Shown here: piece after piece, positions 1 through 36,234 of the stretch | Layout: each line of letters starts with the position of its first letter | How positions within the stretch are numbered: position 1 is the stretch's first letter | Origin: Draconibacterium sp. | Lineage (GTDB): Bacteria > Bacteroidota > Bacteroidia > Bacteroidales > Prolixibacteraceae | DNA length: 36,234 bases | Reading direction: 5' to 3' | NCBI GenBank assembly: GCA_011620585.1 | Contig: WOYV01000051.1 | Span: forward strand, 1 to 36,234 | Notes under the pieces: generated by a model | Told to the model about the DNA's origin: nothing | The model's input: only the letters and a program-made list of their open reading frames with translations | The model's database searches: none | Program-made: the position numbers and the translations under genes

Positions 1-1004
1 AGTTTATTCCATTCACCAGGCATATATGTTAAAGCGCCATTTATTCTATTTTGCAAGATTTGTTTATCTTCTTGTGTTACAGAACCATCACCATTAACAT
101 CGGCTCTGTCTAGAGTTCTATATTCAACGGGGTCATCTGAGTCTAGGTTTGGAACAATTTCTCCAGAGAGGATTTTTTCCAAAGTTGAGACATCTGAAGA
201 ATTTAGTGTGTTATTTCCATCAACATCTCCTGAACCATACCAGTTTAGAGTTGAATCGTTTGGTTGAACGAAGGGATTAATTGTATATTTGTAGGTTTGA
301 GGAATGTTCACTAAAAAGTTTATTGTTGTGTCTTTTGCATTTGTTTTTGTGTCTGTTGCTTTAACTTTTAATTCATAATTTCCATTTCCCAAATTGAAAT
401 TAGTTGAGCCTGTGGCATCAATTGGTGTTTCTGTTCCATTTAAAATGTATGAGGCTGAAGAGACTCCGCTTTCATCGGTTATATTCCATGCGAAGGGGAT
501 TTCTCCTGTTGAATATGTCTTGTTATCTTCTGGGGAAGTAAATGCGATTTTTGGAGGAGTTGTATCTGATGTTTCTTTATCGACTATGAAGCTGACTGTT
601 TCTTTGTCTTTGTTGCCAGATATGTCGTAGGCTTCTAATGCAAGTGTGTAGTTTCCGTTTGGTAAAACAAGAAATTTTGTTCCTGATTTTGAAAGAGATG
701 TTTTTTCTCCGCCATTAATTGTGTAATAAGCTTCTTTGAAATTCTCCTCTACTACTTTGTAATCTAAAGATATTTTGTTTGTGCTGTATATTTGTCCGTT
801 AGAAGGATTGTAGAGTTCTATTTGTGGATCTACTATGTCCACATCAGGAATTATGTCTGGTTTACATGATGGCATAACAGTTGCCAATGCAAAAGGCACT
901 GCGTAGAGTAAATTTTTTTTTGCTTCGCCAATGAAAGATTTAGTCTTATTCAATTTTGAGGTCTTTGGTTTCATAACAGATGAGTCTTTGGTTATTCGTT
1001 TCAT
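1..1004 (-). CDS. Exported dockerin-type protein with two Ig-like repeats (3' end outside window)
   Basis: The minus-strand frame stays open from an ATG at 1004 to the window edge, giving 334 residues with no stop. The first 47 residues are a lysine-rich n-region, a hydrophobic stretch and a cysteine (Cys47, preceded by MPS), which suggests an atypical lipoprotein signal. Met11 is an alternative start. Two similar Ig-like segments follow (about 53-145 and 150-238), each opening with an 'NG/DN..YST' turn and ending in 'GNY.L...A.D'. Residues about 268-334 hold a dockerin type I pair: GDVDGNNTLNSSD and ADVNGDGSVTQED, both calcium-loop patterns. Dockerins bind cohesins in extracellular complexes; no cohesin is visible here, so the role is unknown. 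Base composition is unlike the neighbours: sampled lines are 32-37% G+C against about 48% in pyrG, with AGA and ACA codons favoured. This suggests transfer or relaxed constraint. Confidence 0.85.
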   Translation of the reverse strand, partial: MKRITKDSSVMKPKTSKLNKTKSFIGEAKKNLLYAVPFALATVMPSCKPDIIPDVDIVDPQIELYNPSNGQIYSTNKISLDYKVVEENFKEAYYTINGGEKTSLSKSGTKFLVLPNGNYTLALEAYDISGNKDKETVSFIVDKETSDTTPPKIAFTSPEDNKTYSTGEIPFAWNITDESGVSSASYILNGTETPIDATGSTNFNLGNGNYELKVKATDTKTNAKDTTINFLVNIPQTYKYTINPFVQPNDSTLNWYGSGDVDGNNTLNSSDVSTLEKILSGEIVPNLDSDDPVEYRTLDRADVNGDGSVTQEDKQILQNRINGALTYMPGEWNK

Positions 1005-1376
1005 TGTATATTGCAAGACGCAAGTGGTTTATCATACTAAGCCATAAGGTACGAGAAATGCATTACATTTATTTCTCTTATCTCGTTAATTTGTTAAAAT
1101 GCTGTTTTTCTGAATCATTTTCGTTTATAAGTCCTTCGGTTGTCGGATGAACGCTTACCAACACTTATATAAATCAACTGTTTTTTATCGAAATCATGGG
1201 GTGGCAGAATCTCTCGCTGCTGATCGTCCCGGGTGTCACCACATTAAGCGCCACTAAGGTAATAAATTGTGGAAATTGTGTTTGTGTAATGCTGATGTTT
1301 TTTGGAAGGGACGGAAGCGGGAAGATTGAAGCAGGAAGTGGGATGCTGGATGCTGGATATTCGATGCTCTAAAAAC

Positions 1377-1406
1377 AGATTCCTCCTCGTTCCTCGTCGG
1401 AATGAC
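1377..1406 (-). repeat. Dispersed repeat copy 1 (GTCATTCCGA type)
   Basis: Read on the minus strand this 30-mer starts GTCATTCCGACGAGGAACGA and ends GGAATCT. It shares the opening GTCATNNCGA and the closing GGA/AATCT layout with three neighbours within 370 bp. Repeats of this style are scattered in intergenic DNA of many bacteria. Their function is unknown. Confidence 0.6.
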
Positions 1407-1491
1407 AATATTAATAAGTAATCCTTGCGGCGCATCATGATAAGTGATCTAAATAAAAAACAATATTGCGCCGCCAAACACTACAAGAAAT

Positions 1492-1526
1492 GTCATCCCG
1501 ATCCCGAGGATTCGGGAGAGGGATCT
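1492..1526 (+). repeat. Dispersed repeat copy 2 (GTCATCCCGA type)
   Basis: Starts GTCATCCCGATCCCGAGGAT and ends GGGATCT. It contains a small hairpin, CCCGA-ggat-TCGGG, nested in a longer ATCCC...GGGAT pairing. Its ends match the other copies in the cluster. Confidence 0.55.
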
Positions 1527-1584
1527 CATGAAAGAACAAGTTACGAACTGTGACTGAACACTCGCGGCTTGAAGCTTTTGTGGG

Positions 1585-1617
1585 GATTGCTTCGGTCGTA
1601 AACTTCCTCGCAAGGAC
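1585..1617 (-). repeat. Dispersed repeat copy 3 (GTCCTTGCGA...GAAGCAATC)
   Basis: On the minus strand it begins GTCCTTGCGAGGAAG and ends GACCGAAGCAATC. It pairs with copy 4, which has the same two ends in the opposite orientation about 100 bp away. The two could fold together or be boundaries of a decayed mobile unit. Confidence 0.6.
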
Positions 1618-1712
1618 ATTAAAATGGAAAATATACAAGGTCGCGGACAAGCACAAACCGGTCTCAAGATATGATATTCGATTGTCCGCCAACCGATCCT
1701 GTAATAAGGCCC

Positions 1713-1747
1713 GTCATTGCGAACCAACGCAGGAGGTGAAGCAATCT
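1713..1747 (+). repeat. Dispersed repeat copy 4 (GTCATTGCGA...GAAGCAATCT)
   Basis: Begins GTCATTGCGAACCAACG and ends GGTGAAGCAATCT. It is an inverted partner of the copy at 1585-1617. The element type TTGCGA...GAAGCAATCT is a familiar intergenic repeat in many bacterial genomes. Confidence 0.65.
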
Positions 1748-1838
1748 TATACTTGTTACTTGACAATGGATACTTGAGGTTCATAGCCCAAAGCTTGTAG
1801 CTGATACTATTCATCCCCCTGGAAACTGCGTTTCCTTT

Positions 1839-1856
1839 CCCCCTTTAAAAAGGGGG
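1839..1856. repeat. Perfect hairpin CCCCCTTT-AA-AAAGGGGG
   Basis: Eight-base-pair perfect arms flank two A residues. It lies 57 bp past the stop of the minus-strand M49-like gene. No U-run follows on either strand, so I call it a dispersed hairpin repeat and not a terminator. Confidence 0.55.
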
Positions 1857-1912
1857 ACGAGCCAGATGTGGCCGAAGCTTGTAGCTTGCAGCTTGGGTCT
1901 CGTAGCTGAAAG

Positions 1913-3565
1913 CTACAAACCCAGCACTTCAGGCCCCTGTTCAAAAACAATATCGCGTGGAATACCGGCTTCACCAATTCTGTCCAGGTCGTTTTGAAGC
2001 GCTTCGCGGATAAATCCCTTTTCGTCGAGTTCTTTCTGTGCAGCAGCATAATCGCCGTTGCCCTGAATTACGAGGATATGTTCGGCCAGGCCAAGCATTG
2101 CAGCTTTCATTTTTTCGAAATCAACACGGTAGGTTCCGCTAGCTTCGTCGCGGGTAAAAGCGCCTGCTTCCTCGAAATAGTAAAAGCGCATCATGTTGGC
2201 TTTTCCGTGGGCGCTGGCGGCTCCAAAACGCACCGAGCGGAAGATTCCGGCCATAAAAGTCACGAAGTTGTCCATCATGTCTTTTTCACCCATCTCCCCC
2301 ATCTCGTTCAACTGGTAAACGCACCACAAGCCCAGAATATCGGCTTTTCCTTCTTCCATCGAAGTGTAATTATCTTTTAAGGCTTCGCGTACAGTCGAGC
2401 TTTTATCCACTGTGTTTCCAAGTCCGAGTCCGTGGGCGACTTCGTGGAACATCGTATTTTCAAAAAAAGCATCGAATTTAACGTGTGAGCGCTGGTCTTC
2501 GGCAATCAGCAAACCGGCAATCGGAACCAGAATTTTATCAAATTTTGCCTGCATCGAATTCTTAAGCTGCAATTTACGGCTTCCTTTGGTTTCGCGCACT
2601 TTCTCGTCGTTCGGAAGATTGATGGCAATGGTTTTGCTCCCGGCATTGCAGTCGCCTGCGTAGTAAACGGCGTCGTACACATTCATGTCCGAATCGAGGC
2701 CCGGAGTTTCGTCCTTGTATTTTTGTTCACAAGGCAGTGCCTTTTGCAAACCCGGCAACAGTGCAGCATATTTTTCGAGTTTGCTGCTCCAGTCTTTGTC
2801 TTTAATCAGGATAAATGATTCGTGCGCGGCTTTGTATCCAAAGAGCTGATCTTCGTAGTTTTCGATCGGGCCAATAATAAAATCGATGGTGTTGTTTTTC
2901 ATGGCCATCCAGGCCACATCGCTGTCGTAATAATCATCGCTCAGCAAGGCTTCGGCCCGTTTTTCGAGGTAGGTTTTAAAACCGGGGTCTTCGGCCAGTT
3001 GTGCTGCTTTTTTTAACAATGCCGCAGCCTTCTCAACTTGTTTGCCAAATGCGACGTGATAAGGCACCGATTTCAAAGCGCCGTCTTCGCCCCTTCTGAC
3101 CAAGGTGTACAGACTGGTTTTTGAATCATCACTCCAATTTTCGAATTCTTCCCGGGTCATATCAACCGGGTAGAAATTTGCTCCTGCAGGTTTGGCTCCG
3201 TAGCCGGGTAAAAAGGGTTCGTTGTTGTTTAACCGCTCCCACGGGCCATAGTTTATCTGGATAAACTTCCGGGTGTAAGCATCCCAGTCTTTTCCCAAAA
3301 GCTCCTCTTTGTCGCCAAAAGCTTCCATCCAGTATATATCTTCCATCAATTTAGCTGCCTCAAAAAGCAAGGGAAGTATTTGTCTTTCCTTTTCTGTTAA
3401 CACGCTTAAATCGGTGGTGAGTTTGAATGAAGCAAACTCATCCGCCTTTTGTTTTATTTCTTCCTTTACATCCATTTTCTTGTCTTCATTTGATTCTTTT
3501 GTTGTTCTGTTTGCACAAGCAAACGCCAGCACCGAAGCCAGTATCAGAACTAAAACCTTTTTCAT
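1913..3565 (-). CDS. Dipeptidyl peptidase III-like (M49-type) zinc hydrolase, lipoprotein
   Basis: Encodes 550 residues. The N-terminus is a lipoprotein signal: two lysines, a hydrophobic core and Cys17 in the context LAFAC, so the mature protein is probably anchored to a membrane. The putative zinc site is HEVAH at 374-378, with the third ligand and partner acid in the MEEGKADILG stretch (Glu404/Glu405). This HExxH plus EExxxAD layout is that of the M49 dipeptidyl peptidase III group, although classical members carry a longer HExxxGH motif; the shorter form marks a divergent branch. Probable activity is metal-dependent peptide hydrolysis; the substrate is unknown. The frame extends 27 nt upstream to a TTG, but the ATG at 3565 starts directly before the signal peptide and is preferred. 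It stands alone, downstream of a broken receptor gene on the same strand. Confidence 0.8.
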   Translation of the reverse strand: MKKVLVLILASVLAFACANRTTKESNEDKKMDVKEEIKQKADEFASFKLTTDLSVLTEKERQILPLLFEAAKLMEDIYWMEAFGDKEELLGKDWDAYTRKFIQINYGPWERLNNNEPFLPGYGAKPAGANFYPVDMTREEFENWSDDSKTSLYTLVRRGEDGALKSVPYHVAFGKQVEKAAALLKKAAQLAEDPGFKTYLEKRAEALLSDDYYDSDVAWMAMKNNTIDFIIGPIENYEDQLFGYKAAHESFILIKDKDWSSKLEKYAALLPGLQKALPCEQKYKDETPGLDSDMNVYDAVYYAGDCNAGSKTIAINLPNDEKVRETKGSRKLQLKNSMQAKFDKILVPIAGLLIAEDQRSHVKFDAFFENTMFHEVAHGLGLGNTVDKSSTVREALKDNYTSMEEGKADILGLWCVYQLNEMGEMGEKDMMDNFVTFMAGIFRSVRFGAASAHGKANMMRFYYFEEAGAFTRDEASGTYRVDFEKMKAAMLGLAEHILVIQGNGDYAAAQKELDEKGFIREALQNDLDRIGEAGIPRDIVFEQGPEVLGL

Positions 3566-3654
3566 AGCGAATAGTTTATTAATTTTTGTCAAAACTAAGA
3601 AATACCTGGCGAAAAAAGGATGGAAAAATTCAGGTTTTGAATGCCTCAGCCTGA

Positions 3655-4930
3655 TTAACGGTGCGAACCCATTTTGACTTCGATTCCTCCCTTGTTCTCC
3701 CCAAATTTATTTAAACGGTAAGTAAACGAAAGCATCACAAAACGCCCGATGCTGTTCGACCGGATCTCGCGGAGATAGTTTAACTCACCAAAACGTTTTA
3801 CAATCTGGTTCTGGTTTAGTAAATCGAAGCCTTATAAAGTGAGCGTTCCGCGTTTATTTTTGAGGAAATAGTGGTTGATTTGCGCACCCAGCAAAGGAAT
3901 GCTCAACGATTCGCCAAAACTTTTGTCGGAATAATTGGTTAGATCCGAACTCACTTCAAAATCCCACGAATCGTTAGGCGTAAAACGCAGTTCGCCAAGC
4001 CACGAGGCATTAAAATAATCGTTGTTCATATCGCTCTGAACCGAATACGCGAATTGGTGAGCGTAACTTCCACGCCGGTGTTCACATCCCATTTTTCCTT
4101 TTTCCGGTTGTCGATACTAAACGAAAAGCGGTGCCCCAGGTTGGTATATTCGTTTTCAACTCTGTTAATCAGGTTGAGGCCTTTGTTCCAGCTCTCGTCG
4201 AGGTTTAAATGGATTTTCACGTCCAGCCGGCGAAGCGGGGTCGAAAAGTCGATATTGCCGTTTACAATCACCTCTTTATCAAAGTTGTCGAGGGTATTAA
4301 TCATGATCAGGTTGTTATCGACGGTTCGCACCGAGTTGATTTTATCTTTCACATAGGTTCCTGATACATTCGCCACCAGGGAAGTAAACGAAAACTGATC
4401 GAACAAAATATAATGCGCGTTAAACTGGTGCGAAATTTCGGGCTTCAAATCCGGGTTTCCGTGGTAGACCGACAATGGATTGATATTGTTGACCACCGGC
4501 AAAAGCTGTGTAACTCCGGGCACATTAACATCGGTATTATAGAAGAGCATCAAACGGCGACCGGTCTGAAACTGGTATTCGTACCAAAGCGATGGCAGCC
4601 AGTATAGAAAGTTGGATGGCGAAGAAAGTGCATTGTTTAGTGTGTTATCCATTTCCCCGATTTCCATTTGCATGGCCAGCGAAAGGGTACTTTTTTCGCC
4701 CGTGCGTTTGATTCCCAGCTTTGGCTTCAAATATTCGTATTCTTTGCTGAAATTATCTTTCGAAGTAATAAACTGCTTGTCGTTCAGCGTTGGATTGTCG
4801 CCCTGTGTCCGTGTTAAATCTTCCGAATTTCGTCAGGCAACAATTTCGGGACTTATTCCATTCTCGTTTTTTTGTTTGCGATAAAAACACCTTACTTCAA
4901 GATCAAATACTGTTAAAGCTTTGTTAAAAT
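3655..4930 (-). pseudogene. Decayed outer-membrane beta-barrel / TonB-dependent receptor-family protein (C-terminal part)
   Basis: The conceptual product matches the C-terminal barrel of the large Bacteroidota receptor-like family (OMP_b-brl_3 type): 'FLYWLPSLWYEYQF', 'NPDLKPEISHQFNAHY', and a terminal 'FDLLNQNQ...SIGRFVMLSFTYRLNKFG'. It is broken in several ways. The main frame runs from 4730 to 4026, then continues in another frame after a frameshift near 4050-4060. That second frame hits an in-frame TAA at 3834-3832, inside the usually invariant 'TL(K)GFDLLNQNQ' segment, and then reads on to a natural stop at 3657-3655. Upstream, a TGA at 4835-4833 interrupts the frame, and the N-terminal regulatory, plug and early barrel regions are missing. 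Sequencing error could explain one lesion but not the whole set. Confidence 0.85.
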
Positions 4931-4999
4931 GTACTTTTCAAAGGGTTAAACTTGCCATAAAAGCTGACATCTCCCCTCGCCAGTGGAGAAAAAGCGGAA

Positions 5000-5020
5000 C
5001 CCCGCGGCTTTGTCGCGGGG
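5000..5020. repeat. G+C-rich hairpin CCCCGCG-N7-CGCGGGG
   Basis: Perfect seven-base arms with loop GCTTTGT. It is flanked by AAGCGGAA on the left and AATTCTTCAGG on the right. It contrasts sharply with the A+T-rich surroundings and looks like a dispersed intergenic element. No U-run follows it on either strand, so termination is unlikely. Confidence 0.5.
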
Positions 5021-5202
5021 AATTCTTCAGGTTAAAATACTTACTTTTTAAACAGCTGAAAAGTTTTTGGAAAAGTTTGTCTTTGCAAAGTACGAAACTT
5101 AATTTTTGAACATAAGCGAACAATATTCGGCTAAAAAAGTTAATAATGCAGTTTGTTCGACTTGAACAAAAGAATTTTTAATTAGTTTTATTTAAACTCA
5201 AT

Positions 5203-5210
5203 TAACTTTG
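5203..5210 (+). promoter_or_regulatory. fabI promoter -7 box TAACTTTG
   Basis: Exact match to the Bacteroidota -7 consensus TAnnTTTG, 29 bp before the fabI ATG. It predicts a start site near 5217 and a leader of about 23 nt. No clear TTTG -33 element is visible at normal spacing. Confidence 0.6.
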
Positions 5211-5239
5211 ACGGCTGACAAATTCATAAAAATAAATAA

Positions 5240-6118
5240 ATGAGCCATAATTTATTAAAAGGGAAAAGAGGAATCATTTTTGGGGCCTTGAATCCCGATT
5301 CTATTGCCTGGAAAGTGGCAGAGAAAGCACACGAAGCAGGCGCTACCTTAACATTAACCAATACTCCGGTTGCGGTTCGAATGGGTGAAACAAACGGACT
5401 GGCAGAAAAACTGAATACCATCGTAATTGCTGCCGATGCCACAAATGTGGAAGACCTGAACAATCTTTTCCTGAAATCGATGGAATACCTTGGTGGCAAA
5501 ATCGACTTTGTGTTGCACTCGATTGGTATGTCGCCCAACGTGAGAAAAGAACGCCACTACAGCGACCTCGACTATAATTATCTCGATAAAACGCTTGATG
5601 TATCCGCTATCTCGTTTCACAAAGTGATGCAGACAGCCCGGAAACTGGATGCCATTAACGAATGGGGTTCGGTTGTTGCACTTTCGTATGTTGCTGCCCA
5701 GCGTACTTTTTATGGTTATAACGATATGGCTGACGCAAAAGCGCTGCTTGAATCGTTTGCGCGCAGTTTCGGGTATATTTATGGCCGCGAACGCCATGTA
5801 CGGGTAAATACCATTTCGCAGTCGCCAACCATTACCACTGCGGGAAACGGCGTGAAAGGCTTTGACCGTTTGCTCGACTTTGCCGAGCGGATGTCACCAC
5901 TGGGTAATGCAACCGCCGAAGAATGTGCAGATTATACCATCACCCTGTTTTCAGACTTAACCCGTAAAGTTACCATGCAGAACCTGTTCCACGATGGTGG
6001 GTTCTCGAACATGGGTATGAGTTTGCAGGCGCTGCAGCAATACGAAAAAGGACTTCATAAAGATTGTAATTGCGGCGATGAAATTCCTGCCGACGGTGAA
6101 GAACATTTATACGATTAA
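5240..6118 (+). CDS. fabI: Enoyl-[acyl-carrier-protein] reductase (NADH), FabI type
   Basis: 292-residue short-chain dehydrogenase that reduces the trans-2-enoyl-ACP double bond in the last step of each fatty-acid elongation cycle, in the cytoplasm. The nucleotide-binding N-terminus reads GIIFGALNPDSIAW (11-24), and the substrate side has LHSIGMSPN (92-100). The FabI catalytic pair is present: Tyr160 and Lys167 in GYNDMADAK (Y-x6-K), with Tyr150 in LSYVAAQR at the position of the first conserved tyrosine. It is about 30 residues longer than the enterobacterial enzyme. The extra C-terminus is acidic and includes CNCGDE (276-281), of unknown purpose. It is transcribed alone, diverging from the receptor relic and converging on yidC. 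A FabK-like gene in the same window (32518-31568) may duplicate its function. Confidence 0.95.
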   Translation: MSHNLLKGKRGIIFGALNPDSIAWKVAEKAHEAGATLTLTNTPVAVRMGETNGLAEKLNTIVIAADATNVEDLNNLFLKSMEYLGGKIDFVLHSIGMSPNVRKERHYSDLDYNYLDKTLDVSAISFHKVMQTARKLDAINEWGSVVALSYVAAQRTFYGYNDMADAKALLESFARSFGYIYGRERHVRVNTISQSPTITTAGNGVKGFDRLLDFAERMSPLGNATAEECADYTITLFSDLTRKVTMQNLFHDGGFSNMGMSLQALQQYEKGLHKDCNCGDEIPADGEEHLYD

Positions 6119-6124
6119 CTTTTT

Positions 6125-6161
6125 TTCAAAAAAAACAGTGGTAAAATCAATTACCACTGTT
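6125..6161 (-). terminator. Intrinsic terminator of pyrG-yidC, shared with fabI
   Basis: Perfect 11-bp stem AACAGTGGTAA (6134-6144) / TTACCACTGTT (6151-6161) with a six-base loop. On the minus strand it is followed by a run of eight T, 23 nt past the yidC stop. The plus strand lacks a T-run after the stem, so it should work mainly for yidC. It may also protect the 3' end of fabI mRNA. Confidence 0.85.
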
Positions 6162-6183
6162 CCCTGATATCGAAATCAATTCT

Positions 6184-8127
6184 TTATTTCTTTTTTCGTT
6201 GAACGCCTTGCTGTTGTTTAGCCATGTCTTCCAAGCGCTTTTGGAACCCCGATTTCTTTACCGGTTTCTTTTTGTTGGCTTGCAACTGCGCATGGATTTT
6301 ATCCTCGTCGACAAAATTACGGATCAGGTAGGTCTGTCCAATGGTAATCATATTGGCAAGCAGGTAATAATAACTTAAACCCGATGGGTAGCTGTTTAGC
6401 AGGAAGAAGAACACTATTGGCATAATATACATCATGGTTTTCATCCCCGGCATTCCCTGCGAACTTGCCGCAGATTGACTCAGATTAGTAGAAATAATGG
6501 TTGTAACGGTCATTAAGATCGTAAACAAACTCAAGTGATTTCCCATAAAATTGCTGATAAGCGGAATGTTAAAATTCCAGCTAATGATTGAATCATAAGT
6601 GGAAAGGTCGTGTGCCCACAGAAAACTTTGGCCACGCAACTCGATCGATGTTGGAAAGAAAAAGAACATCGCAAACAAAATTGGCATTTGAAGCAGCATT
6701 GGTAAACAACCTCCCATCGGATTTACACCGGCCTTTTTATAAAGCGCCATGGTTGCTTGTTGTTTTTCCACCGTTTTATCACCAAACTTCGTGTTGATCT
6801 CGTCGATCTCGGGTTTTAATACCCTCATTTTTGCCTGCGAAATGTACGATTTGTACGTGAACGGGAATAAGATCATTTTGATCAGAACCGTCAAAATGAG
6901 GATAATGATCCCGAAATTGGAGATATATCTGCTTAAAAAGTTAAATACGGGTATAATCAGCCATTTGTTCACCGGGCGGACAATGGCATAACCCAGATCA
7001 ACCTGGCGTTCCATGTCCAGCCCGTATTGTTTTAAGGTTTGATAGTGGTTCGGGCCAAAAAAGAATTGCATCCCCACGTTTTCGTCGGCTGAACCGTTAT
7101 ATGGAATGGCGATGTCTGCCCTGAAATTTCCAAGATATTCCTGATTGTTTTCGTACTCAAATTTCTCTTGTTTTACCATAGCATTCGGGAACGATTCTTC
7201 CGAAATGATGGTCGTACTAAAAAATAACTGTTTGAAACCGATCCATTTTAACTTGGTGGTTAGATCTTTTTCGTCCGATTTAGTCTTGCTGAGGTTATCC
7301 ACCTCGTCTTCAAAGAACTTATAGGTAATGTTGGTGTAGCGGTCTTCGCCAAAGCGCGAATAGCGTTCCTGCCGGGGTACATCGTAGCCCATCGCAAAGT
7401 TCATGTACGATTGGTTGGATGCAATATAATCATTCATCCCCTTCATGTGGATGTCGAAATCGACCAGGTATGAGTTGTGTGACAGCGTATATACATACTC
7501 GATGTATTTGCCCGGTTCGGGTTCTAACCGGAAGGTTACCGATTCTGTTCCGCCAGGGTTTTCCTTGTTAACTTTCATACGGCCTTCGTCGCCTTTTTTT
7601 ACCGGTGGCCCTGTTACTGTCACATTCTTTTGTCCGCCGACCTGCTTAAAGAATAGTTTTTCGGTTTCGATGGGTCGGTTACGCGAAAAGAAATTTAGTC
7701 CAAACAAGGTTTCTTCGCCACTAAAAAGAATCACAGCAGTAGAATCATAACGCTGATAGTCTTTTAACTGAACCGAATATATTCGTCCTCCCAGGTTGGA
7801 GAAGGTAATTTTCATCCGGTCGTTTTCGAGAGTCGAGAACTCTTCTTCACCCATGGCATTGGCTCCAAAAGCGCCAAACTCGTCGGCTTTTGCTTTTTCA
7901 ATTTCTTTCTGTGTTGTAGAATCCCCCGATGCAAAAGCACTGTTCTGGGCTTCCTGTTCGGCCAGTATTCTTTGCTGTTCAAGCGCTCTTTGCTGTTCAA
8001 CTAGCGCTATGGAATCGCGTCTGGTCTTTGCTGCTTCAATTTCTTCTTTCGAAGGCTGGTTTAAATAAGAAAATACAACCAGAATCAGAAAGATGATTAC
8101 GATTCCGTAAATCGATTTTTTATCCAT
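6184..8127 (-). CDS. yidC: Membrane protein insertase YidC
   Basis: 647 residues; inserts proteins into the inner membrane alone or with SecYEG. An N-terminal membrane anchor (about 5-22) is followed by a glutamine-rich coiled stretch (about 40-65) and a large periplasmic beta domain (about 95-365), as in Gram-negative YidC. The conserved insertase core has helices near 390-425, 473-492, 530-550 and 566-602, with GGCLPMLLQMPILFAMF at 472-488. The basic C-terminal tail (KKPVKK...QRKKK) resembles ribosome-contacting tails. The groove arginine of enterobacterial YidC is replaced by Lys417 (TVLIKMILFPF), which keeps the charge. It lies 8 bp downstream of pyrG and is probably cotranscribed with it, ending at the hairpin 6161-6125. 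Confidence 0.97.
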   Translation of the reverse strand: MDKKSIYGIVIIFLILVVFSYLNQPSKEEIEAAKTRRDSIALVEQQRALEQQRILAEQEAQNSAFASGDSTTQKEIEKAKADEFGAFGANAMGEEEFSTLENDRMKITFSNLGGRIYSVQLKDYQRYDSTAVILFSGEETLFGLNFFSRNRPIETEKLFFKQVGGQKNVTVTGPPVKKGDEGRMKVNKENPGGTESVTFRLEPEPGKYIEYVYTLSHNSYLVDFDIHMKGMNDYIASNQSYMNFAMGYDVPRQERYSRFGEDRYTNITYKFFEDEVDNLSKTKSDEKDLTTKLKWIGFKQLFFSTTIISEESFPNAMVKQEKFEYENNQEYLGNFRADIAIPYNGSADENVGMQFFFGPNHYQTLKQYGLDMERQVDLGYAIVRPVNKWLIIPVFNFLSRYISNFGIIILILTVLIKMILFPFTYKSYISQAKMRVLKPEIDEINTKFGDKTVEKQQATMALYKKAGVNPMGGCLPMLLQMPILFAMFFFFPTSIELRGQSFLWAHDLSTYDSIISWNFNIPLISNFMGNHLSLFTILMTVTTIISTNLSQSAASSQGMPGMKTMMYIMPIVFFFLLNSYPSGLSYYYLLANMITIGQTYLIRNFVDEDKIHAQLQANKKKPVKKSGFQKRLEDMAKQQQGVQRKKK

Positions 8128-8135
8128 GTTTATTT

Positions 8136-10140
<2,005 letters not shown>

Positions 10141-10172
10141 AAAAAAAAGCCACTCACCTTTCGGTGAATGGC
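10141..10172 (-). terminator. Intrinsic terminator of the E2-E1-flavodoxin operon
   Basis: On the minus strand, GCCATTCACC pairs with GGTGAGTGGC around a GAAA tetraloop (one G-U pair). A run of eight T follows directly. It starts 25 nt past the flavodoxin stop. Confidence 0.9.
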
Positions 10173-10196
10173 CCCGCTATTGCAAATAGAAAAATC

Positions 10197-10706
10197 TTAA
10201 TTAAAGAATTCTCCTTTTAATCTTTCAACCCATTTCGAGACCCTGTCTTTTGTAAGCCTGGCCTGGTTTTCCTGATCGATAGGCAGTCCAATAAATACGT
10301 TTCCGCGTTGTGCTTTCGACGAATCAAAGGTATACCCTTCTACGGATGTGCTTCCTACTATTTTAGCTCCACATCCTTCCAGGATAGAAGCCAGCAGGCC
10401 AATCGCGTCACAAAAATTCTCGGGATATCCTTTTTGGTCACCTAATCCAAATATTGCAAAGGTCTTTTTCGAAAGGTCCATTTCTTCAAGGTCGGGAATA
10501 AACTCGTCCCAGTAATTGGGTAGTTCGCCATCGAACCAGGTAGGTGCGCTCAAAATAAAGTTGTCGTATTTCTCAATTACTTCCTTGTTTAATTCTTCGG
10601 CGTTAACCACTTCAATTTCATCTTTCCCAAAGGCTTCGATCACTTTCTCAGCAACTTTTTTCGACTTTTGGGTATGAAAACTATATATGATTGCAGTTTT
10701 ACTCAT
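10197..10706 (-). CDS. Flavodoxin, long-chain type
   Basis: 169-residue FMN-binding electron carrier. The FMN phosphate loop lies at YSFHTQKSKK (8-17). APTWFDGELPNYW (about 54-66) carries the tryptophan usually stacked on the flavin. FGLGDQKGYPENFCDA is the typical 90s-loop region. The phosphate loop is less canonical than the usual T-x-T-G-x-T. It starts 11 bp after the fused E1 gene and ends at a strong terminator, so it is the last gene of the dehydrogenase operon. A link with 2-oxo-acid oxidation is only inferred; it may serve another low-potential electron route. Confidence 0.9.
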   Translation of the reverse strand: MSKTAIIYSFHTQKSKKVAEKVIEAFGKDEIEVVNAEELNKEVIEKYDNFILSAPTWFDGELPNYWDEFIPDLEEMDLSKKTFAIFGLGDQKGYPENFCDAIGLLASILEGCGAKIVGSTSVEGYTFDSSKAQRGNVFIGLPIDQENQARLTKDRVSKWVERLKGEFFN

Positions 10707-10717
10707 TGCTTACGTAT

Positions 10718-12769
10718 TTAGTATTCAATTAATTCTTTTGCAGCTGTGTAAATTCTCTCGGTATTCGGCAAAATCGCGCGTTCCAGAATACGGTTGAAAC
10801 CAATTGGAACAAAAGGTGATCCAACACGTTTAATCGGAGCGTCGAGGTGTTCAAAGCCTTTCTCGTTTATAAGTGCACTCAACTCGCCTCCAAATCCACC
10901 AAATACCTTGTCTTCGTGAACAATCAGCACACGATTGGTTTTCTTAATCGACTCCAGAATAGTTTCTTCATCCAGCGGAATCAGAGAACGAAGGTCGATC
11001 ACTTCGATATTGGCAATACCTTCAGCGGCCAATTTATTGGCTGCTTCGATACATAAATGCGTTGTATTTCCGTAGGTTAAAATCGTGAGGTCACTTCCTT
11101 CGCGACGAATGCGGGCTTTGCCAAAGGGCACTTCAAAATCATCAGGTACAACGGTTGCGGCTTTTGGATCCTGGTAAAGGGCCTTAGGTTCGAGGAACAG
11201 GGTTAATCCCCGAGAACGCATCGAAGTGCGTATCAAACCAGCGGCATCGTCGGCAAACGAGGGATAAACAATGCGTACACCTGGAATAGCTACAAGCGAA
11301 CCTTCAATATTTTGTGAATGATACATCCCGCCACCGATGTAACCACCTGAAGCCAGACGAATAGTGATATTCGGCACAAATTTTCCATTCGATCTCCAGT
11401 AATCGTGGCTGGAATCGACATACTGTTCCATGGCCGGCCAGAAATAATCGGCAAATTCGGCGCCTTCAATTACCACACGAATCTTATCGTTGTAACGCGA
11501 CATCCCGTTGGCAGTACCCATTATAAAATCTTCGGCAATTGGCCCGTTGAATACACGCTTGTTACCAAATTCCTTTTGCATGCCTTTCGAAACGTTGAAT
11601 ATCCCGCCTTTGTCTTTGTTGGCCATATCCTGCCCCCAAATAAAAGTATCTGGGTTATGACGAAACTCGGCTTTTAGTGTTTCATTTAAGGCTGTGATCA
11701 GCTTTTTCTTCTCTCCTTCGGCATTATGCAACCCTTCAGGATATTTTTCAGAAACTACGGGTTCGGCAAAAACAAAATTGTAAATCGATTCAGGATCGGG
11801 ATCGGGAGCTGCCAGGGCTGCCTTGTGTGCAGCTTTAATTACCAACTTAGTTTCAGCCTCAATCGCCTGCAATTCTTCTTCTGTAAAGCGGTTATATCTA
11901 ATCAGAAGACGTCTGAACTTACCCAGCGGATCGTATTCAACCACATAGTTTCTTTCTGAGCCAGAGCGATAGAGAAGGTGGTCGTCTGAGTTCGAATGTG
12001 CCCCCATTCGCACGCAGTTGGCCTGTAAAATAACCGGTTTGCTCTCTTCAATCGCAAAACGTTTGGCTTCTGCCATTGCATTCATCGAATCAAATACATC
12101 TTTACCGTTACAATGGATAATTCGGGTATTTTTAAAGCCTGCAAAATTGTTGGCTACTTTGCGCTGGGCAGTCTGGTCTTTTTTCGGTACCGAGATTCCA
12201 TAACCGTTATCCTGAACAACAAAAATAACAGGCAATTCTTCTTTATCCGCACCCGTGATGGCTTCGTAAACGTAACCTTCGCTTACCGACGATTCTCCCT
12301 GACTGCTTATCGAAACTGCCTTCTCGCCATAATATTTAATAGCTCGTGCAGTTCCAACGGCATGCAAAGTATGATTACCGGTTGCTGATGATACGCTATG
12401 AATATTCCACTCTGTTTTTGCGAGGTGGTTCGACATATGACGTCCACCACTTGAAGGGTCGGTAGCCTTTGAAATTCCGTTCAGGATAATTTCTTCAGCC
12501 GTCATTCCACACGATAATGCAGTCAGCATATCGCGGTAATATGGAAAAATATGGTCTTTGTTTTTCTCAAAATTCTGACCAATGGCCAACTGAATTCCAT
12601 CGTGTCCTGCATAAGGAGCATGATACGACCATCCAATTGCCTGTTTCAGGTAATTCGGGGCCTTCTCGTCGATGGCCCTGCCAATGGTCATCAGTCGGTA
12701 CCACTTCTCCAATGTTTCCTTTGGAGTGCTTTTAATAGTATACAGTTTGGGTATGTTCAAATCATTCAT
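10718..12769 (-). CDS. 2-oxo-acid dehydrogenase E1, fused alpha and beta subunits (branched-chain type)
   Basis: 683 residues. The alpha part (about 1-345) carries the thiamine diphosphate motif SSQGESS...VVQDN (155-188). The beta part (about 360-683) has HNPDTFIWGQDM, the cofactor-side GGGMYHSQNIEGS and the C-terminal GSPFVPIGF. It decarboxylates a 2-oxo acid and transfers the acyl group to the lipoyl domain of E2. The fusion of the two subunits in one chain is common in Bacteroidota; the substrate is probably a branched-chain 2-oxo acid, though pyruvate cannot be excluded by eye. It lies 6 bp downstream of E2. No E3 (dihydrolipoyl dehydrogenase) gene is present in the window. Confidence 0.92.
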   Translation of the reverse strand: MNDLNIPKLYTIKSTPKETLEKWYRLMTIGRAIDEKAPNYLKQAIGWSYHAPYAGHDGIQLAIGQNFEKNKDHIFPYYRDMLTALSCGMTAEEIILNGISKATDPSSGGRHMSNHLAKTEWNIHSVSSATGNHTLHAVGTARAIKYYGEKAVSISSQGESSVSEGYVYEAITGADKEELPVIFVVQDNGYGISVPKKDQTAQRKVANNFAGFKNTRIIHCNGKDVFDSMNAMAEAKRFAIEESKPVILQANCVRMGAHSNSDDHLLYRSGSERNYVVEYDPLGKFRRLLIRYNRFTEEELQAIEAETKLVIKAAHKAALAAPDPDPESIYNFVFAEPVVSEKYPEGLHNAEGEKKKLITALNETLKAEFRHNPDTFIWGQDMANKDKGGIFNVSKGMQKEFGNKRVFNGPIAEDFIMGTANGMSRYNDKIRVVIEGAEFADYFWPAMEQYVDSSHDYWRSNGKFVPNITIRLASGGYIGGGMYHSQNIEGSLVAIPGVRIVYPSFADDAAGLIRTSMRSRGLTLFLEPKALYQDPKAATVVPDDFEVPFGKARIRREGSDLTILTYGNTTHLCIEAANKLAAEGIANIEVIDLRSLIPLDEETILESIKKTNRVLIVHEDKVFGGFGGELSALINEKGFEHLDAPIKRVGSPFVPIGFNRILERAILPNTERIYTAAKELIEY

Positions 12770-12775
12770 TTTCTG

Positions 12776-14074
12776 TTATATTGCGCGGTTTATATCAAAT
12801 TTCTCTAAAATATCAGCAATTCGGCGTAAGAAAGCTCCTCCCAACGCACCGTCGATGATACGGTGGTCGTAAGAGAGAGACAGGTACATTTTGTGGCGTA
12901 TTGCAATTACATCGCCCGAAGGTGTTTCCAGTACTGCTGGTTTCTTCTCGATAATGCCGGTAGCCAGGATCGCTACCTGAGGTTGATTGATAATTGGTGT
13001 CCCAATAATATTTCCGAACGATCCGAAGTTGGTAATTGTAAAAGTACCTCCCTCTATGTCGGATGGATCGAGTTTATTGGTTCGGGCGGCATCGGCTAAA
13101 CGGTTTAATTCTTTGGTAATGCCAACCAGGTTGCGCTGTTCGGTATTTTTGATTACCGGAACGATCAGGTTTCCATCGGGTTTTGCAACAGCGATTCCCA
13201 CATTAATATCCTTTTTAAGAATAATCTTGTCGCCACTAACCGATGAATTTACCAGTGGAAACTCAGATAGAGCGAGTGCAACAGCCTCTGTAAATATTGG
13301 CATGAAAGTGATTTTATCTCCATGCTTTTTTTGGAAAGCATCTTTATTTCTGTTTCTCCACAGAACCAGTTCTGTTACATCGGCTTCGACCACCGAAGTG
13401 ACATGCGGTGATACTTGCACCGACATTACCATGTGATCGGCAATCAATTTGCGAATGCGATCCATTTCTATTACCTGGTCACCGGCACCCGGAGTTACTG
13501 TCATTGGGGCTTTTCGCTCAACCGTAGAAGCTGAAGTTGCAACCGATGCTTTTGCAGCAGGCTGAACCGGTTGTGATTCGCCCCTGTTTTCGAGGTAATC
13601 CAGAATATCTTTTTTCTGAACACGACCACCGGCACCTGATCCGTGGATTTTCTCCAATTCTTCGAGTGTAACGTTTTCCTCTTTGGCAATGGTTTTTACC
13701 AACGGAGAATAAAAACGGTTCGATAATTTCCTACTATCTTCTAATGAATGGGGAGTTTCAGCTACTTTTGTTTCCTCTGAAGGAATTTTTTCCTTTTTGA
13801 CTACTTCGGTAGCCGAAGGCTCATCAATTGCCCCATCAAGGCTGATAACCGCTAATACTTCACCTACAGCAACAAGGCTGTCTTCAGGGTATAATATCTT
13901 TGTAATTACACCGTCAACCGGCGAGGGTATCTCCGAATCCACCTTATCGGTGGCCACTTCAAACAAGACATCGTCTTCTTCAATGGTATCTCCCTCTTTT
14001 ACAAACCATTTGGTGATCGTCCCTTCCTGTATGCTCTCACCTAACTTGGGCATAACAATGTTAAAACTTGCCAT
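12776..14074 (-). CDS. Dihydrolipoamide acyltransferase, E2 of a 2-oxo-acid dehydrogenase complex
   Basis: 432 residues with the complete E2 order. A single lipoyl domain (1-78) has the lysine to be modified at Lys44 in ATDKVDSE. An acidic linker is followed by a peripheral subunit-binding domain (about 119-164, containing GSGAGGRVQKKDIL), then another linker and the catalytic acyltransferase domain (about 195-432). The active site is SYDHRIIDG, with His404 and Asp408. It transfers the acyl group from lipoyl-lysine to CoA. It is the first gene of the operon, with a well-formed promoter 90 bp upstream of the ATG. Confidence 0.95.
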   Translation of the reverse strand: MASFNIVMPKLGESIQEGTITKWFVKEGDTIEEDDVLFEVATDKVDSEIPSPVDGVITKILYPEDSLVAVGEVLAVISLDGAIDEPSATEVVKKEKIPSEETKVAETPHSLEDSRKLSNRFYSPLVKTIAKEENVTLEELEKIHGSGAGGRVQKKDILDYLENRGESQPVQPAAKASVATSASTVERKAPMTVTPGAGDQVIEMDRIRKLIADHMVMSVQVSPHVTSVVEADVTELVLWRNRNKDAFQKKHGDKITFMPIFTEAVALALSEFPLVNSSVSGDKIILKKDINVGIAVAKPDGNLIVPVIKNTEQRNLVGITKELNRLADAARTNKLDPSDIEGGTFTITNFGSFGNIIGTPIINQPQVAILATGIIEKKPAVLETPSGDVIAIRHKMYLSLSYDHRIIDGALGGAFLRRIADILEKFDINRAI

Positions 14075-14163
14075 AATTACGATTCTTTAATTCTATTTTT
14101 GCTATTTGCAGTTACAATAACGTTCTCAAAATTGAAATGTTCACATTGCAATTTTATTTAGTG

Positions 14164-14196
14164 CAAAAATAAAGTTAAATGATTATTTAAGACAAA
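14164..14196 (-). promoter_or_regulatory. Promoter of the 2-oxo-acid dehydrogenase operon
   Basis: Minus-strand TTTG (14196-14193) and TATTTTTG (14171-14164) are separated by 21 bp, as in the Bacteroidota sigma-ABfr consensus TTTG / TAnnTTTG. It is the only promoter in the window with both elements clear. The predicted leader is about 83 nt. Confidence 0.75.
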
Positions 14197-14302
14197 GCAA
14201 GCCGTTAAAAAACACTAAATAGTATTTATCTGTCATAGATTCTATCTAAGAGTAGGATTGAACTCGTGGATAAGGGACCAATAGAATGTAAACTATATGA
14301 TG

Positions 14303-15214
14303 TTACATTTGTAATGAGCCTATTAAATCATTTACCGAATGCATGTTATGCCTATCAAGATATTCATCCAACCCCTTAACAATTTTCAACGCAATCATCG
14401 GATCTTTAAAAATGGCGGTTCCCACCTGAACAATGCTTGCGCCTGCCAGCATAAATTCAATTGCATCGGTAGCATTCATAATTCCCCCAATTCCTACCAC
14501 AGGAATTTTGACTGCATTTGCCACCTGCCAGACCATGCGTAAAGCAATGGGTTTGATAGCCGGTCCGGAGAGTCCGCCGGTAATAGTTGATAATTTTGGA
14601 ACTCGTTTTTCGGCATCGATCGCCATTCCGAGAAAGGTATTTACCAACGAAACTGCGTCAGCACCTTGTCTTTCCACTGCCCTCGCGATTTCCGAAATAT
14701 CTGTTACATTGGGGGAAAGCTTTACAATTAAGGTTTTGTGGTACACTTTTCTGACTTCGCGGGTTACCATCTCGGCTCCCGGGCAAGTTACACCAAAAGC
14801 CATTCCCCCTTCCTTAACATTCGGACATGAAATATTTAGTTCGATGGCATTTATTTTATCCAATTCATTAACTTTTTCAGCCAGTTCAACATAATCTTCT
14901 ACCGTCGATCCGTTTACATTCATGATCAACTGGGTATCGTAATTTTTAATTTCAGGGTAAATATTCTCGATAAAATAATCAACACCCTTGTTTTGCAGGC
15001 CCACTGCATTTAACATACCCGCTGCGGTTTCTGCCATTCGCGGGTACTCATTACCATCTCTGTTTTTTAGCGTACTTCCTTTCAAAAAGAATCCGCCAAG
15101 CAAAGCGGGATCGAAAAATTCGGCCATTTCGCGGGCAAAACCGCAGGTTCCCGATGCCAATGTAATTGGATTCTTAAATTCCAAATCGTGCAAACGAACT
15201 TTTAAATCTGCCAT
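14303..15214 (-). CDS. pyrD: Dihydroorotate dehydrogenase, class 1B catalytic subunit
   Basis: 303 residues; an FMN enzyme that oxidises dihydroorotate to orotate in pyrimidine synthesis. Class 1 is shown by the catalytic cysteine Cys130 in [11 protein letters not shown], with [17 protein letters not shown] (44-60) and the phosphate loop GIGGI near 240. It overlaps the upstream pyrK by 13 bp, which implies translational coupling and the class 1B two-subunit enzyme. The last codons form a TTACA-AA-TGTAA palindrome together with the stop, probably by chance. Confidence 0.95.
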
Positions 15215-15984
15215 TTTAATTCATTTATATTGAACACCGGTCCATCGGTACAAACACATAAATTACCCTTTGTGGTGGGCTCGATACAACACAGACATAC
15301 TCCAAACCCACAAGCCATAAGGTTTTCGAGCGAGACCTCGCAAAATACTCCGGCCAATTTTGCTTGTTTGGCAACAGCTTTCATCATTCCATCCGGACCA
15401 CAGGCATACACTTTATCATAGGTTCTCAGTTTTTCGGTAAATATCGAATGTTGCGTTACAAAACCTATTTCTCCCAGCGAACCATCTTCTGAAGAATAAT
15501 GTAGTGTTGCAAATTCAGAGTAATGCTGAGCATTGATATGATCGGCCTGTGTTCTCGCGCCCAGTATTATGTCGACTTGTTCTCTTGGTAAACCCGATTC
15601 TTTGGCTAAAAACAGCATGGGTGCCACACCACTACCTCCCCCTACGAGTAAAATCTTGTCGGACACAAAAGGTTTGGTAAAGCTCTTTCCTAAAGGATAT
15701 ACCAAACTTAGCGTGTCACCTACTTGTATATTGGTAAGTCTTTCAGAACCTTTTCCAAGAATCTTTACGATCATCGAAAGCGTATTCAATTTATCATCTA
15801 CTTCAAATATTGAAAATGGCCGGCGCAAAAAAACTTCTTGAGAATTTTTGATTTCTACATTAACAAACTGACCGGGAAGTATTTCTGGCAACTTCGAATC
15901 TGATTGTATTTTAATGAGGAAATTAGTTGCATTCAGTGCAGTATTCTGAATAACGTTGAAATCGGCAACAAACTTTTTAGGCAT
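15202..15984 (-). CDS. pyrK: Dihydroorotate dehydrogenase electron-transfer subunit
   Basis: 260 residues; passes electrons from PyrD to NAD through FAD and a [2Fe-2S] cluster. The FAD motif RRPFSIFEV is at 54-62 and the nucleotide-binding GGGSGVAPM at 115-123. Cluster cysteines are Cys225, Cys230, Cys233 and one of Cys243/Cys245, in [10 protein letters not shown]...CVC. It comes before pyrD in the operon and overlaps it. A -7 box lies 18 bp upstream of the ATG, so the leader is very short (about 10 nt). Confidence 0.93.
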
Positions 15985-16001
15985 GTGTCAAAATTTGATG
16001 G

Positions 16002-16009
16002 CAAAGATA
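16002..16009 (-). promoter_or_regulatory. pyrK-pyrD promoter -7 box TATCTTTG
   Basis: Exact TAnnTTTG on the minus strand. The predicted start near 15995 leaves a leader of only about 10 nt. That leaves no room for a leader attenuator. Confidence 0.55.
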
Positions 16010-16041
16010 ATTGAAATAGATTTTTTAATTGTTACGAACAC

Positions 16042-16071
16042 AAAAAAAAGACCGCATTGAAACGGTCTTTT
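16042..16071 (-). terminator. Intrinsic terminator upstream of pyrK
   Basis: AAAAGACCG (16046-16054) pairs with CGGTCTTTT (16063-16071) around CATTGAAA. The minus strand continues into a run of eight T; the plus strand has only four. It would stop minus-strand transcription that comes from the gene-free region to its right. Confidence 0.8.
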
Positions 16072-16693
16072 AATTATGAAATTTATGAGTGATAAAAAAT
16101 AAAGGGTCAACTTTCATGGCATCTCTGCCTCAACACAAACAACATGGTCTTTTTTTTTGACCAGAAAGGCCACTATTTCTAGTGGCCCAAGCGACTTCTG
16201 GATTTATCTACTTAAAAAATTGGGTTTGTAAAAATTCTCATCTTTATTCAGTTTATCTTTGTAACTGATAGATGGAACAAATGTAACTACAATATTTTAC
16301 ATGTGCAAATTACTTTTAGCTTATTTTGTAATCAAAGTTTACTTTAGTGAATTGGATTGAACTAAGCCTCGTTGGCGACATTTTACAAAAGTAATCGCTC
16401 AGATCAGATAATCTTCAGGATTAAACTTATTAATGTAAGTTCATCCAATAGCTCAATAAATAGTTTAAGAAGTTATAATTCAGTATAATATAAATGAAAA
16501 ACAGGAAGATCAGCTAACTGACTGATCTTCCTGTTTACTGAGTGTCCAACTTCAACACTCCTTTCATTTAATCTACAATACATTTATCTACAACAACATT
16601 TTACAAATATACGTGATACAATTTACAAAAACAACTAATTTAAAACTTTTATGTAACCAGGTAAAAATAAGGATTATGTAGTTCAGTTTAGAC
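16072..16693. other. Gene-free region with hairpins; possible small RNA locus
   Basis: No gene seen in 622 bp. It holds a TGGTC/GACCA pair around nine T (16144-16162), a nested hairpin of CCAGAA...TTCTGG enclosing GGCCACTA-TTTC-TAGTGGCC (16161-16201), a terminator-like hairpin (16502-16533) and GAGTG/CACTC (16538-16558). Minus-strand terminators at both ends leave an interval (16072-16494) that could make an independent minus-strand RNA. Confidence 0.45.
16494..16533 (-). terminator. Terminator-like hairpin downstream of the XRE gene
   Basis: Perfect 12-bp stem CAGGAAGATCAG (16502-16513) / CTGATCTTCCTG (16522-16533), loop CTAACTGA. Five T follow on the minus strand and three on the plus strand. 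It lies 160 bp past the XRE stop. Confidence 0.6.
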
Positions 16694-17125
16694 CTACTTT
16701 CTATTTCGATTGAAATAACTGGTAAACGAACCGTCATTGTGAAATAAAACAACTCTTTCGATGGTGTCATCCCAGGTATCTAATCTATCCTGTTCAATTC
16801 TGGAATGTCTTTCCGGTCTTACTTCTTCCTGATTCTTGTTTGTTGATTTATCAGTATCCGGAATATTATTGTTTTCAGGAACATTCCTCTTACTATTAAA
16901 GTCAGCAGGGTTAGCTGAATCTATCATCGATCCTTCTCCCGTCAATAACCAACGCGCATTTAAATCAGGAAATACATGCAACATCTTTTCGATGAGCGCT
17001 GCACTGGGCTTGTTTCTACCGTTGAGAATATGAGATATATTAGAGCGCTGAACTTCCAAAATAGTGGCGAGCTCACCGGCATTAATACTTTTTATGTCCA
17101 TATACTCCTGGATTCTCTCTTTCAT
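16694..17125 (-). CDS. Small XRE-family (HTH_3) DNA-binding regulator
   Basis: 143 residues. Residues 1-65 form a Cro/C1-type helix-turn-helix: 'INAGELATILEVQRSNISHI' is the helix-turn-helix core, and 'WLLTGEGSM' closes the domain. A polar linker (about 70-110) leads to a short conserved-looking C-terminus ending 'ERVVLFHNDGSFTSYFNRNRK'. The frame extends upstream to a TTG at 17161, but the ATG at 17125 starts right at the domain. It is flanked by long non-coding stretches on both sides, with no partner gene, so its targets are unknown. The palindromes in the adjoining A+T-rich region are possible binding sites (inference). Confidence 0.85.
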   Translation of the reverse strand: MKERIQEYMDIKSINAGELATILEVQRSNISHILNGRNKPSAALIEKMLHVFPDLNARWLLTGEGSMIDSANPADFNSKRNVPENNNIPDTDKSTNKNQEEVRPERHSRIEQDRLDTWDDTIERVVLFHNDGSFTSYFNRNRK

Positions 17126-17202
17126 TTTCTTGTTTGTTAAGATACAATTTAAAAGAACCAATCAAATTGTATAATAAAACGCGAACAAACCTACATGCAC
17201 TA

Positions 17203-17210
17203 CAAATGTA
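17203..17210 (-). promoter_or_regulatory. XRE gene promoter -7 box TACATTTG
   Basis: Matches TAnnTTTG and is part of the palindrome TACA-AA-TGTA (17201-17210). The predicted leader is about 70 nt. A protein that recognises TACA-NN-TGTA would cover the promoter core. Confidence 0.5.
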
Positions 17211-17942
17211 ACAATATATTTCAAATTCCGCTATACCTATGTATAAATTATTTGGGCCATATCTAGTTCTTCTATATTTTTATAAACTATATATTACATT
17301 ATATAAATATTGTAATAAGCTGATATGTAGATATATAATTTTAATATACCTTCAAGTTTTGTTATTATCTCGCAGATATCACATTAATATCTATAAATAC
17401 ATTTATATAATATCGGTAAAGTATTGAATATCTGAACAGTAATATATTATGTATTTATTTCAGGACAAAGAGTTCTCTAAATTTACAATCATACTTTGCG
17501 TGTTATGATTGTAAAAATCACAACATAAATCTATTTTAGGTGCGTAATTTTATATTTTAGGCATGTAATCAATCTATACTGTATGGGGTTTTATGTAAAA
17601 TTTAAGTTTAAATTATTTAAATCTGTATTTACATATGTAGTACTTCAATAGATTTATCTTATTACATCTGTAAATATTTATTTCTAATCATTGTTCTCTT
17701 ACTGTCTTTCTTCAAATTTCTCATTTATTTGGTTTTATATTTTCCTGAACTGATAGCAACACATATATTCACGCAAAATTCCCGATTTAATTCAATTACG
17801 CCATTCTCAAGCACTTAAAATCAACAATATAATGACTTATTTGTCAGAAGATCAACATGTTAAGAATAACAAACAGTAATCAAGAGCAAACATCAAATAA
17901 ATTTGGCGGTGATATTATTATGTGATTTAACTTTAACTGAAT
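17211..17942. other. Long A+T-rich gene-free region with phased repeats
   Basis: More than 700 bp without a credible gene; a 62-codon plus-strand open frame is made of low-complexity A+T codons. Structures seen: inverted repeat TATTACA (17292-17298) / TGTAATA (17311-17317); a perfect 12-bp hairpin at 17482-17515; two direct copies of TATTTTAGG-N3-GTAAT 21 bp apart (17532-17548, 17553-17569); and TACA-NN-TGTA palindromes at about 17630-17639 and 17663-17672. Confidence 0.6.
17482..17515. repeat. Perfect 12-bp inverted repeat in the A+T-rich gap
   Basis: TTTACAATCATA and TATGATTGTAAA flank a 10-nt loop, CTTTGCGTGT. No T-run of terminator length follows on either strand. It could be an operator or an RNA stem. 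Confidence 0.5.
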
Positions 17943-20822
17943 TTAAAGTGAGTTGAAATTGACTGAAATAAGAAAGTCAAAGGAATAATGCTGTATTTCG
18001 GGTAGATAGGTAGCACGCACCCCTATCTGAACCGGAGCATAAAAACGAAGAAAGTTCATATCTCCAATCACTTCTACTCCAAAAGAGGAAATATTTTGAT
18101 TGTATGTTCCGACAATATGACCTTCTTGAAACAGGTATCTGGATAAAAATGCATAATCATAAAAAACAGAAGTATTGATTCTTCGGATATAAGTTAATCC
18201 CCAAATGCTAAGATCAGGATTTACTAAGGGTAATTTGTAATCTATTCCAACCAGGGACAACTGTTTGGTAGATACCCTGGCCCATCCCCTCGGAAATCGA
18301 ATAATATCAGAATAACTATAATGATCACCAGTGCTTCGGTCCTGAGCGCCTGCATACAATTTTATTCCATGATTGGCAAGAAATCCAGGCAGATATAAAA
18401 CGCCATGTCCACCTAATTCCGACCCAGAATAATTGCTTCCAAACGGGGAATGATAATAACTGGCATCGAGAATTATACCAAAATTTGGCCAAACATCCTG
18501 ATAACTCTGCCGAAGCAATTGATGGAAATACAAGCGGTACGACATGGAATGATAATCTCCGACCGGATATGCGGAAGGCGTAGATTCTGAGGCTTTTGTA
18601 AGTGTATATTCGTACCCGACTTCGGGTTGTAACAAACGATAAAAACTACCTCGTGTTATATTTAAAGGCAATTTAATCGCTGCTGACAATTGGGTTTCGT
18701 TCCATGTAAATCGTTTAAGCGTTGTATCTCGTGAAACCACATTGCCATTTTGAATATACTCGGTAATCTGGTTGTACTGCGAAGCACGTTTCCCTGAACT
18801 AACTTCAAAATCGAGAACCGGATACCAACCTTTATAGATATAACTCGCATAAACCTGCCCGGTCTTTTCAGATAAATCCCATTTATATCCGAGTACCGTT
18901 TCGGCGGTTCCAAGAATATTTTGAGAAAGAATACTCACCCCAGGAGCGAATTCATAACGATACGGATCGACAAACACCGGTGCCCAACTGTGAAAATTTA
19001 ACAAATGCGCGGGTTTTCTGTATGTTTCGGATTGAAACCGTATTGTATCAGAAACAGAAAGATCAGGAATACCCATTTCCTGCGTGGCCATTTTTTTTGC
19101 AAGTGGATATGTCTCACGCTCAACCAATTCAATTGGTTCGCGAGAGACATTTTTGATACTAATCAATCGATAACCATCGGCTGTGTAATCGCTAAAAATT
19201 AGGTTTCCCTTGTCATCGATATCGGGGTAAGCGGCGCCGAAACGAGGTTCGTACAAACGATTTATATCATGCGATTTCAGATCAAACTGATAAATGGCAT
19301 CTTTCCCCGACAAACTGGCCACGAAATAAAGAACCTCGTTTTTTACACGCAAGTGTTTGATATCCCCCAGTTCGATATTGGCAAGTTGTTCGTATTTCCC
19401 GGAACCGAGATGAAAGCGTACAAGCCGCTTTCCATGATCGGTTAACATTACGCAGAGAATAGTCGAATCGTTTTCCCATGCCGGAGATAAAAGGTAGTTG
19501 TTTTCAACTGTTTGTACCCGGAAGCGTTTTTTACCATCCGGAATTTCATAAATCGTAAGATAATAGTTGCTTGAAAAATCGGCTTCCACAACTGCCAGCC
19601 TTTTAAGATCGGGAGAAATAGCAGGTGCAAATGCTTTAAATTCAGGAGTGAAATGGATTTTCTGCCCTGTGTTCACATTTAGAAGTCGAAGGAGTGAAAA
19701 CCCGCTGTGAGACCAGCGAAGATTGGGTAGGTGCTCCGACCAGGTCATCCAATCGCCTTCAACATTCACCGATTCATCAAAAATTACCCCCGGCTGATGA
19801 ATAATGGTTTCCTGTCCATTAAGATCGATCATAACAAAGGCCGGAATTTGATTTAATCCTGTTTTATAAGCAATCGTTTTTTGATTATCCAACTGGTGTG
19901 CAAAAGTGTAATCAGTATAAGTGTGGGGTTTATTGGTCAGACTTATAAATGCCTTCACCTTGTATTTTAAATCTTCGCTTTGCCAAACTGTTGCCAAACT
20001 ATCGAAAATGGAATTATACAAACCAACTTTTTTAAATCCGGTCTCCTTTTTCAATGCCGAATTAAATGGAGTGAACGACAGTGGTTTTTTACCAACACGG
20101 GGCACAACCTTTTCCCAAACACCCGAGCCATATCGTTCTCGGGTATTGGCTACCAAATAATAACCAAGGTTATAATGATTTGGAACAAAATTTCTATAAG
20201 AACCCAGGTAAGCTTTATCGTACGAGTACTTTCCGTTTTCAACAAGTTGTGCCCGATGTTCCATTAAAAATGAAGGAAAGCGTCCTCGTCCAAAATTACT
20301 GAGCGCCGTTTCGGTGACTACTGCATCGCCTTCGATAAACCACCAAGGAAGATAAGCGCCAAAAACAAGCGCTGTCCCCTGTTCTCCCAATAATAGTTTG
20401 ATAATACCGGGCATTTCTGAATTTACTTTATCGATCTGGACCACATGGCGAAATTCATGCACCGCAAGTTGTTCCAGCCAGTCGAGTGGATAAATAGCCT
20501 GGTTGGGCGTGGTATAAAATTCAGATCGTTTGGGAGCATAGGCCACCAAACCATTTGATTGAACGGTTTGTGTGTGAAGTAAAATCGATATTGTTTTTGG
20601 CTTATGATGTAACGAGTAACTCGCATAATTGTATACTTTCTCAAGTTTTTGAGCCAAAACCTGTGCCTGCTCTTCGTAATAATCGGGATAAATTAACTGG
20701 AAGTTTTCAGTACTAATCTGCCGCCATCGTATGGATGCCGGATCCTGCCCGGTTTGGAAATATTGGGCCCTGGCAAAAAATGTCAGTAAAGTAAATACAA
20801 GCAGAAAGGGAAAATTCTTCAT
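17943..20822 (-). CDS. Exported gluzincin-like metallopeptidase / beta-propeller / outer-membrane barrel protein
   Basis: 959 residues with a signal peptide (about 1-19, ending ARAQ). Residues about 30-280 look like a peptidase MA/gluzincin domain: the zinc motif HEFRH is at 122-126, and the likely third ligand Glu164 lies in WWFIEGDA. Residues about 285-620 contain repeated TolB/WD40-like beta-propeller blades ('AISPDLKRLAVVEADF', 'SPAWENDSTILCVM', 'GNLIFSDYTADGYRLI'). Residues about 640-959 alternate polar and aromatic residues as in a surface-antigen beta-barrel, ending in NFNSL. The parts predict a barrel-anchored outer-membrane protein with a propeller and a zinc peptidase domain outside the membrane; sidedness and substrate are unknown. 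It is transcribed alone, downstream of a long A+T-rich gap relative to the XRE gene. Confidence 0.8.
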   Translation of the reverse strand: MKNFPFLLVFTLLTFFARAQYFQTGQDPASIRWRQISTENFQLIYPDYYEEQAQVLAQKLEKVYNYASYSLHHKPKTISILLHTQTVQSNGLVAYAPKRSEFYTTPNQAIYPLDWLEQLAVHEFRHVVQIDKVNSEMPGIIKLLLGEQGTALVFGAYLPWWFIEGDAVVTETALSNFGRGRFPSFLMEHRAQLVENGKYSYDKAYLGSYRNFVPNHYNLGYYLVANTRERYGSGVWEKVVPRVGKKPLSFTPFNSALKKETGFKKVGLYNSIFDSLATVWQSEDLKYKVKAFISLTNKPHTYTDYTFAHQLDNQKTIAYKTGLNQIPAFVMIDLNGQETIIHQPGVIFDESVNVEGDWMTWSEHLPNLRWSHSGFSLLRLLNVNTGQKIHFTPEFKAFAPAISPDLKRLAVVEADFSSNYYLTIYEIPDGKKRFRVQTVENNYLLSPAWENDSTILCVMLTDHGKRLVRFHLGSGKYEQLANIELGDIKHLRVKNEVLYFVASLSGKDAIYQFDLKSHDINRLYEPRFGAAYPDIDDKGNLIFSDYTADGYRLISIKNVSREPIELVERETYPLAKKMATQEMGIPDLSVSDTIRFQSETYRKPAHLLNFHSWAPVFVDPYRYEFAPGVSILSQNILGTAETVLGYKWDLSEKTGQVYASYIYKGWYPVLDFEVSSGKRASQYNQITEYIQNGNVVSRDTTLKRFTWNETQLSAAIKLPLNITRGSFYRLLQPEVGYEYTLTKASESTPSAYPVGDYHSMSYRLYFHQLLRQSYQDVWPNFGIILDASYYHSPFGSNYSGSELGGHGVLYLPGFLANHGIKLYAGAQDRSTGDHYSYSDIIRFPRGWARVSTKQLSLVGIDYKLPLVNPDLSIWGLTYIRRINTSVFYDYAFLSRYLFQEGHIVGTYNQNISSFGVEVIGDMNFLRFYAPVQIGVRATYLPEIQHYSFDFLISVNFNSL

Positions 20823-20861
20823 CTAAAAATATTGAAGAACCCAAAATACGTAAAGCATTTC

Positions 20862-20895
20862 AAAATAAAACAAAAAGCCCGGAAAATTCCGGGCT
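20862..20895 (-). terminator. Intrinsic terminator of the 21619-20921 membrane-protein gene
   Basis: On the minus strand, AGCCCGGAA pairs with TTCCGGGCT and is followed by TTTTTGTTTT. It lies 26 nt past the stop codon. Confidence 0.85.
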
Positions 20896-20920
20896 CAGTG
20901 GCTTGCTTTGTTTTTTGTTT

Positions 20921-21619
20921 TTATACTTCGTTGACTCCAAGTATCGGAATCGGATTATCATCGTCGTTTTCGTTCAATACGGCTTGATAGAATGTGGCAA
21001 AGGCTGCATGTATCCACATCAAAGAAATAATTGCACCTACGAAGAATACAATCAGCCCACCAATAAAAATGAAAAATGAAAGGATAGCCATCCCAAATAT
21101 TTCCCAGCCATGGCCGCGGGTCATCTGCCAGCTTTTTTCAACAGCTTTCATTGGTTCCATGTCTTTATCCATTACCAGGTAAGAAACGAATATTAGACGA
21201 CACCATACTATAATACCAGGAATTATGAGCATGAATGATCCCATAAGTACCAATGCAAAGACAATCAGGTTAGCCAAAACGATATTCAGGTATTTGTTTC
21301 TGAAACCTTCAAATAATATGCGTAGATCTGTTTCCTGGTTCCTAATGGCTTTCAGAAATATAAAATCTTTACCGTACTCAAGTACCGGAACAAATAAAAA
21401 TACATAGGCCAGGCCAAATAAAGCCAAGGGCAGAAGAAGAAGTGCCGGGCCAAAGTCATGTCCTTCAAATTTCATCGAATAAGATGGGCCATTTAGAAGT
21501 CCAAGAATAACTACTGTAAGCAACAGGGAAAGAAAGTGCTTGCCGAAAATGGTTTCCCAGGCCGAGCTAAAACTTCCTCCCACCGAGGGTTTTAAGTTGA
21601 AATGATTTGTGTTTTCCAT
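20921..21619 (-). CDS. Polytopic membrane protein, DUF975/GPDPase-membrane-domain-like
   Basis: 232 residues with hydrophobic segments near 27-45, 55-82, 110-150 and 172-207, probably five or six helices. The cytoplasmic stretch 'MDKDMEPMKAVEKSWQMTRGH' is characteristic of a broad bacterial membrane-protein family whose members share a 'A...S..L..G' element after a long helical hairpin. The function is unknown. It is divergent from a LuxR-type regulator with a 180-bp shared control region. Its own -7 box is at 21679-21672 and it has its own terminator, so it is monocistronic. Confidence 0.7.
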   Translation of the reverse strand: MENTNHFNLKPSVGGSFSSAWETIFGKHFLSLLLTVVILGLLNGPSYSMKFEGHDFGPALLLLPLALFGLAYVFLFVPVLEYGKDFIFLKAIRNQETDLRILFEGFRNKYLNIVLANLIVFALVLMGSFMLIIPGIIVWCRLIFVSYLVMDKDMEPMKAVEKSWQMTRGHGWEIFGMAILSFFIFIGGLIVFFVGAIISLMWIHAAFATFYQAVLNENDDDNPIPILGVNEV

Positions 21620-21671
21620 GACATTTAATTTTAATTGGAAATGAACATTGTTTTTTTTGTTTTTGCTGATT

Positions 21672-21679
21672 CAAAGGTA
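21672..21679 (-). promoter_or_regulatory. -7 box TACCTTTG of the membrane-protein gene
   Basis: Exact TAnnTTTG on the minus strand, 53 bp before the ATG at 21619. It lies between that gene and the tandem palindromes at 21730-21763. Confidence 0.55.
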
Positions 21680-21729
21680 GCGGGGGTTTGAAAAATATCC
21701 TTCCTACTTTAGTTGGATTTATTAAAATC

Positions 21730-21763
21730 ACTACTTTCGTAGTTAGCAGTAACTACAGGTAGT
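21730..21763. promoter_or_regulatory. Tandem palindromes ACTAC-N-GTAGT between divergent genes
   Basis: ACTAC-TTTC-GTAGT (21730-21743) and ACTAC-AG-GTAGT (21752-21763) share identical half-sites and have centres 21 bp apart, about two helical turns. They lie 37 bp before the regulator ATG and upstream of the divergent -7 box. They are good candidates for autoregulatory binding of the adjacent LuxR-type protein. Confidence 0.55.
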
Positions 21764-21799
21764 TTGTAAACTTGTACTGCACTACTAAAGTTACCGACA

Positions 21800-22750
21800 A
21801 TGTCGATCGAAACAATTTCTTACATCGCAACCTTTATTTTAACGGCAGGTATTTCCGCCCTGGGAATTATGCTTTCGATCCAGTTGTATCAGCAGTTCAA
21901 AAAACCGGTGCTGGCAGCTTTGCTTTATCAGCAAATCTTTTTGTATTCCTTTCTTATATATAGTATTTGGGGAAATATCATTTTAAAAACCGTTCTGAAT
22001 GATATCCAAATGAGTGCTTCGCTGAGTGCAAAACTGGCGGTTTTTGTTCCGATGATTGGAATTCCGTTTATGATGGTCAGCTGGTTTATGTTATTGAAAG
22101 TAGCGCTCGGATTAAGAGGGATGGATAACATGAAATCGTTGGGATGGTTGTTTTTTCCAACTTTGGTAGTGCTGATACTTGCCATCGACTTCCTGATTTA
22201 TCATGAGAAAATTCCAATCCCCAAGAATGCCGACCTGTTTATCGTACGGATCCTGACTTTCATCAACCTGTTGATATATATTGCTTTCACGCTTGTATTT
22301 TTTTTAGTTCCCGTTAAAAAGAAAGTATCTTCTGAAGCCGGGTTTGGGCGAAAGGCAGCTTTTCTTTTACTTGCGGCAGTTATGGCTTCATCCATCTCTA
22401 TGATTTTTTTCAATCAGTTTGGGTTTATTTCGATTAATATTTCGGTATTGCTTGCTTTTGCAACAGCGGCTTTTCTTCCGGTTTATATCAACTTCCGACA
22501 TGCTTTTACCGATAACGTTCAAGATTTGAATTTCGAGGCGTTTTGCGAATTGTATGAAATTTCGAAACGTGAAGCTGAAATTGTACAGTTGATATGCAAT
22601 GGACTGAGTAACAAAGCTATTGCCGATAAATTATTTATCACACTCCAAACGGTAAAAGACCATAATCACCGCATATTTATGAAAACCGCTGTTAAAAGCC
22701 GTGTGCAGCTTACTAACCTCGTACTTGAAAAAACGGGTGAAAAAGTCTGA
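21800..22750 (+). CDS. Seven-helix membrane protein with C-terminal LuxR-type HTH
   Basis: 316 residues. Seven hydrophobic segments fill about 7-232, and the C-terminus (about 245-312) is a GerE/LuxR-type helix-turn-helix: 'LYEISKREAEIVQLICNGLS', then 'NKAIADKLFITLQTVKDHNH' with the recognition helix. This is a one-component design in which the DNA-binding domain is tethered to the inner membrane and the helices may sense an envelope or lipid signal (inference). It stops 1 bp short of the convergent glycosyltransferase stop. The neighbouring divergent membrane protein is the most likely target, given the tandem palindromes between them. Confidence 0.85.
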   Translation: MSIETISYIATFILTAGISALGIMLSIQLYQQFKKPVLAALLYQQIFLYSFLIYSIWGNIILKTVLNDIQMSASLSAKLAVFVPMIGIPFMMVSWFMLLKVALGLRGMDNMKSLGWLFFPTLVVLILAIDFLIYHEKIPIPKNADLFIVRILTFINLLIYIAFTLVFFLVPVKKKVSSEAGFGRKAAFLLLAAVMASSISMIFFNQFGFISINISVLLAFATAAFLPVYINFRHAFTDNVQDLNFEAFCELYEISKREAEIVQLICNGLSNKAIADKLFITLQTVKDHNHRIFMKTAVKSRVQLTNLVLEKTGEKV

Positions 22751-22751
22751 A

Positions 22752-24323
22752 TCAGTTTTTCTTTAATGCAATCAGAACGGTGGTTGGCGATTCAAAAATA
22801 TCCTTTCCCGAAAAAATAACCTCATACTGCGGATCCAAACCAAGTTCGTTTATTCTCCGCTTGGTTGAAATAATGATTCCATCCGGATTTTGTTGAAAGA
22901 AATCGTGAAAGCCGTCTGCATCGATCCGTTCAATTTTTCGTTGAAGGTAAAATGAATACGATGGATTAAATTTTTCGTAATACCGCACTTCTTTGTTTTC
23001 AACCAATCTCAGGCTGTTCGAAACCGGATTCTGATGATCGATAACCGGATACACCGCTTCAAAAAATACAAGCGCGGTAATCAGTCCGGAAAATCCGGTA
23101 ATCAGCAAGAATTTGTGAATACTATTTCTTGAATTCCATGCCAAAAACAGAAATGCCGGGAATACAAACAACCAAACGCTCAAATGCCGAACAGGCAATA
23201 GCGAAGGGTCAAATTTCATGGCAACAAATGCGGCAATCGGAAGAAAAATGCTCAGGCTTAGTAATGAAATAAATGCTACCCTGACTTGTCGGTAATTTGT
23301 CAATTTATGAGTAATAAAAAAGCCAGTAATTACAGCTAAAAAAGGATAAGCCGGCACGGTATAATTGGGTAGTTTTGTTTGCGATACAGAAAAAAATCCG
23401 ACAATACTCAATCCTGCGGCCAGGCTAAAAAGCATAAACATATTTTTCTTATTCTGAAAAGCAAAACGAAGTGCCTGTGGCAGGAAAACAGCAAAAGGAA
23501 ATAAACCAACTACTACAAATAATACAGTCAGTAAAAAAATTCCTCCGTGTCCTTCCATCTCGCCGGAAAAACGATCCAGGTTGTGTTCGAAGAAAAATCC
23601 GCGTGTCCATTCCCAATCGGTCGCCAGTCCATTCATTACATACCACGGAAGTACAATTGCGACTACCAGCACCACGCCAATAAAGGGTTTAAGTTTTTTA
23701 ATTGTTTTCCAGTCGAATTTCTTTGAGAAAATCAGGAAAAGCAGGAAAATAAGTCCAGGCAATAAAATAGCGACGGGGCCTTTGGCCAGTGTCGCCAACC
23801 CCATTGAAACATACATCCAGAGCCAGTCAAGTTTTGAATCTTTGCATACAACTGAATAGAACGAGAACAAACTCCAGGTCATAAAAAATATGAGGTAAGG
23901 ATCGGGGACTGCTAAATGAAACTGTAGCGAAAGATGAATGGACGACAACAAAACAACGGCAGTCCAAAATGCGGTTTTAGAATCGGCAAACTGCCTGGTG
24001 TAAATATAAGTTACAAGAATGGTGAGGGCGCCAAAAATTGCCGAAAAGAAACGTGCCGCAAAAGGATTTACCCCAAAAATACTGTATGACAGCATCATGA
24101 AAAAATAATGAAGCGGAGGTTTGTCGGTTCGAAGATCGAAGTTGAAAGTAGGTACCAGCCAGTTCCCTTTATCGAGCATTTCGCGGGCACATGTTGCGTT
24201 TTTGGCTTCATCGAGAATATAAATACTAACTCCCCACGAATTTAAAAGATAAATTCCTAATGCCAGAAGAAACAGGAAAACCGGCAAGTAGCGGTTCTTT
24301 ATTACTTCATCTATCCCTCTCAT
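22752..24323 (-). CDS. ArnT/PMT-family membrane glycosyltransferase
   Basis: 523 residues with about eleven membrane segments. The first periplasmic loop has ILDEAKNATCAREML, matching the ArnT/PMT_2 catalytic acid motif (D/E after the first helix). It continues with 'RTDKPPLHYFF', another hallmark, and a later 'SQTKLPNYTVPAYPFL'. These enzymes move a sugar from a polyprenyl-phosphate carrier to lipid A, protein or another acceptor on the outer face of the inner membrane; the acceptor here is unknown. The divergent neighbour is a PAP2 phosphatase, which fits lipid A or carrier remodelling. The soluble C-terminal part (about 430-523) is short. Confidence 0.88.
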   Translation of the reverse strand: MRGIDEVIKNRYLPVFLFLLALGIYLLNSWGVSIYILDEAKNATCAREMLDKGNWLVPTFNFDLRTDKPPLHYFFMMLSYSIFGVNPFAARFFSAIFGALTILVTYIYTRQFADSKTAFWTAVVLLSSIHLSLQFHLAVPDPYLIFFMTWSLFSFYSVVCKDSKLDWLWMYVSMGLATLAKGPVAILLPGLIFLLFLIFSKKFDWKTIKKLKPFIGVVLVVAIVLPWYVMNGLATDWEWTRGFFFEHNLDRFSGEMEGHGGIFLLTVLFVVVGLFPFAVFLPQALRFAFQNKKNMFMLFSLAAGLSIVGFFSVSQTKLPNYTVPAYPFLAVITGFFITHKLTNYRQVRVAFISLLSLSIFLPIAAFVAMKFDPSLLPVRHLSVWLFVFPAFLFLAWNSRNSIHKFLLITGFSGLITALVFFEAVYPVIDHQNPVSNSLRLVENKEVRYYEKFNPSYSFYLQRKIERIDADGFHDFFQQNPDGIIISTKRRINELGLDPQYEVIFSGKDIFESPTTVLIALKKN

Positions 24324-24503
24324 GATAATTGTAATTCTAATTGTTTTTCAAGCTGTCGCAAGTTAAAGAAATGACGCTTACACCTGGACTCTTATCCGGA
24401 AAAATACAGGAATATACGTGGAAATAACTCCCTATTAGCGATTTATTATGTGTAATTTAACAAATCGAACCTTAACAAAAAATAAACATAAAATGCTAAA
24501 TTC

Positions 24504-24522
24504 TTTCTAAATAATTTAGAAA
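24504..24522. promoter_or_regulatory. 19-bp palindrome upstream of the PAP2 gene
   Basis: TTTCTAAA-TAA-TTTAGAAA, perfect arms, 30 bp before the PAP2 ATG and 180 bp before the divergent glycosyltransferase. It could control one or both. The half-site spacing differs by one base from the BlaI-type palindromes near 28430 and 29270. Confidence 0.45.
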
Positions 24523-24552
24523 TTTGTTGGATTTAGCCAAAGGATCGAAACA

Positions 24553-25236
24553 ATGAAACAATTAATTCTACGGAATCAGTATTTTCTATTTCCTCAACTT
24601 TTGTTTTTAATAGTTGCCGGGATTTTGCTGATTGTTTATCCCAAAGTGGAATTACACATTCTCATCAACAAAATGCACACCCCCTGGTTGGATAGTTTTT
24701 TTCGTTTTATCACCAACCTGGGCCATGGGTTTATTTATATCCCGGTTATATTTATACTGATTAACAAAAAAGTAAAGTGGATGTTGGTTTATTTACTGTC
24801 AGTGGCTTTCAGCAATACCGCCCTGCTTTTATTCAAACAATTTTTCTTCGTTAACTCATACCGTCCCTCCTGGTATTTTTATTTATACGAAAACTACCGG
24901 TTACACCTGGTTGACGGAGTTCAATTACACCATCTGAACAGTTTTCCTTCGGGACACACTACCACTGCATTCACGGTATTCTTTGTTTTGGCAATTCTAT
25001 GTCGGTTAAATCTATCGAAAACTGTTTTATCTGTACTGGCAATTCTTACTGCCTTTTCGAGGGCTTATTTGTCACAACATTTTTTAGTTGACATAGTTGC
25101 CGGATCGATTCTTGGTACCGGAGTAGTGTTTTTATCCTATCATTTGGTAACAAGCCGTGAAAAGGCCTGGATGCGCATCAAACTCTCGCGTTTTCTTATT
25201 CCTAAAAAGAAAAAACAAGCCGTATTTGACAATTAA
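24553..25236 (+). CDS. PAP2-family membrane phosphatase
   Basis: 227 residues. All three PAP2 active-site motifs are visible: K95...R104-P105 (KQFFFVNSYRP, with a spacing two residues longer than usual), P132-SGH-135, and S169-R170-x5-H176-x3-D180 (SRAYLSQHFLVD). About six membrane helices. Such enzymes dephosphorylate lipid A, undecaprenyl pyrophosphate or phosphatidic acid on the periplasmic side. The divergent ArnT-like gene favours lipid A or carrier-lipid substrates, but sequence alone cannot decide. Confidence 0.9.
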   Translation: MKQLILRNQYFLFPQLLFLIVAGILLIVYPKVELHILINKMHTPWLDSFFRFITNLGHGFIYIPVIFILINKKVKWMLVYLLSVAFSNTALLLFKQFFFVNSYRPSWYFYLYENYRLHLVDGVQLHHLNSFPSGHTTTAFTVFFVLAILCRLNLSKTVLSVLAILTAFSRAYLSQHFLVDIVAGSILGTGVVFLSYHLVTSREKAWMRIKLSRFLIPKKKKQAVFDN

Positions 25237-25258
25237 TTGCTAAGATTACATCGGTTAC

Positions 25259-26509
25259 TTATTCCTCGAAAAACAAATCTTCCCTGAGTTTTTCTATCCG
25301 GTCGAGAGCATAATTAATGTTTTTTCCGCTTTCGCCCGCTTCTGTTAAATATATCTGATAATAGTTTAGCGCCAAGGTTTTATTGGAGTTGAACTCTTCG
25401 TAAGTTGTGGCTATTTCAAACAATACCTCCACTTTCTCTTGATTGAGTTCGAAAGCCTTTTCAAGCGCTGCCACCGATTCCTTAAATTTTCGTTGCTGTC
25501 CGAGAATCTGCCCCAGATGGTGATACATTTCAGCAACATATTCCGGCGTTGATCCGTCAATGGCCCACTGCATCAGTTTTCCGGCCTGTTCAAAATCCTT
25601 GAGCTTTTTATAACATAAACTTTGGTAGTATATTACCAACGGATCGTTTGGATTTTGCGAAAATAAACCATTAAATATTTCCAGTGCTTTCTCCTCAAAT
25701 TCAGCAAAATAGGTAGCAATTCCATAGTTCATGAGAGTTTCATAGCCAGGCTGTTCTTCCAGTTCAAGGTATTTTTCGAAACTAACCATAGCCGGGCCAT
25801 AACGCCTGGTTTTGTAAAGAAACATGGCTTCTTCGTAACGAAGCTCCTGATCGGCAGGAAACTCGTTCAACCCTTTCTGGATCGTCAGCATAATTTGGTT
25901 TCCCTCCTTTTTCCAGTTGTAGCAATTAATCAGGTTGATATACGAAGAATGATCGCGGGGATAAGTTTTTATCACATTCTCGTAGAGCCGGACCGCCTCT
26001 TCGCGTTTGAATACACGAAACGCGCAATATGCGAACTGCTTGTTCCAGAAAACGTTCGACGAATCCTGCGCATAAATCGATGAAAAAACATCGTAGGCTT
26101 TCTGATATGCTTTTTCGTTGATGTAAACCCGCCCTAATTTTCCGGCCAATACCAGATTTTCAGGAGCCAGGGTTCGTGCCTTTTCAAAGAATGCCGCAGC
26201 ATCGGTATTATTGCCTAAAACAGAGAAACATTCCGCCGATTCTTCGAGTAGTGTTACATTGTCAGGTTCCAGGCCAAGCCCTTCAGCGTATGCAGAAAGA
26301 GCATTCTGGTAGTCCTGCAAGCTTTGATAAACTGATCCTTTTTTCAGAAATAAAACAGCAGAAGGTTTCTCTTCAATCTGTTTCTGAATCTCGGTTAATG
26401 CCCGATTGTATTCTTTATTTAAAATAAGAAGATCGATGTTTTGTTGGGCCGATAACAATTTAGGAAAGGCCAACAAAACCAGGATTAACAATCTTAGTGA
26501 AATTCGCAT
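25259..26509 (-). CDS. Exported tetratricopeptide-repeat protein
   Basis: 416 residues with a signal peptide ending LLSAQQ (about residue 21). The rest is a run of about ten TPR units, for instance 'ALSAYAEGLGLEPDN', 'AAFFEKARTLAPENL' and 'AVAALEKAFELNQEK'. TPR arrays bind other proteins; the partner is unknown. The open frame extends to 26611, but that would overlap the upstream gene and delay the signal peptide, so the ATG at 26509 is used. It lies 26 bp after the M56-TonB gene and is likely the last gene of the blaI operon. This suggests a role in the same response (inference). Confidence 0.85.
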   Translation of the reverse strand: MRISLRLLILVLLAFPKLLSAQQNIDLLILNKEYNRALTEIQKQIEEKPSAVLFLKKGSVYQSLQDYQNALSAYAEGLGLEPDNVTLLEESAECFSVLGNNTDAAAFFEKARTLAPENLVLAGKLGRVYINEKAYQKAYDVFSSIYAQDSSNVFWNKQFAYCAFRVFKREEAVRLYENVIKTYPRDHSSYINLINCYNWKKEGNQIMLTIQKGLNEFPADQELRYEEAMFLYKTRRYGPAMVSFEKYLELEEQPGYETLMNYGIATYFAEFEEKALEIFNGLFSQNPNDPLVIYYQSLCYKKLKDFEQAGKLMQWAIDGSTPEYVAEMYHHLGQILGQQRKFKESVAALEKAFELNQEKVEVLFEIATTYEEFNSNKTLALNYYQIYLTEAGESGKNINYALDRIEKLREDLFFEE

Positions 26510-26535
26510 AAAACAAATTCTTGATGTAGTTACTC

Positions 26536-27957
26536 TTATTGCAGAACAAAATTTATCGGTACGGTGTAGCTTACATTTACACTCTGTCCACGTTGCTTGC
26601 CGGGTTTCCACTGCGGAAGGCTGCTTACAACCCGCAAAGCTTCTTTATCAAGCGAAGGATCCACTCCCCTTGCAATTTTGGCATTCGCCACTGTTCCGTC
26701 TTTACTGACTACAAAAGTTACGTAAACTTTTCCCTGAATTCCTTTCTCCTGTGCAATCTCCGGATATTTGATAGCATTAGATATGTATTTCCGTAAAGCC
26801 AAATCGCCACCCGGAAATTCGGGCATGTCTTCAACTATAAAAAATATTTCTTCGCCATCAATTGTTTTTGGTTGGGCAATTTTAGGCTGTGAATCCGGAT
26901 TACTCCAAATGTATGTATTCCCAAGACTATCTTTTGAGATAGTTACATTGCCTGCTTTAAAAATTGCTTCAACTTTTTCCATATCAACATCATCGCCACT
27001 TATTAATAATTTATCGCCATCCACCCTGAGTTGCATATTAGTTGACTTTTCAGATATTGGCATTTCAGCTACTTCTTTTTGCTCGCAGGCAAAGATCACT
27101 ACCAGCAAGATAACGCTCAGCGCGCCAACTACATATTTTAAATTGGCCATTTTTGAAGATTTTATTTTTGAAATCATTTGAATACGTTTTTTTATTAATG
27201 ATGAATTAAAGTTATTGGCTATTTCGAGCTGAAAACCAACAGCCTGGCTCAGCAGAAGTTGTTTATAGTGCAACACATTCATTCCTGTATTTAGTACCGC
27301 ACGGTCGGCCAGGAATTCATGATTTTCACGAATTACTTTTTTCAGGATCCACATAAATGGATTGAACCATTGCAGGATGGTCAATATTTCCAGAATGAGC
27401 ACATCGAAGCTGTGTCCCTGGTGGATGTGTTCCATTTCGTGGGCAACTATTTTACCGTAACCAGGTTCTTCCCTCTTTCCAGGGTTGATAAATACATAAT
27501 TCAGAAACGAAAAAGGACTGAATTCTTTTTTGAGCAAGACAAATTTTACACTGCCGCTTTTTTGCACCGGGTTCCGGTGGATCAATACAGCAATTTGCGC
27601 CAATCGAATCATGAATAGTATGGTAAATATAAACAAGCCTGTTAAGTAGAGCATCACTATTACGCGGCTCGAGCTAATAGTTTGAATAATGGTTCCTGAA
27701 AAATCCTGTCCGTAAATGGTAATCGCTTCCACCAGGTTACGGTATTGGGTAACCGTTACTTCGGGTAGCAAAACCGATTGAGGCTGGTAAACCCTGAAAT
27801 GCAGAAATGGAAGCATGATCGAGAAAGCTACTGAAATAAGCAAAAAGATGCGGTTGAGCCGAAAAAAGGTCTCACGGCGCAGGAATAAAATGTAAATCAG
27901 CGACAATAACGCCAAACTGACTCCCGATTCGAGCAGAAAATTAATCGCGCTGTTCAT
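26536..27957 (-). CDS. M56 (BlaR1/MecR1-type) membrane peptidase fused to a TonB C-terminal domain
   Basis: 473 residues. Membrane helices near 5-25, 35-52, 100-120 and 275-293 surround the M56 zinc peptidase, with HEMEH at 173-177 (followed by IHQGHSFD) and Glu214 in RENHEFLADRAV. In BlaR1/MecR1 the peptidase inactivates the cognate BlaI/MecI repressor. Here the sensor domain is replaced by a linker and a TonB_C domain (about 374-473, starting EFPGGD and ending PINFVLQ) on the outside. The gene overlaps blaI by 17 bp (ATG at 27957; a second ATG at 27963 and a TTG at 27987 are less likely). The TonB_C domain is about 64% identical to that of the 28475-29164 protein. Confidence 0.9.
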   Translation of the reverse strand: MNSAINFLLESGVSLALLSLIYILFLRRETFFRLNRIFLLISVAFSIMLPFLHFRVYQPQSVLLPEVTVTQYRNLVEAITIYGQDFSGTIIQTISSSRVIVMLYLTGLFIFTILFMIRLAQIAVLIHRNPVQKSGSVKFVLLKKEFSPFSFLNYVFINPGKREEPGYGKIVAHEMEHIHQGHSFDVLILEILTILQWFNPFMWILKKVIRENHEFLADRAVLNTGMNVLHYKQLLLSQAVGFQLEIANNFNSSLIKKRIQMISKIKSSKMANLKYVVGALSVILLVVIFACEQKEVAEMPISEKSTNMQLRVDGDKLLISGDDVDMEKVEAIFKAGNVTISKDSLGNTYIWSNPDSQPKIAQPKTIDGEEIFFIVEDMPEFPGGDLALRKYISNAIKYPEIAQEKGIQGKVYVTFVVSKDGTVANAKIARGVDPSLDKEALRVVSSLPQWKPGKQRGQSVNVSYTVPINFVLQ

Positions 27958-28336
27958 CTTCATTCTGGTTTTGATTTTCAATATCACGTTTTACGTCTTC
28001 CAGCATTTCATCCAAATCGGAAACGCTCATATTGTCCTCACGTGCAAAGAATGAAACCATCTCCTGGAAAGAACCACTAAAATAATTACGCATGAAGTTT
28101 TTCATAAACAAACGCGTGTAGTCTTTTCGTTTTATCAACGGAAAGTATTCGTGTGTTTTTCCGTAAGCATTGTGACCTACAAATCCTTTCTTCTCAAGGA
28201 TTCTGATAATTGTGGAAACAGTATTATAAGCCGGTTTCGGATCAGGCATTTTTTCCACTATGTCTTTAACAAAAGCTTTTTCAAGCTTCCAGAGCAACTG
28301 CATTACCTGTTCCTCCGCTTTAGTCAGTTCTTTCAT
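27941..28336 (-). CDS. blaI: BlaI/MecI/CopY-family transcriptional repressor
   Basis: 131 residues. A winged helix-turn-helix occupies about 1-80: 'LTKAEEQVMQLLWKLEKAFV', then 'KPAYNTVSTIIRILEKKGFV' with the recognition helix. The C-terminal part (about 85-131) forms the dimerisation region and ends in a glutamate/asparagine-rich tail. BlaI proteins repress their own operon and are cleaved or released when the partner M56 peptidase is activated. The gene overlaps the M56 gene. Two 14-bp palindromes sit upstream, one over the expected -33 region of its -7 box, which fits autorepression. Confidence 0.92.
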   Translation of the reverse strand: MKELTKAEEQVMQLLWKLEKAFVKDIVEKMPDPKPAYNTVSTIIRILEKKGFVGHNAYGKTHEYFPLIKRKDYTRLFMKNFMRNYFSGSFQEMVSFFAREDNMSVSDLDEMLEDVKRDIENQNQNEDEQRD

Positions 28337-28398
28337 TTCTTTTATTTCTTTACTTGTTCTGTCGATATTTTAGATGGATCGACTAATACTATTTTATA

Positions 28399-28406
28399 CA
28401 AAAATA
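28399..28406 (-). promoter_or_regulatory. blaI promoter -7 box TATTTTTG
   Basis: Exact TAnnTTTG on the minus strand, 62 bp upstream of the blaI ATG. The first operator (28425-28438) covers where the -33 element should lie. Confidence 0.6.
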
Positions 28407-28424
28407 GGAAAACCATTATTAAAA

Positions 28425-28458
28425 ACTAAATATATAGTTAAAAAACTACATTTTTAGT
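28425..28458. promoter_or_regulatory. Two BlaI-type operators upstream of blaI
   Basis: ACTAAATATATAGT (28425-28438) and ACTACATTTTTAGT (28445-28458) share ACTA-N6-TAGT and have centres exactly 20 bp apart. The spacing would place two dimers on the same DNA face. The same 14-mer pattern recurs three times upstream of the tonB-like gene. Confidence 0.8.
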
Positions 28459-28474
28459 TTAAATAATTCATTTT

Positions 28475-29164
28475 CTATTGTAGCTGAAAATTAATTACCG
28501 CGGTATAATACACCTGAACTGGTTTACCTCTTTGTTTTCCGGGTTTAAACCTGGGTAAACTATTAATTACCCGTAACGCCTCCCTGTCGAGCGATGGATC
28601 AACGGGGCGGCTAACTTCAGCACTAACCGCCTTGCCTTCACGATTGACAACAAATTTTACGTACACTTTCCCCTGGATTCCATTTTCCTGTGCAATTACC
28701 GGGTACTTTACGTTGTCGTGAATATATTTGTACAAAGCCCTGTCTCCTCCCGGAAACTCTGCCGGTTCTTCAATTATATTAAAGAAAATCTGTTCTTCTT
28801 CCTCTTCTTCTTCCTGCGTTTCGATTACCGGCGCCACATCGATAAGCGTATTTTCATCCGCTTCAGAATCCTCAATTTCCAATTCATTCTCAATAACCAC
28901 ATCATTGTCAACAATATTTAGCATTTCAACAACTTTTGGAGGTGGCGGAGGTGGCGGAGGTTTAATCTCTTGTTCGCGGGTAACCGGAATTATTTCTTCT
29001 TCAACATCCCGGGCCTGAATTGCGCCCAGCGATTCGGCTTTTGAAGGGCTTGATTTCCATTCGAATGCAGCCAGGGCAACTCCCAAAGCCACAACCAATC
29101 CCAACAGAAAAAACATATTTCTCATTTTTTCGAGATCGGCTTTTTGCGATTTTTTTAGTTCCAT
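28475..29164 (-). CDS. TonB-family energy transducer
   Basis: 229 residues: a short cytoplasmic start, one membrane helix (about 17-35), a proline run (PPPPPPPP, near 68-76), a very acidic linker with six consecutive glutamates, and a TonB_C domain (about 131-229) starting EFPGGDRALYKYI and ending INFQLQ. TonB proteins couple the proton-motive force to outer-membrane receptors through ExbB/ExbD, neither of which is in the window. The C-terminal domain is close to that of the M56 fusion protein. It ends 138 bp upstream of blaI and has its own operator set, so it is probably a second unit of the same regulon. Confidence 0.92.
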   Translation of the reverse strand: MELKKSQKADLEKMRNMFFLLGLVVALGVALAAFEWKSSPSKAESLGAIQARDVEEEIIPVTREQEIKPPPPPPPPKVVEMLNIVDNDVVIENELEIEDSEADENTLIDVAPVIETQEEEEEEEQIFFNIIEEPAEFPGGDRALYKYIHDNVKYPVIAQENGIQGKVYVKFVVNREGKAVSAEVSRPVDPSLDREALRVINSLPRFKPGKQRGKPVQVYYTAVINFQLQ

Positions 29165-29267
29165 AAATTTTTAGTTTTTAGATTAAACACTCCTTTTTTT
29201 GTTCTGATGAAACCATTATTTTCTTTTCATCGAATTTTTTTTCATCTAACCTTGTTAAATACGATTA

Positions 29268-29301
29268 ACTAAACAATTAGTCTTTTAACTAATTATTTAG
29301 T
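29268..29301. promoter_or_regulatory. Two BlaI-type operators upstream of the tonB-like gene
   Basis: ACTAAACAATTAGT (29268-29281) and ACTAATTATTTAGT (29288-29301), centres again exactly 20 bp apart. Half-sites are identical to those upstream of blaI. Confidence 0.8.
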
Positions 29302-29351
29302 TCATAAAATCACAAACATCATACCAATCTCAATTATTGAAAATTAAATCA

Positions 29352-29365
29352 ACTAATTACTTAGT
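29352..29365. promoter_or_regulatory. Third BlaI-type operator of the tonB-like gene
   Basis: ACTAATTACTTAGT, the closest to the consensus ACTAA-N4-TTAGT. Its centre is 64 bp upstream of its nearest neighbour, a possible DNA-looping distance. Confidence 0.7.
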
Positions 29366-29485
29366 TGAGGCTAAGAATATTTTTGGAGATGCCATTGACA
29401 GATAATATGATAACAAGAAAACAGAGTGATAAATTTGTTCCGCGATCTTAAAAATATGAAGTAGCGTTTTCCCGATGGAGGTTGA

Positions 29486-30253
29486 TCAGAGCACGTTAAA
29501 TCGGTCGCGATCGTTTAATAACGGAAAAGATTTTCGGAATTTATGTAAGTCTTCGTACGATATTTCAAAGGTCTGGGCACTTTCGCTTTCATTCATAAAA
29601 TCAGCAAAACCTTTGGGTGAAACACAGGCCGAACCTCCCAGGTAGTTTAAGCCTGCTCCATCCGACCCAGTTCGGTTGACGCCCACACAGTAGCACTGGT
29701 TTTCAATTGCCCGGGCAACCAACAGGTTTTTCCAAACGTGGTGGCGCGGCGACGGCCAGTTGGCCATATAAACCAGCAGGTCATAATCTTCTGTATTTCG
29801 CGCCCACACCGGGAAACGCAGATCGTAACAAATCAACGGACAGATTTTCCAACCCCGGTATTCCACAATAGTCTTAAATTTTCCGGGTGAATAATGTTCC
29901 GTCTCCTGCCCCATCGTATACAAATGCCTTTTATCGTATGTTTCCATATTTCCATCAGGAAAAACAAACAAGGCGCGATTGTACATACTGTCGTTTTCTT
30001 CAATAATCAGGCTACCCAAAACTGCTGCATCATTTTTGCCCGCCATCTTCTTCATCCAGTTAACAGCGCGGCCATTCATGTTTTCTTTTAATATTTCAGG
30101 CTTCATCGAAAAGCCCGTGGTAAACATTTCAGGCAAGATAATCAGATCGGTATCTTCCAATACTTCAAGCATTTTTGAATACTTTTCCAGGTTAGCTTCC
30201 GGGTTTTCCCAGATAATATCCGGTTGGATGATTGTTACTTTCAGATTTTTCAT
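29486..30253 (-). CDS. Omega-amidase / nitrilase-superfamily amidohydrolase (YafV-like)
   Basis: 255 residues with the carbon-nitrogen hydrolase triad: Glu42 (ILPEMFTTGFS), Lys108 (TYDKRHLY) and Cys142 (PLICYDLRFPVW). The 'EMFTTGFSM' and 'CYDLRFPVWARN' blocks point to the YafV/Nit2 omega-amidase branch, which hydrolyses 2-oxoglutaramate or 2-oxosuccinamate formed as transamination by-products and also proofreads deaminated glutathione. It lies 48 bp downstream of the alcohol dehydrogenase gene and may be cotranscribed. No terminator is evident after it. Confidence 0.9.
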   Translation of the reverse strand: MKNLKVTIIQPDIIWENPEANLEKYSKMLEVLEDTDLIILPEMFTTGFSMKPEILKENMNGRAVNWMKKMAGKNDAAVLGSLIIEENDSMYNRALFVFPDGNMETYDKRHLYTMGQETEHYSPGKFKTIVEYRGWKICPLICYDLRFPVWARNTEDYDLLVYMANWPSPRHHVWKNLLVARAIENQCYCVGVNRTGSDGAGLNYLGGSACVSPKGFADFMNESESAQTFEISYEDLHKFRKSFPLLNDRDRFNVL

Positions 30254-30301
30254 GCCTTCTATTTTATTTTCTGCTGTCCGCCCTGCCGATCCAGTGTTTT
30301 T

Positions 30302-31342
30302 CTAAAATTTATTTATAACCGTCACTCCTAAATTTTCAAATTCATCCATGTTGACCAGCGCTTCCGGAGCTTCTTCCAGCGAAATCGTTTTACCCAGCAT
30401 CAGTGCAGGTTGTACTTTCCCTTTTAAGATCATTTCAAAAACCGCATCGTAGCGAAAGGCCTGCATACCGTGGCTCCCGATAATTTCCAATTCGTGCGCC
30501 ACTACCCTGTCCATCGGTACTTTCGGGTGTTTGTGATCGCCGGTCATTAAGCCGACCTGGATATGTTTTCCCCGTTTTCGTAAACAGGAAACCGAATTAA
30601 AGCAGGTTTCCTGGCTACCCAGTGCATCGATAGAAACATGCGCTCCACGTCCGCTTATTCTGATAATCTCCTGAGAAACACTTTCAACCTTCCGGGCATT
30701 GATAACTTCTGATGCGCCCAGTTTGCGTGCCAGCTCCAGCTTTTCTTCTTCAATATCCACTGCAATCACACTGGCGCCGGCGCCGGATGCAATATTGATG
30801 GCAGAAAGCCCGACACCTCCACAGCCATGCACGGCCATCCATTGCCCGGCGCTTACTTTTCCCTGATCGATCACAGCCCGGAAAGAAGTGATAAAACGGC
30901 AGCCAAGACTGGCAGCAGTTACAAAATCGATTTCAGTTGGTAAATGCACGAGGTTACAGTCGGCATATTTTATTTCCACCAATTCGGCAAACGAGCCCCA
31001 GGCTGTAAACCCGGGTTGAAACTGGTGATCGCACACCTGCTGGTTACCGCTCCGGCATTCGTCGCAATGTCCGCAACCGCTTACAAAAGGAACCGTTACC
31101 CGGTCTCCCGCTTTAAAATTTTGAATGTTTGAGCCTGATTCCACTACAATGCCGGCCAGCTCGTGCCCGGGAACATGTGGCAAAACAATGTCCGGATCGT
31201 GTCCCATCCAGCCGTGCCAGTCGCTGCGGCAAAGCCCTGTGGCTTCCACTTTCAGGACAACGCTATCGGGCGAAACCACTGGATCGGGTACATTGCGCAC
31301 TTCCACTTTTCCTTTGAATTCGCTGTAATAAACGGCTTTCAT
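30302..31342 (-). CDS. Zinc-dependent medium-chain alcohol dehydrogenase
   Basis: 346 residues. Catalytic zinc ligands: Cys38 ([10 protein letters not shown]), His60-Glu61 (PGHE) and Cys148 (SLGCRF). The structural zinc site is Cys90, Cys93, Cys96 and Cys104 in [15 protein letters not shown]. The Rossmann motif GCGGVGL is at 173-179, followed by the acidic 'VDIEEEK', which suggests NAD and not NADP. The probable substrate is a primary or secondary alcohol; which one is not clear. A -7 box is 24 bp upstream of the ATG, and two ACGCGT repeats lie further upstream. Confidence 0.93.
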
Positions 31343-31365
31343 GCTTCGCTGTTTTTAAGTCCTTC

Positions 31366-31373
31366 CAAATTTA
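31366..31373 (-). promoter_or_regulatory. Alcohol dehydrogenase promoter -7 box TAAATTTG
   Basis: Exact TAnnTTTG on the minus strand, predicting a leader of about 17 nt. Confidence 0.55.
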
Positions 31374-31414
31374 CTAAAAACACTTGCATTACAGGAAGAA
31401 CAACAACGATTTTG

Positions 31415-31444
31415 TTAAACGCGTATTAGGTTTTAAACGCGTAT
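31415..31444. repeat. Direct repeat TTAAACGCGTAT upstream of the alcohol dehydrogenase
   Basis: Two identical 12-mers at 31415-31426 and 31433-31444, offset by 18 bp, each with the ACGCGT palindrome. They lie 42-78 bp upstream of the -7 box, where an activator could bind. Confidence 0.5.
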
Positions 31445-31567
31445 AAAATTTGTAAATATTTATAACTGAATATAGTTTTGAAAACCAGCAATCTAACCAA
31501 TTAATGTTATACCAAATAACTGTAATAAAATCTTAAGTACGCTCGCTTTGTGTCGGAGCATAATAGT

Positions 31568-32518
31568 TCAAAAAGAAAACTTCTCCCCTTCCAGGCTGGC
31601 TTTGGATTCGTGGTATTCATCCATCAGTTTTTCCATGATCTCGGATACTGACAATACTTTGTTTAATTGCGCCGACACCTGTCCAATTTCCAGTTCGCCT
31701 TCATCCAGATCGCCTTCGAACATGCCTTTTTTTGCACGGCCACGTCCCAGCAATTCGCTTAATTCGCTCGCCGTTTTCCCGGCTTTTTCTGCTGCATCTA
31801 CCTGTTGAAAGAATCCGTTTTTTATCAAACGAACCGGGGCAAGTTGTTTTAGCGCCAGTTTGGTGCCACCTTCTCCCAGCGAAGTCACCAATGTTTTAAA
31901 ATCGGGGTGTGCCGACGATTCTTCTGCTACCGCAAACGCAGAGCCGATTTGTACTCCATCGGCACCTAAAACCATAGCGGCTAAAATGGCCTGTCCTGAG
32001 CCGATTCCTCCTGCCGCCATCAAGGGCAGTTTCGTCGCATTCCGAACCAAAGGAATAAGCGTAAGCGTTGTTGTTTCCTCGCGTCCGTTATGCCCGCCGG
32101 CTTCAAAACCTTCGGCCACGACGGCGTCGACACCCGCAGCTTCACATTTTTTGGCAAAAGATGAACTCGAAACCACATGTGCAACTTTTATCCCGTGATC
32201 GTGTAACCAGCCTGTCCATTTTTTCGGACTACCTGCGGAAGTAAAAACAATAGGAACGTCGTGTTTCACAATTCTATCCATCAGCTTTTGCTGCTCGGGA
32301 TACAAAAGCGGAACATTAACACCAAAAGGTTTATTGGTGGCGGCTTTGGTTTTTAATATGTGTTCTTCCAAAGTTTCGGGGTGCATTGATCCGGCGCCAA
32401 TCAGACCCAGCCCACCGGCATTACTAACTGCCGACGCCAGTTTCCACCCCGAACACCAAACCATTCCACCCTGAATAATGGGATATTCAATTCCGAAAAG
32501 TTCGCAGATTTTATTCAT
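31568..32518 (-). CDS. FabK-like enoyl-ACP reductase II / nitronate monooxygenase family flavoprotein
   Basis: 316-residue FMN-dependent TIM barrel. Family signatures: 'YPIIQGGMVWCSGWKLASAV' (12-31), 'AGGLGLIGAGS', 'PFGVNVPLL', His143 in EGFEAGGHNG, and 'MAAGGIGSGQAI'. Layout and length match FabK: the catalytic histidine of FabK lies in the same EGxEAGGHxG context, and the C-terminal 'EGDLDEGELEIGQVSAQL' resembles the FabK end region. A plain nitronate monooxygenase remains possible. The frame extends 204 nt upstream, but that part overlaps cdaA, so the ATG at 32518 is used. It lies 64 bp after cdaA in the folP-cdaA operon. Confidence 0.85.
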   Translation of the reverse strand: MNKICELFGIEYPIIQGGMVWCSGWKLASAVSNAGGLGLIGAGSMHPETLEEHILKTKAATNKPFGVNVPLLYPEQQKLMDRIVKHDVPIVFTSAGSPKKWTGWLHDHGIKVAHVVSSSSFAKKCEAAGVDAVVAEGFEAGGHNGREETTTLTLIPLVRNATKLPLMAAGGIGSGQAILAAMVLGADGVQIGSAFAVAEESSAHPDFKTLVTSLGEGGTKLALKQLAPVRLIKNGFFQQVDAAEKAGKTASELSELLGRGRAKKGMFEGDLDEGELEIGQVSAQLNKVLSVSEIMEKLMDEYHESKASLEGEKFSF

Positions 32519-32582
32519 AAGAATATTAATTGTTTTTTCGATACAAGAATTGGAGGCTGGCAGGCAAATTAAAAACTGACCA

Positions 32583-33377
32583 TTAGGTTCTTGGAATGTC
32601 GCTTCCCAGTTTTTCTTCGAGTAATTGAACCAGCGTTTCCTTTGAGATGCGTCGTTTAATTTCGCCACCCTGAGCCACCGACATCGTTCCGCGTTCTTCG
32701 GAAACCACAATCGCCATGGCATCGGTATTTTCAGTTAACCCTACAGCTGCACGGTGACGTAAACCCAACATTTTATCGAGCTGCTTTTGAGTGAGTGGCA
32801 AAATACAACCTGCCGCCACAATTTTGGAACCCCTGATAATAATGGCGCCGTCGTGCAGAGGCGAATTCTTAAAAAATATGGTTCGAATTAGCGAGGAAGA
32901 TATGCGGGCATTAATCCGTTCGCCAGTGTTTACCTGGTCGGCCAGTTCGTTTGCTCCGCAAATAATTATAAGTGCGCCGGTTTTAGTTTTAGTCATCGAA
33001 TCGCAGGCATCCACAATGTCGTCGATGTGTTCTTTGTCGAAGGTTTTTACTTTTCCTGTCCCGAATAGTTTATCGAGCGAAAGGACTTTATTCACGTTGT
33101 AGTTGGTTCCGATAAACACCAAAAATTTTCTGATTTCGGGGTGAAAAACCACAATCAAAGCCAGCACCCCTACTCCAATAAACTGTCCCATTATCGACCC
33201 CAGCAACTCCATGTTGAGTGCGCGAACGATAAGCCAGAAGAGGTACAACGAAAACAGCCCGATAACAATATTGAAAGCTACCGTTCCCTGGATCAGCCGG
33301 TACAACTGGTACAAAAGAAACGCAACCAGCAAAATGTCGAGCACATCGAGAAAACGTATGGTAATAAAAAGTGGCAT
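32583..33377 (-). CDS. cdaA: Diadenylate cyclase CdaA
   Basis: 264 residues; makes the second messenger c-di-AMP from two ATP. Three N-terminal membrane helices (about 10-30, 33-52, 62-80) and a DAC domain (about 100-264) with DGA at 176-178 (SPLHDGAIII) and RHR at 207-209 (LGLRHRAAVG). Its ATG shares the A of the folP stop (TAATG), so the two are translationally coupled. No CdaR or GlmM neighbour, as known from Firmicutes operons, is seen. In Bacteroidota the folP-cdaA pairing is familiar. Confidence 0.95.
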   Translation of the reverse strand: MPLFITIRFLDVLDILLVAFLLYQLYRLIQGTVAFNIVIGLFSLYLFWLIVRALNMELLGSIMGQFIGVGVLALIVVFHPEIRKFLVFIGTNYNVNKVLSLDKLFGTGKVKTFDKEHIDDIVDACDSMTKTKTGALIIICGANELADQVNTGERINARISSSLIRTIFFKNSPLHDGAIIIRGSKIVAAGCILPLTQKQLDKMLGLRHRAAVGLTENTDAMAIVVSEERGTMSVAQGGEIKRRISKETLVQLLEEKLGSDIPRT

Positions 33378-34255
33378 TATTTTATGGATGCTTTAATTTC
33401 ACAAAAGATCTTAACTGCTTCAATAGCTTCTTTTACATCGTGTACACGTAAAATGTCGGCACCGCCCAGCAGCGCCATTGTATTAGCTACGCTGGTACCG
33501 TTTAATGCCGATTCCGGTTTCAAATCGAGCGCTTTCCAAATCATCGATTTACGGCTCAAACCCACCATTACCGGAAGCTGGAATACTTTAAAAGCATCGA
33601 GCCGGTTCAACAATTCGTAATTATGATCGAGTGTTTTCCCAAAACCAAATCCGGGATCCAAAATCACATCTTTTACACCAGCGCGTGTCAGTTTTTTTAC
33701 TTTATCCGAGAAATACGAGGCAACATCACGCACGACATCATCGTATTGAGGATCTTCCTGCATGGTTTGCGGAGTGCCCTGGATATGTGAGAGAATGTAA
33801 GGCACTCCCAGCTTTCCAACCGTTTCGAACATGAGCGAGTCGAGCGAACCGCCCGAAATATCGTTTACGATGATGGGGCCAATCTCATCGATCACCCGAA
33901 CTGCCACCCACGAACGAAAAGTATCAACTGAAACCGGAAGTTCAGGAAAGTTTTTCCGAATTGCCTGAACGGCAGGAAGTAAACGGCTTAATTCAATTTT
34001 AGTGGAAATACTGCCGGCCCCCGGACGTGAAGAAACTGCTCCCACATCCACCAATGTTACTCCTTCCTCCACCATTTTTTCAACCGCTCTTAAGAGCACC
34101 GTTTCATCTTCCATTTTACCACCATCGTAAAACGAATCGGGTGTAACATTCACGATACCCATTACCACCGGAATCGACAGATCAATCTGTGAATCTCCGA
34201 GCGGAATAAAGCTTTTACGTTTAAGAAATTTTCCGGCTGACTGTGTGATCAACAT
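33377..34255 (-). CDS. folP: Dihydropteroate synthase
   Basis: 292 residues; condenses p-aminobenzoate with hydroxymethyl-dihydropterin pyrophosphate in folate synthesis. Family blocks are present: MGIVNVTPDSFYDGGK (32-47), 'VDVGAVSSRPGA', 'ILDPGFGFGK' and 'VGLSRKSMI'. The motif usually read DxGxxSTRPG has SSRPG here. The stop codon overlaps the cdaA start by one base. Its -7 box is at 34320-34313, in a 188-bp region shared with the divergent DUF1599 gene. Confidence 0.96.
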   Translation of the reverse strand: MLITQSAGKFLKRKSFIPLGDSQIDLSIPVVMGIVNVTPDSFYDGGKMEDETVLLRAVEKMVEEGVTLVDVGAVSSRPGAGSISTKIELSRLLPAVQAIRKNFPELPVSVDTFRSWVAVRVIDEIGPIIVNDISGGSLDSLMFETVGKLGVPYILSHIQGTPQTMQEDPQYDDVVRDVASYFSDKVKKLTRAGVKDVILDPGFGFGKTLDHNYELLNRLDAFKVFQLPVMVGLSRKSMIWKALDLKPESALNGTSVANTMALLGGADILRVHDVKEAIEAVKIFCEIKASIK

Positions 34256-34312
34256 CCGAATAAAACTTTTTGGTTTACTATTTATTAAGAACCCGCAACA
34301 AATCGTTAACTA

Positions 34313-34320
34313 CAAATGTA
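34313..34320 (-). promoter_or_regulatory. folP-cdaA promoter -7 box TACATTTG
   Basis: Exact TAnnTTTG on the minus strand, inside the palindrome TACA-AA-TGTA, the same form found upstream of the XRE gene. The predicted leader is about 50 nt. Confidence 0.55.
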
Positions 34321-34443
34321 AAAGAAAACCATTCAATTTTCTCATTTTTTAATACTTTTATCCGTCGATTTGCCAATCATTAGACATTAGAAAATCCTTG
34401 GCTGGCTTACGATTGACAGTAAAAGTTCAACGAATAACCGATA

Positions 34444-34983
34444 ATGGAGAAAACAAACCAACAATACGATCAGGTAATTTCAGTATGCCGAAGTCTGTTC
34501 CTGAAAAAAATGAAAGACTACGGAACTGCCTGGCGGATACTGCGTCCGCAATCGCTTACCGATCAGATTTATATCAAAGCACAACGCATCCGTAGCATCG
34601 AAGAAAAAGGCATTTCGAAAGTGGGTGAAGGAATAAAACCTGAATTCATTGGCATTATCAACTACTGCATCATGGGTTTAATTCAGCTCGAACTTGGTCC
34701 CTCGGATGAGGAGCTGACTTTTGAAAAAACTGCGGAAATGTATGACACTTATTTCCAAAAAGCCAAGACACTGATGATGGACAAAAACCACGATTACGGT
34801 GAAGCCTGGCGAAATATGCGCATCAGTTCGTACACCGATCTGATTCTGATGAAAATAAAACGTACCAAACAAATCGAAGATAACCAGGGACAAACACTGG
34901 TTTCGGAGGGAATTGATGCCAACTACATGGACATGATCAACTACGCGGTGTTCGCGATGATTAAAATTGAATTCGAAAACTAA
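34444..34983 (+). CDS. DUF1599-family protein, two tandem copies
   Basis: 179 residues made of two homologous halves (about 12-83 and 99-176). Matching segments are 'MKDYGTAWRILRPQSLTDQI' and 'NHDYGEAWRNMRISSYTDLI', then 'QRIRSIEEKG' and 'KRTKQIEDNQ', and 'IGIINYCIMGLIQLEL' and 'MDMINYAVFAMIKIEF'. The shared 'DYG.AWR' motif marks the DUF1599 family, whose function is unknown to me. It is divergent from folP-cdaA and 7 bp before the DoxX-like gene, so the two form an operon. Confidence 0.85.
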   Translation: MEKTNQQYDQVISVCRSLFLKKMKDYGTAWRILRPQSLTDQIYIKAQRIRSIEEKGISKVGEGIKPEFIGIINYCIMGLIQLELGPSDEELTFEKTAEMYDTYFQKAKTLMMDKNHDYGEAWRNMRISSYTDLILMKIKRTKQIEDNQGQTLVSEGIDANYMDMINYAVFAMIKIEFEN

Positions 34984-34990
34984 CTGAAAT

Positions 34991-36121
34991 ATGATTAAGC
35001 TACTAAAACAACTGTCACGCATCCTGTTCGGACTCGTATTTATTTTTTCGGGTTTTGTAAAAGGAATCGATCCCTGGGGATCGGCTTACAAATTCACCGA
35101 CTATTTTAATGTAATGGGGCTTGAAAGCCTGGTATGGGCTGCTTTTTCGCTCGGAGTGTTGCTTTCGTTTGCAGAGTTTGCCATCGGGGTTGCATTTCTG
35201 TTCAACTGGAAAATGCGCATTTTTTCGTGGCTGGGCTTATTATTCATGGCATTCTTTACTCCTCTTACACTTTGGATCGCACTGAAAAATCCGGTAAGCG
35301 ATTGCGGTTGTTTTGGCGATGCATTGGTAATTTCGAACTGGGCAACCTTTTATAAGAATCTCGTGTTTATTACACTCGCCATCATTGTGGTAATTAACCG
35401 TAACTGGTTTGCCGAACGGGTAAAATCGTGGGCGCCACTCATGTTGAGCCTGCTTGCGTTTGTTGTTTATTTTTGTGTAGTTTATTACTCGTACAACCAT
35501 CTTCCTGTTTTCGATTTCAGGCCGTATAAAGTGGGAGTAAATATCCCGGAAGCGATGAGCCATCCTGAAGATGCTCCCCAGGAAATTTATGAGAATATTT
35601 TTTATTACAAGAACAAAAATACCGGGGAAGTCAAGCAATTCAGCGAAAACAATTACCCATGGAAAGATACTGTGAACTGGGCATACGAAACCATGGACTC
35701 GAAACTGGTACAGGAAGGTTACACCCCTCCGATCCACGATTTTATCATCGAAACACCAGACGGAGAAAATATAATTGATTTTTATTTGTACGACGAGAAT
35801 TACGTATTTATGCTGATCGCCTACGACCTGCATAAGTCAAGTACGAAGGAACAAAGCAAAATAAATGCATTGGCCAACTGGGCCATGTCGCAGGGGAATT
35901 CGTTTATTTGTCTCACTTCTACCCTACCTGACGAATCGGCTGAATTTGCGGTAGAGAACAATGCACCTTACGAATTTTTTAACTGCGACGAAATTACGCT
36001 AAAAACGATGATCCGTTCGAACCCGGGACTGATTCTTCTTCGCGAAGGCACCATCCTGGCGAAATGGCATTACAACGATATTCCAACTGTGGAAGAATTT
36101 GAAAAAGAATTTGGGAGCTAG
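34991..36121 (+). CDS. BT_3928-type membrane protein: DoxX/MauE-like domain plus thioredoxin-like domain
   Basis: 376 residues. Four or five membrane helices in about 8-165 form a DoxX/MauE-like bundle with the conserved DCGCFGD loop (Cys105, Cys107), usual in proteins linked to disulfide or quinone chemistry. A linker follows, then a C-terminal domain (about 255-376) with a thioredoxin-like pattern ('YVFMLIAYDLHK', 'PGLILLREGTILAKWHYNDI') but without a CxxC pair. It starts 7 bp after the DUF1599 gene. In related genomes a triosephosphate isomerase gene often follows this pair, but the window ends before it could be seen. Confidence 0.85.
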   Translation: MIKLLKQLSRILFGLVFIFSGFVKGIDPWGSAYKFTDYFNVMGLESLVWAAFSLGVLLSFAEFAIGVAFLFNWKMRIFSWLGLLFMAFFTPLTLWIALKNPVSDCGCFGDALVISNWATFYKNLVFITLAIIVVINRNWFAERVKSWAPLMLSLLAFVVYFCVVYYSYNHLPVFDFRPYKVGVNIPEAMSHPEDAPQEIYENIFYYKNKNTGEVKQFSENNYPWKDTVNWAYETMDSKLVQEGYTPPIHDFIIETPDGENIIDFYLYDENYVFMLIAYDLHKSSTKEQSKINALANWAMSQGNSFICLTSTLPDESAEFAVENNAPYEFFNCDEITLKTMIRSNPGLILLREGTILAKWHYNDIPTVEEFEKEFGS

Positions 36122-36234
36122 TTTCCATTATACCTACATTGAATCGTTTTTGGGACACCATAAGCGGTTTCTTTTATTTTACCTTAACTCCGCAAAATAA
36201 AATTCATAAAAATCGGAAAGCCCTGTAGAATTAA
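36122..36234. other. Right-edge remainder
   Basis: 113 bp after the DoxX-like stop. I see no gene start and no hairpin with a T-run, so the operon may continue beyond the window. Confidence 0.4.

Follow-up and report, generated by a model that had tools for sequence, protein, structure and literature searches.

In the bla and mec divergons of Staphylococcus aureus and Bacillus licheniformis, a repressor of the PF03965 family (BlaI or MecI) is encoded beside an M56 protein and dyad operators lie in its own promoter (PMC5341023, in the portion available); the operator consensus, quoted from Garcia-Castellanos 2004 in the Figure 2 legend of that article, is [A/G]NATTACA[A/T]NTGTA[A/G][T/G]NT. 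The BlaI of beta-lactam induction is said, in the available part of PMC3305447, to be cleaved at the N101-F102 bond. For the C. thermocellum repressors BlaI_1845 and BlaI_0696, DAP-seq and gel shifts gave the half-sites GACTAT and GTCTAT, with paired inverted repeats upstream of their own operons, very small regulons and motifs specific to each paralog (PMC8457756, available text). CopY/CopR belongs to the same repressor family and has two operators before the pneumococcal cop operon with the consensus RNYKACANNTGTMRNY; CopY needs KACA..TGTM (PMC7253601, available text). Among the open-licence papers listed by our searches we found no description of a BlaI operator from Bacteroidota.

Here we describe a BlaI locus in a stretch of 36,234 nucleotides from Draconibacterium sp. 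(contig WOYV01000051.1 of assembly GCA_011620585.1), hereafter the window, which corresponds to contig C94 of the source genome G000 (3.94 Mb, 132 contigs). Judged by its sequence, the window system is of this known kind of regulator and operator, in a variant that appears to be common across the phylum, keeps a fixed promoter register and has, in the genus, a predicted TonB-type target. Like the bla and mec divergons it has a PF03965 repressor beside an M56 protein and own-promoter dyads; unlike them, its M56 protein carries TonB_C instead of a penicillin-binding sensor, and the neighbouring candidate target is TonB-like. A first-pass annotation of the window had held that the half-site differs from the TACA-TGTA core of described operators. 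This is right for the inner CA/TG, which is lost (the TACA-N2-TGTA core occurs in none of the five window sites, and its left arm only at 28445), but the outer arms (ATTA and TA(A/G)(T/G)) and the 14-bp frame of the MecI operator, as given in the PMC5341023 legend, are kept. The CopY consensus has the dyad frame in common with these operators, but the ACTA arms differ from what CopY needs. Paired dyads upstream of the repressor's own operon, a very small regulon and paralog-specific motifs are shared with C. thermocellum, which differs in being a Firmicute with BlaR1. Because a C. thermocellum BlaI reads GACTAT and both BlaI proteins studied there have paired dyads, neither ACTA nor the pairing is unprecedented (PMC8457756, available text).

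Repressor, protease and TonB-like gene

The features of the locus are collected in Table 1. The repressor scored 114.9 bits against PF03965 (Penicillinase_R; curated cut-off 22.6), and a profile of it with 14 relatives matched the solved structures 1sd6 and 1okr/1sax (3e-17) and 1sd4 (2.6e-11); putative dyad operators in its own promoter, as in the rest of the family, were found on sequence. Against TIGR02698 (CopY) it reached 44.9 bits, below the cut-off of 121.95, and, its translation being free of cysteine, it has no CopY-type Cys-X-Cys metal site. The scissile N101-F102 bond aligns with Phe96-Phe97 of the window protein, a pair that is invariant in the 14 aligned relatives and is not Asn-Phe. 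The M56 domain of the adjacent protein scored 46.6 bits against PF05569 (cut-off 31) and has the HExxH motif as HEMEH, as expected of a BlaR1/MecR1-type peptidase; in a Pfam search at E 0.001 only M56 and TonB_C were found in this protein, and no penicillin-binding domain. Because its TonB_C domain is so close to that of the TonB-like gene (64% identity) and replaces the BlaR1 sensor, we propose that the sensor protease may read a TonB-related or envelope signal.

Table 1. Features of the blaI/tonB locus, in window coordinates.
Feature	Position	Strand	Basis
TPR protein, next gene past the M56 gene	25259..26611	-	domain search; start codon uncertain
M56 metallopeptidase, HEMEH, C-terminal TonB_C	26536..27987	-	PF05569, PF03544, translation; start codon uncertain
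blaI, 131-aa repressor, PF03965, recognition helix PAYNTVSTIIRIL (Ala36-Thr42 region), no cysteine	27941..28336	-	Pfam 114.9 bits; MecI/BlaI structure matches
Predicted -7 box TATTTTTG, blaI promoter	28399..28406	-	fits TAnnTTTG; consensus from PMC7366714 (available text)
Putative BlaI operator, promoter-proximal, blaI pair	28425..28438	.	exact ACTA-N6-TAGT match; pair in same place in genus; covers predicted -33 of blaI promoter
Putative BlaI operator, distal, blaI pair	28445..28458	.	exact match; 20-bp pair conserved; + strand left arm is ACTACA
TonB-like gene	28475..29164	-	TonB_C domain shares 64% identity over 105 aa with the one in the M56 protein
Putative BlaI operator, promoter-proximal, tonB pair	29268..29281	.	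exact match; pair conserved
Putative BlaI operator, distal, tonB pair	29288..29301	.	exact match; pair conserved
Third, unpaired site upstream of the TonB-like gene	29352..29365	.	exact match; 64 bp from tonB pair

Paired dyads in the source genome and the genus

The five ACTA-N6-TAGT 14-mers reported at 28425, 28445, 29268, 29288 and 29352 are all exactly placed, and the spacing of exactly 20 bp within both pairs was confirmed on the sequence. The accompanying statement that such sites occur, as far as the sequence had been read, only upstream of blaI and the TonB-like gene does not hold, since a sixth exact 14-mer, unpaired and intergenic, was found at 21730-21743, 57 bp upstream of a 316-aa ORF. 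The whole window thus contains 6 exact 14-mers against 0.17 expected from dinucleotide shuffles (maximum 2 among 100), and two intergenic stretches (138 and 321 bp) contain 5; of 5000 dinucleotide shuffles of these stretches, 4952 had no match and 48 had a single one. A chance origin of the five sites was ruled out by these shuffles together with the conservation in the genus given below.

In a scan of the whole genome for the exact 14-mer, single sites are at chance level: 21 exact 14-mers were counted in the source genome, near the ~18.5 scaled from the window shuffle rate (0.17 per 36,234 bases), so that single 14-mers elsewhere need no special cause, with the exception of two (of the 16 outside the set at 28425-29365) that immediately precede another blaI paralog, on contig C99. 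The specific signal is the 20-bp pair, which occurs twice in the source genome, both times at the window blaI/tonB locus. A wide regulon in this genome was considered and rejected: once the five sites of this locus and the two preceding the C99 blaI are taken off the 21, the 14 that remain, whose contexts were read in part, fit the chance rate.

For the genus, 37 genomes (the source genome included) were searched with a pair pattern that allowed A or C as first base and T or G as last base, and orthologs of the window blaI (at least 78% identity) were found in 34 of them. The expectation that the pair would be conserved upstream of orthologous blaI genes was borne out: the pattern was present in 33 of the 34 genomes with an ortholog and in 0 of the 3 without (G012, which is only 73% complete, G024 and G036), and the reversed control pattern gave no matches. 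Two pairs were found in 30 genomes and one in 3 (G001, G019, G027), and all 63 pairs lie on the same contig as the blaI ortholog, at most 2 kb away. In G008, which has the ortholog, the pair is recognisable but degenerate, and G027 retains the distal pair with none directly before blaI. One clade of the genus spells the blaI pair CCTA-N6-TAGT / ACTA-N6-TAGG. In 7 of the 11 genus loci whose sequence covers the distal pair (the window counted), the third site recurs as an exact match 61-64 bp from that pair, a distance of some six helical turns. The genus locus table holds 30 loci, in three of which (L049, L064, L065) the blaI start is unplaced; between the two pairs of L063 (G026) there is no gene of at least 100 aa.

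Distribution beyond the genus

With the operator pattern as the sole query, exact 20-bp pairs were found in 51 of 296 class genomes, against 1 with the control pattern. A BlaI frame follows downstream in 27 of the 29 class-search loci inspected (one locus per genome, 50 other genomes having matched) and in 5 of 6 order-level loci outside the genus, so that in 32 of these 35 loci BlaI starts 13-132 bp downstream of the pair; a 33rd is L069, where by eye the contig ends inside a blaI start. Working from the protein, a PF03965 search of 60 class genomes recovered a full BlaI (E < 1e-20) in 13, of which 7 have exact pairs and 6 do not, versus 0 of the 47 others.

A further set consisted of the best 80 of 586 BlaI relatives, chosen with AY-type protein patterns. 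Among these 80, an exact site lies within 250 bp upstream in 67 (none in the other 13), an exact 20-bp pair in 38 and a pair with at most one mismatch in 51; single-base shuffles of the 80 loci gave 0.68 with a site and 0 with either kind of pair, and dinucleotide shuffles gave 0.55 with a site and 0 with an exact pair. A distance of 20 bp was the commonest site spacing (42 cases, the runner-up having 5), and some loci have longer rows of sites at the same pitch, for example five sites in L125. The nearest named relative of the window BlaI among the best 80 of 586 is 84% identical and comes from a MAG (L197). Exact pairs occur in Pontibacter, Rufibacter, Mangrovibacterium, Prolixibacter and an Alistipes MAG, and also in MAGs labelled Chlorobiota, Ignavibacteriae and Aminicenantes.

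Some pairs outside the genus have other neighbours. In L126 (G350:C2) an exact pair lies, by eye, between two TonB-like genes, and in L228 (Labilibaculum) a one-mismatch pair precedes a TonB-like gene; together they suggest, at the level of gene order and sites, recurrent BlaI control of TonB-type genes. At L123 (G310:C45), L246 and L268 the gene behind the pair is neither a blaI nor a tonB; by eye, the three appear to encode an ABC permease-like, a lipoprotein-like and a 459-aa protein, which are possible further BlaI targets.

Register of the pairs with promoter boxes

The sigma-ABfr promoter consensus has TAnnTTTG at -7 and TTTG near -33 (PMC7366714, available text). The claim that one site covers the -33 region of the blaI promoter stands as a consensus prediction only: TATTTTTG at 28406-28399 of the minus strand would be the -7 box, which places the 28425 site over -33. 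A sigma-70 promoter scan found 3 against 3.5 expected, in line with this phylum. The comparison across loci used 83 distinct BlaI-side pairs, with duplicates removed, the pair nearest the gene used and pattern-found loci included. TAnnTTTG starts exactly 2 bp past the pair in 39 of the 83 and 0-3 bp past it in 46, versus 0.18% of shuffles (single-base composition), an NTTG at an 18-21 bp spacer was found in 40, and no TAnnTTTG was found nearby in 33.

The TonB_C-side set was made up of the distinct pair contexts of L038-L067, L074-L097 and the window, contexts without a BlaI or TonB_C frame downstream being dropped. Seventeen distinct contexts are followed by a TonB_C-domain gene (HMM), of which 10 are membrane-anchored TonB-like by their N-termini (three by eye) and 7 are short or secreted. 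In 16 of the 17, TTTG straddles the end of the first site and TAnnTTTG begins 2 bp past the second, so that the second site fills the promoter spacer. The sole exception is the window tonB promoter, in which no -33/-7 boxes were found in that register. As far as the consensus boxes predict, the operator pair is built into the promoter in relatives, and a pair of dimers seated on the promoter core at a distance of two turns would form a natural occlusion device.

These data bear on how far the control extends. It could be that only the autoregulation of blaI is real and that the distal sites reflect nearby position or shared ancestry, the TonB-type gene not being controlled; the variable content of downstream genes in relatives and the lack of canonical boxes at the source-genome tonB promoter would fit this. 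We consider it unlikely, given that two pairs are present in 30 of the 37 genus genomes, that the boxes wrap the second site in nearly all TonB_C-side pairs, and that TonB-like neighbours recur outside the genus (the one-mismatch pair of Labilibaculum and the exact pair of G350).

Paralogs and their operators

The source genome has three full BlaI genes, on contigs C94 (the window), C98 and C99. Paralogs of the C98 type (L027:6640-6740; L108-L116) have ACTG-N6-CAGT upstream at a 20-bp pitch, in tandem in most loci, and those of the C99 type have TACTAT..ATAGTA-like sites. The C99-type blaI promoter of relatives (L098-L107) appears to have a row of four sites at offsets 0, 20, 40 and 54 (by eye, L105), with the middle sites off at one base, and the source-genome C99 promoter (L026:6700-6775) has exact sites 54 bp apart.

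The window sites might belong to, or be shared with, another paralog (C99 or C98), which would make the circuit cross-regulated and not private. The C99 paralog does have ACTA-N6-TAGT sites upstream as well, and its recognition helix resembles that of the window protein (AYTTVAT vs AYNTVST). The flanking bases differ, however: in the genus pairs (L038-L067) all 80 sites have an A in front of the 14-mer (75 A/T, 5 A/C), whereas all 22 sites of C99-type promoters (L098-L107, L026) have T/A flanks. C98-type promoters carry ACTG-N6-CAGT, not ACTA, and genome G036 has kept a C99-like BlaI with its sites (L104), yet has neither a C94-type ortholog nor pairs. We therefore regard a shared or foreign repressor as distinctly unlikely, and the private BlaI of the locus as the preferred one.

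We then tabulated recognition helices against upstream operators for 164 distinct proteins, leaving out the pattern-found loci L068-L097 and L118-L148 and dropping identical proteins and loci with less than 100 bp upstream. AY-type helices (AYNT, AYTT and similar) go with ACTA in 97 of 128 cases (about 30 of these 128 rows being orthologs from one genus), with ACTG in 0, with a TACGA-type site in 1 and with CTACA in 1. The (P/H)YNTxSS helices go with ACTG in 11 of 13 (ACTA 1), PYTTxAS and GYTT(T/I)LK helices each with TACGA-type sites in 5 of 5, ATTT-like helices with CTACA in 3 of 4 (ACTA 1) and His-type helices with ST or AT at the end with ACTA in 1 of 4; among 5 other helices there were ACTA 1 and CTACA 1. 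For xYNT helices sorted by residue 42 (window numbering), Thr was accompanied by ACTA in 85 of 114 and by ACTG in 0, and Ser by ACTG in 11 of 14 and by ACTA in 2; because most Ser cases are one orthologous group, this represents few independent Thr/Ser events. Exact ACTG pairs were found by pattern in 2 of the 296 class genomes, both beside BlaI. In L153, L172, L178-L182, L187, L192 and L193, PYTTxAS or GYTT(T/I)LK repressors stand behind TACGAA-N3/4-TTCGTA or ACGAC-type palindromes. We rejected the idea that residue 36 (Ala/His/Pro) alone sets the specificity: in a table that combines pattern-found with protein-found loci, made with the same exclusion of identical proteins and short upstream sequences, His-type ST/AT helices still have ACTA in 13 of 16 cases, mostly ACTA-pattern loci, and in the table without pattern-found loci these helices had exact ACTA in the 1 of 4 given above and ACTG in 0. 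On these associations, BlaI paralogs with different recognition helices seem to go with different operators (ACTA, ACTG, TACGA, CTACA).

Folding of the pairs

It is highly improbable that the two palindromes of a pair serve to fold together, as an RNA hairpin or a terminator of transcription, and are not a protein site: both window pairs fold well as RNA (z -4.9, -6.2), the two CCTA-type pairs folded, those of L041 and L056, have a longer stem followed by U-rich sequence (z -6.0, -4.9) and the genus blaI pairs have a small excess of N6 complementarity, 3.28 vs 2.83 of 6 (6 of 2000 permutations as high), but two copies of one palindrome can inevitably pair, relatedness could be the cause of the genus excess, the values for 92 class pairs (2.63 vs 2.56; 525 of 2000 permutations as high) and 9 tonB pairs (3.22 vs 3.40; 1580 of 2000) speak against it, the -7 box, where found, is mostly just downstream of the pair, and no terminator-like site was found in 28300-29500. 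In L041, L043-L047, L053, L056 and L058 the CCTA-type pair forms part of an extended inverted repeat (mostly ACTGTACC..GGTACAGT) with TTTTTG behind it, and directly follows the stop of a TonB_C-type gene; the CCTA-type pair might double as a terminator.

Proposed circuit

The five sites are, very probably, operators of the BlaI encoded at 27941-28336, in an M56 antirepressor circuit over blaI-M56-TPR and the TonB-like gene. Co-control of the TonB unit with the blaI operon, as first suggested for this locus, agrees with our results: the sites are most likely BlaI operators common to both units, as the pairs track the blaI ortholog (33/34 vs 0/3), sit in the promoter and precede a TonB_C gene in 17 contexts. 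Conservation of the pair with blaI and its promoter placement support both autoregulation and TonB control, as predictions from sequence.

From the sites, their pairing and conservation, the promoter register in relatives, the tracking with the blaI ortholog and the domain make-up, all of which are read from the DNA, we infer BlaI binding, repression, inactivation of BlaI by M56 and the signal as follows. A BlaI dimer would bind each 14-bp dyad, and two dimers two helical turns apart, on one DNA face, would lie over the promoter core. BlaI would in this way repress blaI-M56-TPR (autoregulation) and the upstream TonB-like gene too. The M56 protease would be the antirepressor, activated by a periplasmic signal through its TonB_C domain; activated M56 would lead to inactivation of BlaI, and both units would be induced together. 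Such a circuit may adjust TonB-type output.

Significance

As a broader and more tentative proposal, which we hold somewhat short of an even chance, Bacteroidota may operate several insulated BlaI circuits in parallel, with paralogs reading ACTA, ACTG, TACGA or CTACA half-sites (the residue-42 change from Thr to Ser going with that from ACTA to ACTG), in many cases on a lattice of 20 bp that is fixed in register with the -33/-7 promoter; the window circuit would be a homeostat for TonB, its sensor protease and its target gene both carrying TonB_C. For BlaI/M56 systems of Bacteroidota the analysis provides a rule on operator and promoter that can be tested, and by which the genes controlled by such a system can now be proposed from sequence alone. 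The predicted link between a TonB-type gene and a BlaR1-like protease that lacks the penicillin sensor makes M56-TonB_C sensing directly testable, and the natural paralogs with different operators offer material on how a small repressor family diversified its reading of DNA.
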